In this document: in pieces, positions 1-64,000 of the stretch | Position numbering within the stretch: the stretch's first letter is position 1 | How the letters are laid out: each line of letters starts with the position of its first letter | Assembly (NCBI GenBank): GCA_013215385.1 | Contig: JABSOY010000005.1 | Coordinates: 62,001-126,000 of the forward strand | Source: Colwellia sp. | GTDB lineage: Bacteria > Pseudomonadota > Gammaproteobacteria > Enterobacterales > Alteromonadaceae | Direction of reading: 5' to 3' | DNA: 64,000 nucleotides | Notes under the pieces: model-generated | What the model was told of the DNA's origin: nothing | The model's database searches: none | The model's input: only the letters and a program-made list of their open reading frames with translations | Program-made: the position numbers and the translations under genes

Positions 1-539
1 GCTTAGTAGCAGCAAATTTTCAAATTTATGTCTTATGTTCAAGTGCAGCACGCATTGTTTTTGACACTGAAGTTGGTTTAAAGCTACCTGCATCACCCGA
101 TGCGGCCACTAAATTTCTCAGCGAAAAGTTTCAAGCCAAAGTATCACAAATTACCGTTTTTGGTAAAGAGCAATGGTTCTCACCGGTAGCGTCAGGCTCT
201 GCCGCACCGAAAAAAATGATTGTTTGTCCATGTTCTACAGGAACATTAGCTGCCATTAGCCAGGGCATGAGCGACAACTTAATTGAACGTGCTGCCGATG
301 TGGTGATTAAAGAGCGTGGTCAGTTGATAATGGTCGTACGAGAAACACCATTTTCTACTATTCATTTACAAAATATGCTGACTCTGTCACAAATGGGTGT
401 CACGGTAATGCCGGCAGCACCGGGTTTTTACCATCAACCAACATCGATTAATGACTTAATCGATTTTATGGTTGGCAGAATGTTGGATCATTTAGGTATC
501 GAACAATCCATCATGCCGCGCTGGGGTTACCAAATTTAA
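1..539 (+). CDS. ubiX: UbiX flavin prenyltransferase (5' end outside window)
   Basis: Makes prenylated FMN, the cofactor of the UbiD decarboxylase, by joining dimethylallyl phosphate to FMN; it acts in the cytoplasm in ubiquinone synthesis. The frame is open from base 3 with no start, so the first roughly 15-25 residues lie upstream. Visible family features are the [10 protein letters not shown] segment near the N-terminus, the [14 protein letters not shown] segment with the conserved CPCST motif, the VVRETPF segment, and [11 protein letters not shown]. About 179 codons are visible, against a usual length near 190-210. The last bases overlap the convergent small gene on the other strand by 4 bp. 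Identification is firm from the motifs. Confidence 0.95.
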
Positions 540-724
540 TGATCTTGCTTTGCTAAGACGCTTTTACTTTCAATTTTGCAGTTTGGGTCTATTTCTTTAC
601 GCTGAATGTCACAGGGAGCTTGTTGAGGTTGAATAATCACCTTTTGTCGGCCATTGCTTAACGATAGCGAGCTACAAGAAAATGTAGCTAGGGCAATTGT
701 GAATAACATGACGTTTTTAAGCAT
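536..724 (-). CDS. Small predicted lipoprotein
   Basis: 62-residue protein of unknown function. It has a short basic start, a hydrophobic stretch (residues about 5-14) and a lipobox-like TFSC at about residue 17, so it may be lipid-anchored and exported. The mature part is polar, with further cysteines at C38 and C49. It is convergent with ubiX, overlapping its 3' end by 4 bp. No family is recognised. The signal and lipobox make it more convincing than a chance frame, but its size keeps confidence moderate. Confidence 0.5.
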
Positions 725-1018
725 TTCTATTAGTAATCCGCTATTGAGCTCTTAGTATTATTATAGGAGAAATCTTCGTGACGTTTTATTTAATAGAAGC
801 ATTATTTCCCATTATAGTCATATTATTTAGCCCAGATAACTGATAATCAAGCTAAGTTATAATGATTGTTTTGATATTGAGGCCATCATTTAATGTACTT
901 TTATGATCAGTTTTATATAGTATAAACAATAGGTAAGTACTTCAGTTTGAAAAACTATCTAGGCACTAATTCAACTTTTGATTAAACTAAAAGAACTTAA
1001 AATTTAAAGTATGTTGTT

Positions 1019-1217
1019 ATGGAAAAACATCAAAAATTATTAATTGTTCTAAGAAAAGTGATTAGGGCGCTAGGTTTACATTCAAAGCACCTCAGTCCAG
1101 CGTCTCGCGAGAATGATGGATGCTAATGAAATTGATGCCGCACCATTATTAGAACTCAATACAATGAGCGGCAGCAGTATCAGTAATACCAATAAAACTG
1201 ACGCCCCTAAAAATTAA
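1019..1217 (+). pseudogene. MarR-family regulator remnant with large internal deletion
   Basis: Two pieces of one protein are joined out of frame. The first, from ATG 1019, reads MEKHQKLLIVLRKVIRALGL and then HSKHLS, a typical MarR N-terminal helix, before running into a stop at 1124. The second is in the +1 frame (about 1092-1217) and reads SVQRLARMMDANEIDAAPLL with a short tail. It resembles the C-terminal dimerisation helix of MarR proteins often found next to BCCT transporters. The winged helix-turn-helix, roughly 90-110 residues, is missing. The stop falls 4 bp inside the convergent transporter gene. The preceding 725-1018 stretch has no recognisable gene. The family assignment rests on my reading of two short segments. 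Confidence 0.6.
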
Positions 1218-3163
1218 CGTAATAAGTGTAAAAAGTGTAGATGTTTGTGGTATTGATCAATAATATTATTGATCACTGCCGTTTTTGACCAACCCATAAT
1301 GTCATAATCTTGACCCCCTTCAAGCAAATGAACTTCTGCTCGATAGTAACTTTGTGCATCTTCATCGTCTTCATTGACAAAGTCAGGTTGTGAGTACTTT
1401 CGAGCGAGAACCCGATAGACAAACGCTTGTTCTTCACCGTGTTTAACAATAAAACTCAGACCATCTTGATGTGATATATCAACCTTGATTTGGTTTTTTT
1501 CTAGCTCTTTTGCCACAAGATCAAATGCGGGTACTACTGTCTGATTGATGAATTTAGTCACATTCCCTTTGTTCGGAAAATCAACCACACTCTTCAATCG
1601 CATTTGCCAACTATCATTATTCTCATTACTTGCATGAGGTATAGCTGTTATTAGTTGGCTATCCTGTTTAAAAGCTTCAACCCTTAACGATTTTATTAAA
1701 CCAACCATAGCGAGTAATAATACGATAGTAAAAGGCAATGCACTCGCAATTGTCATGGTTTGCAGTGCATTAAGGCCACCTGCCAGTAATAATATCGCTG
1801 CAACAATACCAATACCTATTGCCCAATAAATACGTTGCCATAGCGGAGTATCATTCTCGCCGTGTGAACAGAGCATGTCCACCACCATAGCGCCAGAATC
1901 ACATGAGGTGACAAAAAATATCACGATCATTAACACGCTAAAAAATGAAAGCACTTCAGTCATCGGGAAATTATCAAAGAAAACAAATAATGCGACAGAT
2001 GAGTCTTTGCTGACCATATCGCCTAAAGCAACAATTCCTTGGTTATAAACCAAATCAATGGCACTGTTGCCAAAAACAGTCATCCAAAATAAAGTGAATA
2101 CAGTAGGTATCAGCATCACGCCGATAATGAATTCTCTAATCGTGCGACCACGAGAAATTCTGGCAATGAACAATCCTACAAAAGGTGCCCAAGCAAGCCA
2201 CCAACCCCAATAAAATATTGTCCAGCCTCCAATCCAATTTGTTTTTTGGTAAGCAAATAAATTAAAAGTGTTATGCACTATGTCTGCCAAATAATCACCA
2301 ATATTTTGCAAATAAGCCTGTAATAAAAATACTGTTGGACCGAGTATAAAAATTAACAATAATAAGATAACGGCTAAAATCATGTTTGTTTCAGAAAGTA
2401 TTTTAATACCCTTATCTAACCCCGTTGCAACGGATATAACGGCAAGACCAGTTATTACGCACATAATGATTATTTGATTGGTGGTCGAAACGTCAATATC
2501 GAACAAGTAACTAAAACCAGCGTTAACCTGTGATGCGCCTAAACCAAGTGAAGTAGCAACACCAAAAACCGTACTGACTACCGCAAAAATGTCGACTAAA
2601 TGCCCTGGCCATTGGTAAATTCTGTCACCGATTAAAGGATATAAAGCAGAGCGTAAAGTTAAGGGTAAATTGTGGCGGTAACTAAAGTAGGCTAATACTA
2701 ATGCAACAATGGCATAAATAGCCCAAGCATGCAGTCCCCAATGAAAGAACGTCATTTTCATTGCTTCTTGAACCGCAGCAACGGTACCTGTTTCTGCTGT
2801 GGGTGGAGATAGATAATGCATCAAAGGTTCAGCCACACCAAAGAACATTAAGCCAATGCCCATACCGGCAGCAAATAGCATAGAAAGCCAAGAGGCTAAC
2901 GAGTAATCAGGTGTTGAATGATCAGGCCCTAAACGAATATCGCCATAGCGAGATAGCCCTAAAAAAACCACAAAAAAGAAGATGGAAGCTACGCTCAACA
3001 CATAAAACCAACTACCATTTTCAATAATGCCAGCCTGAATAACCGTAAATAAATTTTCAGCTTGTTTAGGGAGCAATGCGGTATAAAGTAAAAGTGCAAT
3101 AATAATCGATGAGGCACCAACAAATACTTTTTTATTTAATTGGCTCTTGACGGATGAAGGCAA
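1214..3163 (-). CDS. BCCT-family betaine/choline/carnitine transporter (BetT-like)
   Basis: Inner-membrane secondary transporter for quaternary ammonium compounds such as choline or glycine betaine, probably used in osmoprotection. It has 649 residues and about 12 transmembrane segments. It carries the family motifs GMGIGLMFFGVAEPL (about residues 94-108) and the tryptophan-rich stretch FYWGWWLAWAPFVGLFIARI (about 318-337). A hydrophilic C-terminal domain of about 130 residues (from about 515) is typical of BetT-type members and often senses osmolality. The start is TTG at 3163, preceded by an AGGGGA Shine-Dalgarno about 5 bases upstream. A broken MarR-type gene lies at its 3' end. The exact substrate cannot be read from sequence. 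Confidence 0.9.
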   Translation of the reverse strand: MPSSVKSQLNKKVFVGASSIIIALLLYTALLPKQAENLFTVIQAGIIENGSWFYVLSVASIFFFVVFLGLSRYGDIRLGPDHSTPDYSLASWLSMLFAAGMGIGLMFFGVAEPLMHYLSPPTAETGTVAAVQEAMKMTFFHWGLHAWAIYAIVALVLAYFSYRHNLPLTLRSALYPLIGDRIYQWPGHLVDIFAVVSTVFGVATSLGLGASQVNAGFSYLFDIDVSTTNQIIIMCVITGLAVISVATGLDKGIKILSETNMILAVILLLLIFILGPTVFLLQAYLQNIGDYLADIVHNTFNLFAYQKTNWIGGWTIFYWGWWLAWAPFVGLFIARISRGRTIREFIIGVMLIPTVFTLFWMTVFGNSAIDLVYNQGIVALGDMVSKDSSVALFVFFDNFPMTEVLSFFSVLMIVIFFVTSCDSGAMVVDMLCSHGENDTPLWQRIYWAIGIGIVAAILLLAGGLNALQTMTIASALPFTIVLLLAMVGLIKSLRVEAFKQDSQLITAIPHASNENNDSWQMRLKSVVDFPNKGNVTKFINQTVVPAFDLVAKELEKNQIKVDISHQDGLSFIVKHGEEQAFVYRVLARKYSQPDFVNEDDEDAQSYYRAEVHLLEGGQDYDIMGWSKTAVINNIIDQYHKHLHFLHLLR

Positions 3164-3383
3164 GCTATTCCCCTAAATTAATTCGAGTTGAGATTATTTC
3201 CACTTAATTCTTACTGTAAACAACCGTATTTTTTACGAAAATTTCATAAAAAACGAATGTAAGCTATATTTATTAATAGTATGAATAAATTACAATGATT
3301 ACTAAGCTTTATAAAAAATAAAAATAGTTAGTGCACTAATCATATCAACTCGAGATACTATAAAACATCAAGGGATCATCAAT

Positions 3384-6059
3384 ATGAAACTCACTAAGCT
3401 GTATTGTGCGGTGTTCACAGCATTAGCAGCGTCAGGCTCGCTTTATGCTGAGGAAACCAAACAAAAAGCACAGATAGAAATCATTGAAGTTACTGCAACT
3501 AAACGAACAGAGTCTATTCAAGATATTCCTGTTACTGTTACCGCATTAACGGGTGATAGCTTAGAGAAACTTGGCGTTTCTAGCTTTGAACAGTATGTAG
3601 AGTTTTTACCAAATGTCGTTTTTCAGGGCACAGGCCCTGGGCAAAATGAAATATATATTAGGGGCGCAGCAACAACACAAACCAGTATAGCTGTTTCATC
3701 TGTTCAAGCATTACAACCATCGGTTGCCTTTTATTTAGATGAGCAACCGGTTTCAATGCAAGGCCGGAATTTAGATATTTACGCCACCGATGTTGAACGT
3801 ATAGAGGTTCTACCTGGACCACAAGGTACGCTGTTCGGTGCTAGCTCTCAATCAGGTACGGTGCGCTTAATTACCAATAAGCCAAATCATGATGGTTTTT
3901 CTGCCGGTTTTGATACCAGCACGAGTACGACAACTGGCGGAGATTTAAGTCATTCAGTTGAAGCTTATTTCAATATGTCTTTAAGTGATTCACTTGCTGT
4001 TCGCGTTGCCGCTTATAATGACCATCAAGGTGGCTGGATAGATAATATCTTAAACGTGCCGGGCGAAGGCGGTTACAGAGGCAGTGCTGTAGTCATTAGT
4101 CGAATTTCAGGCGATGTCTTAACAAACCCTGAAAGTGTTCCCGTTACGGCGCCAAAAAATGATAGCTTGGTGGAAGATAATTTTAACACGGCGAACTATG
4201 CAGGTGCACGTTTTGGTTTGTCTTATCTCATCAACGATGATTGGGAATTGTTAGTTCAACATACTCAACAGTCACTCGATACTGAAGGGGTGTTTGCTTA
4301 TGATCCAAACCTTGATGGAGAGTCCTCAACCAACCGCTTTATACCTGAAAATAACAATGATGACTTTGGTTTAACCACTTGGACATTAGCAGGGCGACTT
4401 GAGCAATTAGATATCGTTTATACGGGTGGTTATCTTAACAGGGATATTAATTCAACGATTGATTATACCGGTTATACCAACGGTGGTTCATTTTCAGCAT
4501 ATTATGTTTGTAACTATGCCAGTTCGCCTGAAAAACCGCTAGCACCTGAAGACCAATCATGTGCTGATCCGACTAAGTTTTATAAAGAAGAAACGAGTAC
4601 TTCGCGCACAACTCATGAATTACGCCTAAATACCTCGAATGAAAATCGCTGGCGTATCACTGCTGGTATTTTTTATGATACTCAAGAGTTATCTACAGTC
4701 GGGCAATTTAAAATAGCAAATACCACATTAGATGGCGTGTATGATTTTACCAACCTGCAAACAACACTTAAAGGCACCGAAGGTATTAACAGTAATGGTG
4801 GGCCATTCTCCTCTGAGGTGAGCTTTGTGAATGATGTTACTCATACCATAGATCAAATCGCTTTATTTGGTCAGTTAGAGTTTGATATAACGGACACAGT
4901 CACCGCTGGTTTTGGTGCCCGTTGGTATGAAATTGAAGACTCTTTTAAAGGCTCCACTTCAACTGTTGATGTAAGTGGTCGATTAAAAGCCTTTGGCGAT
5001 GGCAGCGATGCTGCCTTAAGCGAATTTTTTGGTGCTGATGAAGCCGCCGCCATTCAAGCCGCTATTGCCAATGGTCAGTTAGATACCAGTTTACTTGATG
5101 ACGATGGCACGTTAACCGTTGATGACACCATAATCAAAGTCTCACTTGATTGGCAAATATCAAATGATGTGATGTTATTTGCTTCATATTCAGAAGGGTT
5201 TAGGCCTCCGGTGACTAACCGCGTTGGTGGTGGTTCAGCTAAAAATCAAGAAGGTGCCTTTGATGGTTTTCGCATTCCGGTGTATTCAACAACAGATAGC
5301 TTAGATAATATTGAGCTTGGTTTTAAATCAACGTTATTTGATCAAACATTGCGCTTCAATGCTACTGCTTATTATTCAAAAATATCTGACCTACAAACCT
5401 CGCGATTTGATCCTACCAATATCAGTTTCTTAGTCTTTACTGATAACGTTGGCGATGCAGAAATTAAAGGTCTTGACGGTGATTTTACTTGGGTTGCAAC
5501 CGACAACTTGGTTATTAGCGGTGCCTTCAGTTTTATTGATACCGAGCTTACTTCTGTCAATGGCGAGCTGGCTGGCATTGCGCCAACCGTGGGCAGTAGA
5601 TTACCGTATTCAGCCGAGTTTTCAGGTAATCTACAAGCAGAGTACTTCTATACTATTTCTAAAGATATAACGGGTTATATTAACGGCTCAATAAGCTATA
5701 CAGGGGAACGGTTAGCAAGTATGACCATGGATGCTTATGTGTTAGAAGATGCTACTCGATTGATTTATGGCATCGGCTCAGGTTTAAGTATTGAAAAAGA
5801 AGCTGATGTTTATTCAGGGGTTAATTATAAAGGTAGTAACGGACAAAGCTTTGCTGGCGGGCGTTATGTGCAAGATAGCTACGTTTTGGCAAACCTAAGT
5901 TTCGGTGTCACTAATGATGAATGGAAAGCTGAATTTTTTATCGACAATTTAACTGATAAAAGTGCCGTTTTATATATTGATACTCAGCAATTTACCCCCA
6001 AAGTAGTGAGTAACCGGCCGCGCACCATCGGGTTTAGGTTCTCGTATGATTTCTATTAA
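3384..6059 (+). CDS. TonB-dependent outer-membrane receptor
   Basis: Imports a substrate across the outer membrane using TonB energy. It has 891 residues: a signal peptide (about 1-22), a TonB-box region (IEIIEVTATKR, about 31-41), a plug domain with IQDIPVTVTALTG and ERIEVLPGPQGTLFGASSQS, then a long 22-strand-type barrel ending in an aromatic residue. The start ATG 3384 has GGGATC about 9 bases upstream. The substrate is unknown; the plug and barrel belong to the broad receptor class common in marine Alteromonadales. No clear Fur site is seen upstream. A terminator follows, then a TPR-sulfotransferase gene on the same strand. Confidence 0.9.
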   Translation: MKLTKLYCAVFTALAASGSLYAEETKQKAQIEIIEVTATKRTESIQDIPVTVTALTGDSLEKLGVSSFEQYVEFLPNVVFQGTGPGQNEIYIRGAATTQTSIAVSSVQALQPSVAFYLDEQPVSMQGRNLDIYATDVERIEVLPGPQGTLFGASSQSGTVRLITNKPNHDGFSAGFDTSTSTTTGGDLSHSVEAYFNMSLSDSLAVRVAAYNDHQGGWIDNILNVPGEGGYRGSAVVISRISGDVLTNPESVPVTAPKNDSLVEDNFNTANYAGARFGLSYLINDDWELLVQHTQQSLDTEGVFAYDPNLDGESSTNRFIPENNNDDFGLTTWTLAGRLEQLDIVYTGGYLNRDINSTIDYTGYTNGGSFSAYYVCNYASSPEKPLAPEDQSCADPTKFYKEETSTSRTTHELRLNTSNENRWRITAGIFYDTQELSTVGQFKIANTTLDGVYDFTNLQTTLKGTEGINSNGGPFSSEVSFVNDVTHTIDQIALFGQLEFDITDTVTAGFGARWYEIEDSFKGSTSTVDVSGRLKAFGDGSDAALSEFFGADEAAAIQAAIANGQLDTSLLDDDGTLTVDDTIIKVSLDWQISNDVMLFASYSEGFRPPVTNRVGGGSAKNQEGAFDGFRIPVYSTTDSLDNIELGFKSTLFDQTLRFNATAYYSKISDLQTSRFDPTNISFLVFTDNVGDAEIKGLDGDFTWVATDNLVISGAFSFIDTELTSVNGELAGIAPTVGSRLPYSAEFSGNLQAEYFYTISKDITGYINGSISYTGERLASMTMDAYVLEDATRLIYGIGSGLSIEKEADVYSGVNYKGSNGQSFAGGRYVQDSYVLANLSFGVTNDEWKAEFFIDNLTDKSAVLYIDTQQFTPKVVSNRPRTIGFRFSYDFY

Positions 6060-6097
6060 GCTCTAATCAAGTGCTAAAACTTAAATAAAAGCCCGAT

Positions 6098-6132
6098 AAA
6101 GCCGCCTGATAGGTGTATCAAGCGGCTTTTTA
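6098..6132 (+). terminator. Rho-independent terminator after the TonB receptor
   Basis: Stem AAAGCCGCCTGAT pairs with ATCAAGCGGCTTT across a 6-base loop with one internal mismatch, followed by a T-run. It lies 40 bp after the receptor stop codon and should separate it from the downstream sulfotransferase gene. Confidence 0.85.
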
Positions 6133-6191
6133 TTGCTAAGGTATTCAGGCTGAAATAAGAAATATCGTCAATTTTTTATGGAGTAAAATCG

Positions 6192-8195
6192 TTGAACAAA
6201 ACAAGCTTACCCCCGGTTGAAACACAATTAAAATCGATTCAACAATTGATCCAAACAGTCAAATTCGACGATGCTATTAAACAAAGTAAACAATTACTAG
6301 TGCAAACTGCCGACAAGAAATATCGTATTGAAATATGGTATCTCATTGCGGTTGCTCAGCGTTATGCAAAGACATTTGCCCTAGCGTTAGACAGCATTAA
6401 CGAATTATTTAAACTTGATGGTTCTCACAGTCGTGCTCATCAAGAACACGGTTATATCAAGCTTGCACTGAAAAACCCGAGACAGGCAACAGCTTCTTTT
6501 GAAAAGGCGATAAAACTCAATCCAAGTTTGGTTGCTAGTTGGCAGGAGCTTATCCAACTTTACCGTACAGCTGATCAAATGAATGATGTGCAAAAGTGCG
6601 CTAATCAATTGGAAATATTAAAAAAATTACCACCGGCCTTACTTGCTGTAACAGAGTTAATGCACGAAGGAAAACTAGCAAAAGCAGAACAAATTTGTCG
6701 ACATTTTTTGCAGAATAATACCCGCGATGTTGATGGCATGTGTTTGCTCGCTGAAATTGGTATTGAGTTAAAAATTTATGATGATGCTGAATTTCTTTTG
6801 GCCAGCGCACTGGAATTAGCCCCCAATAATATGCATGCACGTTCTCAATACGTAAATTTGTTACTGCGTTTAGGTAAATACAAAACAGCAGAGCAGCAGG
6901 TTGAAAAATTATTAACCGAGCAGCCTGATAACCTGAGTTTTCAAGTCACTAAAGCTAACGTATTAACCGGTTTAGGAAAAGTAGAACAAGCTATTATTCT
7001 CTTTGAACAAGCTATAGCACAGAATAAAGAAATTGCTGGTTTTCATTTGCAGCTTGGCCATGCGCTTAAAGCAAAAGGTGATATAGAAAAAGCGGTTGCA
7101 GCATACCAACAAGCTTATCTGGTAAAGCCAAGTTATGGAGATGCTTTTTGGAGCTTAGCTAATACAAAAACCTATCAATTTAGCGATGCAGAAATTGGTC
7201 AAATGCAAGCACAACAAGATGACAGTGACTTAGCGTTAGTTGATAAAATTCAGTTCTATTTTGCTACGGGGAAAGCGTTTGAAGATAGGCAAGAATACAG
7301 CCAAGCTTTTCAAGCTTATGAACAGGGCAATAAACTACAGCATGACCATAATGGCTTCGACATTAATAAAACAGAACAGCAAGTAGCAGAACAAATAAAG
7401 CACTGCACTCGCGAATTATTTGCAACACGTGGACAGTTAGGTCTCAACTCACCGGATCCCATCTTTATTGTCGGCTTACCACGTGCAGGCTCTACCTTAC
7501 TTGAGCAAATACTTGCCTCACATAGCCAAGTAGACGGCACAATGGAACTGCACAATATTTTAGGCTTAGCTTCAAGATTACGCGGGAAAAGTCAAAACTC
7601 TGCTAATAAAGAAAGCCAATACCCTAAAAATTTAGCTGAAATCAACCCTGATTATTTTCAAAGGTTTGGCCAACAATTTATTGATGAAACTCGTGTTTAT
7701 CGAGAGCAAGCGCCATTATTTATTGATAAAATGCCTAATAATTTTTTGCACTTGGGTTTGATTAAATTAATACTGCCAAATGCTAAAATTATTGATGCAA
7801 GACGCTCACCTATGGCTTGCTGCTTTAGCGGTTTTAAACAGTTATTCGCCGAAGGACAAGACTTTAGCTACAAGTTAGAAGATATTGGCCGTTATTATCA
7901 AGCATACCTAAAACTAATGTCACATTGGAATGATGTTTTACCAGACTTTGTTTTAACGGTAAACCATGAAAATGTCGTGGATGATTTGGAAACACAAGTA
8001 CGTAGAATGCTTGATTTTTGTGGTTTGCCTTTTGAACAATCATGTCTAGATTTTCATAAAACGAAGAGAAATATTAAAACACCAAGCTCAGAGCAAGTTC
8101 GCCAACCTATTTATAAAAGCGCTACGGAACAATGGAAGCATTTTGAACCGTATTTAGCGCCATTAAAAAAGGTAATAAATATTGAGAATGTTTAA
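6192..8195 (+). CDS. TPR-repeat sulfotransferase
   Basis: 667-residue protein with an N-terminal array of tetratricopeptide repeats (about residues 10-340, for example residues 80-115) and a C-terminal sulfotransferase domain (about 420-640). The PAPS 5'-phosphosulfate loop is visible as FIVGLPRAGSTLLEQIL (about 425-441), and the 3'-phosphate site as IIDARRSPMACCFSGF. Such proteins transfer sulfate from PAPS to a protein or glycan; the acceptor is not known. The start is TTG with GGAG 8 bases upstream, because the nearby ATG at 6178 reads ATG GAG TAA. There is no signal peptide, so it is cytoplasmic. It follows a TonB receptor on the same strand, but a terminator lies between. Confidence 0.88.
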   Translation: MNKTSLPPVETQLKSIQQLIQTVKFDDAIKQSKQLLVQTADKKYRIEIWYLIAVAQRYAKTFALALDSINELFKLDGSHSRAHQEHGYIKLALKNPRQATASFEKAIKLNPSLVASWQELIQLYRTADQMNDVQKCANQLEILKKLPPALLAVTELMHEGKLAKAEQICRHFLQNNTRDVDGMCLLAEIGIELKIYDDAEFLLASALELAPNNMHARSQYVNLLLRLGKYKTAEQQVEKLLTEQPDNLSFQVTKANVLTGLGKVEQAIILFEQAIAQNKEIAGFHLQLGHALKAKGDIEKAVAAYQQAYLVKPSYGDAFWSLANTKTYQFSDAEIGQMQAQQDDSDLALVDKIQFYFATGKAFEDRQEYSQAFQAYEQGNKLQHDHNGFDINKTEQQVAEQIKHCTRELFATRGQLGLNSPDPIFIVGLPRAGSTLLEQILASHSQVDGTMELHNILGLASRLRGKSQNSANKESQYPKNLAEINPDYFQRFGQQFIDETRVYREQAPLFIDKMPNNFLHLGLIKLILPNAKIIDARRSPMACCFSGFKQLFAEGQDFSYKLEDIGRYYQAYLKLMSHWNDVLPDFVLTVNHENVVDDLETQVRRMLDFCGLPFEQSCLDFHKTKRNIKTPSSEQVRQPIYKSATEQWKHFEPYLAPLKKVINIENV

Positions 8196-8231
8196 CTATT
8201 TATCACCATGGTAATTATCTTGTTTTATTGT

Positions 8232-8636
8232 CTATGTGTTCTTTATTTGTTCGTTGACATTTTTTAGCTTAATCAAATAAGTCATGAAGGTAATAACTAG
8301 CACTGAATCTAATATTATTGTGATGGTTGATTTTTCAATGTATTGAGGGCCGTAAATAACAATGATAGTAATAAAAGCTAGTTTACTAATACCTGCAATA
8401 ACTAAAGTTAGATTACGATATTCAGGGTTATAAGCACCATAAATTAATAATGTACCCATGAGGAAAATAAGAAATCCCCAGCTTCTAACAATAATTTGAG
8501 CTAAGGGCTCGGTGAGTGTTTCACCAAACATACTTATTAAAGCTGCTTCGGGGGCAAACACTGCAAATATCATCGAACAAGTAAGTAAACCTGCAATAAC
8601 CATGATCCATTTTATATTGGTATAAATAAAGTTCAA
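8232..8636 (-). CDS. Four-helix integral membrane protein of unknown function
   Basis: About 134 residues with four predicted membrane helices (roughly residues 8-28, 45-65, 72-92 and 100-120) and a charged C-terminal tail. No family is recognised with confidence; the layout is like small DUF4345-type proteins. I prefer the TTG start at 8636 because an AGGAG sequence sits 6 bases before it; the ATG at 8651 would place that AGGAG inside the gene. Nearest neighbours are a sulfotransferase gene (convergent) and a GNAT gene (same strand, about 130 bp away). Confidence 0.6.
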   Translation of the reverse strand: MNFIYTNIKWIMVIAGLLTCSMIFAVFAPEAALISMFGETLTEPLAQIIVRSWGFLIFLMGTLLIYGAYNPEYRNLTLVIAGISKLAFITIIVIYGPQYIEKSTITIILDSVLVITFMTYLIKLKNVNEQIKNT

Positions 8637-8765
8637 ATTAACTCCTAACATGTATGTTGTCTAACGGCTTAAATATGGAAACTTATTAGTAGTACCAGCC
8701 CTTAGGTTTTATTTGTCTTAATACTTTTCTTTTACAAAAAACCACCATTGTGGCTTATTGGAATA

Positions 8766-9557
8766 TTAGCCTGCGTTTTTCTGGTAGCTTTTGATTAAAA
8801 ACTGCGCTGTAAAGCCCAAACTTTCATATAGGGGCTTGCCCGCTTGCGAGGCCTGTAAAACAAGATATTTCCCTTGCCATAATAGACACGCATTAATTAT
8901 TTCACTCATGAAAATACGAGCAAAACCTTTACCTTGAAAGTCTCTTTTTACGCCCACTTGATGTATACCAATAACATCATCCGTTTTATAGAGTATTGCA
9001 CTCGCGATAGCTTGTTCATCTTGATAAGCGATTAATATTTGCATATCTTGGTCGTTGATCAACTTTTCAATAACAAGACGGTCAATACTATAACCGAAGG
9101 CTTGGTTAACAATATTTAGCCATAAAGTAATGTCTTGAGGTGTTTGTACCTTTTTAATTGTAAAACCAGCATGTCGCTCAACCCGCTCTGATTTAGGGTC
9201 ATAAGAACCATTATCTAACGAAAGAAACATCGCAGTTTGCTCAAGCATGCAGTGCCAATTATTCTTTTCTAGTTGTTTCTGAATTAATGATAATTCAACG
9301 GCTGCATGATCTTTGCTTTTTTCATCACTCTGCATTGGTAATAAAGGAAAAATGCTTGTGTCAGGTAACTCTTTCAACCATGACAAGTCTTGTGACTGTG
9401 AAGGTGAATTAGACCAACACCGGTGCGGCCAATGAGTATTAACATACTTCACTGATTCATGAGGTTGTGTTAACTCACTATTTGTACTGAGTGCTTGTGA
9501 ACCGTATTTTTTCCATAAGCTTTTAAGGTTGAGTACATTGGCTCGATCAATGTGCAT
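8766..9557 (-). CDS. GNAT-family N-acetyltransferase
   Basis: 263-residue cytoplasmic protein. The C-terminal half (about 130-260) is a GNAT acetyl-CoA-dependent acyltransferase domain; the acetyl-CoA loop is seen in GVKRDFQGKGFARIFMSEII, with QGKGFA as the core, and the final strand and helix in GKPLYESLGF. The N-terminal half is less conserved and may be a second, degenerate GNAT-like fold. The substrate is unknown. It overlaps the upstream transporter gene by 11 bp, which suggests translational coupling with it and the nitroreductase gene. Confidence 0.85.
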   Translation of the reverse strand: MHIDRANVLNLKSLWKKYGSQALSTNSELTQPHESVKYVNTHWPHRCWSNSPSQSQDLSWLKELPDTSIFPLLPMQSDEKSKDHAAVELSLIQKQLEKNNWHCMLEQTAMFLSLDNGSYDPKSERVERHAGFTIKKVQTPQDITLWLNIVNQAFGYSIDRLVIEKLINDQDMQILIAYQDEQAIASAILYKTDDVIGIHQVGVKRDFQGKGFARIFMSEIINACLLWQGKYLVLQASQAGKPLYESLGFTAQFLIKSYQKNAG

Positions 9558-10029
9558 AACTAGACTCCCAATTAATTAATAATACGCCAACGATCAGTAA
9601 AACGGCACCGATCACTTTGAAGAAGTTTACTGGTTTTACCGGTAAATCAAACCAACCTGAATGGCTGGCGAGCATAGCAATTGCTATTTGCCCAGATAAG
9701 GCATAAGACATCATAGAGCCGACGCCCATTTGAGGGATCAAATAATAAAACATACCAACACCAAAAGTACTTAGAGCACCACCACTAAACCAGAGGTATA
9801 AGGGGATTGATTTTATTTCAGTGATATTAGGATATTGCTGAACTGAAAATAACATTGCTGAAACAATAAAAAGCAAGCTAGATAAAAAGGCAATGCTTGT
9901 TCCTAGCATTGAGCTTTTCAATAAAACACCTAATTGAGCATTCATCAAGGCTTGTATAGCAATTGCAGCACCGGCCGCCAACGCTAGCAAAGGTAGGAAG
10001 TTCACGTTAAAGTTCCATGATAACTTCAT
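9547..10029 (-). CDS. DMT-superfamily transporter of the YdcZ (DUF606) type
   Basis: About 160 residues with five hydrophobic segments, the size and pattern of single-domain YdcZ/DUF606 membrane proteins of the drug/metabolite transporter superfamily. The first helix contains AAGAAIAIQALMNAQLG, a typical YdcZ N-terminal motif. I take ATG 10029 as the start; a TTG at 10038 would add three residues and neither has a strong Shine-Dalgarno. It overlaps the end of the nitroreductase gene by 23 bp and the start of the GNAT gene by 11 bp, so the three are probably one operon. The substrate is unknown. Confidence 0.8.
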   Translation of the reverse strand: MKLSWNFNVNFLPLLALAAGAAIAIQALMNAQLGVLLKSSMLGTSIAFLSSLLFIVSAMLFSVQQYPNITEIKSIPLYLWFSGGALSTFGVGMFYYLIPQMGVGSMMSYALSGQIAIAMLASHSGWFDLPVKPVNFFKVIGAVLLIVGVLLINWESSYAH

Positions 10030-10633
10030 CGTAATCAAAACGTACTTTAGGGCTATGCGCTTGCATGTCGTCTTTATTGCGATAACCGATGGGGCATATT
10101 ACAGAGGTTGTTAAGCCTTTTTTATCTAGCCCCAATACCAAATCGTATCCTGCATTATCAATGCCCGTCATCGGACAACTATCGATTTTCATTACTGCTG
10201 CACAGGTTAGAAAATTCCCTAGTGCGATGTAAGCTTGTTGATGAGCCCATTCTTGTTTTTGAAGCTCTGTTTTATTACTTAGCGCCGACTTCATGTGCGC
10301 TGAAAAGTTACTCAGTTGTTGATGAGACTTATCGGTGATCAGGGCATGTTTATCTATATAGCGATCTACCGTAACGTCACCTACCTTTGAGTGAGCCGCA
10401 AAAATAATTAAATGTGAGCTTTGTGCAATTTTATCTTGGCCATATGAAAATGGCAGTAACTGTTTTCGTATTTTTGCCGATTCAACGACAATAATATTAT
10501 AAGGCTGAAGGCCATAAGAAGATGCACTCAAACGAGTCGCATTAAGTAAGTTTTTTAAATCTTCTTCCGATACTTTTTTATCCGAAAACTGTTTAACGCC
10601 ATAACGCCAATGTAAAGCATCTAGTAATTTCAT
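10007..10633 (-). CDS. NAD(P)H-dependent nitroreductase-family oxidoreductase
   Basis: Cytoplasmic FMN enzyme of the nitroreductase superfamily (NfsB-like), reducing nitro compounds, quinones or related substrates with NAD(P)H. About 208 residues. The N-terminal LHWRYGVKQFSDKKVSEEDL and the SASSYGLQPYNIIVV stretch form the FMN and dimer interface, and GLDKKGLTTSVICPIGYR the C-terminal flavin-contacting part. I chose ATG 10633, with an AAGAGAAG sequence upstream, over an upstream start at 10738 because the extra 35 residues do not fit the family. First gene of a probable three-gene operon with the YdcZ transporter and GNAT genes. Confidence 0.88.
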   Translation of the reverse strand: MKLLDALHWRYGVKQFSDKKVSEEDLKNLLNATRLSASSYGLQPYNIIVVESAKIRKQLLPFSYGQDKIAQSSHLIIFAAHSKVGDVTVDRYIDKHALITDKSHQQLSNFSAHMKSALSNKTELQKQEWAHQQAYIALGNFLTCAAVMKIDSCPMTGIDNAGYDLVLGLDKKGLTTSVICPIGYRNKDDMQAHSPKVRFDYDEVIMEL

Positions 10634-10838
10634 CTTAACTTCTCTTTCTTTTTGTTGATGAATAGTTAACCAAAAAATCAAAGTTTTTTCGGTTACTTTG
10701 ATGAAAGAGATAATAACGAGGTCAGATGGTAAATTCATTTACATAGGTTGATGAACATCATTTTTTTTCTAAGACAACTTAACCGTATTGTTATCATGGC
10801 AGTTTACATGTCACTTATACGGCCCTTAGAGCTGAAAT

Positions 10839-11114
10839 TTACTGGTTTACTTGATAATGCCTTTTAACCCTATGAGTCACTTTTCCCCAGTTTGAATTTT
10901 TCACTCTATTTTGGTGTATATCAAAAGCGGCTTGATTAACAAACTTTTCGTATACATCAAACTTGTTCGGATTGTTTTTATCGACAGTAACATTAAATAG
11001 TAAACAACCCGTTTCTTGTTTTGTTAGCTTGGTATGAATCAAAAGTTCACTTTTTACGGTGTCTAAATCAGCATCAGGAACGATAATATGACCTTGCAAA
11101 GTAATTTCGGACAA
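10839..11114 (-). CDS. Antibiotic-biosynthesis-monooxygenase-like (ABM/YgiN) protein
   Basis: About 91 residues, a single ABM ferredoxin-like domain of the dimeric alpha/beta-barrel superfamily. Typical elements are TLQGHIIVPDADL at the start, KQETGCLLFNV in the middle and FDVYEKFVNQAAFDIHQ. Relatives include quinol monooxygenases and small stress proteins; the reaction here is unknown. I favour the TTG start at 11114, with AGGTG seven bases upstream, because the domain begins there; an ATG at 11159 would add 15 residues not seen in relatives. It is a single gene. Confidence 0.78.
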   Translation of the reverse strand: MSEITLQGHIIVPDADLDTVKSELLIHTKLTKQETGCLLFNVTVDKNNPNKFDVYEKFVNQAAFDIHQNRVKNSNWGKVTHRVKRHYQVNQ

Positions 11115-11275
11115 CTCGGAACACCTACAATTTATTGCTATCCGTGAATATACAAGCATACATTAAAGTAATATTGCTTTATTTATCTACGTTAGTAATG
11201 GGATTTATTATTTAGATAAACGTCAGAAAACAGCAATAGAGTCATTAACCAAAAGGCTTATTATCAGGCCAGATA

Positions 11276-11305
11276 AAATAGCCTCCGCTGTGTTGGAGGC
11301 TTTAA
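11276..11305 (-). terminator. Terminator hairpin after the SPFH gene
   Basis: AGCCTCC and GGAGGCT form a 7-bp perfect stem around an 8-base loop, and the minus strand continues into TATTTTAT. It lies 18-47 bp beyond the stop of the SPFH-domain gene, so it most likely ends that transcript; the stretch of T on the other side could also act on the plus strand. Confidence 0.75.
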
Positions 11306-11322
11306 TTATGATGTTTTGGCGT

Positions 11323-12186
11323 TTATTTAGTTCTCATATCCAATATTGGCATATTACTACTACCAAGTATTGTTGCCGGTAGTTTTCCATCCCAATTTTG
11401 AGCTTCTGTTAATTTAATGATTAAAGGGTTATTACCCAATGCTTTGGCTTTTGCTGTAATCGCTTCGGCTTCAGCTAGGCCTTTAATACGAATGGATTCA
11501 GCTTCTGCGATAGCGACTAATCTAATGCCATCAGCTCTAGCTTTTGCTGTATTGACGTCACGCTGAGCTTCTAAGTTTTGGCGAGCTAACTTATGTTTTT
11601 CAGCATCAGCTAAATTCTTTTCTGTTTGTTTTGTTTCTATCGATGTTAAGTATTTAGCTGGAAGCTGTATGTTTTCGATTTGTATATTATCGACAGTAAC
11701 AGGGAAACCTTTCATTTCTTCAATGAAATTCATTTCAATTGCCCGAATAGCGCTTGCTCTATCTTGAATTAATTTTTCAGCATCATAACGAGGGATCACG
11801 TCTTTTGTCGCTGATCTAAAGCGAGGATCAAGAATTCTGTTTTCGAATTGTGTTAAACCTCCATATTGGCGATAAAGCTCAAGTGCAGCTGTTTTATCTA
11901 CTGTCCAGTTAACTGAAACAACAATCGTTACCGGCATTTGTTCTTTAGTACTGGAAGCCATTCTTTCTTCGTTTTTACGTGTTCTTACTTCAATTTCTTC
12001 TACGCTATCGATAAAAGGTACTTTAAAGTGTAATCCCGGATTAACTTGTTCTTTAGCCTCACTAAATCGTTTTACAATGCCGATATGTCCTTCATTTACC
12101 GTGTAGACTGAACTGAAGAATAAGGTTACAGCAACCGCTATTGTTATTATTGTTTTTGTCGGTATATTTATTTTATCTATATTCAT
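11323..12186 (-). CDS. SPFH/prohibitin-domain membrane protein
   Basis: 287-residue prohibitin-like protein with one N-terminal membrane segment (about 11-28), then an SPFH/band-7 domain beginning YTVNEGHIGIVKRFSEA, with PGLHFKVPFIDSVEEIEVRT and VSVNWTV typical of the fold. A long alanine/glutamate-rich coiled coil follows (about 190-250, including AIAEAESIRIKGLAEAEAI). Relatives (HflK/C, prohibitins) form large rings in the inner membrane and modulate proteases or membrane organisation. It stands alone, without an HflC-type partner or an NfeD gene beside it. The specific role is unknown. Confidence 0.87.
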   Translation of the reverse strand: MNIDKINIPTKTIITIAVAVTLFFSSVYTVNEGHIGIVKRFSEAKEQVNPGLHFKVPFIDSVEEIEVRTRKNEERMASSTKEQMPVTIVVSVNWTVDKTAALELYRQYGGLTQFENRILDPRFRSATKDVIPRYDAEKLIQDRASAIRAIEMNFIEEMKGFPVTVDNIQIENIQLPAKYLTSIETKQTEKNLADAEKHKLARQNLEAQRDVNTAKARADGIRLVAIAEAESIRIKGLAEAEAITAKAKALGNNPLIIKLTEAQNWDGKLPATILGSSNMPILDMRTK

Positions 12187-12294
12187 TTTTAACCTCGTTA
12201 GTTCACTGTTTAATGCTTATATTAATAAGTCATATTGTTGTTTTTTTTGTTCGCACATCAAAGCATGTTATCTTAAATTTTATTTAGATAGCCA

Positions 12295-12843
12295 TTAAAA
12301 TCGGTAGCTAATTCCGGTATTAAATCCTTTAATCGTTATATGCTCTCCCAAATTTAGAGTTTCATAACCGGCTTTAATACTAAATCCATTATGAAATTCA
12401 AACATCCAACCCAAAGAGAAGCTAAAGTCATTACCGTCTTGGCTATAAATAACGGCATTGTCGTCAACTATATCGTAATCATATTGAAGAACATTGACTT
12501 TTACATATAAAGAATTTCGTTTTGATAAAGGGTAGTTTACAGCAGCAGAAATAAGCAAGGCACTATAATCAATTTTAGAATCTGTAAAAATATCTATTAG
12601 TATCCCGTCGGCATTACTACTGTCTCCTTTCACATAACCTAGACCCATTGAAAAGTGCTCCGACACTTTGTATTGATATGAATAAGCGTAATGTGATGTT
12701 ATTAAATCATTTAATTCCGATGTCTTTTTATCAGAGCCATTACTGATTTCAGAATAGCTATATTCAAGGCCTATTTTATGAATACTCTCGTCTGCTATCG
12801 CTACCGAGCTGATAAAAAAACTCAAAAAAATTATTCGTAACAT
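12295..12843 (-). CDS. Outer-membrane beta-barrel protein, OmpX/opacity-like
   Basis: 182 residues with a signal peptide (about 1-17, cleavage near SVAIA-DE) and alternating hydrophobic/aromatic strands ending in YRF, the C-terminal aromatic signature of outer-membrane proteins. The strand pattern, such as HFSMGLGYVKG and FSFSLGWMFEF, suggests an eight-stranded barrel of the OmpA/OmpX/opacity class. No periplasmic domain is present. Substrate or function is unknown. It is transcribed toward the SPFH gene with a 108-bp gap; co-transcription is possible but not shown. Confidence 0.75.
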   Translation of the reverse strand: MLRIIFLSFFISSVAIADESIHKIGLEYSYSEISNGSDKKTSELNDLITSHYAYSYQYKVSEHFSMGLGYVKGDSSNADGILIDIFTDSKIDYSALLISAAVNYPLSKRNSLYVKVNVLQYDYDIVDDNAVIYSQDGNDFSFSLGWMFEFHNGFSIKAGYETLNLGEHITIKGFNTGISYRF

Positions 12844-13732
12844 TATGTATTCCTATAGATTAATATTATTGAGATAACTCAAAAAAGTAGTCCAACATTT
12901 TATTAGTAATTTTATATCTGATTATTAGATAGCGGTAGCGCCATTGTTAAACTAACGTCAAGGCCTTTAAAAGCTAAATGTTGACGGGTTAAAAAAGCTT
13001 TCCATCTGCAGTTTTAATGTGTTTTTGAAGGCTTACGCTCGCTTATTTTATGGCAGTTTTACTTGGACTTAATTCTAATTTCCTTTATAAAACAGGTCGA
13101 GTAGGGGATGTAATAAATGTTTATCGTATATTATCTACGCATCAGTAATTCCATCTACTTTAACAGAATAATTTATACTAAAGCTTTTATATTTCAAAGT
13201 ATTAATTTATATATTTTGCACTGTTTTTACAAAAAAATAGATTACTTAAGGTCATGTTTAGCTTTAATGATTATTTATTTACTTCATTCGATACTCTACG
13301 TTTGAAGTAATGCGTAAAGTTAGTTAGGTCTTTTGTCTGGCGGTATTAATCGCGATTTCTTTATTTGAGGATGATTTTTAGATAATAGTGCTCTTTTAAT
13401 TGCTTTTTCCCATTACCACTTTTTAAAAATGATATATCCGCTTCGGCGTAGGAGAGAGTCATCGACGTTGCATGTCATTCTTATATGCTGCAAGAACTAA
13501 AATCGAAATACATGGGTAGGACTTAATAGTACTAACTGCGGTATTGCTGACGATTTATTTGCGCGCGTGGCTGATTAAGCACAAATATTGGAGCCATCAA
13601 AAAAATTACAAACGTTCACGCCCATTTCAGAAACTGAGCATGTAATTTGCTAGAAAAGCACAATGGCTTTTATTTCGTTATCAAGAAATAGAGAAAAAGT
13701 CAGCAACAATGTTGTTCATAACAAACAGATTA
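12844..13732. other. 889-bp gap without a convincing gene
   Basis: Very AT-rich intergenic stretch. The longest frame (13117-13305, plus) encodes a composition-driven run of I, Y, F and L with no Shine-Dalgarno and is not believable. On the minus strand at about 12912-13010 an open frame contains FLTRQHLAFKGLDVSLTMAL, which looks protein-like and may be a decayed gene end, but no start or family is visible. The 13500-13720 part shows protein-like short runs on the plus strand interrupted by stops. I see no RNA gene or transposon ends. Confidence 0.4.
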
Positions 13733-14212
13733 TTAATGAAACACTTCACTACTAAAACGCCAGTGCTTACTATTTGCGGCCATTTTTTCAAAATCTTCAT
13801 GGTTAATGCGCAATAAATTTCGATGATCACCAGCTTCAATATAAACATAATCTAATTGATCTAATGACTCGTCGCATATCATATGCATATTAAAAGCATC
13901 ACCTACAGGCGGAATAGCCCCATTTTCACAATCATTAAACATACGATAAACTTCTTTTTCTTTAAGTAGCGAGTAGCTGCCCATCAGTTCATCATTAATT
14001 GCGGATAAGCTTATTTTATTTTTAGCAGGCAATACCGCCATCAATTTTCGCTCTTCATGGTCTTTTAAAATGACCGCTTTAGCTATTTGGTTTAATGGGA
14101 TTTTCGCTGTAATAGCACTACCAATAGAGCTTGCACTGTGGTCATGTTCAATAACTTGAAAAGATATGTTCTGTGCGCTTAAGTAGGTATCAAGTCGGTT
14201 AGAAATAGTCAT
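13733..14212 (-). CDS. YbaK/EbsC-type aminoacyl-tRNA deacylase
   Basis: About 159 residues. YbaK-family proteins hydrolyse mischarged tRNA, such as Cys-tRNA(Pro) or Ala-tRNA(Pro). Family features are FQVIEHDHSASSIGSA, the catalytic-lysine segment IAKAVILKD, and GAIPPVGDAFNMHMICDESL near the C-terminus. I take ATG 14212, with AGAGG five bases upstream; upstream starts would add up to 69 residues of low-complexity sequence that do not match the family. Single gene. Whether it is the ProX, YbaK or YeaK subtype cannot be settled here. Confidence 0.85.
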   Translation of the reverse strand: MTISNRLDTYLSAQNISFQVIEHDHSASSIGSAITAKIPLNQIAKAVILKDHEERKLMAVLPAKNKISLSAINDELMGSYSLLKEKEVYRMFNDCENGAIPPVGDAFNMHMICDESLDQLDYVYIEAGDHRNLLRINHEDFEKMAANSKHWRFSSEVFH

Positions 14213-14477
14213 AGAAACCTCTAGGTTATATTTAATCAACTTAAAGTATAGACTGTGAGTGTTTTTTAACCAGTTGTTGTTGGCTCGGTAGAATGAATAA
14301 TTCATGTGAAAATAAAGTGAGAGATTGAATTTAAACATACGCGTTAATACAAGATTGCGGACATCTAAATTATTCAATTTTATCGCCGTTATGTCAGGGG
14401 ACAAACGATAAAGTACCACTCAGCGAGCAATGGAAGCGTATTGACTTTTGCTCGGCTGGCGTAGTTTGTTACAGGAC

Positions 14478-15362
14478 TTATTCTTTGGGCCTAAGTGTCT
14501 CAATAATCTGCGCATCGACCCAAAATATGTCTACATTTTCGTAGTTATCTGAGCCCATATTTCTATTGAAGAAAAGGTATCTTCCGTCCGGCGTCACACG
14601 TGCTCCAGCTTCCCAGGCGTCAGTGTTTATCTTATCGCCCAAGTTGATGGCCGCGCCCCATGAGCCATCTTGCTGCCTGAAACTGATATAGATATCAGAA
14701 TTGCCAAATCCACTGTCTCTTCTTCCATCCCAAAGAATATAGGCCTCATCGGGTGCGATGAATGGATGGGCATTCCATGTTCCAGTATTAATCTCTTTGC
14801 TAAATGGCCTAGGTTCTTCACGTTTGCCGTCGATTAATCGTGAATAGCGAATTACACCATCGCCGTTTGTGCCGGCCTCGTCAAACGCATAAGTACCTTT
14901 AGATGAAGCCGTAAGGCGCATGATGCGTATTTTTTCGAAAGATAAGCCAAGGCTTTTTATCTCTGACCATCCAGTCTTAGTACGATCCTTATACCGGCGC
15001 CCCAAATGCATGGTTTTACCATCGGGAGCGATGAAGGGTTGTCCCACCCTAGGTGATATAACTGACTCGTGCCATCGATTATTTTTATTTTCTATAACAA
15101 CAAACTCTTGTTTTTTATTCCCCTCAACGTCTGCAACTTCTCTGATGAAATAAAATTCTTTCATGTCGGGGGTGAATACACCACTTACTTCCCAATCTTT
15201 TGTAGAAACAATACCTGAGGCAAAAACTTCTGGAATTAAGCCCGGTGTTTTTTGTCCTAGATATGGGCCTTCTAGTTTTGGAAATTCACCTTGGCTATAA
15301 CAATTACTACTCATTGTTAATACAGCAAGCAGCAGTGCAATAAAAATATATATAGGCTTCAT
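14478..15362 (-). CDS. Secreted PD40/TolB-like beta-propeller protein
   Basis: 294 residues with a signal peptide (about 1-23, ending near SNCYSQG). The rest is made of PD40 (WD40-like) propeller blades: VFTPDMKEFYFIR, PFIAPDGKTMHLGRR, PFIAPDEAYILWDGRRD and RVTPDGRYLFFNRN mark successive blades with the sxDGxxl/f signature. No enzyme motif is visible; it is likely periplasmic or secreted and ligand- or protein-binding. It starts 2 bp after the stop of the upstream esterase gene, with GAGGAAG overlapping that stop, so the two are translationally coupled. The pair is divergent from a ToxR-like regulator that also carries a propeller. Confidence 0.82.
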   Translation of the reverse strand: MKPIYIFIALLLAVLTMSSNCYSQGEFPKLEGPYLGQKTPGLIPEVFASGIVSTKDWEVSGVFTPDMKEFYFIREVADVEGNKKQEFVVIENKNNRWHESVISPRVGQPFIAPDGKTMHLGRRYKDRTKTGWSEIKSLGLSFEKIRIMRLTASSKGTYAFDEAGTNGDGVIRYSRLIDGKREEPRPFSKEINTGTWNAHPFIAPDEAYILWDGRRDSGFGNSDIYISFRQQDGSWGAAINLGDKINTDAWEAGARVTPDGRYLFFNRNMGSDNYENVDIFWVDAQIIETLRPKE

Positions 15363-15364
15363 GG

Positions 15365-16216
15365 TTATTCTTCCTCTTTAGTTAAGTTTGATAACCATTT
15401 CACACTACGCACGCCAACCATGGGAAACGAGTCGCTATGGCCAGCAGATGCAATTACTACCTGCTTTATTGATGATAATGCTTGGTATTTTTTATTTTTT
15501 AGCTGGGTAATAAAGTTATCGACTTGCACAGCCAATTTTTTCTCTAATTCGCCATATGAAATAAAAATGTTGATCTCTAGCGCTTTACTATTTAATGCTG
15601 AATTTTCAAGAGAAAAAAGTAAGGGAATATCTCGCCAAAGCGATGGACTACCTAAAATGTAGTTTTTAAAGGTATCGGGTTGTGCCATTAATATGTAGGT
15701 GCCAAATAAACCACCAAGGGAAAACCCGAAATAAGTGCGATTATCAGGATCGGTTCGGTAGTTACTTTCTATAAACGTAATGACATCGTTGCGAATAAAA
15801 GTTAGATGATTACTGGCCTGGCCAAATCTATATTTAGCTTGACGTTCTGGGTTGCTTGACTTACTTATTGAATAATCTCTAGCTCTACTGGAATGTCCCT
15901 CTAATTCTTTATTGATGTCTTTTTGATCGGAAATTCCAACCAAAATGACCTCTTCCATCAAGAATTCAGTACCCGATAATAGTTCGATGTGCGTAGCTGC
16001 ATCGGTAAAATAAATAACCGGATAGTTTTTATCCTTATTTTTGGTATATCCCTCAGGTAGCTTAATATACAGCTCATACAGCCTATCAGCCTGAGTGTCT
16101 TTAATAGGAACAACTTGTATTTTTGGCAAGGTCAAATCTCTTGTCTCGCTCGCCTCGATTGTTAGAAAAGGCAGTAAAGATATTACAACTAAAATTAAAC
16201 TCTTCTTCATATTCAT
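15365..16216 (-). CDS. Exported alpha/beta-hydrolase esterase (esterase-D/IroE-like)
   Basis: About 283 residues with a signal peptide (MKKSLILVVISLLPFLTIEA). The fold is the PF00756 esterase type: strand VIYFTDAATHI, the nucleophile elbow GFSLGGLFG with serine as likely nucleophile, and a late SAGHSDSFP carrying the probable catalytic histidine. Relatives include ferric-enterochelin esterases and secreted acyl hydrolases; the substrate is unknown. I choose ATG 16216, eight bases after AGGTGG; the GTG at 16228 lies inside that Shine-Dalgarno. First gene of a two-gene operon with the PD40 protein, divergent from the membrane regulator at 16507. Confidence 0.85.
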   Translation of the reverse strand: MNMKKSLILVVISLLPFLTIEASETRDLTLPKIQVVPIKDTQADRLYELYIKLPEGYTKNKDKNYPVIYFTDAATHIELLSGTEFLMEEVILVGISDQKDINKELEGHSSRARDYSISKSSNPERQAKYRFGQASNHLTFIRNDVITFIESNYRTDPDNRTYFGFSLGGLFGTYILMAQPDTFKNYILGSPSLWRDIPLLFSLENSALNSKALEINIFISYGELEKKLAVQVDNFITQLKNKKYQALSSIKQVVIASAGHSDSFPMVGVRSVKWLSNLTKEEE

Positions 16217-16506
16217 TAATTTATCCACCTGTATATTACTCGGTTACCTTCAAAATTCGTTTTTTAAAAGGTCTGTTTTTATAAGTTTGTTCTTTAAACT
16301 ATGGGCAAGAGCTCAATTTATATGAATCGCCATTTAAATACCTGACGTGCGACTGATTTTTACCTGACTTCTCGCTGACTACAAAATAACTGCTTATTAT
16401 CAATTGGATACAAAGTGTATTTAGCTAAGTTAAGGGGGTATGCTAGGATACGTCTTCTAGTTTTGGCTCACTTTTGAGCAATAACTTTCAATCGGGTAGA
16501 GATTTT

Positions 16507-18696
16507 ATGGCGGTACAGTATTGGGTAGGTGATTTCTTTGTCGATTTATCCAGGAATCAAGTCACTCAAAAAGAGAAATCACAGACTATTGCCCCGAAAG
16601 CTTTGGCCGTTTTAACCTATCTGGCTGAAAATCAGGGTAAAGTGGTTAGCTACGATGAGTTATTTGCTAACGTATGGCCAGACACAGTGGTAACGCCTAA
16701 TACCTTACAAAGAAGCATCGCGCAACTAAGAAAAGTGCTGGGTCAAGACAGTAGTCTTCAATCCTATATTAAGACGCATGCGAAACAAGGATATAGCCTG
16801 GAGTGCGATGTTAAATGGCATGATGAAACACAAGCTAAGCCAGAAACAGTAGAGGAAACCGGAGAAAATCTTACAATAGCTGACAATTCACCCGAAAATG
16901 AAGTCAGTACAACCAAGGTTAAAAACGAAACCGACGCAGCAGAAACAACACCGCCTCCAAGATCATTATTTAAACTGATTGCGGTTGTTGGCATTGTTAT
17001 TTTGGCTATTATTGGTTTTAGCTACCTAACACCAACGCAACCGGTGAAATTATCCTTTGGAGAGTTACGTGCAATAACTACCACTGATAACAAAGAACAT
17101 TCGGGTATCTATTCGCCTGACGGTGAATACATTGTTTTTAACCGTTATTCAGAAAAACTCTGTTCTAGTAGCAATATCTGGGCAAAAAACATCAAAACAC
17201 AACAAGAAACCCAACTCACTAAAAAGGTAGGTCTCTACGGCAGTCTTAGTTTTTCTAAAGACGGCAAGAAACTGGTCTTTATTGAAACTGAAAACTGCAA
17301 CAAACCAATCACTCAGACGGATTGTTATAAACTGATGACCTTGGATTTTGAAAAAGCACTTGCCGCACTTCAATCTCCGAAGCTACTAATGGAGTGTAAA
17401 AACTCAAGAATAGCCAAGTCTACCTGGCTAAATAATAATAATGTTCTTTTATTGCAGAAGTTTTCTGATCGTTGGAAGTTAACCAGCTATTCGATAGCTG
17501 ACAACAAAAGTACGGTGATATACTCACTGAAAGACGGGAATTTCTTTGACTATGATTATTCAGTTAAAGACGACATAATCGCATTGACCAGTATCGACAA
17601 TGATGGCTTGCACTATATTGAAATACTCAAACCTGATGGCGAGGTTTTATCCAGTCATCAGATTGAATACCCCCCAGAAATACCGAACTTCAGAAATATC
17701 TATCCCAATTTCACCCCAACAAGTGAACTACTTATTTTTAGCACGGGCAGACAACTCTTTACCCTGTCTTATCAAGGTAAAATAACCAATATTAGTTTGC
17801 CTCTTGATGGACCAATGGGCTCGCCGGTATTTCACCCAAACGGTAAACGAGCGCTGATGATAAAGGGAATTTGGGATAGTGATATCGCGACAATATCCCT
17901 ATTACAATTAACGCAGACTCAAGCGGGTCAAACGCTAACCAAAGGCAATAATCATTACTCAATAATAGAGCGCTCAACCGTTGGCGAGGAAAATGCCATT
18001 TTCCAACCCAATGGAGAGTTAATCGCGTTTAAATCGACACGCTCTGGCGAGGGACAGGTTTGGATTACCGATGGCAAGGGTGCTCAGCAACTCACGAATT
18101 TCCCCATAGATAGTTATATTTCTGGGCTAGACTGGGCGGCTGATGGAGAAAGTGTTTTAGTCAATGTTAATGATATGCTCACCCAGGTGAACCTTGACTC
18201 AAGCCATATAGTCTTTCCACTTTCCCATCCTGTGGTGCAACTTTACCAATGGAATAGTGAAGATAATACCGCTTTATTGCTGGTACGGATCAAAGGGATA
18301 TTAACCTTTGGTGAGTTCAATCTGAACAACTCAGAGTTTAGCGTAATAACAGACAAGAAAGTCAGCTGGGCGCTTAAAAGCGAAGATGGTCGATTAATCT
18401 ATTCCGATCTCTTGAATCGATTCTGGCAGCCAGGTCCTGCTGAAGACCAGCTGATTGATGCACTAGAAGGTAAAGGAAGAAAAAAGCAACGGTTTAAGAT
18501 AAGAGACAATGTTGTTTATGGTATCAATGAGGAGTTTCAGTTGTGGTCGTATGATCTTAACAAGGATAATTTTAAGGTCCTCGGAAATATGCCTAAGAAC
18601 ATAGATTCTATAACCGATATTAATCAGACTGACATTCTACTTACAGTACGTATTTCTGCAAAAAAAGAAGTGGCTGAACTCACCTTAAGGGAATAA
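16507..18696 (+). CDS. ToxR/CadC-like membrane regulator with C-terminal beta-propeller
   Basis: About 729 residues. Residues 1-100 form an OmpR-type winged helix (PKALAVLTYLAENQGKVVSY, then DELFANVWPDTVVTPNTLQR and YIKTHAKQGYSLE). A polar linker leads to one transmembrane helix (about 154-175), and the remaining 550 residues, outside the cytoplasm, contain PD40/TolB-type propeller blades such as YSPDGEYIVFNRYS, FSKDGKKLVFIE, FQPNGELIAFKSTR and WAADGESVLVN. It should bind DNA while sensing a periplasmic signal. ATG 16507 is preferred over TTG 16474 because the winged helix begins there and GAG lies upstream. It is divergent from the esterase-propeller pair, its likely target. Confidence 0.9.
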   Translation: MAVQYWVGDFFVDLSRNQVTQKEKSQTIAPKALAVLTYLAENQGKVVSYDELFANVWPDTVVTPNTLQRSIAQLRKVLGQDSSLQSYIKTHAKQGYSLECDVKWHDETQAKPETVEETGENLTIADNSPENEVSTTKVKNETDAAETTPPPRSLFKLIAVVGIVILAIIGFSYLTPTQPVKLSFGELRAITTTDNKEHSGIYSPDGEYIVFNRYSEKLCSSSNIWAKNIKTQQETQLTKKVGLYGSLSFSKDGKKLVFIETENCNKPITQTDCYKLMTLDFEKALAALQSPKLLMECKNSRIAKSTWLNNNNVLLLQKFSDRWKLTSYSIADNKSTVIYSLKDGNFFDYDYSVKDDIIALTSIDNDGLHYIEILKPDGEVLSSHQIEYPPEIPNFRNIYPNFTPTSELLIFSTGRQLFTLSYQGKITNISLPLDGPMGSPVFHPNGKRALMIKGIWDSDIATISLLQLTQTQAGQTLTKGNNHYSIIERSTVGEENAIFQPNGELIAFKSTRSGEGQVWITDGKGAQQLTNFPIDSYISGLDWAADGESVLVNVNDMLTQVNLDSSHIVFPLSHPVVQLYQWNSEDNTALLLVRIKGILTFGEFNLNNSEFSVITDKKVSWALKSEDGRLIYSDLLNRFWQPGPAEDQLIDALEGKGRKKQRFKIRDNVVYGINEEFQLWSYDLNKDNFKVLGNMPKNIDSITDINQTDILLTVRISAKKEVAELTLRE

Positions 18697-18705
18697 AGCA
18701 ATTAG

Positions 18706-18748
18706 AAAAGGCCGATTGTCTGCTCGGGCAATCGACTGACCTTTTTAT
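18706..18748 (+). terminator. Terminator after the propeller regulator
   Basis: AAAAGG-CGATTG pairs with CAATCG-CCTTTTT around a 10-base loop, with a small asymmetric bulge in the right arm, followed by T-rich sequence. It is 10 bp past the stop codon. The 279 bp that follow, up to the first attC site, hold no recognisable gene; a 14-codon minus-strand frame (18907-18951) preceded by GAGG is too short to support. Confidence 0.75.
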
Positions 18749-19027
18749 ATAAAGCCACTTATGTGTGATGACCTAGGCTTTAGCCTGATTTCCAAATCTA
18801 GTATTCATAAGAAAAACCTTTTTCTTCAAGGTAATAAAATCCTTACAAGTGTAATGTTAAAATACAGGTTAACTTGCTGTAATTTATATCGTTAAGTTAT
18901 CGGTGTTTACTTGGTGAGTTCGTGGAGATGCATTGGTTTGTACGTTTCCATTCTAGCTTTCCTCTATTTCCACATTATAGCCCTAAGCACTAATTGTCTA
19001 TAATTGAATTCGGATTAGATTTTAAAT

Positions 19028-19127
19028 CGATAACGCCACGTTAAGGGGCAAATTGTAGTTGGCTAAAATGTTGAACACAGTGAAAACAGCCAACTATAAA
19101 TTTTCCTGATTAATTGCCTTGTTAGGT
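19028..19127 (-). repeat. attC site 1 (cassette A recombination site)
   Basis: Read on the minus strand it begins ACCTAACAAGGC (R'' box plus L'') and ends GTGGCGTTATCG (L' plus R' core GTTATCG). The centre has a perfect 8-bp stem, AGTTGGCT at 19057-19064 with AGCCAACT at 19088-19095. About 100 bp, a normal attC length. Its R'' pairs exactly with GTTAGGT at 19693-19699, the 5' end of the cassette it belongs to. It starts 2 bp after the stop of the cassette gene. Confidence 0.75.
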
Positions 19128-19129
19128 TT

Positions 19130-19669
19130 TTAGTTTATAACTTGAGAGAAATAATCATTAAGAGATATAGAAGAATGTCTTGTTTCAGGCGTTTTTCCAA
19201 TATTTGAACCAGACTTTTGACCAAAATATAATTTTTCACTATCAATATAAATTAAAGTGTAACTCGGAGCAGAATCGCTACTATCTGAATTATAAATAAA
19301 AGTCTCATTGAGGCCGTAGGCTTCAATACTTTCCTCACTTATAACTTTATCTGTAATTTCAAGTTTCGATATATCAATAGTATTAAACATCACTGAATTA
19401 CATACTGTATCAGTTGGATGGAAAAACTCTGTTTTATAAGTAGATTTCAGCGAAGAATTTATACTTACCTTAATATTGATGTACCATAAAGCTGTTGAGT
19501 TGTCAGTGGATAATGCACTGTAAGGAAAACATTCTTTTTTCCAAGAAGTATTTGATAAATTTGCTATAAAGTCTTTTTTTGACGTGTCAGTAGCAGCATC
19601 TCCTTCAGAACCACCACAAGAAAACAAAAACATTGACGAAAGAGCAATGGTAATTGATATATTTTTCAT
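19130..19669 (-). CDS. Integron-cassette lipoprotein of unknown function (cassette A)
   Basis: About 179 residues. A signal peptide with lipobox LFSC (cysteine at about residue 18, followed by GGSEGD) predicts a lipid-anchored exported protein; the GGSEGD start favours outer-membrane sorting over retention. The mature part is polar and rich in S, T, Y and N, with four further cysteine or tyrosine-rich strand-like segments and no recognised family. ATG 19669 has GGAG five bases upstream; an in-frame start at 19705 would lie inside the attC site. The gene fills a 665-bp cassette (19034-19698) and stops 2 bp from attC 1. The low GC matches the surroundings. Confidence 0.82.
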   Translation of the reverse strand: MKNISITIALSSMFLFSCGGSEGDAATDTSKKDFIANLSNTSWKKECFPYSALSTDNSTALWYINIKVSINSSLKSTYKTEFFHPTDTVCNSVMFNTIDISKLEITDKVISEESIEAYGLNETFIYNSDSSDSAPSYTLIYIDSEKLYFGQKSGSNIGKTPETRHSSISLNDYFSQVIN

Positions 19670-19692
19670 TTGTACTCCATATTTTGATAAAA

Positions 19693-19795
19693 ACCTAACG
19701 CCCAAATAACAGGCTAAGTAATAGTTGGCTAAAATGTGTAGCGAAGCGAAACGCAGCCAACTGTTGTGTGTCCTTGTTGAATTGCCTTGTTATGT
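19693..19795 (-). repeat. attC site 2 (cassette B recombination site)
   Basis: On the minus strand it starts ACATAACAAGGC and ends TTTGGGCGTTAGGT. The perfect 8-bp central stem AGTTGGCT (19723-19730) and AGCCAACT (19755-19762) matches site 1, and both share AGTTGGCTAAAATGT on the plus strand. Length 103 bp. The R'' box (GTTATGT in plus orientation, 19789-19795) matches the core site at 20049-20055, which begins cassette B. Its R' core is the first bases of cassette A. Confidence 0.78.
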
Positions 19796-19799
19796 GTAA

Positions 19800-20044
19800 T
19801 CACTGTTTAACACCACAAGATTCAATAAAAATCCCCCATCTTTTTGCAATGGACTCGCCTGAAGCTCCAGTTATAAATGAGTAACCATGTCCACGATTTT
19901 CAGTTTTAACTAAATCGTGGATAACTGAAACATCATGAGTTTTATGTAACAACGCATACATTTCAGCAGCAAAGCTAAATGCTTAGTCAAAATTGGGCAA
20001 CCATTGGCATTACCATCATTAGCTAATGCTTCATCCATACTCAT
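19800..20044 (-). pseudogene. Cassette B gene broken by a one-base frameshift
   Basis: From ATG 20044 the frame reads MSMDEALANDGNANGCPILT, then stays in the wrong frame and stops. The -1-shifted frame, just after base 19986, continues as AFSFAAEMYALLHKTHDVSV with IHDLVKTENRGHGYSFITG and ends SCGVKQ-TGA at 19800. Restoring a single base near ACTAA/GCA (about 19981-19986) gives a continuous protein of about 81 residues. The start lies 10 bp inside the cassette boundary and the stop 4 bp from attC 2, as expected for a cassette gene. No family is recognised. A sequencing error or recoding cannot be excluded. Confidence 0.65.
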
Positions 20045-20048
20045 TTAC

Positions 20049-20126
20049 ACATAACCATTTAATAGCGCGCAACTTGCGAATTTTTCTAGCAGGCAACCGC
20101 TCACTTTCATGCTATTAATGTTTTTA
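20049..20126 (-). repeat. Degenerate attC-like site 3
   Basis: Plus-strand ACATAACC at the left carries the core GTTATGT on the minus strand, which fits the 5' boundary of cassette B. CATTTAATAGC and GCTATTAATG form a 10-bp stem with one extra base, similar to the extrahelical bases of attC L arms. The right-hand box (GTTTTTA) no longer fits the consensus, and the central sequence differs from sites 1 and 2. It is therefore either a different attC type or a decayed one. Confidence 0.45.
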
Positions 20127-20162
20127 TCAGATAACCTAACCTATTGCTAGCTATAATGAAAT

Positions 20163-20255
20163 CATACCAATTTATATTTATCAACAGGACAAAAATGCGC
20201 AATTTACGCTTATACCTGAATATAGGGACAAGCTAATACTCTAAATATAAATTGG
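20163..20255. repeat. Small palindromic repeat with 14-bp perfect inverted ends
   Basis: CCAATTTATATTTA (20167-20180) and TAAATATAAATTGG (20242-20255) are perfect inverted repeats, 61 bp apart, preceded by CATA. The arrangement and the ACCAATTTATA end recall short dispersed palindromic elements of Alteromonadales genomes. It lies inside the third unit of the attC array. An ATG with AGGA upstream (20195) inside it opens only 13 codons before a stop, so I read it as repeat, not gene. The rest of this unit (20256-20627) has no convincing gene. Confidence 0.6.
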
Positions 20256-20627
20256 CGATTAATTATTTAGGTGTTTGCGGTGGCATTGTCGGTTTAGTTT
20301 CCCTTAATATTTATAGTCTCAATGACCGAAATGATGGCATAGTTGTCTGTCAGCATAAAAGCTTACCTATGTATTCTGCACTCTAAACAACCAACAATAC
20401 TCTTAATGTTAATTCGGAAAATTTGCTGTTAATGAAGTAAGCTAGAACGGCAGCTAGATGGTAAAATGAAATAATAATTAGAGAAGGCTGAACGGCTGTT
20501 GATCGCTCATTAACCGTGAATCTTTGATTACATTACGTTAAATTATTGGTGGACTCAGGAAGGTGGTGCATGTAAGGCTTAGTAGATTACCTTGAGCGTA
20601 GTCGCAAACTTATGGGGGAACACTGGC

Positions 20628-20720
20628 ATATAACACCCCATAAGAGGCTAAAAATTGTTTGTTAAAATGTGCAGCGAAGAGGAACCGAGTAAACTGCAGA
20701 CTTAAGCTGCTTAGTTACTC
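20628..20720 (-). repeat. Degenerate attC-like site 4
   Basis: The plus-strand order TAACACCCCATAAGAGGCTA then TTGTTTGTTAAAATGTGCAG and CGAAGAGGAAC follows site 2 (TAACGCCCAAATAACAGGCT, then AGTTGGCTAAAATGTGTAG, CGAAGCGAAAC) closely, with several substitutions. Outer boxes are GTTATAT at the minus-strand right end and GAGTAAC at its left. The central stem is weakened by mismatches. It ends 14 bp before the terminator of the next gene, so it marks the right edge of the array. Confidence 0.55.
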
Positions 20721-20733
20721 TTATCTTTAAGAC

Positions 20734-20769
20734 AAATAAAAAAGGAGCCAGTCGGTTCCTTTTTTATTT
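20734..20769 (-). terminator. Bidirectional-looking terminator after the second TonB receptor
   Basis: AAATAAAAAAGGAGCC pairs with GGTTCCTTTTTTATTT around a 4-base loop with one G-T pair. A/T tracts on both sides mean it could stop transcripts in both directions. It lies 41 bp after the receptor stop codon and separates that gene from the cassette array. Confidence 0.85.
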
Positions 20770-20809
20770 GTGAATATTCATTTGGCCTAAGTATTAATGA
20801 ATTAGCTAA

Positions 20810-23131
20810 CTAAAAGCTGCCACGAACACTTAAACTAACCTGCCTAGGTTTGCTTAATGTTATGTAATGAGTTTGTCGATCGGCAATATATTCCTCATCA
20901 AAAATGTTACGACCGATTAAATAAATACCGATAGTTTGCCACTCATAACCTAGCTGCACATTAACTAAGGTACGATTGTCATTAGGTAAATCAAAATTAG
21001 GGTGTGCTTTGTCTAGCCCTCTTGCATATGGGTTAACATCTCCAGCTGACTCACCAGCATAGTTAGCATTTATATCAGCAAAAAAACCGTTGTCAGCAAT
21101 ATAGGTGCCACCTACAGTGGCGGTCCACTCTGGAGAGTCTGCAAAACTACGTCCCGATAAGTCAATATTTTCTTCACCTGGAATTTCCAAGGTATAGTCA
21201 GTAAATGCAGTCTTCGCCTGACCTAATGCTGAATAGAATTTAACTTGGTCGTTTAGCTGATAATTTACTTCTATTTCAAAACCTTTAACCGTTGATTTAG
21301 CAGCGTTATCAGTTTGGGTATCAAAAGTACTTTCAGATAGCTGCACAATTACTTGTTGATCTTGCCAGTCGAGATAAAAAACATTGGCATTAACGATTAA
21401 AGCACCGTCTAACCAACTAGAACGCAAAGATAACTCATAGTTGTCAGTATACTCAGCATCGTATTGGAATGTTGTTGCTCTCGCATCATTGGTACCAACA
21501 CCACCTGAACGATAGCCTTTTTGGTAGGTAAAACTCGTGGTTAAGTCTTCATTCCAGTGGTAGCTCGCACCTATTTTGGGTAACAGGGTATTAAAGTCAG
21601 CATCAACAAGTGGCTTAGTTTTGCTGGCTTGCGCGACTGTGTTGTGAATAAATAAATTTAAGCCAGTAACTAATGGAATAATGCCCTGATAAGGCGTGCC
21701 TTGATAACTAGTGGGGTCGGGCATTAACTGAGCGTTTAATAACGCTAGTTTGGTGTTGCCGGCATTTTGCTGTTTTTCATGATCCCAACGTAAACCAGCA
21801 TAAATATCCCACTGCTCATTTAACTGATAAACAAAGTCAGTAAAAATTGCATAACTTGTTACTTCACTTGCTGTGGTTGAAGTATTTAAGTAAGTCACGG
21901 GATCAAAAGCACTGTATTGTGCAATAACTAAATCAGCTGTACTAACATCTAGACCATAGCTGTTTTGCAAGAATCGGCTATTTAAACCAATAGTGGCCAA
22001 ACTAGTATAAGAGGTGCCAGAGAGATCGGTATTTATTTTTTCATTAGTGTAATAACCACCGATAATGCCTTGAAAACCATCATAATCAAAATTAAAGCGT
22101 AACTCTTGGCTTAGATTATCAACTTCTACACCATAAACCCGAGTGCCTTTATCTTCTGGACCATTATCGCCATCCCAGTCATAACCTGAATTGACATCAG
22201 AATAGGCGGTAACTGCGGTTACACTCCATTCATCGTTAATTAGGTAGTTAGCTGCTAATGTTATAAGGTCAGCATCATAAAACTGTTCTTGTTTATCATT
22301 GTTATCGGTATAACGTTGCTTATATGGACTGCCAGATACTGGTTCATAAATACCGTTCGTGCCACGGGTATTCTTTGCATGTGTGTAGCTTAATTGTACT
22401 TCAAGATCAGGGATAGCATCAGGAGTAAGTAATACCTTTAGCCGGTATAAATCATTTTCATTAAAGTCACTTGACTCGTTGCGAGTAATATTGGTATTAA
22501 AACCGTCTATTTCTTTATGTTCACCACTCAAGCGAAAAGCCAGTTGGTCTTCTACAATACCACCACCGAATGCGATAGCCGCTTCTTTCTCACCATATTC
22601 TCCGCCTTGTAAACGATAAACACCTTGCCATTCATCGGTTGGTCTTTGTGTATTTAAAATGATAGCACCGGCAAGCGCATTGCGGCCTTGTAGTGTTGAT
22701 TGTGGGCCACGTAAAATTTCTACTTGTTGAGCATCCCACGTTGAAAAACCACCACCGTTAATCATTTGCTGAGGTAAGGCTGCACCATCAACATAAACAC
22801 TGGCTAAATAACTATTACCACCACCAGACACGTTCGCACCATTTATTCCGCGAATACTAAAACCATTGGACGGTGTTGCATAAGTATTAGCAGTAAAAGT
22901 TAGTGCATCGGAAAAGTTTTTTATATTTTGCTGTTCAAATTGCTTAATGGTAATAACGGCAACACTGGTGGTGGTTTCTTGTAGAGTTCGGGAAATTTTT
23001 TGTCCAGTGACAACAATTCTTTCAATCTGCTGTTCTTCAGCAGCTTTTTCTTGAATGTCAGTATTAGCACTGACAGTTGTAGCGAGTAATAAACCAGCGC
23101 TTATTGCACTAGCGACGAGAGATAATTTCAT
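20810..23131 (-). CDS. TonB-dependent receptor, probably for ferric siderophore
   Basis: About 773 residues: a signal peptide (about 1-25, ending VSA-N), a TonB-box-like IERIVVTGQK, a plug (DALTFTANTYATPSNGFSIR, then VEILRGPQSTLQGRNALAGA) and a 22-strand barrel ending in phenylalanine (SVRGSF). The start ATG 23131 has AAAGGTG six bases upstream; a start at 23182 would put a non-hydrophobic extension before the signal peptide. A Fur-box-like sequence lies about 36-50 bp upstream, suggesting iron repression and a siderophore substrate; both are inferences. It is a single gene with no transporter beside it. Confidence 0.88.
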   Translation of the reverse strand: MKLSLVASAISAGLLLATTVSANTDIQEKAAEEQQIERIVVTGQKISRTLQETTTSVAVITIKQFEQQNIKNFSDALTFTANTYATPSNGFSIRGINGANVSGGGNSYLASVYVDGAALPQQMINGGGFSTWDAQQVEILRGPQSTLQGRNALAGAIILNTQRPTDEWQGVYRLQGGEYGEKEAAIAFGGGIVEDQLAFRLSGEHKEIDGFNTNITRNESSDFNENDLYRLKVLLTPDAIPDLEVQLSYTHAKNTRGTNGIYEPVSGSPYKQRYTDNNDKQEQFYDADLITLAANYLINDEWSVTAVTAYSDVNSGYDWDGDNGPEDKGTRVYGVEVDNLSQELRFNFDYDGFQGIIGGYYTNEKINTDLSGTSYTSLATIGLNSRFLQNSYGLDVSTADLVIAQYSAFDPVTYLNTSTTASEVTSYAIFTDFVYQLNEQWDIYAGLRWDHEKQQNAGNTKLALLNAQLMPDPTSYQGTPYQGIIPLVTGLNLFIHNTVAQASKTKPLVDADFNTLLPKIGASYHWNEDLTTSFTYQKGYRSGGVGTNDARATTFQYDAEYTDNYELSLRSSWLDGALIVNANVFYLDWQDQQVIVQLSESTFDTQTDNAAKSTVKGFEIEVNYQLNDQVKFYSALGQAKTAFTDYTLEIPGEENIDLSGRSFADSPEWTATVGGTYIADNGFFADINANYAGESAGDVNPYARGLDKAHPNFDLPNDNRTLVNVQLGYEWQTIGIYLIGRNIFDEEYIADRQTHYITLSKPRQVSLSVRGSF

Positions 23132-23166
23132 TAACGACACCTTTATGATAATAGTACGAATGGGAA

Positions 23167-23181
23167 TGATAGTTATTCGCA
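23167..23181 (-). promoter_or_regulatory. Candidate Fur box before the TonB receptor
   Basis: TGATAGTTATTCGCA matches the 7-1-7 Fur consensus TGATAATnATTATCA at 11 of 14 defined positions. It lies 36-50 bp upstream of the receptor start, where a promoter would be expected. The match was judged by eye only. Confidence 0.45.
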
Positions 23182-23303
23182 TTCAACTGGTCGGATGTTA
23201 ACAGTAAGTGTTGGAATTTAAAATAACTTTGTGAATATATGTAATTAGAATTGCTATTAATTAATGGATTAATATGAGAGCAGGTAATAGGTGTTGATAT
23301 TTA

Positions 23304-23507
23304 TCAACTTGAAGTAACACGCAAAGTAAGCTCAGGAACTTTTGTATCATGATATTCATCACGACCTGTTTTCGGAGGAATTAATTTAATTAAGCTAGCA
23401 ATGGTTAAGTTGAATTTTTTGCTATAAATCCATCTTTTTATCTGGGCATACTTTTTGGGTGTATTTAGGTTTATTTCGGTTGATTTTGAGTAAAGTGAAA
23501 TTTCCAT
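23304..23507 (-). pseudogene. Truncated tyrosine recombinase (integrase N-terminal fragment)
   Basis: 67 residues that match the N-terminal arm-binding region of P4/DUF4102-type integrases: FNLTIASLIKLIPPKTGRDE then YHDTKVPELTLRVTSS, where full-length proteins continue into the core-binding and catalytic domains. A stop follows directly, and the catalytic R-H-R-Y residues are absent. No continuation is seen between this fragment and the receptor gene. It therefore looks like the scar of an integrated element. It points away from a small-RNA-like locus whose terminator ends about 60 bp upstream, a usual place for an attachment site. Confidence 0.7.
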
Positions 23508-23568
23508 GTCGTAGCTCTACAACGAGTATGTATTAATGTCCGTTAACCCTAATACATTTCTTTAGGCA

Positions 23569-23597
23569 ATAAAAAAGCCTTACAAAATGTAAGGCTT
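23569..23597 (-). terminator. Strong minus-strand terminator of the candidate small RNA
   Basis: A perfect 10-bp stem, AAGCCTTACA with TGTAAGGCTT, separated by a 3-base loop, runs on the minus strand into TTTTTTATT. No protein gene ends beside it, so it must serve a non-coding or very short transcript coming from the right. Confidence 0.85.
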
Positions 23598-23686
23598 GAA
23601 TTGCTCGCTGTAGGTCTAGTTTGTACTAGCTTCTTTTTAGTTATTTCTTTTTATTATTATTTTTATTGGGCTTCTTCTTTAGCGCG
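23569..23686 (-). ncRNA. Candidate small RNA between the integrase scar and hemE
   Basis: A minus-strand promoter (23693-23721) and a strong terminator (23569-23597) bracket about 118 bases that hold no gene of normal length. The transcript would include GCTAGTACAAACTAG, able to form a small stem, before the terminator hairpin. A lysine- and asparagine-rich 28-codon frame (23641-23724, TTG start) crosses the promoter and is not well supported. No known RNA family is recognised. The divergent hemE gene starts about 250 bp away. Confidence 0.45.
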
Positions 23687-23692
23687 GGACAA

Positions 23693-23721
23693 TTTATAGC
23701 AAAGCATAAAAGCTTACGCAA
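23693..23721 (-). promoter_or_regulatory. Predicted sigma-70 promoter, minus strand
   Basis: TTGCGT (-35) and TATAAA (-10) on the minus strand with exactly 17 bases between. It points at the terminator at 23569-23597 and away from hemE, so it would drive the candidate small RNA. Confidence 0.5.
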
Positions 23722-23939
23722 CAACTTTAATAGAGCATTTATTCCACGATTATTTTCGTACGAAAGGTGCGTTTGTACAATAATTTACATTTATTAAAAA
23801 TAAGTGCCTGATAACTTGTTGCTTATTACTTTCCTATACTAATTGGCCTATATTATTACAGGTAAGAATTGATTTAGAACATAGACCAAAAAAATTGCTA
23901 ATGCTAGAATGCGCGCATATAAAAATGGGAAGACACTTC

Positions 23940-25007
23940 ATGACAGAATTAAAAAACGATACTTATTTACGCGCACTTTTGCGTCAGCCTGTAGATTACA
24001 CCCCTGTATGGATGATGAGACAAGCAGGACGTTATTTACCTGAATACCGCGCAGTTCGAAAAGACGCTGGCGATTTTATGTCGGTTTGTCGCGATGCTGA
24101 CCTTGCCTGTGAAGTGACTATTCAACCCTTACGTCGTTTTCCCCTTGATGCTGCTATTTTGTTTAGTGATATTTTAACTATTCCTGACGCTATGGGATTA
24201 GGCTTATATTTTGAAACAGGAGAAGGGCCAAAATTTGAACGCCCTATTACTTGTAAAGCCGATGTAGAAAAAATTGGCATTCCTGATCCAGAAGTTGAAC
24301 TGCAATATGTAATGAATGCTGTGCGCACTATCCGCAAAGAACTAAAAGGTGAAGTTCCCCTTATTGGCTTCTCTGGTAGCCCATGGACATTAGCAACTTA
24401 TATGATTGAAGGCGGCAGTTCGAAAGCTTTCACCAAAATCAAAAAAATGATGTTTGCAGAGCCAAAAACGTTGCACATGTTATTAGACAAATTAGCTGAC
24501 TCTGTTACTTCTTATTTGAATGCACAAATAGCTGCCGGCGCGCAATCGGTTATGGTATTTGATACATGGGGCGGAGTGTTATCTCCCCGCGACTATAAAG
24601 AATTCTCGTTACAGTACATGGCAAAAATTGTTGATGGTTTAACTCGTCATAATGACGGCCGTAAAGTACCTGTAACCTTGTTTACTAAAAATGGTGGCAT
24701 GTGGTTAGAGTCTATCGCGGCAACAGGGTGTGACGCAGTTGCGCTTGATTGGACCATTGATATTGAAAATGCCAAAGCTCGTATTGGTGATAAAGTCGCT
24801 TTACAAGGCAATATGGACCCTTCAATGCTTTATGCACCCTTACCTCGTATTGAGCAAGAAGTTGAAACCATACTCGCTGGCTTTGGTGAAGGCGGTACCG
24901 GGCACGTATTTAATTTAGGCCATGGTATTCATCCTGATGTTAATCCTGACCACGCCGGGCACTTTATTGAGTCTGTGCATCGTTTAAGTAAGCCTTACCA
25001 TAAGTAA
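23940..25007 (+). CDS. hemE: Uroporphyrinogen decarboxylase
   Basis: Decarboxylates the four acetate side chains of uroporphyrinogen III to give coproporphyrinogen III in haem synthesis; cytoplasmic. 355 residues, the usual length. Conserved segments are [16 protein letters not shown] with the substrate-binding arginines, [14 protein letters not shown] with the catalytic aspartate, [17 protein letters not shown], and the C-terminal [16 protein letters not shown] use ATG 23940 because the family begins [15 protein letters not shown]; the upstream TTG at 23895 adds a non-conserved tail. It is a single gene with its own terminator. Confidence 0.98.
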
Positions 25008-25046
25008 GTATTGCTCTGACAGATAAACAACAGCGTAAATTAACGA

Positions 25047-25080
25047 ATGCCAGTCAGGTTAACTGACTGGCATTTTTGTT
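25047..25080 (+). terminator. hemE terminator
   Basis: ATGCCAGTCAG and CTGACTGGCAT form an 11-bp perfect stem with a 5-base loop and a T-run. It lies 40 bp after the hemE stop. Confidence 0.92.
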
Positions 25081-25250
25081 TTTATGCTAAAGACTCTCGG
25101 CACTTTTATTGGCGATGGAGATGTTAAAACCCTAAGGTTAAATAGCCATAATTGTCTGAATTTTTTAATAAATAAAAAGACTTACTGTCAATCTCACAAA
25201 AAAGTGTAAAATTAAGAAATTAACTCACGTCTTTATTTTGGGAAATTTCG

Positions 25251-26174
25251 ATGGCTAGAGAACAATTTGGCATTTGTGCAGAAGCGAGTTTGCACGGATA
25301 TTATTTACTGTTTAATGTATTAGATGATAAAAATGCTCATGTTCGCCAAGCTCTTTCTCGATTACCAGCTTTATTCAATAAGTATGCTGATCGTTTCTCA
25401 GAAGCAAATTTAGCGGGTGTTATCGCAATTGGTGCAAACTATTGGGATGAACTTTACCCAGCAGCTAGACCAAAACAATTAAAGCCTTTTGCTGCTATTG
25501 AATGTGATGATCGCGCTGCTCCTGCTGACAGTTATGATCTATATATCGAAATCAGAAGCGACCGTGCAGACGTTAACCATATAGTAAGTACTAAAGTTTG
25601 TGCATTGCTCGCCAATAGTGTTGAACTTGTTGAGCAAGTACGTGCTTTTAGATTTCTTGATGGTCGTGATTTAACGGGGTTTGTTGATGGAACCGAAAAC
25701 CCACAAGGGCTACATCGTCGAAAAGTTGCCTTAATTGCCGACGAAGACGATGCTGACTTTGCTGCGGGTAGTTATTTACATATTCAGCGTTATCGCCATA
25801 ATTTGAATTTATGGAATAGCTTAAAAGTTAAAGATCAAGAAGACATTTTTTCTCGTACAAAGTTGAATAACGAAGAATATACCAGTGAAAATAAAGCAGC
25901 AACATCACATATTAAACGCGTTAATTTAAAAGATGAAAACGGTAATGCGATTGAAATTGTGCGCCAGAGTATGCCTTACGGCGACATGAAATTGCAGGGT
26001 TTGTTTTTTGTCTCTTATTGTCGTTCGCCTGAGCCATTTGAATTAATGTTAAAAGCGATGATCCAAACCGATGCACATGGCCACTTCGATCACATGCTTA
26101 AATATACCCAAGCAGAAACAGGCGCGGCTTTTTTTGCACCTAGTTTGAATTTCTTAGCAAAGTTAGCCCAGTAA
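25251..26174 (+). CDS. Dyp-type haem peroxidase (YfeX-like)
   Basis: 307-residue dye-decolourising peroxidase, of the cytoplasmic class with no signal peptide. The signature GFVDGTENP (about residues 142-150) contains the GXXDG motif with the catalytic aspartate; the proximal haem histidine is probably that in SHIKRVN (about 223-229), and LFFVSYCRSPEPFELML is a typical C-terminal haem-side segment. Oxidises phenolics or porphyrins with peroxide; the natural substrate is unknown. Single gene between hemE and argR. The start ATG 25251 follows GGGAAATTTC. Confidence 0.93.
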   Translation: MAREQFGICAEASLHGYYLLFNVLDDKNAHVRQALSRLPALFNKYADRFSEANLAGVIAIGANYWDELYPAARPKQLKPFAAIECDDRAAPADSYDLYIEIRSDRADVNHIVSTKVCALLANSVELVEQVRAFRFLDGRDLTGFVDGTENPQGLHRRKVALIADEDDADFAAGSYLHIQRYRHNLNLWNSLKVKDQEDIFSRTKLNNEEYTSENKAATSHIKRVNLKDENGNAIEIVRQSMPYGDMKLQGLFFVSYCRSPEPFELMLKAMIQTDAHGHFDHMLKYTQAETGAAFFAPSLNFLAKLAQ

Positions 26175-26272
26175 CAAAAACAAAGCTAATAGTTGGTCAC
26201 TCTGAATTTTATTCCAGAATGACAAGCTGTTAGCTTGTTAGGTTATGAATTCGTTTAAAGCTTAAGTTTTTA

Positions 26273-26746
26273 TTAGCTTAAGTTCTTAGAGAATAATAAT
26301 TCTAGCTTAGCAATCGTTTCTTCAATCTTACCGACATTGGTTGGCGCAATAAAAATAGTATCGTCACCGGCAATTGTTCCTAAAACACCGTCACTTTTAC
26401 TTAAGCTATCGAGCAATCGAGCAATTAACTGTGCAGCACCTGGGCTGGTACGAACAATAATCATCACTTCATTGTATTCAATATCAAGTACAAGTTGGCG
26501 TAATGGGCTTTTCGCGGTAGGAACGCCCAATTCAGCTGGTAAACAGTAGACCATTTCTTGACGGGCATTACGGGTACGAACGGCGCCATATTTACTGAGC
26601 ATACGCGAAACTTTTGATTGGCTGATATTATCAAAGCCTTGTTTTTTCAGGGCTTCAACAATCTCGCCCTGAGAACCAAACTGCTCTTGTTTTAATAAGT
26701 CTTTAAAAGCCTGAATGAGTGCTTCTTGTTTTTGTGACACTGTCAT
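26273..26746 (-). CDS. argR: Arginine repressor
   Basis: 157-residue hexameric DNA-binding regulator of arginine metabolism. The N-terminal winged helix (residues 1-75) ends with the recognition segment [20 protein letters not shown]; the C-terminal arginine-binding domain has [18 protein letters not shown] and [13 protein letters not shown], with the conserved aspartates that contact arginine. It is divergent from mdh, the arrangement seen in many Gammaproteobacteria, though a repeat element of about 270 bp has entered the intergenic space. The gene probably regulates itself; ARG boxes could not be identified by eye. Confidence 0.97.
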
Positions 26747-26820
26747 AATTTAACGATACTCTTTATTATTTTTCTACTACACTTTTGTCATGTTAAACGT
26801 TTAACAATCGAGAAGTAAGA

Positions 26821-27087
26821 CTTAATACCAATTCCAATAAGTTTCTTCCCACTCAGCGAGGTTAAAAGGCTTAGAGGCAAGGCATTGATTGAAGAGAATG
26901 GTTATTCCCTTCTCAAAATCTATAACGCAGTCTGTAGCCTTTTAAAATCGCCCTTTGGGAGCTTTTCAGCGATTCGATAACCGCACGGAATTTCTTTTAT
27001 ATAGAATAACTATATGCAAAAAATTCTATTTGTTCTCAAAACGCTGACAAGCTCTGAGTGGGAACTAACTTAATGGATTTGGTATAA
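26821..27087. mobile_element. MITE-like element with about 35-bp imperfect terminal inverted repeats
   Basis: Left end CTTAATACCAATTCCAATAA (continuing GTTTCTTCCCACTCA) is matched by the inverted right end at 27053-27087 (CTTATACCAAATCCATTAAG, then TTAGTTCCCACTCA) with few differences. About 200 bp lie between, with no coding frame, including further AT-rich palindromic segments. Size, inverted ends and lack of coding fit a non-autonomous transposon-derived repeat. No clear target duplication could be fixed. It occupies the argR-mdh divergent intergenic region, 75 bp from argR and about 145 bp from mdh. Confidence 0.75.
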
Positions 27088-27231
27088 GTATTATTTCAGA
27101 AAACGTATTATACGGTATCCTAATAGCTTATATAGGTTAATATACATTGTTTTTTAGTGGCTGATGCTATATCTTTTGGGCACAAAATTTACGTATTTAC
27201 TCAAATATCCCTTAACTATCGGAGACATTCA

Positions 27232-28167
27232 ATGAAAGTTGCTGTTTTAGGCGCAGCTGGCGGTATCGGCCAAGCGTTATCTTTACTATTAAAAACTCAA
27301 TTACCAGCAGGTTCTGAGCTATCTTTATATGACGTTGCACCAGTTGTTCCAGGTGTTGCGGTTGATTTATCACACATACCAACAGCTGTTGAAGTTAAAG
27401 GTTTTGGTGCTGACGCTTTAGGCGATGCATTAACAGGTGCTGATATTGTCTTGATACCAGCGGGCATGCCACGTAAACCTGGTATGGACCGTGCTGATTT
27501 ATTCGCAGTAAATGCGGGTATTATTAAAACTTTAGCAGAAGGCATTGTTGCTAACTGTCCTAAAGCGTTAGTGGGTATTATTACAAACCCAGTAAACGGA
27601 ACTGTGCCAATTGTTGCTGAAGTCTTCAAAAAAGCAGGTACTTATGATGCAGCGCGTGTATTTGGTATTACTACACTAGATGTTATTCGCAGCGAAGCTT
27701 TTGTTGCTGAATTAAAAGGTTTAAACGTTGCTGACGTTAAAGTTCCTGTGATTGGTGGCCATTCTGGTACTACAATTTTACCACTTCTTTCTCAAGTTGA
27801 AGGCGCTACATTCTCTGATGAAGAGATTGCTACGTTAACACCTCGCATTCAAAACGCAGGTACTGAAGTTGTTAATGCTAAAGCCGGTGGTGGCAGCGCT
27901 ACTTTATCAATGGGCGCAGCAGCAGCTCGTTTTTGTATGTCTTTAGTTAAAGGTTTACAAGGCGAAGACGTTGTAGATTATGCTTACGTTGAAGGCGCAG
28001 GCGAAGATGCACGATTTTTCGCACAACCAGTACGTTTAGGCGTAAATGGCGTAAGCGAAATTTTATCTTACGGTGCACTTAGTGCATTTGAAGAAAAAGC
28101 AAAAGCTGATATGTTAGCGACTTTAAATGCTGACATTAAAGAAGGTGTTGATTACATCAACGGCTAA
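27232..28167 (+). CDS. mdh: Malate dehydrogenase
   Basis: NAD-dependent interconversion of malate and oxaloacetate in the citric acid cycle; cytoplasmic. 311 residues, the normal length. The dinucleotide-binding start [20 protein letters not shown], the substrate loop [13 protein letters not shown] with the catalytic-site arginines, the [11 protein letters not shown] strand and the catalytic histidine in [14 protein letters not shown] are all visible. ATG 27232 has GGAG seven bases upstream; an upstream TTG/ATG would add 25 unrelated residues. Divergent from argR across the MITE-like element. Confidence 0.98.
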
Positions 28168-28186
28168 TTTGTTGAGTACTAATCAA

Positions 28187-28226
28187 TAAAAAACCGCTGC
28201 TCTTTACCGAGTTAGCGGTTTTTTTA
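28187..28226 (+). terminator. mdh terminator
   Basis: AAAACCGCT and AGCGGTTTT form a stem around the intervening GCTCTTTACCGAGTT segment, followed by a T-run of seven. Located 20 bp after the mdh stop. Confidence 0.88.
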
Positions 28227-28288
28227 TGTCTAAAAATAATAGATGTCTGATTTATAAATGATGGTGATTTATGGAAATATAACGATAA

Positions 28289-28864
28289 TTAGTCGCTTTG
28301 ATTAGCTTGTTTTTTCAGACCACTTTGGCTTAACTGTGTACCTAATAAAGAAAGTAAACAATAAGCGATAAAGAAATAAAAGCCATGCCCGACAGAAGAT
28401 ATCGTTTCGCTGCTGATCATGATGTTGAGTTTAAAGCCCATAATACTTAGTGTTTGTTGATTTGCTGTTTCCGCATGATTCGTCGATAACACCGCTAAAA
28501 ATATTGCGACAACAAAAACGTCAGCCATAGACCACTTACCAATAGCGCCGACAAAGCTAATAATTCTTCTTTCTATTTGTGTATTTCTTTTAAAATAAGA
28601 CCAAGCCACTAGGCATGTTTTTATTAAAGGAATACAGATTGAAAATATAAAAATTAGCCCCGCGACTAATAAACGGTCGTGCTGCCATAGTTCTTGAATC
28701 GTGGTTAATAAAGAAAGCTCTTTATTAACCAGTTCAGAGGTGAGTGCAGGACCACTAATATTGGCACTAACATCCATATTTAAAGCAAACATCGGCAATA
28801 AAATACCGGGAATAAATAATAATATGGCTAAAAGATTGAGGTAAAAACCAAAATGAGTTTTCAT
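28289..28864 (-). CDS. PqiA-domain inner-membrane protein
   Basis: 191 residues with four transmembrane segments (about 7-26, 68-90, 110-130 and 155-180). The PqiA motif GKWSMADVFVVAIFLAVLS is clear. Paraquat-inducible protein A proteins work with MCE-type lipid carriers such as PqiB; here there is one PqiA unit and no PqiB/PqiC beside it. The cytoplasmic zinc-ribbon cysteines of some PqiA proteins are absent. It starts 2 bp after the stop of ispB, so the two may be co-transcribed. The function is inferred from the family only. Confidence 0.87.
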   Translation of the reverse strand: MKTHFGFYLNLLAILLFIPGILLPMFALNMDVSANISGPALTSELVNKELSLLTTIQELWQHDRLLVAGLIFIFSICIPLIKTCLVAWSYFKRNTQIERRIISFVGAIGKWSMADVFVVAIFLAVLSTNHAETANQQTLSIMGFKLNIMISSETISSVGHGFYFFIAYCLLSLLGTQLSQSGLKKQANQSD

Positions 28865-28866
28865 AA

Positions 28867-29838
28867 TTAAACGCTTCTATTGGCAGCAATATGAGCAAGC
28901 GCTATTAGCGCCTGTTTATGTTCAGATTCAGGTAACACATGTAAAGCGTTAATGGCCTTGTCAGCCTCTTGCTCGGCTTTCTTTTGTGTATACACTAAAG
29001 AACCTGTTTGTTTCATAACAGCGAGTATTTCGTCTAAATGGTCCATACCATTACAATGTTCGATGGCATCGCGGATTAATTGTCTTTGTTGCTCATTACC
29101 ATGCTTCATTGCGTAAATTAATGGCAGGGTAGGTTTACCCTCAGCTAAATCATCACCGACATTTTTCCCCATGGATTTTGCATCAGCTGTGTAATCCATA
29201 ATATCGTCTACTAACTGGAAAGCTGTACCTAAATACTTGCCATATTCTTGCATCGCTTTTTCAATGGTTTCGTCTTGCCCCGCAATTACTGCCGCTAATC
29301 GAGTTGCTGCCTCAAATAATTTTGCTGTTTTACAATAGATAACTTCAAAGTAGCTTTCTTCTGTCGTGTCTGGGTCATTACAATTCATTAATTGTAATAC
29401 TTCACCTTCGGCAACAATATTGGTGGCGTCAGACAAAATGTTCATTATTCTCATGTCGCCGAGTTTTGTCATCATTTGAAAAGAGCGGGTATAGAGAAAA
29501 TCACCAACGAGCACACTGGCACTATTGCCAAATAATGCATTGGCAGTTTCACGACCACGGCGCATGTTTGATTCATCGACGACATCATCGTGCAATAACG
29601 TTGCCGTGTGTATGAACTCAATAATGGCAGCGATAGAAATATGTTCTTCACCTTGATAATCGAAAGCACGTGCGGCTAAAACGGTCAGCATAGGCCGCAT
29701 GCGTTTTCCGCCAGCATTAACGATATAAATACCAAGTTGGTTAATTAGCGCGACATCAGAGTTTATTTGCGAATAAATAAGATTATTTACTGCCGTCATA
29801 TCGTTTTGGGTGAGGGCTTGTATGTTTTTGATATCCAT
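28867..29838 (-). CDS. ispB: Octaprenyl diphosphate synthase
   Basis: 323-residue trans-isoprenyl diphosphate synthase that makes the ubiquinone side chain from FPP and IPP. Both aspartate-rich motifs are present: first LLHDDVVDESNMRRG (about residues 81-95) and second QLVDDIMDYTAD (about 208-219). The IPP-binding stretch GGKRMRPMLTVLAAR lies near residue 44. Cytoplasmic. It is divergent from rplU-rpmA across a 226-bp region, a common arrangement in Gammaproteobacteria, and precedes the PqiA-domain gene. Confidence 0.95.
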   Translation of the reverse strand: MDIKNIQALTQNDMTAVNNLIYSQINSDVALINQLGIYIVNAGGKRMRPMLTVLAARAFDYQGEEHISIAAIIEFIHTATLLHDDVVDESNMRRGRETANALFGNSASVLVGDFLYTRSFQMMTKLGDMRIMNILSDATNIVAEGEVLQLMNCNDPDTTEESYFEVIYCKTAKLFEAATRLAAVIAGQDETIEKAMQEYGKYLGTAFQLVDDIMDYTADAKSMGKNVGDDLAEGKPTLPLIYAMKHGNEQQRQLIRDAIEHCNGMDHLDEILAVMKQTGSLVYTQKKAEQEADKAINALHVLPESEHKQALIALAHIAANRSV

Positions 29839-29978
29839 AGAAAGCTACAGCTACCTTTTTTGTTATATTGAGGATATTTTATTATCGGTGAGTTTACACG
29901 AAATTATTCAGCAATAAAGGGCTGTAGAGCATTAGTTTAATGATAAGCAAATTAATTAGAAATAGATGCGAATTAGAC

Positions 29979-30007
29979 TTGCCTGAATAAAAATCTTCGC
30001 GTAGAAT
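29979..30007 (+). promoter_or_regulatory. Predicted sigma-70 promoter of rplU-rpmA
   Basis: TTGCCT (-35) and TAGAAT (-10) with a 17-base spacer, placed 58 bp before the rplU start. Close to consensus in both hexamers. Confidence 0.65.
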
Positions 30008-30064
30008 TCGCGCCCTATATTTTTAAATTTAGCGTCTAAATAAATGACGCTGTACGGAGTAGGT

Positions 30065-30376
30065 ATGTACGCTGTATTCCAAAGTGGCGGTAAACAACAC
30101 CGCGTAACTGAAGGACAAACAGTTCGCCTTGAAAAGCTTGAGCTTGAAATTGGTGCAACAGTAGAATTCGATAACGTTTTAATGATCGCTGACGGCGAAG
30201 AAGTTAATGTAGGCGCGCCTTACATTGCCGGTGGTAAAGTAGTAGCTGAGATTGTAAATCAAGGCCGTGCTGATAAAGTTAAAATTGTTAAATTTAAACG
30301 TCGTAAGCATTCACGTAAAGAAGCGGGCCATCGTCAATGGTTCACTGAAGTGAAAATTACTGGCATTAACGGCTAA
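30065..30376 (+). CDS. rplU: 50S ribosomal protein L21
   Basis: 103 residues, the standard length for bL21, a large-subunit protein that binds 23S rRNA. Begins [20 protein letters not shown], the conserved N-terminus, and ends [20 protein letters not shown], the conserved basic C-terminal region. I use ATG 30065, preceded by GGAG five bases away, rather than ATG 30044. First gene of rplU-rpmA, 16 bp before rpmA. Confidence 0.98.
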
Positions 30377-30392
30377 TTAGGAGCGATTTAAA

Positions 30393-30650
30393 ATGGCACA
30401 TAAGAAAGCTGCAGGTAGTACACGAAATGGTCGCGATTCAGAAGCTAAACGCCTAGGTGTTAAGCGTTATGGTGGCGAATCTGTATTAGCTGGAAACATT
30501 ATTGTTCGTCAACGTGGTACTAGATTCCATGCTGGAACAAATATGGGTATTGGTAAAGACCACACATTATTTGCTTTAACAGATGGTAAAGTACAATTTG
30601 ATGTTAAAGGTCCTAAAAGCCGTAAGTTCGTAAGTATCGTTGCTGAGTAA
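30393..30650 (+). CDS. rpmA: 50S ribosomal protein L27
   Basis: 85 residues, standard length for bL27, whose N-terminal tail reaches the peptidyl transferase centre. The N-terminus [20 protein letters not shown] and the [20 protein letters not shown] segment are characteristic. AGGAG lies 8 bases before ATG. Co-transcribed with rplU; a strong terminator follows, so obgE, although next, has its own transcription start or is read through. Confidence 0.98.
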
Positions 30651-30670
30651 CGTTACCCGACCTTAATAAA

Positions 30671-30698
30671 GACCCTGCTTTAGCAGGGTTTTTTTTTG
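30671..30698 (+). terminator. rplU-rpmA terminator
   Basis: ACCCTGC and GCAGGGT form a 7-bp GC-rich stem with a 4-base loop, followed by nine Ts. 20 bp after the rpmA stop. Confidence 0.95.
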
Positions 30699-30785
30699 AT
30701 ACTTAATTACATAAGTATCGTAATTAAGTATAAAAAATAACTTTGTTTTGGTAAGTGTGAAAAATAACTTATAATAAGGCAATAG

Positions 30786-31970
<1,185 letters not shown>

Positions 31971-31999
31971 TCACTAGTCAATCCGTTCAGTTTTATAAG

Positions 32000-32035
32000 A
32001 AAGCTTAAGTATAATTTTACTTGAGCTTTTTTTTT
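32000..32035 (+). terminator. obgE terminator
   Basis: AAGCTTAAGTA pairs with TACTTGAGCTT (one mismatch) around a short loop, followed by nine Ts. 30 bp after the obgE stop. Confidence 0.88.
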
Positions 32036-32057
32036 ACGTTAAAATGTCTCTGCTAAT

Positions 32058-32095
32058 AAGTTGATTGAAGCTCACAGTGATGCTTCAATCAACTT
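32058..32095. repeat. Near-perfect hairpin upstream of folA
   Basis: AAGTTGATTGAAGC and GCTTCAATCAACTT are 14-bp perfect inverted repeats separated by 10 bases, and the loop itself contains CAC/GTG, extending the stem to about 17-18 bp with one bulge. No T-run follows, so it is not a standard terminator. It ends 29 bp before the folA start and may affect folA expression or be a protein-binding operator. Confidence 0.6.
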
Positions 32096-32123
32096 AATCA
32101 TATAAATTACAGCGAAAAATATA

Positions 32124-32615
32124 ATGACCATACTTTCTATGATCGTCGCACATGCCGACAACCGTATAATAGGTAAAGACAATGATATGCCTTGGCATTT
32201 ACCTGCCGATTTAGCCTATTTTAAAAGGACTACACTCGGTAAACCTATTATTATGGGACGAAAAACCTACGAATCTATCGGAAGGCCATTGCCCGGTAGA
32301 CAAAATATTGTCATTTCACGTGATAATAATTATCACGCAGCAGGAGTTGATAGTGTGACTTCTGTTGAAGAAGCGCTTACCCTTGCTGGAAATGTAGAAG
32401 AGATCATGGTGATAGGCGGAGGTGCGATTTACGCGCATTGCTTACCCTTTGCTAATCGACTCTATATTACCCATATAAAAGCTAATATAGAGGGAGATAC
32501 CCAGTTCCCTGATTATGATGCAAAAGAAGATTGGCAACTCATCGATAGCGAGATATCTTGTGCTGATGAAAAAAACAAGTACCAACTTAATTTCTGTGTT
32601 TATGAGCGAAAATAG
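32124..32615 (+). CDS. folA: Dihydrofolate reductase
   Basis: 163 residues, standard length. Reduces dihydrofolate to tetrahydrofolate with NADPH. Motifs: the N-terminal MIVAHADNRIIGKDNDMPWH with the PWHLPADL catalytic segment, GRKTYESIGRPLPGRQNIVI, VIGGGAIYAHCLP and the C-terminal YQLNFCVYERK. Preceded by a strong hairpin and followed by a terminator. In E. coli it lies by apaH; here it is separate, before the djlA/murU/amgK and lptD-apaH genes. Confidence 0.97.
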   Translation: MTILSMIVAHADNRIIGKDNDMPWHLPADLAYFKRTTLGKPIIMGRKTYESIGRPLPGRQNIVISRDNNYHAAGVDSVTSVEEALTLAGNVEEIMVIGGGAIYAHCLPFANRLYITHIKANIEGDTQFPDYDAKEDWQLIDSEISCADEKNKYQLNFCVYERK

Positions 32616-32629
32616 ATAAATAAATAGCG

Positions 32630-32666
32630 AATAAAAAACGCATTCTACAAGTATGCGTTTTTTATT
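32630..32666 (+). terminator. folA terminator
   Basis: AATAAAAAACGCAT and ATGCGTTTTTTATT form a 14-bp stem with a 9-base loop and a T-tract. It could act on both strands, so it may also serve the convergent djlA gene. Confidence 0.9.
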
Positions 32667-32765
32667 TGTGCGTTAGGAAAAATTAATTTTAATCATTATT
32701 GGATAAACAGCAACATAAGTAACTAACAATAATCATTAATCACCTAGTATTCACTCTCACTGCTT

Positions 32766-33560
32766 TTATTTGTTTTTTGTTATTACTTCATAGGCCGCTT
32801 GAATATCTTGAGTTTTCTGCTTTGCCATCTCCATCATTTCAGGAGGTAATCCTTTGGCGACTAACTTGTCCGGATGATGCTGAGACATTAACTTACGGTA
32901 AGTGTTTTTAATGTCTTTTTCAGACGTATCAGGTGAAACCCCTAATACTTTATAAGCACTTTCAAGTTGTGATTGCGACGACTGCTGAGTACCTTGTCCT
33001 TGATGAAATTGAGCTCCGGCAATCATCATTTCTAACAATTGGTCGAGTTCTTTTGCTGAAAAGCCTAATTGCTCTGCAATAGTGTGCAATGCTTGACGCT
33101 CTTCGTTATCTAATATGCCATCAGCAAAGGCGACTTGAATTTGAATCTCTAAAAAAAGTGATAATAAATCATGGCGATTTCCACAGGCGGTTTTAAATTT
33201 TCTTAAGCGGTCTTTAAGGGAAAAATCACTACTTTTGCCTTCACTGAAAGCATCTTGAGCCTGTTGCCTTAATTCACCTTGTAAAGATAACTTGTCCATA
33301 TAAGCACTGGCAAATTGAATTTCATGTTTTGACACTAAACCATTAGCTTTAGCTATGTAGCCCATCACTGAAAAGGTGGTATAGAAAAATGCTGCTTGGC
33401 GCTTACTTTCAGCGCCCTTCGAGTTAGCTAAATGGCTAAAATCGAACGATCGACCCTTATCAAAATTATGGCCGATAAACATACCAATTAATGCGCCAAG
33501 TATATTTTTACTGAGCATAAAGCCAAATAAAAATCCTAAAAGTTTTCCCCATATTTTCAT
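32766..33560 (-). CDS. djlA: DjlA, membrane-anchored DnaJ-like co-chaperone
   Basis: 264-residue inner-membrane protein. One N-terminal membrane segment (about 6-30, glycine-rich, the type that mediates dimerisation), a TerB-like helical middle domain (about 60-175) and a C-terminal J domain whose HPD motif is in KLMSQHHPDKLVAKG. It stimulates DnaK and acts in envelope stress and capsule regulation in relatives. The J domain's KVLGVSPDTSEKDIKNTYRK segment is clear. The start ATG 33560 has AGGT about 10 bases upstream; the TTG at 33566 is the alternative. djlA lies next to the lptD cluster in many Gammaproteobacteria. Confidence 0.93.
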   Translation of the reverse strand: MKIWGKLLGFLFGFMLSKNILGALIGMFIGHNFDKGRSFDFSHLANSKGAESKRQAAFFYTTFSVMGYIAKANGLVSKHEIQFASAYMDKLSLQGELRQQAQDAFSEGKSSDFSLKDRLRKFKTACGNRHDLLSLFLEIQIQVAFADGILDNEERQALHTIAEQLGFSAKELDQLLEMMIAGAQFHQGQGTQQSSQSQLESAYKVLGVSPDTSEKDIKNTYRKLMSQHHPDKLVAKGLPPEMMEMAKQKTQDIQAAYEVITKNK

Positions 33561-33581
33561 ATTCAATATTACCTGTTTGTA

Positions 33582-34289
33582 TTATTTATTTAGCAAAGCT
33601 AGACGCTCTGGCGTACCAACATCAGTCCATGCACAATTAAGTAAACTGGCAGAAACTGTATGTTGGCTGACTGCTTTTTTGAGCATAGGACCAAGCTTTA
33701 ATGATTCTTCGAGATGTTTCCCTTTAAAAAACTCAGGGCGAAAAAGGCTTAAACCACTAAAGGTAAAAGTTAATTTATTGTTTATTGCTGAGTCTGAGCT
33801 ATGTTCAATATTTTGTAGTTGATGGTTATCAAAGATAAAATCACCATCTATATTATGCTCTGGGTTTTTAATTAAACAGATGTGCGCTAAGCAATCATCG
33901 GCTAATTTTGGCATTTTGGAAAAGTTAAAATCAGTGAACACATCACCATTTATTAGCATAAAAGGTTCGTTAGCAAGTCTTGACGCTGAATTATTAGTGA
34001 GCAAGGGGAGTGCTTTGATAATACCACCAGCGGTTTCAAGCGCGCCTTGTTCTTCAGGACTATAGGTAATCTTTACGCCAAATTTTACACCATTACCTAA
34101 ATGGCTTGAAATCATTTCACCTAGCCAAGCATGATTAATAACAATATCGGTAATACCGCATTGTGCTAGCTTAGTAATATGATATTCAATTAAAGGAATA
34201 CCATGAACTTTTAAAAGCGGTTTTGGGCAAGTATCCGTTAATGGTCGCATACGCTCGCCACGCCCTGCGGCTAATATCATCGCTTTCAT
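33582..34289 (-). CDS. murU: N-acetylmuramate 1-phosphate uridylyltransferase
   Basis: 235 residues with a nucleotidyltransferase fold. Converts MurNAc-1-phosphate to UDP-MurNAc in cell-wall recycling. The signature MILAAGRGERMRPLTDTCPK is visible, followed by the LLKVHGIPLIEYH segment and the INGDVFTDFNFSK metal-binding site. It starts one base after the stop of amgK, so the two are translationally coupled. The family also includes glucose-1-phosphate adenylyl/uridylyltransferases, but the coupling with AmgK makes MurU the best reading. Confidence 0.9.
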   Translation of the reverse strand: MKAMILAAGRGERMRPLTDTCPKPLLKVHGIPLIEYHITKLAQCGITDIVINHAWLGEMISSHLGNGVKFGVKITYSPEEQGALETAGGIIKALPLLTNNSASRLANEPFMLINGDVFTDFNFSKMPKLADDCLAHICLIKNPEHNIDGDFIFDNHQLQNIEHSSDSAINNKLTFTFSGLSLFRPEFFKGKHLEESLKLGPMLKKAVSQHTVSASLLNCAWTDVGTPERLALLNK

Positions 34290-34290
34290 A

Positions 34291-35337
34291 TTATTTACTC
34301 TGCTGTGAATTGATTACATTATTTTTCAATAGTTCTTTGTCCATTGCAGGAAGGATTTTGTTGGTAAGTAATTGAAGTAAAGGTTTAAATTCATCATATT
34401 GTTCACTTATGTCAACAAGGTAACTAAGTGTTAGGGGAATATCTTTAAGGTAACCACTTTTGCTATCACGGTGATGTAAACGGGCAAATATACCACTGGC
34501 TTTAAGGTGACGCTGCAGGCCTGTTAAGTCAAACCAGCGTTGCCATTGTGCTTTAGTTATTGTCGTTGTATTGGCTAAATAAGGCTGTGAGCTCATTAAC
34601 TCAACATAATATTGTAATAACTCAGCCACTTTTTCCTGTGGCCATTTTACATAACAATCACGCAGTAATGAGACTATATCGTAGGTGATAGGCCCGATGA
34701 CCGCATCCTGAAAGTCAATAATTCCAAGCTCATCGTTTTCTGCTACCATAATATTTCGGCTGTGATAATCGCGATGCATCAACACTTGTGGCTGCTGAAG
34801 CATATTTTCGGTTAGTAGACTAAAGCAAGTGTTTAATTGTGCATGTTCTGATTCTGACAAACTAATAGATAAATGCTTTTCAACGAGCCATTCAGTAAAT
34901 ATGTCGAGCTCTCGTTTAACGAAAGCTTGATCATAATGGACAATACTTTTATCGGTTGAGCTCAAGCCTAAATGCAGCTTAGGTAATATATTGATGGCCT
35001 GTTGGTAAACATTCGACATGTTTTCTAGGGTAAGTGTGTCACTTAATAAAGTATTACCAAAATCTGACAGACAAAAGAATCCTAGCGATAAATCCACTGC
35101 AATAATTTCAGGAACTAAAATACCCTGCTGGTCTAGCAATTTTTGCAAACGTACAAAAGCTGGGTTGTCTGACATATCAATGGGGGCATCCACGGCAATG
35201 AATGACTTTCCTTGATGAGGAAAACGATAATAACAACGAAAACCTGCATCACCTGACATTGGCATCAAGGTGACAGTGTCAATTGAGAGTTGTTGGCATA
35301 ACCAGTTTTGCAGCGTCTGAATTCTAGAATTTAGCAA
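34291..35337 (-). CDS. amgK: Anomeric N-acetylmuramate/N-acetylglucosamine kinase AmgK
   Basis: 348-residue aminoglycoside-phosphotransferase-fold sugar kinase, phosphorylating MurNAc at C1. The catalytic loop VLMHRDYHSRNIMV and metal-binding LGIIDFQDAVIGP are both present, and an N-terminal nucleotide-binding lobe begins MPMSGDAGFRCYYRF. With murU it forms the anhMurNAc recycling bypass that feeds UDP-MurNAc without de novo synthesis (a route tied to fosfomycin resistance in pseudomonads). It is divergent from lptD with a 167-bp gap, the common arrangement. Confidence 0.92.
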   Translation of the reverse strand: MLNSRIQTLQNWLCQQLSIDTVTLMPMSGDAGFRCYYRFPHQGKSFIAVDAPIDMSDNPAFVRLQKLLDQQGILVPEIIAVDLSLGFFCLSDFGNTLLSDTLTLENMSNVYQQAINILPKLHLGLSSTDKSIVHYDQAFVKRELDIFTEWLVEKHLSISLSESEHAQLNTCFSLLTENMLQQPQVLMHRDYHSRNIMVAENDELGIIDFQDAVIGPITYDIVSLLRDCYVKWPQEKVAELLQYYVELMSSQPYLANTTTITKAQWQRWFDLTGLQRHLKASGIFARLHHRDSKSGYLKDIPLTLSYLVDISEQYDEFKPLLQLLTNKILPAMDKELLKNNVINSQQSK

Positions 35338-35504
35338 TCGTCTATATTCCTAATAATATGATAACAAGTGAATTTGAAGTAAATACCGATAATATACCCA
35401 ATTAGTACCGTAAAGAATATTGCTATATTATCTGGTTGTTTGCGTATAAAATATCATTCGCTCATTATTTATATTGCTTTATTCATTTACCTATCGGACT
35501 GTTA

Positions 35505-37763
35505 ATGTCATTTCCGCGTCATTTAATTTTAATATTTTCATACTTTTCAATAACTAACTATTGTTATGCTCAAGACGATAGCGATGTATTAAGCGATCTA
35601 GCTCAATGTCCTGTTCCAATATATCCGCAGTTATCTAATGAACCTGTGGCTGAAAACGCTAAATCTATTACAATTTTGGCTGAAAACTCCGAGATCAATA
35701 AAGATAAAGTGGCTAAATTTGTTGGTAACGTAATGTTACTGAAAGATCAGCAAGTTATTTTAGCGGATGAAGTTGAACTAAACAGAGAAACTTCAACGCT
35801 GAATGCTCGAGGCAACATTCACTTTCAAAATAGTGGCGTGGATATTTTTGCTGAACAATTAATGTTAAGCGACTCGTTAAATGCTACGACCTTAATTGAT
35901 ACTAAATATCAGCTTGTTGGTATGCCGGGGCATGGCGGAGCTGAAAAAATATCCGTTTCCAAAACGGGCACATTGTCATTATTAGGTTCATCTTTTACCA
36001 CTTGTTATGGTTCAACGCCAGATTGGCAGATGAATGCAAGTGAAATTAATATTTCGAAAGATGAAAAATATTTAGAAGCATACAATGCGAGATTTTCTCT
36101 TTTTAATGTTCCTGTTTTATATCTTCCTTATTTTACCATTCCTATTGGAACAGAAAGGCAGTCTGGTTTTTTATACCCTGAAATAAAGTCTTCAAATAAC
36201 TCGGGTTTTCAAACATCGATTCCTTACTACTGGAATATTGCTCCTAATATGGATGCCACCATTACGCCTAAGTATATGTCAAAACGCGGCTCTCAGTTAA
36301 TTACTGAATTTCGCTATTTACATGAACAACAAAATGGCCAAATTGATCTTGAATACTTAGATCAAGACAATGAATTAGCAAGTAATAATGATGCGCGTTA
36401 TTTGGCTAGAATTCAGCATGTTGGTACTTTTTCTGAACGATTTAGAGCTTATATTGATTACACTACGATCAGTGATGATAACTATTTATTAGATATTGGC
36501 AGTAAACATTATAATTCTAATGATGCCTATTTGTATCAAACGGGTGAGCTGGCATATTTTGCTGATAGTTGGCAGGCGAAAATTAAGTTACAAGATTTTG
36601 AAGTTCTAGGTGATAATCAGACAAGCTATCAAGCATTGGCGCATATAGAAATGAACAGCTATCAAGAGATTGATTTCTTGTCAGGCCTGTTTGATGTTTA
36701 TTCAGAAATTAGTAATTTTGATTCTTCTGATAAGAACTTGCCCACCGCGCAACGGTATCATGTTGAAGCTGGATTTACCTTTCCTATCATTACACCAGCA
36801 TGGTTTTTAAATTCAGAGTTCAAGTTACTGCAAACTAATTACGTGCAAGACAATATTCCATTATCTAGTGATCTAGAAAAAAATGTTAGTCGAACTTTAC
36901 CTAAAGTGCGCTTTCATGGTGGTGTTAATTTTGACAGACAAGCGAATTTCTGGGGAAAGGGCTTTACGCAAACCTTAGAACCACAATTACAATATTTATA
37001 CATACCTGATAAAGATCAGAGCAATATCGGTGTCTACGACACGACCAGCTTGCAAGATGATTATAACGGTTTATTTCGCGATAGACGTTTTAGTGGTTTA
37101 GACCGAATAGCACAAGCAAATCAATATTCCTGGGGGGTAACAAGTCGACTGTTAGACGGCGCGAATCAAGAACAACTACGTATGAGCTTAGGGCGTATTG
37201 TTTATCTCAATAATAGCAATTTTACGCTTGATGAAAGCAAAAATGTTGCTAAAGATGAATCTGCATTAGCGGCAGAAATATATGCACGTATAAGTCGAAA
37301 GTGGCAGTTTAGTAGTGATATTCAATACAACGCAGAAGACGATGTGACCAATAAAAGTCAAACCAGCGTTGACTACCTTATTAATAAAAATCAAACAATA
37401 CAATTGAACCATAGATACAGTCGTGATGTCTCAGGTATGACACTTGAGCAATTATCATTGGCAGGCAACGTTCGAATTAATCAAAATTGGCAACTTATAG
37501 CAAGAGTAACGCAAGATCTTCAGCAAGCTCGTAGTGTTGAAACTTATGCTGGGTTACAGTACCAAAGCTGTTGCTGGTCGGTGAGTTTTGCTTATCACCG
37601 TTATATTAATGCTAATTTTGACGAACAATCTACTGACAATGAAAATCGCGATGAATTTGATAGTGGTTTCATGCTAAGATTTAGCATGAGAGCACAGGAT
37701 ATTACAGACATGTTCAATTCAAGTATATTTGGCTATAAACGCCCTTACTTTCTCAATAATTAA
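35505..37763 (+). CDS. lptD: LPS-assembly outer-membrane protein LptD
   Basis: 752-residue outer-membrane translocon that inserts lipopolysaccharide. The signal peptide (about 1-22) ends near YCYA-QD. An OstA/LptA-like jellyroll occupies about 45-180 (including KFVGNVMLLKDQQVILADEV) and the C-terminal 26-strand barrel the rest. Cysteines are at the N-terminal segment (SDLAQCP), in the jellyroll (FTTCYGSTPDW) and a pair near the end (YQSCCWSVSF), as needed for disulfides between domains. ATG 35505 is chosen for its signal peptide; upstream TTG 35436 would make an N-terminal extension. First gene of a six-gene operon ending in apaH. Confidence 0.96.
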   Translation: MSFPRHLILIFSYFSITNYCYAQDDSDVLSDLAQCPVPIYPQLSNEPVAENAKSITILAENSEINKDKVAKFVGNVMLLKDQQVILADEVELNRETSTLNARGNIHFQNSGVDIFAEQLMLSDSLNATTLIDTKYQLVGMPGHGGAEKISVSKTGTLSLLGSSFTTCYGSTPDWQMNASEINISKDEKYLEAYNARFSLFNVPVLYLPYFTIPIGTERQSGFLYPEIKSSNNSGFQTSIPYYWNIAPNMDATITPKYMSKRGSQLITEFRYLHEQQNGQIDLEYLDQDNELASNNDARYLARIQHVGTFSERFRAYIDYTTISDDNYLLDIGSKHYNSNDAYLYQTGELAYFADSWQAKIKLQDFEVLGDNQTSYQALAHIEMNSYQEIDFLSGLFDVYSEISNFDSSDKNLPTAQRYHVEAGFTFPIITPAWFLNSEFKLLQTNYVQDNIPLSSDLEKNVSRTLPKVRFHGGVNFDRQANFWGKGFTQTLEPQLQYLYIPDKDQSNIGVYDTTSLQDDYNGLFRDRRFSGLDRIAQANQYSWGVTSRLLDGANQEQLRMSLGRIVYLNNSNFTLDESKNVAKDESALAAEIYARISRKWQFSSDIQYNAEDDVTNKSQTSVDYLINKNQTIQLNHRYSRDVSGMTLEQLSLAGNVRINQNWQLIARVTQDLQQARSVETYAGLQYQSCCWSVSFAYHRYINANFDEQSTDNENRDEFDSGFMLRFSMRAQDITDMFNSSIFGYKRPYFLNN

Positions 37764-37783
37764 ATATAAGAAATAGAAGATAC

Positions 37784-39079
37784 ATGAAAAAATTATTTAA
37801 AAGTTTACTAGTAACGACCGTTTGTACGGCAATTTCATTAACCACTGTTCAAGCTGAAGAAATTGAGTTAGATCGCGTTGCCGTTATTGTAGATGCTGGT
37901 GTGGTTTTAGAATCTGAAGTTAAAGACCTACTAAATACAATTAAACTACAGGCTAAAAAAAAGGGTCAAGGTTTACCCTCTGATAAAGCACTAAGAGTGC
38001 AAGTTATCGACAAACTGATAAATGACAGCCTAATTATGCAAATAGGTGAGCGAATGGGCGTACAAGTAAGTGACGCTCAATTAGATGAAACGCTGACTAA
38101 TATGGCTAAAGACGAAGAGCTGACTTTAGAACTATTTCGTCAGAAAATCATTAGCGATGGCACTGATTATGACAAATACCGAGAACTAGTACGCACTGAG
38201 ATTATTTCTGGTGAAGTGAGCCGAAGTAGTGTTCAACGCCGTATCTATGTTTCGCCGCAAGAAGTTACAAATTTAATATCTTCAATGAAAGAGCAAACCA
38301 ATAATGATGTTGATTATCGTTTAGGACATATCTTAATTAGCTTTCCTCCTGAGCCAACACAAGATGATATGAACGAGGCCAAAATACGAGCTGACAAAGT
38401 TATTGAATTACTTAAAAACGGCAGTAATTTTGCTAAAATTGCGATAGCGTCTTCAGGGGGCACAAATGCTCTTGAAGGTGGTGATTTAGGTTGGAAAAAT
38501 ATCAATGAGCTACCGACATTATTTTCTGAAATTATTGATGGTGAAAAGAAAGGCGCTATATTAGGTGCTATTCGTACCGGTCTAGGTTTTAGTATTGTGA
38601 AAATTATAGATGTTCGTGGTCGTAAAATACTTGAAATAGAAGAAGTTAAAGCACGCCATATCTTAATTACACCGTCAGTTATTTTAAGTGAAGCAAAAGC
38701 TGAATCTATGTTACAAGGATATATGGATAAAATTAATGCTGGTGAAGCTGACTTTGCTGATTTAGCCAAAGAGCACTCTGAAGGGCCTACTTCAGTCAGT
38801 GGCGGCGACTTAGGTTGGGCTGATCCTAATGCTTATGATCCAGCATTTACAGATGCTTTAGCCAGATTAAAGATTGATGAAATACATAAGCCTTTTAGAT
38901 CATCATTTGGTTGGCATATAGCGCAACTAACAGGACGCAGAACTTTAGATGCAACTAAGCAAATGAACAAAAAAAGAGCGTATCAAATTCTTTTTAATCG
39001 TAAATTTGGTCTGGAAAGCGCGCGTTGGTTAAAAGAATTACGAGATGATGCCTATGTTGATATTTTTGCGAGAGACTAA
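37784..39079 (+). CDS. surA: Periplasmic chaperone and peptidyl-prolyl isomerase SurA
   Basis: 431 residues with a signal peptide (about 1-24, VQA-EE). An N-terminal chaperone region (about 25-165) is followed by two parvulin domains: the first from about 172 (YRLGHILISFPPEP with GGDLGWKN), the second from about 285 (KARHILITPSVI with GGDLGWADP). A short C-terminal helix (about 385-431) completes the fold. It helps fold outer-membrane proteins, including LptD encoded 20 bp upstream. pdxA starts 6 bp downstream. Confidence 0.96.
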   Translation: MKKLFKSLLVTTVCTAISLTTVQAEEIELDRVAVIVDAGVVLESEVKDLLNTIKLQAKKKGQGLPSDKALRVQVIDKLINDSLIMQIGERMGVQVSDAQLDETLTNMAKDEELTLELFRQKIISDGTDYDKYRELVRTEIISGEVSRSSVQRRIYVSPQEVTNLISSMKEQTNNDVDYRLGHILISFPPEPTQDDMNEAKIRADKVIELLKNGSNFAKIAIASSGGTNALEGGDLGWKNINELPTLFSEIIDGEKKGAILGAIRTGLGFSIVKIIDVRGRKILEIEEVKARHILITPSVILSEAKAESMLQGYMDKINAGEADFADLAKEHSEGPTSVSGGDLGWADPNAYDPAFTDALARLKIDEIHKPFRSSFGWHIAQLTGRRTLDATKQMNKKRAYQILFNRKFGLESARWLKELRDDAYVDIFARD

Positions 39080-39085
39080 ATAATA

Positions 39086-40069
39086 ATGTCCAAACGTATT
39101 GCTATTACCCCCGGAGAGCCTGCTGGCATTGGTCCTGATTTAGCTATAGTTATTGCTCAGCAAGATTGGCCCGTTGAGATGGTTGTTGTTGCCTGTAAAA
39201 AATTAATGTCGCAAAGAGCTGAAAACTTAGGCTTACCGTTAACATTGATTGATTATGATCCAAGTGTCTCGGCACAACCACAGCAAGCAGGTACGTTAAC
39301 CATTTTATCGGTAGACATGGCTGAACCTTGTATTCCTGGCGAACTTAATACTCAAAACGGTGCTTACGTTATTGAAACGTTAAGAATTGCTAGTGAGAAA
39401 AATATATCAGGTGAGTTTGATGCGGTTGTTACTGGCCCCGTTCATAAAGGGTTAATTAACCAATCAGGGATCGCCTTTAGTGGTCATACGGAATACTTCG
39501 CTCTGCAAGCAAATTGTTCCGATGTGGTCATGATGCTAGCAACGGAAGGTTTGAGGGTTGCACTTGTTACGACGCACATTCCACTCGCCTATGTTTCAAA
39601 AGCAATAACCACAGAGCGTTTGCAAAAAGTGACCCGTATTCTCCATAACGATTTAATGACTAAATTTGGTATTACTGACCCTAAAATTTATGTCTGTGGT
39701 CTTAATCCACATGCTGGTGAAGGTGGGCATCTTGGTAAAGAAGAAATAGAAGTCATGATACCCGCATTAGAAGAGTTGAGAGCTGAAGGTATTAATACCA
39801 TAGGCCCATTACCTGCAGACACTATTTTTCAACAAAAATACTTGGATGATGCCGATGCCATTTTGACTATGTATCATGATCAAGGTTTACCTGTGCTGAA
39901 ATATAAAGGTTTCGGTTCGTCAGTTAATATCACTTTAGGCTTACCTTTTATTCGAACATCAGTGGATCACGGCACTGCATTAGAACTTGCAGGAACAAAC
40001 TCTGCTGACTCAGGTAGCTTCATTGAAGCTATTAATACCGCCATTTCTTTAGCAAATAATCAATCATGA
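39086..40069 (+). CDS. pdxA: 4-hydroxythreonine-4-phosphate dehydrogenase
   Basis: 327 residues. NAD-dependent oxidation step of pyridoxal phosphate synthesis (DXP-dependent route). Family motifs are [17 protein letters not shown] at the N-terminus, [15 protein letters not shown], the metal-binding histidine in SGHTEYFA, and [20 protein letters not shown] near the C-terminus. Overlaps rsmA by 4 bp, so translationally coupled. Embedded in the lptD-surA-pdxA-rsmA-apaG-apaH operon. Confidence 0.97.
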
Positions 40070-40878
40070 ATAATAAAACACATTTAGGCCATCAGGCCAA
40101 AAAACGCTTTGGACAAAACTTCCTTCATGACGAAGGAGTGATCAGCAGAATCGTTGATGCTATTAACCCTGAACCCGATGAAAATCTCATCGAAATTGGT
40201 CCTGGTTTAGGAGCATTAACCGAACCCGTTATTGACAGAGCAGGACCTATATCCGTTGTAGAACTTGATAGAGATCTAGCTCATCGTTTACGTCATCATC
40301 CATTTCTAGCATCAAAGTTAACGATTTATGAAGCGGATGCACTTAAATTTGATTTTGGTGAAATAGCGAACGATGAAAAGCCATTAAGAATATTCGGTAA
40401 CTTACCCTATAATATTTCTACGCCACTGATCTTTCATTTATTAACGTTTAAAGACTCAGTGAAAGATATGCACTTCATGTTACAAAAAGAGGTCGTGCAA
40501 CGTATGGCAGCTAGCCATAATTGCAAGGCATATGGCCGACTTTCAATTATGACCCAGTATCAATGCCAAGTAATTCCTGTTATGGAAATAGGTCCTGAAG
40601 CTTTTAAACCTGCACCTAAAGTTGACTCCGCCATTGTACGTTTAATTCCACATGCTGAAATTAAGAATCCAGTAAAAGATATAAAATCTTTAAATCAAGT
40701 CTGTTTAGCTGCATTTAACCAACGCAGAAAAACCATTCGTAACAGCTTTAAAAAACTATTTACTGTTGAGCAATTAACCGCATTAGATATAGATGCAACC
40801 TTACGCGCAGAAAACTTACCTATTAGTGATTTTATTAAGCTAGCTAATTTTTTAACTGATAATCCGGTAGAATTATGA
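40066..40878 (+). CDS. rsmA: 16S rRNA dimethyladenosine methyltransferase
   Basis: 270-residue KsgA. Dimethylates two adjacent adenosines in 16S rRNA helix 45, late in 30S assembly. Conserved SAM-binding segment [15 protein letters not shown], the catalytic [14 protein letters not shown] (NLPY), and the C-terminal [15 protein letters not shown] region. Overlaps pdxA by 4 bp and apaG by 4 bp, ordering translation within the operon. Length matches the family. Confidence 0.98.
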
Positions 40879-41288
40879 CCATTGATACATCAACTATGAC
40901 ACCGGAATCTCTTGACCTTAATCATGATATTGCGGTGAGTGTTAAGACTGAATATATTGCATCACAGTTTATTGAGCATGAAAAACACTATGTTTTTAGT
41001 TATAGCATCAGCATTACTAATAATGACAGTAAGTCAGTTAAGTTACTCTCTCGATACTGGTTGATCACCGACGGTGATAACAAAACATCAACCGTTGCAG
41101 GTGAAGGTGTCATTGGTAAACAACCGACAATAGCACCAGAGCAAACGTTTACTTACACCAGTGGCTGTATATTAAAAACACCTGTCGGTACAATGGAAGG
41201 CCATTATCAAGTAGTGGATAATGACAATAAACTTCAGCAAGTTGAAATTCCTGTTTTTGGCTTAGCCAAACCTAATATCTTAAATTAA
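40875..41288 (+). CDS. apaG: ApaG, Co2+/Mg2+ efflux-associated protein
   Basis: 137 residues; the family is about 125-130. The ApaG/FBG-like immunoglobulin fold is recognised by the [14 protein letters not shown]-type strand, [23 protein letters not shown] and the C-terminal [14 protein letters not shown] segment. Function unclear; a link to divalent cation efflux is reported in enterobacteria. An extra 10-12 residues precede the conserved region. It lies between rsmA and apaH, overlapping rsmA by 4 bp, with apaH 17 bp after it. Confidence 0.93.
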
Positions 41289-41305
41289 TAGCGATACGTC
41301 TCTTT

Positions 41306-42127
41306 ATGGCAATCTATTTTGTTGGCGATATTCAAGGTTGTTTTCAAGAGTTACGTTCTCTACTTACACAAGTGGATTTTAATCCTAAAAAAGATCAACT
41401 ATGGGTCGCGGGTGATTTAGTCGCAAGGGGCCCTGATTCATTATCAGTTCTTCGATACATCAAATCATTAGGAAATAGTGCGAAAGTCGTTTTAGGTAAT
41501 CATGACCTTCATCTACTTGCCATTTATTCGGGCTTGAAAAAAGCGAAGCCTTCAGACCTTCTTAGCGAACTTCTTGGGGCTGATGATGTTGATGAATTAT
41601 TAAATTGGTTAGCACAACAACCTCTGATACAAAAACTTCCCAATGAAAATGTTTACATGAGCCATGCGGGGTTGCCTCCACAATGGTCACCAGAGCAAGC
41701 ATTGCAACAAGCTAATATCGCTTCTTCTTATATTGCATCACCTCAAAGAAAAAAATGGCTGAAAGTGATGTATGGTGAACAGCCGAATCAATGGTTAATG
41801 GCCGAAAATGACATAGAAAAATTTCGCTTTACGGTAAATGCGCTAACAAGAATGCGTTATTGTCAACTTGACCATGGCTTAGAGTTTTCATGTAAAGCGT
41901 CACTGAGTGACTCTCCTCATCATATAAAACCTTGGTTTGAACTAACAAATATCAATAATACTTATAGTTGGATATTTGGCCATTGGGCAGCATTAATGGG
42001 GATATGCTCAAAAAACAACATATATGCATTAGATACTGGCTGCGTTTGGGGGGGGTATTTAACTTTATTAAGGTGGTCAGACAAAAAACTGTTTATTGAA
42101 CATTCACACAATAAAATAGTAAAGTAA
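41306..42127 (+). CDS. apaH: Symmetrical diadenosine tetraphosphatase
   Basis: 273 residues, metallophosphatase fold. Splits Ap4A into two ADP and can remove 5' Np4 caps on RNA. Metal-binding motifs GDIQGC (near residue 5), GDLVARGPDS and LGNHDLHL are clear; MSHAGLPPQW and FGHWAAL mark further histidine ligands. Last gene of the lptD to apaH operon. No strong terminator was found in the 210 bp before the next gene. Confidence 0.96.
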   Translation: MAIYFVGDIQGCFQELRSLLTQVDFNPKKDQLWVAGDLVARGPDSLSVLRYIKSLGNSAKVVLGNHDLHLLAIYSGLKKAKPSDLLSELLGADDVDELLNWLAQQPLIQKLPNENVYMSHAGLPPQWSPEQALQQANIASSYIASPQRKKWLKVMYGEQPNQWLMAENDIEKFRFTVNALTRMRYCQLDHGLEFSCKASLSDSPHHIKPWFELTNINNTYSWIFGHWAALMGICSKNNIYALDTGCVWGGYLTLLRWSDKKLFIEHSHNKIVK

Positions 42128-42337
42128 AAAAACTTGCGATAAAGCAACAACTAAAGATGAAAAATAGATTAAGCTTGTTATACTGAACTTTATGGCTAAT
42201 TATTTCTAAGAGTTAGCCGATATCTACCTAGTAATAAGGTCAAAGGTTAAACTCAGTATCTTTAACTGAGTAGATCTACAGATAAACCATCATGGTTTAA
42301 ACACATACTCACAATATCTATCTACACGGTGACATTT

Positions 42338-44356
42338 ATGAATTTAACGGTAGCAAAGAAAATAATTGGTGGTTTCACCATTATTGCTGTTTTACTGGTA
42401 ATAACTAGTGCTATATCTTTAATGAATTTAAATACAATTCATCAATCCACTTTACAGCAAAGTGAGTTGGCTATACCAACGTTACAAGGTAGTAATAAGC
42501 TTGCCAATACCCTTACCCAAATAGGTAATTTAACATTACGAGCTTATTATCAAACAGAATTAACCCCACTTAATAAAAATTTATCATCATTTAATAGCGA
42601 AAAAAGTGGTTTTGCTACTGAGCTTAAAAAATTAAAAACGGTCGTGCAAAAAGAAAATTCGCTGCTATCGAATTTACGCAAGGTAGACTCCGTATATAAC
42701 AAGTTAGAAAAAGAAATTGAAACGGTATTTAGAAACCGTAAAATTAGCATTGAAGAAGCGCTGATATTAACTGAAAAAATAGATATCTTAGAAGAAAAAG
42801 CTGATGATGCTGCTACATTACTGTTAGATCTTGCCGACCACGACTTAGCCGATACTAAGTTACAACGTGCGGTTGAGCTAGGCGAACATATTGAAACCTT
42901 ACTTAATGGTGTGGTGAGTTCAGGTTTTGAATATAAAGAGTTAATTGATATTAAATCAACTGATTTAGTTGGCAGAGAAATTAGCAATGCTTTCGTTGAT
43001 GTTGAGAAATCATTTATCGATATTTTTTCTGAGCTAAAAGGTAAAGGTATTGATGATGTTGCCGCTGACTTAGCCACTGCATTAGAAGAGTTAACAGGGC
43101 TGATAAATTCAAAAGATGGTATTTTTGCTCATAAGGATAAGCAGTTACTCGCACTAAAAACGGCGACTGAGAATTTAAGTGCAGCCGAAAGTGATATTAA
43201 GCAAGCGAATGACATTTTAGCTAAACAGGTCAACCTAGCTAATCAAACCGCAATAGCGGCAGGTAATTTGGTTAATGAAAAAGTGTCGGAAGGAAATACA
43301 CAAACGACCTTAATAGCGATTGGTTCTATTATTGCTGCCATTGCTATCGCCTGGTTTACATTAATCAGTATTACTCGTCCATTAAGTCGAGTGAATAAAA
43401 TGCTTAACATTGTTGCTTCTGGAGATTTATCGCATAAACTCGATGAAAGTGGCAAGGATGAATTTGCTGAATTATCACGTAACTGTAATTTATTAATTGA
43501 TAGTTTACGTAATCTAATTCAAGGCATTGTTAGCCGCTCTACACAACTCGCTACTGCCGCCGAGGAAACATCTGCGGTAACCGCACAAAGTACGACTGCA
43601 ATTGCAGAGCAACGTTCTCAAGTTGAACAAGCTGCCTCAGCAACTACACAAATGAGCAGTACTTCACAAAGCGTTCTAGCAAGTGCCAATGATACTTTAG
43701 GTGAAATTAAGCAAGCTGATGACGAAGCAAAACGTATTAAAGTTATTTCAGAGCGTAACCGTCAAACGATTGAATTACTCGCCAGCGAAGTTGATGAAGC
43801 ATCAAAAGTGATTAATAAACTTCAACAAGACAGTGCGTCTATCGGCAGTATTCTTGATGTTATTCGTGGTATTGCGGAGCAAACTAACTTACTTGCACTA
43901 AATGCCGCTATTGAAGCCGCACGTGCCGGTGAGCAAGGTCGCGGGTTTGCTGTTGTTGCCGATGAAGTTAGAACATTAGCTAGTCGGACACAAGAATCAA
44001 CACAAGAAATACAAAATATGATTGAAGTACTGCAAAGTGGTGCTCAACAAGCCGTTGGTGTAATGAATACCGGTAAGAAACAAGCTGCTAATTGTGTTGA
44101 GCAAAGTAGAGAAGCTGAAAAAGCACTAGAAACAATCACTCATTCTGTACATGAAGCGTTTGACAGAAGTACTCAAATAGCTTCAGCGGCCGAAGAACAA
44201 AGTGTTGTTGCCCATGAAATTAGTGAAAATTTAGAATCAATTGTTGCTATTGCTGAGCAGACGACTGCAGGTGCACAGCAAACAGCTGAGTCAAGTAATG
44301 AAGTAGCAAAATTAGCCGAAGAGTTACAACAATCAGTGCAAGAATTTAAACTTTAA
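42338..44356 (+). CDS. Methyl-accepting chemotaxis protein
   Basis: About 672 residues. One transmembrane helix near the N-terminus (about 8-30), a periplasmic domain of about 290 residues with long predicted helices, a second helix (about 320-343), a HAMP region, then a long coiled-coil signalling domain (about 400-672). The highly conserved hairpin tip [20 protein letters not shown], with [15 protein letters not shown] after it, binds CheA and CheW. The ligand is unknown. No C-terminal CheR-binding pentapeptide is seen. I use ATG 42338, with GGTG seven bases upstream, rather than GTG 42329. A terminator follows. Confidence 0.93.
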
Positions 44357-44410
44357 AAATAGTTGAGATGTTATGAATAACGTTATTATATAGCATTACT
44401 CATAACGGAT

Positions 44411-44448
44411 AAAAAAGGCTTTTACTATTACAGTAAAAGCCTTTTTAT
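44411..44448 (+). terminator. Terminator between chemoreceptor and nagB
   Basis: AAAAGGCTTTTACT and AGTAAAAGCCTTTT form a 14-bp perfect stem with a 5-base loop, flanked by A and T tracts on the two sides. It serves the convergent chemoreceptor and nagB genes. Confidence 0.93.
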
Positions 44449-44475
44449 TATCGGTAATAAAAGATAATGACAGCC

Positions 44476-45282
44476 TTAGTAGTTATGATAAAAACCGTAA
44501 GTTTCATTAATTTTACGGTGTTGCTGATCAGCCCATTGATAATATTGATGATCCGCTAAATCGCTCGCCGCTTCTTTGTCTAATAAGATAACCGCATTTT
44601 CATGCATCTGTAGAGCAGATGCTGGACACATCGCAGATAGTGCACCAGTAATCATATCGTTAACCGCTTTTGCTTTATTCTTCCCAGTTGCCATTAGTAA
44701 CACATAGCGAGCATCCATTATGGTGGCAATACCCATAGTCATCGCCATGGTTGGTTGCTCTTCACCTTCGTTAAATAAACGACTATTATCGGTTAGTGTT
44801 TGCTGGGTTAATGTTTTAATACGTGTACGCGATGCCAAGCTTGATGTAGGTTCATTAAAGCCAATATGTCCGTTGGCACCAATACCGAGTATTTGCAGGT
44901 CAATGCCACCTAGTTCTTGTATTTTTTTCTCATAGCTAACACCTTGTTCTCTTGGGTTTTGGCTATTGCTACAGGTTGGTAAATAAGTGTTGCTTTGATT
45001 GATATCGACATGATCAAACAAGTGATCTTTCATAAAGCTACGATAGCTTTGAGCGTTATCTGCATTAATGTTGTGATATTCGTCGAGGTTAAACGAAGAG
45101 ACGTGGTTAAAGCTTAACCCTTCATTTTTATGTTTGTTTACTAATTGCTTGTAAAGACTAATTGGAGTGCTGCCGGTAGCGAGGCCTAAGACAGGTTTAT
45201 CTTTATTTCTGATTAATTCACTGACCCATTGAGCAGCATTCTCTGCTACTTGTTCAGCGTTATCAAAGATAATTATTTGCAT
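44476..45282 (-). CDS. nagB: Glucosamine-6-phosphate deaminase
   Basis: 268 residues. Converts glucosamine-6-phosphate to fructose-6-phosphate and ammonia, the last step of GlcNAc use. Motifs: LGLATGSTPISLYKQL, the active-site FNLDEYHNI with the catalytic aspartate, GIGANGHIGFNEPTSSL, and TRIKTLTQQTL. AAGGA lies 7 bases upstream of the start. No other nag genes are in the window. It could also help recycle amino sugars from muropeptides handled by AmgK/MurU, but that link is only contextual. Confidence 0.96.
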   Translation of the reverse strand: MQIIIFDNAEQVAENAAQWVSELIRNKDKPVLGLATGSTPISLYKQLVNKHKNEGLSFNHVSSFNLDEYHNINADNAQSYRSFMKDHLFDHVDINQSNTYLPTCSNSQNPREQGVSYEKKIQELGGIDLQILGIGANGHIGFNEPTSSLASRTRIKTLTQQTLTDNSRLFNEGEEQPTMAMTMGIATIMDARYVLLMATGKNKAKAVNDMITGALSAMCPASALQMHENAVILLDKEAASDLADHQYYQWADQQHRKINETYGFYHNY

Positions 45283-45545
45283 GTAGAATCCTTAAAATTT
45301 AATTTAATTTTTGTATGAAATTTTATTTCACTAATGGATGCAAATAAATATTGTGATGAAAATCGACTTTATAGTGCAGCTAAATACCTTTTCATAATGT
45401 TTTAAGTATCTTAGCTAAACTGACGTTTATTTTAATTCAACACAAGTTAGATTGTACTATGGTAGGATTTTTTTTGCACTGTCTTTAATAAATAATGAAA
45501 GCCAGTAATAGGGTATTTCTGGCTTTGAGTGTGGTTTACGTTCGG

Positions 45546-46235
45546 TTATAAGTCGATATCAACAGAATATGATACTACAAATTTCATATCGTCATTATCC
45601 ATATCAGTATCGGATACAGCAAAGGTGAAACCACCTTTACTTAAACTAACACCGTAATCGTTATAATCTTTGGCAATCATACTATCATCATATGAATAAT
45701 CGCCAAGATGAAATGCTAATGTTAAGCCATCTGCTATTTCAAACTCTGCATCAGCAGAGATATATAAACTCGAGTCAGCAAATTGAGCGCCGTCATCATT
45801 ATTAACCCCGTAGCTTGCTGATAGTGAAAAATATGAATAAGACAAAGAACCGTATATTTCACCAAAATCATACTCATTTGAACTGTCAGCTTCTGCTGAG
45901 TCAGGGTAGGCGTAATAAATATAACCAACATCATAGCTAACATCTGCATTCAATTGACCGCTAAAGCCTAAGTAAAAATCTAGTTCAGCACTAGCGTCAT
46001 CACCAAAATCAATGTTCGAGGCCCAAGTTCCCGCATAAAAGCCAGATTCGTTTGCGTAATCAATACCACCAGAAATAGCTGCAGCGTCATTTGTCTGGCT
46101 TACACCACGCCATAAATAGTTACTGGTAGCAGCAACATTAGCAGACAAACCCTCAACCGCTGACGCTTGTGTCGACAACAATGAGGTAGCGGCAAAGAAT
46201 GATATTAGTGTTAATGGTATTAGTGTTTTTTTCAT
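45546..46235 (-). CDS. TorF-family (Gcw_chp) putative porin
   Basis: 229 residues with a signal peptide (about 1-26, ASA-VE). The mature part is a beta-barrel of the Gcw_chp type, typical of marine Gammaproteobacteria: SANVAATSNYLWRGVSQTND near the N-terminus, GTWASNIDFG and DFYLGFSG in the middle, and ending SVDIDL. The acidic, tyrosine-rich strands fit an outer-membrane channel. Substrate unknown. A single gene with no clear partner. The first residues after the signal (VEGLSANVAATSNYLWRG) are the most diagnostic. Confidence 0.88.
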   Translation of the reverse strand: MKKTLIPLTLISFFAATSLLSTQASAVEGLSANVAATSNYLWRGVSQTNDAAAISGGIDYANESGFYAGTWASNIDFGDDASAELDFYLGFSGQLNADVSYDVGYIYYAYPDSAEADSSNEYDFGEIYGSLSYSYFSLSASYGVNNDDGAQFADSSLYISADAEFEIADGLTLAFHLGDYSYDDSMIAKDYNDYGVSLSKGGFTFAVSDTDMDNDDMKFVVSYSVDIDL

Positions 46236-46526
46236 GAGAGTCTCTTTATTTAGTTATATTTTAATTCTACACGGAGCACTGCAAGGTCGATGCCTGAGCT
46301 GTACAATACTTTTATGGTTTTTTTATTGTTTAAATTTAATAAGTTAAGTAGATGTTAGCTTGTTTTACGATAAATAGACAGATACCTATGGGCATCTTTG
46401 GTGCATTTGAATGGGTAACGCTCATCTTAAGTGCACAAAATTTTCTTATATTCATTTACTTACTGTGTAGAGTTTTCCCTTAGGTCATTGTTATAATGCT
46501 AGGTAATATTTTAAAAGGGTTTACCT

Positions 46527-47201
46527 ATGTCTTCATTTTTAATTGCTCCGTCTATATTATCTGCTGATTTCGCTCGTTTGGGGGATGATGTGGCTAATGT
46601 TCTAGCTGCGGGGGCTGATGTTGTGCACTTTGATGTGATGGATAATCACTTCGTGCCGAATTTAACCTTTGGTCCGATGATTTGCCAGTCTTTACGTGAC
46701 TATGGAATTACTGCACCAATAGATGTGCATTTAATGGTAAAGCAGGTTGATAGTTTAATTCCAGGTTTTGCCAAAGCCGGTGCTGATATCATTACATTTC
46801 ACCCTGAAGCCAGCGACCATATTGATAGAACATTACAATTGATTAAAGACCATGGTTGTAAGGCAGGTTTAGTGTTAAACCCAGCAACTCCCTTACATTT
46901 TTTAGATTTTGTCATGGATAAACTTGACGTGATTTTATTAATGTCAGTAAATCCAGGTTTTGGTGGGCAGTCGTTCATCCCAACGACTCTAGATAAATTA
47001 AAGTTAGTGAAAGAGAGAATTATTGCCAGCGGCCGTGATATCCGTTTACAAGTTGATGGCGGTGTAAAAGCAGACAATATAGCTGAAATTGCTGAAGCTG
47101 GCGCTGATATGTTTGTTGCCGGTTCAGCAATTTTTTCAAAACCAGACTATAAAGCAGCTATTGATGCAATGCGCTGTGAATTAGCAAAAGTTAGTAAGTA
47201 A
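46527..47201 (+). CDS. rpe: Ribulose-phosphate 3-epimerase
   Basis: 224 residues. Interconverts ribulose-5-phosphate and xylulose-5-phosphate in the pentose phosphate pathway; a TIM barrel with a metal site. [15 protein letters not shown] at the N-terminus, [17 protein letters not shown] with the metal-binding histidine and catalytic aspartate, [14 protein letters not shown] and [10 protein letters not shown] are visible. 110 bp before trpS. In E. coli gph lies between rpe and trpS, but here it is absent. Confidence 0.97.
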
Positions 47202-47311
47202 GTCTTGTGCATACATAAATAGTGCATAAAAAAATAATCGGCTAAAGCCTCACCTGCAAATTGCTTTTGTGGGTTTTACAAAAATTAGACAATTAAAAAT
47301 AAAGGGACATC

Positions 47312-48316
47312 ATGAGTAAACCTATCGTATTAAGCGGCTGTCAGCCATCAGGTGATTTAACCATTGGTAATTATTTAGGTGCATTAAAACAATGGGTAAG
47401 CATGCAAGATAGCCATGACTGTTATTACATGTTGGTTGACCAACATGCGATTACAGTGCGTCCCAACCCTGAAGCATTAAGAAAAGCGACTTTAGATGGC
47501 TTAGCTCTGTACTTAGCCTGCGGTGTTGACCCTGAGAAAAGTACCATCTTTATTCAATCACACGTGCCGGAACATGCACAGCTCAGTTGGGTGTTAAATT
47601 GTTACACACAAATGGGTGAGTTAAACCGTATGACTCAATATAAAGATAAGTCGCAGAAATCAGAAGCGAATATGAACTCTGGTTTATTTACTTATCCGGT
47701 ACTCATGGCGGCTGATATCTTGTTATACGGCGCTGACCGTGTACCAGTCGGTGATGATCAAAAACAGCATTTAGAATTAGCACGAGATATAGCGACACGC
47801 TTTAATAATCTTCATGGTGATACTTTTACCGTTCCTGACCCATACATACCTGAGTTTGGCGCGCGAGTAATGAGCTTACTTGAGCCGACTAAAAAAATGT
47901 CTAAATCTGATACTAACCCAGGAAATTTTATTGGTTTATTGGAAGAGCCTAAAAAACTGAGTAAGAAAATTAAAAGAGCGATAACTGACTCAGACGAGCA
48001 AGCAAATATCTATTTTGATCTTGAAGAAAAGCCAGGAGTATCAAATTTATTATCTTTACTTTCTTGCTGTACAGGAGAAACAGTAGAACAGCTCGTGCCA
48101 CAATATAAAGACAAGATGTATGGACATTTAAAGGGTGATGTTGCTAATGCAGTGATTGCTTTATTAGAACCTATTCAAGAAAAATATCATCAGATTCGTA
48201 ATGATCAGGCTTATTTAGATTCAGTAATGAAAGCTGGAGCCGAAAAAGCCTCAGCTAGAGCAAGTAAAATATTAGCAAAAGTATATAACGCAGTTGGTTT
48301 TATTCCTCGTCCATAA
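47312..48316 (+). CDS. trpS: Tryptophanyl-tRNA synthetase
   Basis: 334 residues, class I aminoacyl-tRNA synthetase. The HIGH-like motif is seen in [20 protein letters not shown] (TIGN), and KMSKS at about residue 195 in the segment [16 protein letters not shown]. The active-site DQHAITV and [15 protein letters not shown] lie between. Length is standard. A strong terminator follows, convergent with the FHA gene. Confidence 0.98.
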
Positions 48317-48336
48317 TATTGGCGAATAATCCTCAT

Positions 48337-48372
48337 AAAAAAAGCTAACGACATTAATCGTTAGCTTTTTTA
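48337..48372 (+). terminator. trpS terminator
   Basis: AAAAAAGCTAACGA and TCGTTAGCTTTTTT form a 14-bp stem with a 6-base loop, A and T tracts on the two sides. Able to end transcription of both trpS and the convergent FHA gene. Confidence 0.92.
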
Positions 48373-48391
48373 TTTCTAGCAGTCTTACTCT

Positions 48392-49366
48392 CTATTTATC
48401 TTTTTTCGCCGACTCTTGAGCTTCAGTAAATAACGACTTAGCATTTTCAATAAAACCTTGAACATTATTACTGTCAGTAAATAAATAACTCGGGGCCATT
48501 AACGTAGTGTTAAACACGGGACGAACACTAAATTCAGGCTTCTTACTTAATTGAATTAAAAAACTACCGCCAAAAAGTAGTAGGGTTAAACAAGAGGCAA
48601 TAACGGTTCTTCGTTTACTGGTCATATGGAAACCTACATAGCAATTTAACCAAAATAAACAAAAAGCTAAGCTAATGGGTAATAAAGAAACTAATAAGGT
48701 AAACATTGATTGTGATGAAGAATTAAAACTTACTAAGTTTTCAATAAAATCACTCATCCACATTAAATTGAAGAAAACAAAACAAATACCGAGCTGGCCC
48801 CAAAAACGTGCTTCGTGCTTGGTTAAATGGGAGACTAACGCGACTCCGGCAGGCCAAAGTGTAAATAATAAAGTTAGTCCTACCGCAGGTACTAGTATTT
48901 GGGTGAATGAAACCTCAACAGGGTTATGCAAGTTAAATAACCAGCCAGTAATTGTCGCAAAAAGTACAATACTTAGCGTTAAAAATAACGGATGACGAGT
49001 AAGGTTGACAACATTTTCAAAGGGACTAAATCTGATACTTTCAGGAACTGAATGATTAGGAAAAATAATCCTAACAAGACTTTTTCCTAAAGCAAAAACT
49101 TGCCCTGAATAGACAATGTTTTGATTAACAGCTGACTTAGTCTTTGAAAAGTCATCTTCAAAAAAACTGCCATTCACTGTGTCTTTATCATTGAGAATCC
49201 ATTCTTCGCCATTATAATTTAAGCTAAGGTGTTGAGCACAAATATGTGGATCAGCCATAATAATATCGTTATCGTATCCACGGCCAATATTGACATGATC
49301 TTTTGAAAACTTATGACGTGCGATAAGTTTATGAGAGCGCGTTATTTCTTCAATAATTATTTCCAT
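48392..49366 (-). CDS. FHA-domain inner-membrane protein
   Basis: 324 residues. The N-terminal 100 residues form a forkhead-associated domain that binds phosphothreonine: VNIGRGYDNDIIM, then the SxxH-like DPHICAQHLSL segment and TVNGSF. After a linker come about five transmembrane helices (roughly 125-143, 152-172, 187-207, 217-237 and 248-266), then a soluble C-terminal tail. The pairing of an FHA domain with such a bundle suggests a phospho-dependent membrane regulator. The gene starts inside the preceding protease gene (10-bp overlap), so the two are coupled. No kinase or phosphatase is nearby. Function unknown. Confidence 0.82.
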   Translation of the reverse strand: MEIIIEEITRSHKLIARHKFSKDHVNIGRGYDNDIIMADPHICAQHLSLNYNGEEWILNDKDTVNGSFFEDDFSKTKSAVNQNIVYSGQVFALGKSLVRIIFPNHSVPESIRFSPFENVVNLTRHPLFLTLSIVLFATITGWLFNLHNPVEVSFTQILVPAVGLTLLFTLWPAGVALVSHLTKHEARFWGQLGICFVFFNLMWMSDFIENLVSFNSSSQSMFTLLVSLLPISLAFCLFWLNCYVGFHMTSKRRTVIASCLTLLLFGGSFLIQLSKKPEFSVRPVFNTTLMAPSYLFTDSNNVQGFIENAKSLFTEAQESAKKDK

Positions 49367-50610
49367 GTAACCGACTCCATAAATTTCTCTGTAAAGCTAA
49401 GTGCACTGCTCTGGGTGATACCTGAAATGGTAAAGTGGCTTAGCAGTGCTTGGTCGCCTTTATCAACAGAAATAGCTATGTATATAACATCAAATAATTT
49501 TGGGAAATCTTTATAGGCTCGGGTACAAAAAGCCGCTTTACTGGTAATCGTTTGATTTGATGATGTGACAATATCGTGCTGACACTGAAATTCCGAGACG
49601 TCATCTTTACCCGCTTTATTACCTGGCATTACTTGGGTTAGTTGGCGTTCAAAAATTTGATAAAACTTAGTATCACTAAGTTCTTTGGCTTGCATGTAAC
49701 GAAACTCCATTTCAACAGAACCGGTAAAAAAACTTGATGAAAGAAAAGTATTTTCATCGAGAGAACAATTCGCTACCACGGCTAACACAATCGCGTCGTT
49801 TTTGTCGGCATTTGACTCCCCCCAACAACGAATAAACGGAATATTAACGGTTGGCACTAATCCTTCACCCAATGGTCGCATTAACCATTCACTGTTGAGT
49901 AAAGTTGAAACTAACTTTTCTTGATTGTTAGCAAGCTGCGCCGCCATTTGCTCTTCTATGCTGTCTGGAGGTGACTTTTTATAGCTTTCATATAAATTAC
50001 GTAATTTATCGTGTGGTACCAAAAAGCCAATTTGGTTTCCTGATGTAGCGACATTTATGCCAACTACTTCTGAATTTTTATTTACTACCGGGCCGCCGCT
50101 CATACCTGAATTAACAGAACCGGTGAAATGGATACGGTCATTAAATGACTCTTTTTTTAGGCCATTATATGTACCAGGCACAACAATCATCCCTAAATCA
50201 TGAGGGTTACCTAACGAATAAAGTTCTTCACCTTTGTGCGGAACCGCGTTAGCTATTTCAAAAAAAGGCATTTCACTATCAACCGTTCTTTTGACAAGCG
50301 CTAAGTCATTTATCACATCAACACTTTGCAACGTAAGTGGTGCTTTGTTTCCTTGATGATCAAAAATTTCTATCGTATATTTATTCGGATGACGGGCAAA
50401 ACCAGAAATAACGTGATAATTCGTGGCAATTAAACCATCGCTACTAATTTGGAAACCTGAACCTATCGATGATTTTTCACCACTTGCTGTATCGATGAGT
50501 CGTATTTGATAAAGTGACGGTGCAAGTTTCTTGAATATTTCTTCTGCTTGTTCTGCGGCATAACTTATTGTGCTAACACACAATAAAATTAAGGTGATCA
50601 AACCTTTCAT
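49357..50610 (-). CDS. Secreted trypsin-like serine protease
   Basis: 417 residues with a signal peptide (about 1-18, SYA-AE). The protease domain (about 30-215) has the S1-type triad: histidine in GLIATNYHVISGF, aspartate in DVINDLALVKR and serine in GSVNSGMSGGPVV. It lacks a PDZ domain, unlike DegP; instead about 200 further residues follow, of unknown fold, with several cysteines (for example in RCWGES, ANCSLDE, FQCQHD and FCTRAYK) that could form disulfides. It overlaps the FHA-membrane gene. The pair may work together in envelope control; the target is unknown. Confidence 0.85.
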   Translation of the reverse strand: MKGLITLILLCVSTISYAAEQAEEIFKKLAPSLYQIRLIDTASGEKSSIGSGFQISSDGLIATNYHVISGFARHPNKYTIEIFDHQGNKAPLTLQSVDVINDLALVKRTVDSEMPFFEIANAVPHKGEELYSLGNPHDLGMIVVPGTYNGLKKESFNDRIHFTGSVNSGMSGGPVVNKNSEVVGINVATSGNQIGFLVPHDKLRNLYESYKKSPPDSIEEQMAAQLANNQEKLVSTLLNSEWLMRPLGEGLVPTVNIPFIRCWGESNADKNDAIVLAVVANCSLDENTFLSSSFFTGSVEMEFRYMQAKELSDTKFYQIFERQLTQVMPGNKAGKDDVSEFQCQHDIVTSSNQTITSKAAFCTRAYKDFPKLFDVIYIAISVDKGDQALLSHFTISGITQSSALSFTEKFMESVTWK

Positions 50611-51214
50611 TTACATTCCTTATTTCTAGTCTTACCTCATTGTGCCACTGTTAGCGGAATTGTCATCAATTATCCCAAAATAAAACAAAATCGCTGTTGA
50701 TTGGTAATCTATTGGCTGGTTTGTCGGGAATTAACAGGGTGATTCGTTTGAAAGCACCAGTATAATGACTAAAACGTTTATCAATCTTTCTTTTAATGAC
50801 ATCTACTTAACGTTAATTTATACCGATTATCGCCATTAAATGTGCAATCAAGAGCAAGTGCTTGGCCAGCGTTTACCTATAACGTATAATTGTCGTTTCG
50901 ATATTTCCTATAATCATAAGCTCATTTAAAATAGCTTAGTGCTTTGTTTTGCTGTTGCTGTAAAACGATAACGAGTCTCTTCGTTCATTGATGCCATAAT
51001 AGAACACCGTTGGATCTCGCCTTTACTTTCACCGTATGCTTAGGTCTAGAAGTACTACACATCGATTATCCCTTTTATTTACCTACTTAAATAGGGTAGT
51101 TTTCAGGTAATAAAACTTCAATAAAAACGATAAAATGCAAATGAATTTTAGCTGACATTGATTAATTCCCCCGTTATGTTCCCTTGCTGAAAAGAGAGTA
51201 TTACAGTAGAATTA
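50611..51214. other. 604-bp gap with a possible gene remnant
   Basis: No complete gene is visible. On the minus strand at about 50926-51040 an uninterrupted run reads AYGESKGEIQRCSIMASMNE and then ETRYRFTATAKQSTKLF-stop, which looks like the C-terminal end of a protein, but its upstream part is absent and no family can be named. Elsewhere the region is AT-rich with short unrelated frames. The candidate Fur box and promoter of feoA follow. Confidence 0.35.
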
Positions 51215-51216
51215 AA

Positions 51217-51231
51217 TGATAATGATTTTTA
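51217..51231 (+). promoter_or_regulatory. Candidate Fur box before feoA
   Basis: TGATAATGATTTTTA matches the 7-1-7 consensus TGATAATnATTATCA at 12 of 14 defined positions. It ends 15 bp before the feoA start codon, so iron-replete repression of feoAB is likely. Confidence 0.7.
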
Positions 51232-51246
51232 TTTGAGTGGCAATAC

Positions 51247-51471
51247 ATGACCCTTTCACAATTAACGCGTAATCAACGAGCGGTTATTCGTACGTTACCC
51301 GACGATTTCGATTTAACGTCGAAATTAATCGAGCAAGGATTTGCGTTGAGAACTGAAATATCATTAGCTCATAAAGCTCCTTTCAATGGGCCTCTTGCCT
51401 TTCATCTTCATGGTACTAAACTTTGCTTATCGCCTAGCATTGCTCAACAAATAGGTATAGAAATCGTATAA
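51247..51471 (+). CDS. feoA: FeoA, ferrous iron transport accessory protein
   Basis: 74 residues, an SH3-like small cytoplasmic protein that supports FeoB. Begins MTLSQLTRNQRAVIRTLPDD, and the LIEQGFALRTEISLAHKAPF segment with the later AQQIGIEIV match the family core. Its stop TAA overlaps the feoB start (TAATG), so the two are translationally coupled. Preceded by a candidate Fur box. GAGTGG lies seven bases upstream of the start. Confidence 0.93.
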   Translation: MTLSQLTRNQRAVIRTLPDDFDLTSKLIEQGFALRTEISLAHKAPFNGPLAFHLHGTKLCLSPSIAQQIGIEIV

Positions 51472-53684
51472 TGTCCCACGCATCTCATTTTGCTTTAGTT
51501 GGCTTTGCCAACTCAGGAAAAAGCACCTTTTTTAATGCCTTAACCGGCGCAAAACAACAAACGGGTAACTGGACAGGTGTTACCGTTGCTATGAAGCAGC
51601 AACCGTTTTCATTTAATAATCAAAGCGTATTATTGTCAGACTTACCAGGTGTGAGCTCTCTCGCAAGTCGTGCTCAGCAGGGCAAAGATTTATCGATCAC
51701 GCAAAACTTTCTCAAAAATGAAAACATTGATTGTTTAATTAATGTTGTCGATGCAACGCAATTAAAACGACAACTTTACTTAACGACGCAATTACTTGAA
51801 CTGGGCTTGCCCGTATTAGTTGTTATTAACAAAGCTGATAGAAAAGAAGCCCAAAATGTTGATACTGACATTTTAGAGAAAGAATTAGGTTGTAAGGTTA
51901 TTATCGCTAATAGTTTAGCAAAAGATACCTTACAAAAAGTTGAGCAAGCGTTAACGCTGTTACCAAAATCGAGTCAACGCCCAGAAAAATTAGACCTCCC
52001 AGCAAGTGTTATTACCAAGTTAGAGCAAACAGACTCAAGTGATACCTTATTTGAGCTTGAATCAGGTGCTTGTAGTGAAAGTGGTTGTAAACAAAATGAC
52101 ACTGATGCCATTGGCATTATGCAAGCTCGATATGAATTTATTCAACAATTACTAGCAAGCGCTCAAGCTAAGTTTTCAGAAAAAAGTCAACAGCCAGCGT
52201 TAAGTTTAAGTGACCGACTTGACCTAGTTATTCTTCACCCTTGGTTAGGTGTGCCGGTATTTTTAGGCATGATGTATTTATTGTTTATGTTTGCGATTAA
52301 TGTCGGTAGTGCGTTTATCGACTTTTTTGATATCCTAGCGGGCGCCATTTTTGTTGATTACCCACAACAATTTTTAACAAATTTTGGCTTGCCGCAATGG
52401 TTACTTACTTTAACTGAAGGTGCGGGATTAGGCATTCAAACCGTCGCTACTTTTATTCCTGTTATAGCCTGTTTGTTTATTGGTTTATCAATACTTGAAA
52501 GCAGTGGTTATTTAGCCAGAGCAGCCTTTGTTGTTGACAGTGCAATGCAAAGAATTGGTTTGCCTGGTAAAGCTTTTGTCCCTTTAATTGTTGGTTTTGG
52601 TTGTACAGTTCCTGCGGTAATGTCGGCGAGAATTCTTGATAGTGAACGTGAACGTATTACTACTATTATGATGTCACCGTTTATGTCATGTGGCGCACGT
52701 TTACCCGTTTACGCATTATTTGCTGCTGCGTTCTTTCCTGACTCAGGTCAGAACTTAGTTTTTTTATTATATTTAATCGGTATTGCCGCCGCATTATTTA
52801 CTGGGTTTTTATTAAAACATACCGTATTGATGGGAAAAAATTCTGTCAATATTATGGAATTACCGCTTTATGAAATACCGAAACTTTCTTATTTAGTACA
52901 TCGTGTTTGGCAACGTACTCGTTCATTTATTGTCGGGGCGGGTAAAACGATAGTTTTAGTGGTTTGTGTGCTTAACTTCTTTAATTCGTTGGGGACTGAT
53001 GGCGAATTTGGCCATCACGACACTCAAGACTCATTATTAAGCAAAAGTGCACAAGTTGTTACGCCACTACTTGCACCTATGGGAATTAAAGAAGATAACT
53101 GGCAAGCGAGTGTCGGTATAATTACGGGGCTGTTTGCGAAGGAAGCGTTAGTGGCCACTTTTAATAGTTTATACACAGATGTAAACGCTGAAGATGAAGC
53201 ATTGAAACCTATGGCCGAGCTGTGGACAGATGCAACTGACTCAATCAAAGAAAACCTGCTAGGTATCAAAGCGGATGATCCGCTAGGTACTGATATTGGC
53301 GATGTTTCTAACTTGCATATCGCAGCAGAACAGCAGGGAGTCAATGAAGGAACCTTTACCGTAATGCAAGCAGCTTTTGCCGGTAAAATTGGCGCGTTTA
53401 GTTACTTATTATTTATTTTACTTTATACGCCATGTGCCGCGGCTATGGGCGCCATAAAAAGTGAAGTAGGATCGCGTTGGGCTGGTTTTGCTGCATTGTG
53501 GAGCTTTTCGCTGGCATATTTAGCCGCTACTTTCTCATTTCAGATTGCAATGCTAACAACTTCTCCTGTTTCTTCAGGAATACATTTGCTGGTGGTGATT
53601 AGTGCTTTCATTGCTATTTATCTTTGGCTTAAGCGTTTTGGAAAAAGTATTCTTACCATTCCTATGCAAGTAACATATCGCTAA
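51471..53684 (+). CDS. feoB: FeoB, ferrous iron transporter
   Basis: 737 residues. An N-terminal GTPase domain (about 1-170) is followed by a helical region and a polytopic membrane core (about 250-730). G1 reads GFANSGKSTF, where most FeoB have GNPNSGKT; G3 is SDLPGVSSL and G4 VINKADR. Two gate-type segments are GCTVPAVMSAR and FMSCGARLPVYALF, and GLFAKEALVATFNSLY marks the C-terminal half. A cysteine-containing insert ACSESGCKQND sits near residue 200. No feoC follows. The overlap with feoA and the Fur box support a role in Fe2+ uptake. Confidence 0.95.
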   Translation: MSHASHFALVGFANSGKSTFFNALTGAKQQTGNWTGVTVAMKQQPFSFNNQSVLLSDLPGVSSLASRAQQGKDLSITQNFLKNENIDCLINVVDATQLKRQLYLTTQLLELGLPVLVVINKADRKEAQNVDTDILEKELGCKVIIANSLAKDTLQKVEQALTLLPKSSQRPEKLDLPASVITKLEQTDSSDTLFELESGACSESGCKQNDTDAIGIMQARYEFIQQLLASAQAKFSEKSQQPALSLSDRLDLVILHPWLGVPVFLGMMYLLFMFAINVGSAFIDFFDILAGAIFVDYPQQFLTNFGLPQWLLTLTEGAGLGIQTVATFIPVIACLFIGLSILESSGYLARAAFVVDSAMQRIGLPGKAFVPLIVGFGCTVPAVMSARILDSERERITTIMMSPFMSCGARLPVYALFAAAFFPDSGQNLVFLLYLIGIAAALFTGFLLKHTVLMGKNSVNIMELPLYEIPKLSYLVHRVWQRTRSFIVGAGKTIVLVVCVLNFFNSLGTDGEFGHHDTQDSLLSKSAQVVTPLLAPMGIKEDNWQASVGIITGLFAKEALVATFNSLYTDVNAEDEALKPMAELWTDATDSIKENLLGIKADDPLGTDIGDVSNLHIAAEQQGVNEGTFTVMQAAFAGKIGAFSYLLFILLYTPCAAAMGAIKSEVGSRWAGFAALWSFSLAYLAATFSFQIAMLTTSPVSSGIHLLVVISAFIAIYLWLKRFGKSILTIPMQVTYR

Positions 53685-53696
53685 AGGATATAAATA

Positions 53697-53735
53697 AAAT
53701 CCGAAAGTGTATGGTTTTTTTACATTTCGGATTTT
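53697..53735 (+). terminator. feoAB terminator
   Basis: AAAATCCGAAAGTGTA pairs with TACATTTCGGATTTT (one bulged G) around a 7-base loop with a run of T. 13 bp past feoB. Confidence 0.8.
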
Positions 53736-53846
53736 ATGTTACTACCGCAAGTTTAAAAAATGATATTAATCAATTGGTTGTATTGTTGGTTCGATTTTTG
53801 CTACTGGTTGATGAGTTGATTGATAATTTTTTGGAAGTCGTAGTAA

Positions 53847-54506
53847 ATGTATAAAATCGTTGTATTAGTTCTCGCTTTTTTGGTGTCAAACACTTCTCAA
53901 GCAAATTTTATTTCAGTAATAGACTTTACAGGTAATAATGAAGGTGTTGAACAAAGCTTCGACTTTGCTATTGACGGCGTATCGGTCAATGTTTCAGCGT
54001 GGAATGTTAATGTTAATGACAATCAAGAATTTGAGAATAGTTGGCACCAAGTTGACAGTAATTATGGTGTCTACAAAGGCAGGACGGGTTTAGGTGTTAA
54101 GTCAAACGAGAAAGACGGTGTTGATTTAGATGGTGGTTTGAAAGAGAGTTTTAGCAGGGACCCAGATGAAGGTTTATTATTTGAGTTTTCAGAATTAGTT
54201 AACTTCTATGGTTTCTTTGCATCTGAGTTAGGCTCTGATGATGATATTAACCTTTCACTTGTTGAATTTATTTCTCCGGGTGTTATTAAAACAACGGATA
54301 TCTTTGTTGATATTGGTAGCAGTGAAAATGAAGATTTATTTGGTATCTTTCCTGGTGTTCAAGGTTTAGCATTTATGGTTTGGGTTGATGGAAAAACAGA
54401 TGATGTTCGTATTGACGATATTGGTTTTACGCGTGTTCCTGAGCCAAGTACGTTATGGTTATTTGCACTAGCTATTATCAGTATCACAGTAAGAAAAAAA
54501 GCGTAA
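53847..54506 (+). CDS. PEP-CTERM-sorted exported protein
   Basis: 219 residues with a signal peptide (about 1-20, SQA-NF). The C-terminus reads VPEPSTLWLFALAIISITVR then KKA: a PEP motif, one membrane helix and a short basic tail, the PEP-CTERM sorting signal. The body is rich in D, G and V, without recognised domains. In such bacteria an exosortase (EpsH/XrtA) removes the tail and the protein is linked to exopolysaccharide or surface; no exosortase gene is in the window. A single gene with its own terminator. Confidence 0.85.
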   Translation: MYKIVVLVLAFLVSNTSQANFISVIDFTGNNEGVEQSFDFAIDGVSVNVSAWNVNVNDNQEFENSWHQVDSNYGVYKGRTGLGVKSNEKDGVDLDGGLKESFSRDPDEGLLFEFSELVNFYGFFASELGSDDDINLSLVEFISPGVIKTTDIFVDIGSSENEDLFGIFPGVQGLAFMVWVDGKTDDVRIDDIGFTRVPEPSTLWLFALAIISITVRKKA

Positions 54507-54525
54507 AGAAGCACTTTAATTGATT

Positions 54526-54557
54526 TTAAAAAGAGAAGCCTTGCTTCTCTTTTTTTA
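54526..54557 (+). terminator. Terminator after the PEP-CTERM gene
   Basis: AAAAGAGAAGC and GCTTCTCTTTT form an 11-bp stem with a 3-base loop, followed by Ts. 20 bp past the stop. Confidence 0.9.
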
Positions 54558-54622
54558 TCGATAATTTTCAGGAATACGATATAGTTAAGTAAGTCTCATC
54601 ATGAGTTTTAGAGCAAGAACCA

Positions 54623-55018
54623 ATGAACCAATTACAAACAGAGCAGTATTTACTTTTAAAACCTGAAACGTCAATGTATTACCCGTTTGGTGATGATGTA
54701 AAAGTGTTTCGAGTAAAAAATAAAATGTTCGCGACCATTTCTCATGGCTCTAAAGCTAAAAGTGCAAAAGTTGATGACGCTGCAAAAACACATTTTTGGA
54801 TGAATTTAAAATGTGAGCCTGATGAAGCACAGATGCTTCGCGATATTTTTCCATCAATCATTCCTGGTTATCATATGAATAAAGCTAACTGGAATTCCAT
54901 AATTTTAGACGGCTCAATTCCGCAAGGAGAAATAGAACGCATGATGGATAATTCGTTTATGTTAATAGTGAATAAAATGACCAAGAAAAATCAGCAATCA
55001 ATCTTGGTACATTTATAG
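54623..55018 (+). CDS. MmcQ/YjbR-family protein
   Basis: 131 residues of the MmcQ/YjbR family, a small winged double-barrel fold (CyaY-like DNA-binding protein). Family features are LLLKPETSMYYPFGDDVKVF, the MFATISHG strand, FWMNLKCEPDEAQMLRDIFP and PGYHMNKANWNSIILDGSIP. Biochemical function is unsettled. Single gene, cytoplasmic. Convergent with the 55029-55559 gene, 10 bp away. Confidence 0.88.
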   Translation: MNQLQTEQYLLLKPETSMYYPFGDDVKVFRVKNKMFATISHGSKAKSAKVDDAAKTHFWMNLKCEPDEAQMLRDIFPSIIPGYHMNKANWNSIILDGSIPQGEIERMMDNSFMLIVNKMTKKNQQSILVHL

Positions 55019-55028
55019 TTAGTGATAA

Positions 55029-55559
55029 TTAATAGTTTTTTGATCTATTTTTTATAATCCGACAAGTTAACTTATCCCACGCCACACTCTTATAACCATC
55101 AACCATGTTATGGTCTATCTCAGCCCATAATAGCATCAACTTTTCATCCAATTTGAATGTTGAAATATAGTCTTTTTTTACCACGATAAATTGATTTTTA
55201 TAAGGAAGTAGCCATTTTCCGCCTGCTTGCCCTGATAAGGTGTTTTTCGCTTGTTGATAATTTGCAAACCACTCATTGATAAAGCCGTCAGCACCTTTTG
55301 GGTAGAATAAAGTTCCCATATCCAGTGCATCAATGTTTTTTTTACTACCAGATAAAACGTCTAGAGCATGATGCCAATCAGTAAAACCTAGTTGTTGAGA
55401 TACGATAGTTAAGCAGTGCTTTAGCTTTATTTCATCATCTAATGATAAGCCTAACCTTTTTAAAGGTAGCTCCATTGTTAGCAATAAGTCGTTATCCAAT
55501 CTGCTTGCTTTTAATAACTTTTTAGCCTGTATTTTAACTTCATTTAATGCGATTTCCAT
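55029..55559 (-). CDS. Hypothetical protein with an LGFxDWHHAL motif
   Basis: 176 residues, no signal or membrane segment, mostly helical N-terminus. The segment LKHCLTIVSQQLGFTDWHHAL (split here: CLTIVSQQLGF, TDWHHAL) resembles the helical domain seen before glyoxalase-like domains in some conjugative-element proteins (lGyrdWntl). The C-terminal half, GGKWLLPYKNQFIVVKKDYI, has a beta-strand pattern. No function can be assigned. It follows a possible 76-residue gene by 9 bp, so the two may be co-transcribed. Convergent with the YjbR gene. Confidence 0.72.
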   Translation of the reverse strand: MEIALNEVKIQAKKLLKASRLDNDLLLTMELPLKRLGLSLDDEIKLKHCLTIVSQQLGFTDWHHALDVLSGSKKNIDALDMGTLFYPKGADGFINEWFANYQQAKNTLSGQAGGKWLLPYKNQFIVVKKDYISTFKLDEKLMLLWAEIDHNMVDGYKSVAWDKLTCRIIKNRSKNY

Positions 55560-55568
55560 GATGTCATC

Positions 55569-55799
55569 CTATTTTAATTGAATTTTTACATGGAAAGAAA
55601 GGCTACCACCTAATGAAAAGTCACCGCTAGCGATAAAAGTTGATGATGGCAATAGACTGTCTTTACTAAAGGCAGAAAAACAAATTAATAATAGCGTTAT
55701 TTGACAAAACCGAAGTTGGTTTAATTTATTAATAGATAAAATAAGTTGGTTATTAGTATTGAGTTCAGAGCTGGTTTGAGCATTTTTTTGTGAAGTCAC
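55569..55799 (-). CDS. Possible small membrane-associated protein
   Basis: 76 residues from a GTG start with GAGG about nine bases upstream. A central hydrophobic segment (about 30-46, LRFCQITLLLICFSAFS) could be a membrane helix or a late signal anchor, followed by a short serine/glycine-rich tail. No family is recognised. The 9-bp gap to the following gene on the same strand supports a real gene; the weak start and short length do not. An opposite-strand frame of 32 codons (55822-55920) begins just upstream. Confidence 0.4.
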   Translation of the reverse strand: MTSQKNAQTSSELNTNNQLILSINKLNQLRFCQITLLLICFSAFSKDSLLPSSTFIASGDFSLGGSLSFHVKIQLK

Positions 55800-56343
55800 A
55801 ATTCAATTCCTCTAAGTATAAATGGCATTCCGCAAAGCCTACTTAGTTCGTATTGAACTGTTTAATAGTGGATATCAGAGTGAATTCATCTTTGGCGGAA
55901 AAGGCGTCTCTGCAACCTAAAATTGATTCTAAAGACAATCTTATTTTAAGTCAACCTAGCAGTTTATAATTCAGACAAATGGTAACTTCATACTTTTTTA
56001 TTCATATACCGTGCAAGGGGTTAGTTGTGATTGGTACTTTCTATGAACAACACTAATCAATGCCTTTATACCTTGCCATTATGTTATTAATTAGTTGAGT
56101 TTATAGTGAAAAAGGTAATAGTGACGAAAATGGCTGAACATCTTTTAGCTTTTAGCTTTTAGCTTTTAGCTTTTAGCTTTTAGCATTTTGCATTTTGCAT
56201 TTTTACATCGCGAAATTATTTGATGTTTTAGGCCTTACAAAAATTAAAGCCCCATAAGTAATTGAAAAATAAAATTGTTTTTTTTGGCGCGTTTTATGCT
56301 TTTACATAGTAATAAATAGCTTTATGTAGAGGTGAAATTTACT
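55800..56343. other. 544-bp intergenic region with tandem repeat
   Basis: No normal-length gene. A 32-codon frame (55822-55920, plus, MAFRKAYLVRIELF start) looks protein-like but has no clear Shine-Dalgarno or family, and could be the truncated start of a lost gene. The remaining sequence is AT-rich, with a heptanucleotide tandem array at 56144-56199 and the start of the LruC-gene promoter region. A TATAAT-like hexamer was not confidently placed. Confidence 0.4.
56144..56199 (+). repeat. Heptanucleotide tandem repeat, TTTTAGC x6 then ATTTTGC x2
   Basis: Six perfect head-to-tail copies of TTTTAGC (56144-56185) followed by two copies of the related ATTTTGC (56186-56199). The 7-bp unit is prone to slippage. 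It lies 145-200 bp upstream of the LruC-domain gene start and inside no coding frame, so copy number could alter promoter spacing. Confidence 0.9.
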
Positions 56344-58452
56344 ATGTTAAATTCAGTCAAAATAAATGCAGTTAAGGCCATTCTTTTTTCCCTATGTATA
56401 GGTAGTACAGGCTTGTACGCTGAATCTTTTGCCGAGTGTCCAGCAGAAGCTTTTTTGGTGCAGGACAAGATAGCGAATTTATATACTGTACAACTTGCAA
56501 CGGGATTTTACGAAAAATCTTCACCTGAAGATTGGAATCAACAAAAGATGAATGCATTGGCATTCAATGTACATGACCGTTATCTATATGCTTACAATTA
56601 TTACTACGGCACTATAGTACGTATTGGTGCCGATTATCAGGTAGAGCCAATCCCGCTGACTAATTTGCCTTCTAAAGGTTTTTATGTCGGCGATATTTCA
56701 GTAACAGACAACACATATTATCTATATCGGCCAGGTGGTAATTATGGCTTGTTTCGTGTTTCATTAGATGAAAGCAGTGGTGACTATTTAGACTTGATCA
56801 ATGTCGTTAACGGCAACGATCTCGATATGGTTATTTATGATTTAGCTTTTCATCCAGATAATGGCTTTGCTTATTCGGTAGATCGCTGGGGCAACCTTTG
56901 GAAAATTGATGTTCAAGCCGGTACTTCTGTACAGCTCAGTAACGTAGGGGAAGGCGGCACTTTCGGTGCTGTGTATTTTGACGTTACCGGTAATTTATAT
57001 ATTAGCCGCAATAACGACGGTTATATTTTCAGAGTAAATACCAATTGGGATTACCCTGTTGCTGAATTTTTTGCATATGGCCCTTCTTCTAGCAATAACG
57101 ATGGTGCCCGTTGTGCGCTAGCCCCTATTATTTCTCTAGACTCTCCAACAACCGATTTTGGCGATGCCCCAGACTCTTATGGTACTAGTATTAATAACAA
57201 TGGTGCGCGTCATGATGTGGAAGTTGGTGTTTTATTTTTGGGCGTACTAGTAGAGGCCGAACCTAATGCTTATGCAGATAATGGTTCAGGACTAGATGAT
57301 AATGACGGAATTGCTTTTGTTACCGGTGTTGAGGCAGGGAAAACAGCCATTGTTGATATCACCTCTTCAGCTAACGGTTATGTAAACGCTTGGCTCGACT
57401 CTGACAAAGATGGAGAATTTGATGCTGATGAACAAATAATAACGGCAGAGGCAGTAACGTCAGGCAGTAATATTATCGCCTTCGACGTGCCAACTTGGGC
57501 TGAAACAGGCACGACTTGGACACGATTTAGATTAAGTTCTGAACAGTCGCTATCTCCTGTTGGTGGTGTTGCTGATGGCGAAGTAGAGGATTATGCAATT
57601 GATATTGCCGAGCAAAACGTGACAGCTCTGCATTACCCGTCGTCTGATACTTGGGCTACGCTGGCATTTGAAGATCATTGGCCGCTTGTCGGGGATTACG
57701 ATATGAATGATTTGGTCGTGCACTATCGTCTTTCATCTTATGATGTGGAGGGAACTTTAATGCGCGTTAAAATTGAAGGAGAGGTTGTTGCTCTGGGAGC
57801 ATCTTATCATAACGGTTTTGCCTTTCGCTTACCTGGATTACTGCGTAGCGAGGTAGATACTGGCCGTTTAGTTTTTAAAATTAATGGTGTTGAGCAGAGT
57901 GTTAGCCCGCTTGAAGCGGATAGGACTGAGGCGATTTTTATTATCGCGGATGATCTCTGGGATTTTGTTACTGCCGGTGAGAACTGTAAGTATTATCGAA
58001 CAGAGACTGGTTGTGGTTCAAATATTCAAATGACATTTTCTTTGGAAATCCCTATGGAAGCTAACATAAACAAAGCTGATGTGGCTGGCTTCCCTTATGA
58101 CCCTTTTATTTTCGGCTCTGAAGGACACGAAAGAAGTTACGTTTTCGGTGAAGCACCAGGAAGAAGGTTCGAGATTCATCTTAAAAATCAGGCACCGACA
58201 GAAGCTTTTAAGCTCGGGTTTCTAGGTCGCGGTGAAGATGCGTCAGATGCGGATAATGGTTTGTACTTTATCAATGCTAATAATATGCCGTGGGCTCTTA
58301 ACATTCCTTACGAGTGGGAACACCCAGTAGAGTATATGGATATTAAATATGCATATCCAGACTTTCATAGCTTCGTTACTTCTTCCGGTGGGTTAAATAT
58401 CGATTGGTACACCACAGAACAAAGCGACACTAATAATGTATTTAAACAATAA
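56344..58452 (+). CDS. Exported LruC/GEVED-domain surface protein
   Basis: About 702 residues. Signal peptide (about 1-27, LYAESFA region). The N-terminal part (about 28-260) has propeller-like repeats (KMNALAFNVHDRYLYAYNYY, DLAFHPDNGFAYSVD) resembling DUF6923. A GEVED domain follows (about 270-415, DFGDAPDSYGTSIN to DGEVEDYAID), then a LruC domain (about 430-700) with LAFEDHWPLVGDYDMNDLVV. ATG 56344 is chosen because the AGAGGTG Shine-Dalgarno lies nine bases before it, and GTG 56332 overlaps that sequence. The following lipoprotein gene begins 10 bp after its stop. Function unknown; probably surface or biofilm-associated. Confidence 0.87.
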   Translation: MLNSVKINAVKAILFSLCIGSTGLYAESFAECPAEAFLVQDKIANLYTVQLATGFYEKSSPEDWNQQKMNALAFNVHDRYLYAYNYYYGTIVRIGADYQVEPIPLTNLPSKGFYVGDISVTDNTYYLYRPGGNYGLFRVSLDESSGDYLDLINVVNGNDLDMVIYDLAFHPDNGFAYSVDRWGNLWKIDVQAGTSVQLSNVGEGGTFGAVYFDVTGNLYISRNNDGYIFRVNTNWDYPVAEFFAYGPSSSNNDGARCALAPIISLDSPTTDFGDAPDSYGTSINNNGARHDVEVGVLFLGVLVEAEPNAYADNGSGLDDNDGIAFVTGVEAGKTAIVDITSSANGYVNAWLDSDKDGEFDADEQIITAEAVTSGSNIIAFDVPTWAETGTTWTRFRLSSEQSLSPVGGVADGEVEDYAIDIAEQNVTALHYPSSDTWATLAFEDHWPLVGDYDMNDLVVHYRLSSYDVEGTLMRVKIEGEVVALGASYHNGFAFRLPGLLRSEVDTGRLVFKINGVEQSVSPLEADRTEAIFIIADDLWDFVTAGENCKYYRTETGCGSNIQMTFSLEIPMEANINKADVAGFPYDPFIFGSEGHERSYVFGEAPGRRFEIHLKNQAPTEAFKLGFLGRGEDASDADNGLYFINANNMPWALNIPYEWEHPVEYMDIKYAYPDFHSFVTSSGGLNIDWYTTEQSDTNNVFKQ

Positions 58453-58462
58453 GGAGAAGACC

Positions 58463-58969
58463 ATGAAACTTATTAACCTTGTAGCAATATTAATCATGAG
58501 TTTATTCATAGTGGCATGTGGCGGTGGTTCCTCAGGTTCTGAACCTATTGCACCGGTAGTTGATGTGCCAATTATAATAGACGACGGCGGAGATGATGAC
58601 GATGATGAAGAGGAGATAGATCCCAATGCGGTTTACGCTACAACCGCGGAGCTTAAAGCGACTAAATCATTTCTTCTTAAGCAAGAATACGAATTAACGG
58701 TAAGTTACAAAAATGCAAGTAATCGAAATGCCTATTTATCGGTGTGTACTGAATTTACTGAAGGGGAGTACGGTATTAAAGTCAATTATAATACTTGTTT
58801 ATTACGCACCTCTATTGATAAATCCTACACAGGCAGCTTAATTGTTGCAAACGATAAGAATCGTTTAGTTATGGCCATCTGGTACTTTGATGACGTGAAA
58901 AGCCCAAGATATGAAGTATGGGAAAATAACAGCGATGCTGAGGGCGAAAGAAAATTTGACGTCAATTAA
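58463..58969 (+). CDS. Lipoprotein partner of the LruC protein
   Basis: 168 residues. A signal peptide with lipobox IVAC (cysteine about 19, followed by GGGSSGSE) anchors it to a membrane; the GGGSSG following favours outer-membrane sorting. An acidic run (GGDDDDDEEEID, about 41-52) follows. The rest has strands such as YELTVSYKNASNRNAYLSVC and AIWYFDDVKSPRYEVWE, with two cysteines that could pair. AAGGAG lies upstream of ATG 58463. The 10-bp gap to the LruC gene and the shared export signal suggest one operon. No family known. Confidence 0.78.
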   Translation: MKLINLVAILIMSLFIVACGGGSSGSEPIAPVVDVPIIIDDGGDDDDDEEEIDPNAVYATTAELKATKSFLLKQEYELTVSYKNASNRNAYLSVCTEFTEGEYGIKVNYNTCLLRTSIDKSYTGSLIVANDKNRLVMAIWYFDDVKSPRYEVWENNSDAEGERKFDVN

Positions 58970-59041
58970 AAAGACGCTAGCTCAGTAATTTGATTAAGAA
59001 AAATGAATGATAATAAAATTAACTTTACTGCTAATGATGAA

Positions 59042-59068
59042 TAACGCCCACTGTGGGCGTTTTTTATT
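59042..59068 (+). terminator. Terminator after the LruC operon
   Basis: AACGCCCA and TGGGCGTT form an 8-bp stem with a 3-base loop followed by TTTTTATT. The 295 bp that follow, to the end of the FAA-hydrolase gene, show no gene. Confidence 0.9.
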
Positions 59069-59362
59069 GTCTATCGATAATGTTCATGACTCGCTACCAG
59101 CAAGGTTTTTTCATCAACACTGCTAATTCGTTGTTGAAATAATACAAATTCTATTAAATAAATAATTATTGGAGGAAAACAATATAAAAACTAGAACTAT
59201 AAACCCTTTATATATATTTAAAGTAGGGCGCTTAATAAATAATAATAAACGCCTTTAACATGATTTAACTTAGTTGCTCAAATGCCTAATCGGCGCCGGA
59301 ATCAAGTGTTTTTAAGTGCCAAAGCTCAAGTCTTATGCTATTTTCCCCTGAAACCTATATTA

Positions 59363-59980
59363 TTACGAAGCAAGCCAGTCCTTTGAAATTAATTCACTGA
59401 GCTCGTTAAATACCCTGCCTTTAAAATGTGCTCCTTTAGTTATTACGCCGACACCTTTTGGTGTTCCTGTCATGACAATATCGCCATCATTTAACTCGGT
59501 ATAGGTATTAAGTTCAGCTAATATTTCTGCGGGTTTGTACATCATTAGTGCTACGCTACCCATTTGAACGATATGATCATCAATGGTTAATTCAAGAGTA
59601 AGTTGGTCATTAATATCACTAGCACCAATCTTTACAAATTCACTAAATACAGCGGCCCCATTAAACCCTTTAGCACGTTCCCAAGGTAAGCCTTTTGCTT
59701 TTAGTTTATTTTGTAAACATCTTTTGGTGAGATCTAAACCAAAACCTACCGCTGAAAACTCTTTATTTTTCACCAAAAAACATAATTCAGCTTCGTAGTG
59801 CAGTTGTTCTTGATGATGTGAGTTCAAGGATGTTGAAATTGCTGAGTTCGGTTTGTTAAAAACTACCATTTCGTCTGGTACTTCATTGCCAAGTTCTGCA
59901 ATATGTTCAACATAGTTTCGGCCAATACAAATGATTTTTGATGGAACTAGGCTTTGGTTTTCAAAAAGAACTGTTTTCAT
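59363..59980 (-). CDS. Fumarylacetoacetate-hydrolase-family protein (YcgM-like)
   Basis: 205 residues, FAH C-terminal-type fold, a metal-dependent hydrolase/isomerase/decarboxylase family. Motifs: ICIGRNYVEHIAELGNEVPD, the metal-binding HYEAELCFLVKN, KGFNGAAVFSEF, and the C-terminal VMTGTPKGVGVITKGAHFKG. Acts on acylpyruvate- or oxaloacetate-type acids; the exact substrate is unknown. Single gene, cytoplasmic. The length matches the short YcgM branch. Confidence 0.9.
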   Translation of the reverse strand: MKTVLFENQSLVPSKIICIGRNYVEHIAELGNEVPDEMVVFNKPNSAISTSLNSHHQEQLHYEAELCFLVKNKEFSAVGFGLDLTKRCLQNKLKAKGLPWERAKGFNGAAVFSEFVKIGASDINDQLTLELTIDDHIVQMGSVALMMYKPAEILAELNTYTELNDGDIVMTGTPKGVGVITKGAHFKGRVFNELSELISKDWLAS

Positions 59981-60033
59981 CGCTAATATTTTCCGTATGT
60001 AAAAGTAAAATGTATTAAATAACCTTATAGTTG

Positions 60034-60594
60034 TTAACTTATCGGTTTAGGGGAAATAATGTTTTTTCCTCTTGACCAAACAAACTGCACAACAGTAAAA
60101 ACAATAAAAGATGATATCGCGATTAACGTACCAAATATGGTCGGTAAAATCGCACCAAAGGTAAAACTCATACTCAGAATAAAGGCGAGAATAAACTCTG
60201 CTCTATAGAGCCTAAAAAATATGGCGAAAAAAAGTATAGCGGGAAACATCACCGAAGAAATAGCTTCATAGCCATTAATAAAGCAGAAGGAAAGGGTGAC
60301 GCCATAAATACTTGCTATAACAAAGCTAATTAACACTTTTTTGCTTTGTAGATTTATTTCTTCAGGTGAATGTTTTAAAAGTCGCTGTTGAATACGTCCT
60401 AGCATTACCCATGATAAAACGGGCAGTAATAACGCTCCCCACCAATTCGAAAGCTCCGGTAAACTAGGGTCTTGTAATAAGTAATGGCTTGGCACACCTT
60501 GGTGCGTAAACTGCCACACCAGCATAGCCCAAACTATCAAAGTAGTAAAAGCCGTAAAGTAGAGTCTAGTTTGCGAAAGTTGTTGTTTATTCAT
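60034..60594 (-). CDS. Predicted multi-spanning membrane protein of unknown function
   Basis: 186 residues with about five transmembrane segments (roughly 12-30, 47-68, 85-108, 114-140 and 145-172) and short polar loops; a basic C-terminus (WSRGKNIISPKP). No family is recognised. A Shine-Dalgarno AAGGATGATG-type sequence lies near the start. It is 50 bp from the FAA-hydrolase gene, same strand, so the two may form an operon. The cysJ gene is divergent on the other side. Confidence 0.7.
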   Translation of the reverse strand: MNKQQLSQTRLYFTAFTTLIVWAMLVWQFTHQGVPSHYLLQDPSLPELSNWWGALLLPVLSWVMLGRIQQRLLKHSPEEINLQSKKVLISFVIASIYGVTLSFCFINGYEAISSVMFPAILFFAIFFRLYRAEFILAFILSMSFTFGAILPTIFGTLIAISSFIVFTVVQFVWSRGKNIISPKPIS

Positions 60595-60878
60595 TTCATC
60601 ATCCTTTTTATTGATTTTCCTAAGTAAGCAATTTTCAGTCCAAAAGAGGAATAGAGACTTTTAAAGGGCTAAGCAAGGTTATTATATCTTTTTCATCGTG
60701 AAATTGACCTAATAATGATGATTTTTGCTAATTTGGCTAAACTAATATGACTGCGAAAGTAAGGAGGAAATAACTTCTTTATTCCTTTTTGGAATAAAAA
60801 AGCCTTTTCTATTCTTTTTCATATAAGTTAACTCGGTCTATGATGAATTAATTATTTTGAAATGGGCGAATTGACCTT

Positions 60879-62684
60879 ATGTTGCCAAACCAGCAAAACT
60901 TACAAAACACTATGTTAGATGCCGATCAACTCGCATCACTACAACACACTATTGGTAGTTACTCTCCGTTGCAACTTGCATGGGCGAGTGGCTATTTAGC
61001 AGCTAAATCTGAAGGAGCATCGCTAAGCGTTAGCCCCTCTATTGTTGCTATTCCAGCGGCAACCCTAACCATTTTGTTTGGTTCGCAAACAGGGAATGCA
61101 AAAGGTGTTGCTAAAGCATTAGCTGCGCAAGCACAAGCACAAGGTCTTAGCGTTGACTTAAAAAGCATGAGCGATTTTAAGCCAAAAAGTATCAAAAACA
61201 TTACTCACTTATTAATTGTTGCGAGTACCAATGGCGAAGGTGAAGCGCCAGATGATGCTATTGCTTTACATGAGTTTTTAGCGTCGAAAAAAGCGCCTAA
61301 ATTAGAAAACTTACATTATAGTGTTTTAGCCTTAGGTGATACGAGCTATGAGTTCTTCTGTCAAACAGGTAAAGACTTTGACGAATCTTTAAGCAAACTT
61401 GGCGCTAAACAAATTACGCCACGTGTAGATTGCGACGTTGATTACGACGCGGATGCAAAAGCATGGTCAGACAGTATTATCACTAAAGCTAAAGCATTGT
61501 TAGGTAGTGAATCTACTGCAACTAATGTTGTTGCTATGCCAACAGCAGGCGCGACATTAGTGGCTGGCGCAGAATACACTAAACAAGCACCTTATGCGGC
61601 AGAGTTAAGCTTAAGTCAGAAGATCACTGGCCGAGATTCAGCAAAAGATGTTCGCCATATTGAGATTGACTTAGCTGAATCAGGGATTACTTATCAAGCC
61701 GGAGACGCTTTAGGCGTATGGTTTGAAAACGACACCAGCTTAGTAACTGAACTTATTGCGGCACTAAATTTGTCAGCTGATGAAAAAGTTGAGATTGCGG
61801 GGACAAGTTTATCTTTTGCCGAGGCTTTAACGTCAAAATTAGAAATTACCCAAACAGCGGTTAATTTTATTAGCTTTTGGGCTGAACAGTCACAAGATAA
61901 AGATTTATTAGCATTGAGTGAAGATAAAAACTCTGCCCGTGAATATGCAAGTAATCATCAAATTGTTGATGTGGTTAAAGCGGCTCCGGCTACAGTAACT
62001 GCGCAAAACTTTGCTGATGCACTTCGCAAAATTACCCCTCGTTTATATTCTATTGCATCAAGCCAAACAGAAGTCGAAGAAGAAGTACATTTAACGGTTG
62101 GTTTAGTTGAATACAATGAAAACGACCAGTTAAGAAGTGGTGGCGCTTCAAGCTTCTTAGGAAAACGTCTTGAAGAAGGCGGTACGGTTAAGATTTATAT
62201 TGAGCATAACGATAACTTCCGTTTACCTGAAAATGGCGACACGCCGGTGATCATGATTGGTCCAGGTACAGGTATTGCTCCTTTTAGAGCGTTTATGCAA
62301 GAACGTGAAGCAACAGCAGCAAGCGGTGATAACTGGTTGTTTTTTGGTGACCAAACTTTCACCCAAGACTTTTTATACCAAGTTGAATGGCAAGGTTATT
62401 TAAAGTCAGGTTTGTTAACTAACCTAGACTTAGCCTTTTCTCGTGACCAAGCAGAAAAAATATATGTTCAAGATCGTTTACGTGAAAAAGCCAGCGAAAT
62501 TTTTGCTTGGTTAGAACGTGGTGCACATTTGTATATTTGTGGTGACATGAGCCGTATGGCAAAAGATGTTGAACTCGCCTTAGTCGATATTATCTCTGAA
62601 CACGGCAAGTTAAGCACTGTACAAGCACAAGATTATTTAAAAGAATTACGTAACGCTAAGCGTTTCCAGAAGGATGTTTACTAA
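60879..62684 (+). CDS. cysJ: Sulfite reductase (NADPH) flavoprotein alpha subunit
   Basis: 601 residues; E. coli CysJ has 599. An FMN flavodoxin domain (about 65-205; [42 protein letters not shown]) and an FAD/NADPH reductase domain (about 235-601; [25 protein letters not shown], ending FQKDVY). It passes electrons from NADPH to the CysI haem subunit, reducing sulfite to sulfide. The stop overlaps the cysI start (TAATG). The operon is preceded by a 284-bp gap with a small TTCC/GGAA palindrome but no identified CysB site. Confidence 0.96.
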
Positions 62685-64000
62685 TGACGACAACAGATAA
62701 AGAAACCGTATTAACAGGTCCAGGGCCGTTAATTGTTGAAGGTAAGCAAGCTGATAACGAACGCTTAAAAGCTGATAGTAATTTTTTACGTGGCACTATT
62801 GTTGAAGACTTACAAGATCAAACGACCGGTGGTTTTACTGCCGACAACTATCAGATCATTAGAACTCATGGTATGTATCAGCAAGATGACCGTGATATTA
62901 GAAACGAGCGAAGTAAGCAAAAATTAGAACCATTACATAATGTTATGTTACGTGCTCGTATGCCTGGCGGTATCATCAAGCCAGAGCAGTGGTTAGCTAT
63001 CGACAAATTTGCTCAAGAAAGTACTTCTTATGGCAGTATTCGTTTAACGACACGTCAAACGTTTCAGTTTCATGGCGTATTGAAGCCAAACATTAAATTA
63101 ATGCATCAAACGTTAAACAGTATTGGTATCGACTCAATTGCTACTGCTGGCGATGTTAATCGTAATGTCTTATGTACTTCTAATCCTATTGAGTCTGAAC
63201 TTCATCAAGAAGCCTATGAATGGGCTATTAAAATAAGTGAGCATTTACTACCTAATACTCGTGCTTATGCAGAAATTTGGTTGGACGGTGAAAAGCTTGA
63301 AGGTCCTGAAGGTAAAGAGACGGTAGAGCCAATTTTAGGCAGTAATTACTTACCGCGTAAATTTAAAACTACCGTGGTTATTCCACCACAAAATGATATT
63401 GACGTGCACGCCAATGATCTAAATTTCATTGCTATTGCTAAAGACGGAAAATTAGTCGGTTTTAACGTACTTGTTGGCGGTGGTTTAGCGATGACCCATG
63501 GCGATAAGTCAACGTATCCTCGTAAAGCTGACGATTTTGGTTATGTGCCTTTAGCCAAGACCTTAGATGTCGCCACTGCTGTGGTAACAACACAACGCGA
63601 TTGGGGAAACCGAGTCAACCGTAAAAATGCAAAAACTAAGTACACACTTGACCGAGTGGGTGTAGAAACTTTTAAATCGGAAGTTGAGAAACGTGCCGGT
63701 ATTACTTTTGAAACATCACGACCTTATGAGTTCACTGAACGTGGCGATCGTATCGGTTGGGTTGAAGGTTTTGATGGCAGACATCATTTAGCGTTATTTA
63801 TTGAGAATGGTCGTCTATTAGATACCCCAGGTAAACCGCTTAAGTCAGGCGTAGCTGAAATAGCAAAAATTCACCAAGGTGATTTCCGCATGACAGCCAA
63901 CCAAAACTTAATTGTAGCGGGTGTCGCAACTGAAGATAAAGCAAAAATCGAAGCGATTGCTCGTCAATATGGTTTGATGAATGATAATGTTTCAAAGCAA
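62684..64000 (+). CDS. cysI: Sulfite reductase hemoprotein beta subunit (3' end outside window)
   Basis: ATG 62684 overlaps the cysJ stop, and the frame is open for 439 codons to the window edge (full length is about 570). It binds sirohaem and a 4Fe-4S cluster and reduces sulfite to sulfide with electrons from CysJ. Recognisable segments include [74 protein letters not shown] and [15 protein letters not shown]. The four cluster cysteines lie beyond the visible part. The N-terminus matches the family, so this start is firm. Confidence 0.96.

Follow-up and report, generated by a model that had tools for sequence, protein, structure and literature searches.

The region from about 18.9 to 20.72 kb of the window, by which we mean the whole 64,000-nucleotide stretch of Colwellia DNA analysed, is very probably a small, partly decayed cluster of attC sites without an integrase (CALIN), read on the minus strand and one of about thirty attC clusters in its genome. 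The best reading of the locus is that of an ageing satellite of a widely scattered integron system. CALINs are described in PMC9024848, and the likeness to them consists in at least two attC sites that lie close together in one orientation with no integrase near. Nothing essential separates the window cluster from that class. The cluster is real but unremarkable as a representative of a familiar class of element. The interest lies in the scatter of attC clusters rather than in this one: from such genomes one could learn whether small arrays without an integrase come about when cassettes are inserted at host sites or when one large array breaks up. The window covers positions 62001-126000 of contig C37 (576,559 bases) in a draft genome of 5.1 Mb and 40 contigs. 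An earlier note on this DNA had called the locus CALIN-like, partly decayed and part of a Colwellia-type chromosome. Three attC sites, one of them degenerate, and the nearest relatives of the left-hand gene, which lie in Colwellia (79% for a Colwellia MAG, 77% for C. piezophila), bear this description out.

The sites were identified with a covariance model, R1, made from 36 aligned attC sites of the same genome as the window but none from the window itself. The training sites were chosen by the pattern TAACG plus TTGTTA plus a 7-bp inverted repeat (37 non-window sites picked, one dropped as not attC-like). The constancy of the outer boxes in R1 is thus partly by construction, because the pattern demanded those three features. 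The alignment contains 29 pairs, 16 of them with changes on both sides, and an unpaired G at alignment column 97; its members follow the attC plan of outer R boxes, paired L boxes with an unpaired G and a long central stem. A BLAST search of the genome with site 2 as the query yielded 74 candidates, 40 of which were scored matches, the window copy included. Across the 64-kb window, R1 recovered three sites inside 1.7 kb, each with an E-value of 2.2e-7 or better: site 1 (19028-19127, minus strand; 80.8 bits, E 3.4e-19), site 2 (19693-19795, minus; 86.1 bits, E 1.3e-20) and the degenerate site 4 (20628-20720, minus; 37.4 bits, E 2.2e-7), which has an 8-base gap in one arm. The next match in the window reached only 14.9 bits.

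Four attC-like sites bounding three units had been proposed here. Sites 1 and 2, at exactly the proposed coordinates, and site 4 are recovered, all in the same orientation, but the proposed site 3 (20049-20126) gave no attC match: with filters off, its piece 20060-20117 scored 7.1 bits (E 2.2), and its folding did not exceed that of shuffled sequence (z -0.26 to -0.49 for two lengths on both strands). The claimed decay thus holds for site 4, whereas site 3 is not an attC by this model, and two cassettes rather than three are recognisable. With its low score and lack of folding excess, the remainder of the proposed site (20056-20126) may represent either a boundary to host DNA or a site in advanced decay. 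Single-stranded DNA folding gave z-scores of -2.9 (minus) and -2.1 (plus) for site 1, -1.0 and -1.9 for site 2, and 0.0 and 0.6 for site 4. By folding alone, the minus strand of site 2 would therefore not stand out; the covariance model is the stronger test. No window sequence matched Rfam at the gathering score, and a tRNA search found none. When 18500-21000 was searched down to E 1, a single sub-threshold Rfam match, to an sRNA, appeared and was taken as chance.

Sites 1 and 2 keep most of the R1 pairs and share the perfect stem AGTTGGCT/AGCCAACT. This stem, pointed out before, is indeed present, but it lies near the family consensus: together with AAAATGT it occurs seven times in the genome, two of these being sites 1 and 2, and the reversed pattern does not occur. 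The attC box consensus is RYYYAAC for R'' and GTTRRRY for R'. The R'' of site 1 (ACCTAAC, 19127-19121) and the R' of site 2 (GTTAGGT, 19699-19693) fit it in full, and the R'' of site 2 (ACATAAC, 19795-19789) is off at one base. In the R' of site 1 (GTTATCG, 19034-19028), GTT and the following A are kept and the last three bases depart from consensus; site 4 fits less well. The canonical attC top strand, as in the aadA and VCR sites, starts with TAACAA and ends with GGCGTTA. The minus strand here is the attC top strand, because this canonical form, the orientation of the open reading frames and the position of integrases in relatives all agree. The strand modelled by R1, plus in the window, is the attC bottom strand, and the cassettes are read on minus.

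Cassette A (19034-19698, minus) begins where site 2 ends, at G^TTAGGT (19699-19693), and closes with its own attC, site 1. Its opening core is reciprocal to its own R'' at seven of seven positions, as had been claimed for the pair GTTAGGT/ACCTAAC. It holds a 191-aa open reading frame (19130-19705, minus) with a TTG start as listed and an inner ATG at 19669; started from the latter, the product has a presumably lipoprotein-like N-terminus with the motif LFSCGG. The 191-aa product has no Pfam match.

Cassette B, whose attC is site 2, would span 19699-20054 (minus) if opened by the box GTTATGT, as judged from the sequence, the list of open reading frames and the three-frame translation. This box (20055-20049) is exactly reciprocal to the R'' of site 2 and ends four bases ahead of an ATG at 20044; given how often its 7-mer occurs in the window, chance would supply 0.02 copies in 254 bp or 0.07 in 830 bp. 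The reciprocity GTTATGT/ACATAAC asserted earlier is therefore complete (7/7), but through this one box; with site 4 in its place, agreement falls to 6/7. The cassette B gene is broken by a frameshift, the frame of the ATG at 20044 ending early and another frame continuing to 19800. The assertion that such reciprocity is expected only if the units moved as circles claims too much for one pair, although the genome-wide trend given below favours it.

Beyond the two cassettes, the locus becomes less orderly on both sides. Site 4 stands alone, and no cassette structure was seen in 20056-20628. Within that interval, 20389-20512 is 90% identical over 125 bp to an intergenic stretch of the congener G005, which has no attC match and sits between open reading frames resembling apbE and rimO (named by eye). 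A neighbouring 52-bp piece (20321-20372) is 79% like a piece of contig C3 of the same genome, where a weak attC match lies some 200 bp away. On the other side, a box CGATAAC (18896-18902, minus) is reciprocal to the R' of site 1, with about 0.016 occurrences expected in 140 bp. No attC match adjoins it (R1, filters off), and it may be the remnant of another cassette that has lost its attC.

The window cluster has much company. At least 119 R1 matches with E up to 0.01 were found in the genome among the best 150 of 3023 first-look candidates scored; the weakest of them, with less than about 28 bits, may have arisen by chance. Grouped by a 4-kb rule they form 30 clusters, 19 with at least two sites and 13 with at least three, and many of the clusters are degenerate. 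Box reciprocity was complete (7/7) in 35 of 87 adjacent pairs, while 2000 shuffles gave a mean of 3.5 and a maximum of 11; seven of the 119 sites, with sequence lacking or cut by a contig end, were dropped from this count, and one site misregistered at a contig end was scored as a miss. In clusters of at least three sites, the longest open reading frame (at least 70 aa) between neighbours lay opposite the R1 strand in 66 of 69 gaps. A comparison of 89 cassette bodies gave two pairs alike across different clusters (90% and 72%). That the hairpins are REP-like or terminator-like repeats and not attC, as their many genome copies might suggest, is highly improbable in view of the box reciprocity, the orientation of the open reading frames and the position beside IntI in relatives. 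Nor do the hairpins recur at many unrelated loci: 789 kb of other DNA from the same genome (40 stretches) held almost no matches, with only one already-listed attC pair above 28 bits and the next match at 25.9.

The locus was said to be without integrase, which is true of the locus but not of the genome. It is not a complete integron: no intI gene lies beside the array or anywhere on contig C37, and none of the ten genome matches to the IntI profile TIGR02249 at E 0.001 falls on that contig, all ten being on others. None of the ten is over the cut-off, and the assembly contains no complete IntI gene; below-cut-off matches to TIGR02249 also occur in 14 of 14 control genomes, so that weak matches mean little. 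At the starts of two contigs, C28 and C16 (positions 1-125 of each), the same first 77 bases are the 3′ end of intI, after which the contigs diverge. The tail on C28 is intact, its last 41 codons encoding 41 of 41 residues identical to the IntI of G005, and the tail on C16 is frameshifted. At least two copies of intI thus seem to exist in the genome, and the rest of the gene is probably a repeated stretch that was not placed in the assembly. Because of these two contig starts and the thirty or so attC clusters, the array in the window is not an isolated oddity. Two observations were made in passing. Positions 200-17800 of C16, beside the intI remnant, carry small, mostly minus-strand genes, among them acetyltransferase-like and VOC-like ones (named by eye), kinds often found in cassettes; none of the R1 matches listed falls there. 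Between attC clusters on contig C9 (13089-13865) lies the remnant of a tyrosine recombinase gene, one stretch of which contains seven stops. Over about 310 residues it shares about 25% identity with IntI; it may come from a tyrosine recombinase other than IntI.

Related genomes carry the same machinery. IntI scored over the cut-off in 40 of the 59 genomes searched, the source genome being counted as a negative, and in four of five congeners; R1 matches at E 1e-4 occurred in at least 33 of 40 genomes (the source genome counted, with at most about 101 candidates scored in each). In 11 relatives (G001, G002, G012, G017, G018, G023, G026, G034, G039, G042 and G049), a full-length IntI lies within 4 kb of an attC match among the matches listed, as read by eye. 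In all 11 it is on the R1 strand at the 3′ side, the canonical opposed arrangement. An exception is one IntI of G004 (contig C26), in non-canonical orientation with the nearest listed attC 5.5 kb away.

These elements suggest how the window cluster would have worked. Once folded into a hairpin, the attC bottom strand would be bound and recombined by an integron integrase supplied in trans, and cassettes A and B would once have been excised and inserted as circles by way of such hairpins. According to PMC12444791, which also cites attG insertion, CALINs can be mobilised in trans. With a good attC site at either end, cassette A might in principle still be moved today by an integrase acting in trans. 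The gene of cassette B is broken, and site 4 is probably dead. An intact, active integrase and its past or present action on the window cluster are inferences.

Movement of cassette A as a unit is supported by its sole relative. Among 58 other genomes, the 191-aa protein has one counterpart, in the congener G002, 76% identical and with one TAG inside. The cassette A DNA is 83% identical there over 683 bp (window 19118-19797), a figure to which generic attC likeness contributes in part, since the alignable stretch takes in the cassette body and, at one end, attC sequence as well. The G002 copy of the body is flanked by two attC-like matches, one of 28.7 bits and a very weak one of 16.5 bits. 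When window 18600-20900 was compared with 3.6 kb around that copy, nothing else was alike but short attC pieces. The body thus lies in other surroundings there than in the window; shared ancestry of old date, followed by rearrangement, would be another way to explain the likeness.

Two histories may account for the present place of the cluster. It lies between the 3′ ends of two convergent genes, which end at 18696 on plus and 20810 on minus. A possible, if tentative, account is that an integrase put cassettes A and B into a host site of the attG kind between these genes, so that they never belonged to a larger integron. The convergent setting agrees with this, as does the box GTTATGT at 20055, which can open cassette B without a preceding attC. 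Some other clusters in the genome have attC sites nearly identical to those of the large array on contig C8 (one in a C4 cluster is identical to a C8 site over 95 bp), and PMC12444791 describes insertion at attG in E. coli. Against such an insertion, site 4 further right suggests older cassette DNA, and clear opening boxes are few: of 27 cluster ends inspected over up to 2 kb, just 6 had an exact box of the GTT kind, a number that may include chance occurrences. The searches turned up no relative that has both flanks, and hence no empty site is shown; downstream of the left-hand gene, the TonB receptor and hemE were absent at 14 of 14 loci (0.1-6 kb examined).

Coming close to an even chance is a different history, in which a larger sedentary integron broke up and a rearrangement carried one piece of it here, where it has decayed. 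On both sides there are what look like decayed remains, namely site 4 and the box at 18896; many clusters of the genome are degenerate; and the three closest named relatives examined have different genes after the left-hand one. In relatives, moreover, attC sequences lie near both flanking genes: 2 of 12 named relatives have matches near the left-hand gene, and the G005 homologue of the window's TonB receptor has one (L095, 4980-5078; 85.7 bits) 1.1 kb from its 5′ end, in each case at a position that differs from the one in the window. Weighing against a fragment are the lack of an integrase match on C37, the lack of any mobile-element gene recognised by eye among open reading frames of at least 100 aa, and the many breaks that 20 separate clusters in the closed genome G012 would need.

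Whichever way it arose, the preferred reading of the cluster as an ageing satellite sets it among known systems. As in sedentary chromosomal integrons of the Vibrio and Shewanella kind, the attC sites are alike within the genome, the cassette genes run mostly in one direction and IntI is frequent among the genomes searched. Unlike in those systems, the window locus has no integrase, and the sites are spread over many loci instead of one array. Closer in this respect are the CALINs of Xanthomonas away from ilvD, likewise attC clusters off the integrase locus, for which PMC12444791 reports seven such loci across species. The closed relatives G012 and G001 have 91 and 58 R1 sites, which form 20 and 17 clusters when single sites are counted as clusters; 17 and 10 of these have at least two sites. 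Within a limited library, no literature on Colwellia integrons or attC was found by title or abstract start. It is conceivable, though rather unlikely, that in Colwellia-like bacteria the integrase has used the whole chromosome as a platform, setting down single cassettes or small groups of them at numerous ordinary host sites. If so, some twenty to thirty small arrays per genome would still be exchanging cassettes, the one in the window being an ageing member.

The orientation of the clusters relative to replication leans one way in the two closed relatives. For G012 and G001 together, the binomial p was 0.008, and for clusters of at least two sites 20 of 27 followed the trend (p 0.019); the largest G012 cluster lies close to the switch point. 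This agrees with the trend published for sedentary integrons, given as 25 of 30 in PMC5371416 and also present in PMC11023631. Among the matches listed, four other closed genomes ran along the trend in 4 of 4 cases (G026), in 7 of 7 listed sites (G018, where 16 exist, several close together), in 2 of 2 clear cases with two unclear (G042) and in 1 of 4 clear cases with one unclear (G034). The source genome, a draft, gave 18 of 28 (p 0.18), a count confounded by the arrays' own skew. The window cluster itself runs the other way, with its bottom strand on the lagging-strand template. Two large attC arrays of G034 (contig C1, 1779817-1800319 and 2759750-2788253) are contrary to the published trend for large arrays, because their bottom strands lie on the lagging-strand template as judged from sparse GC-skew samples.
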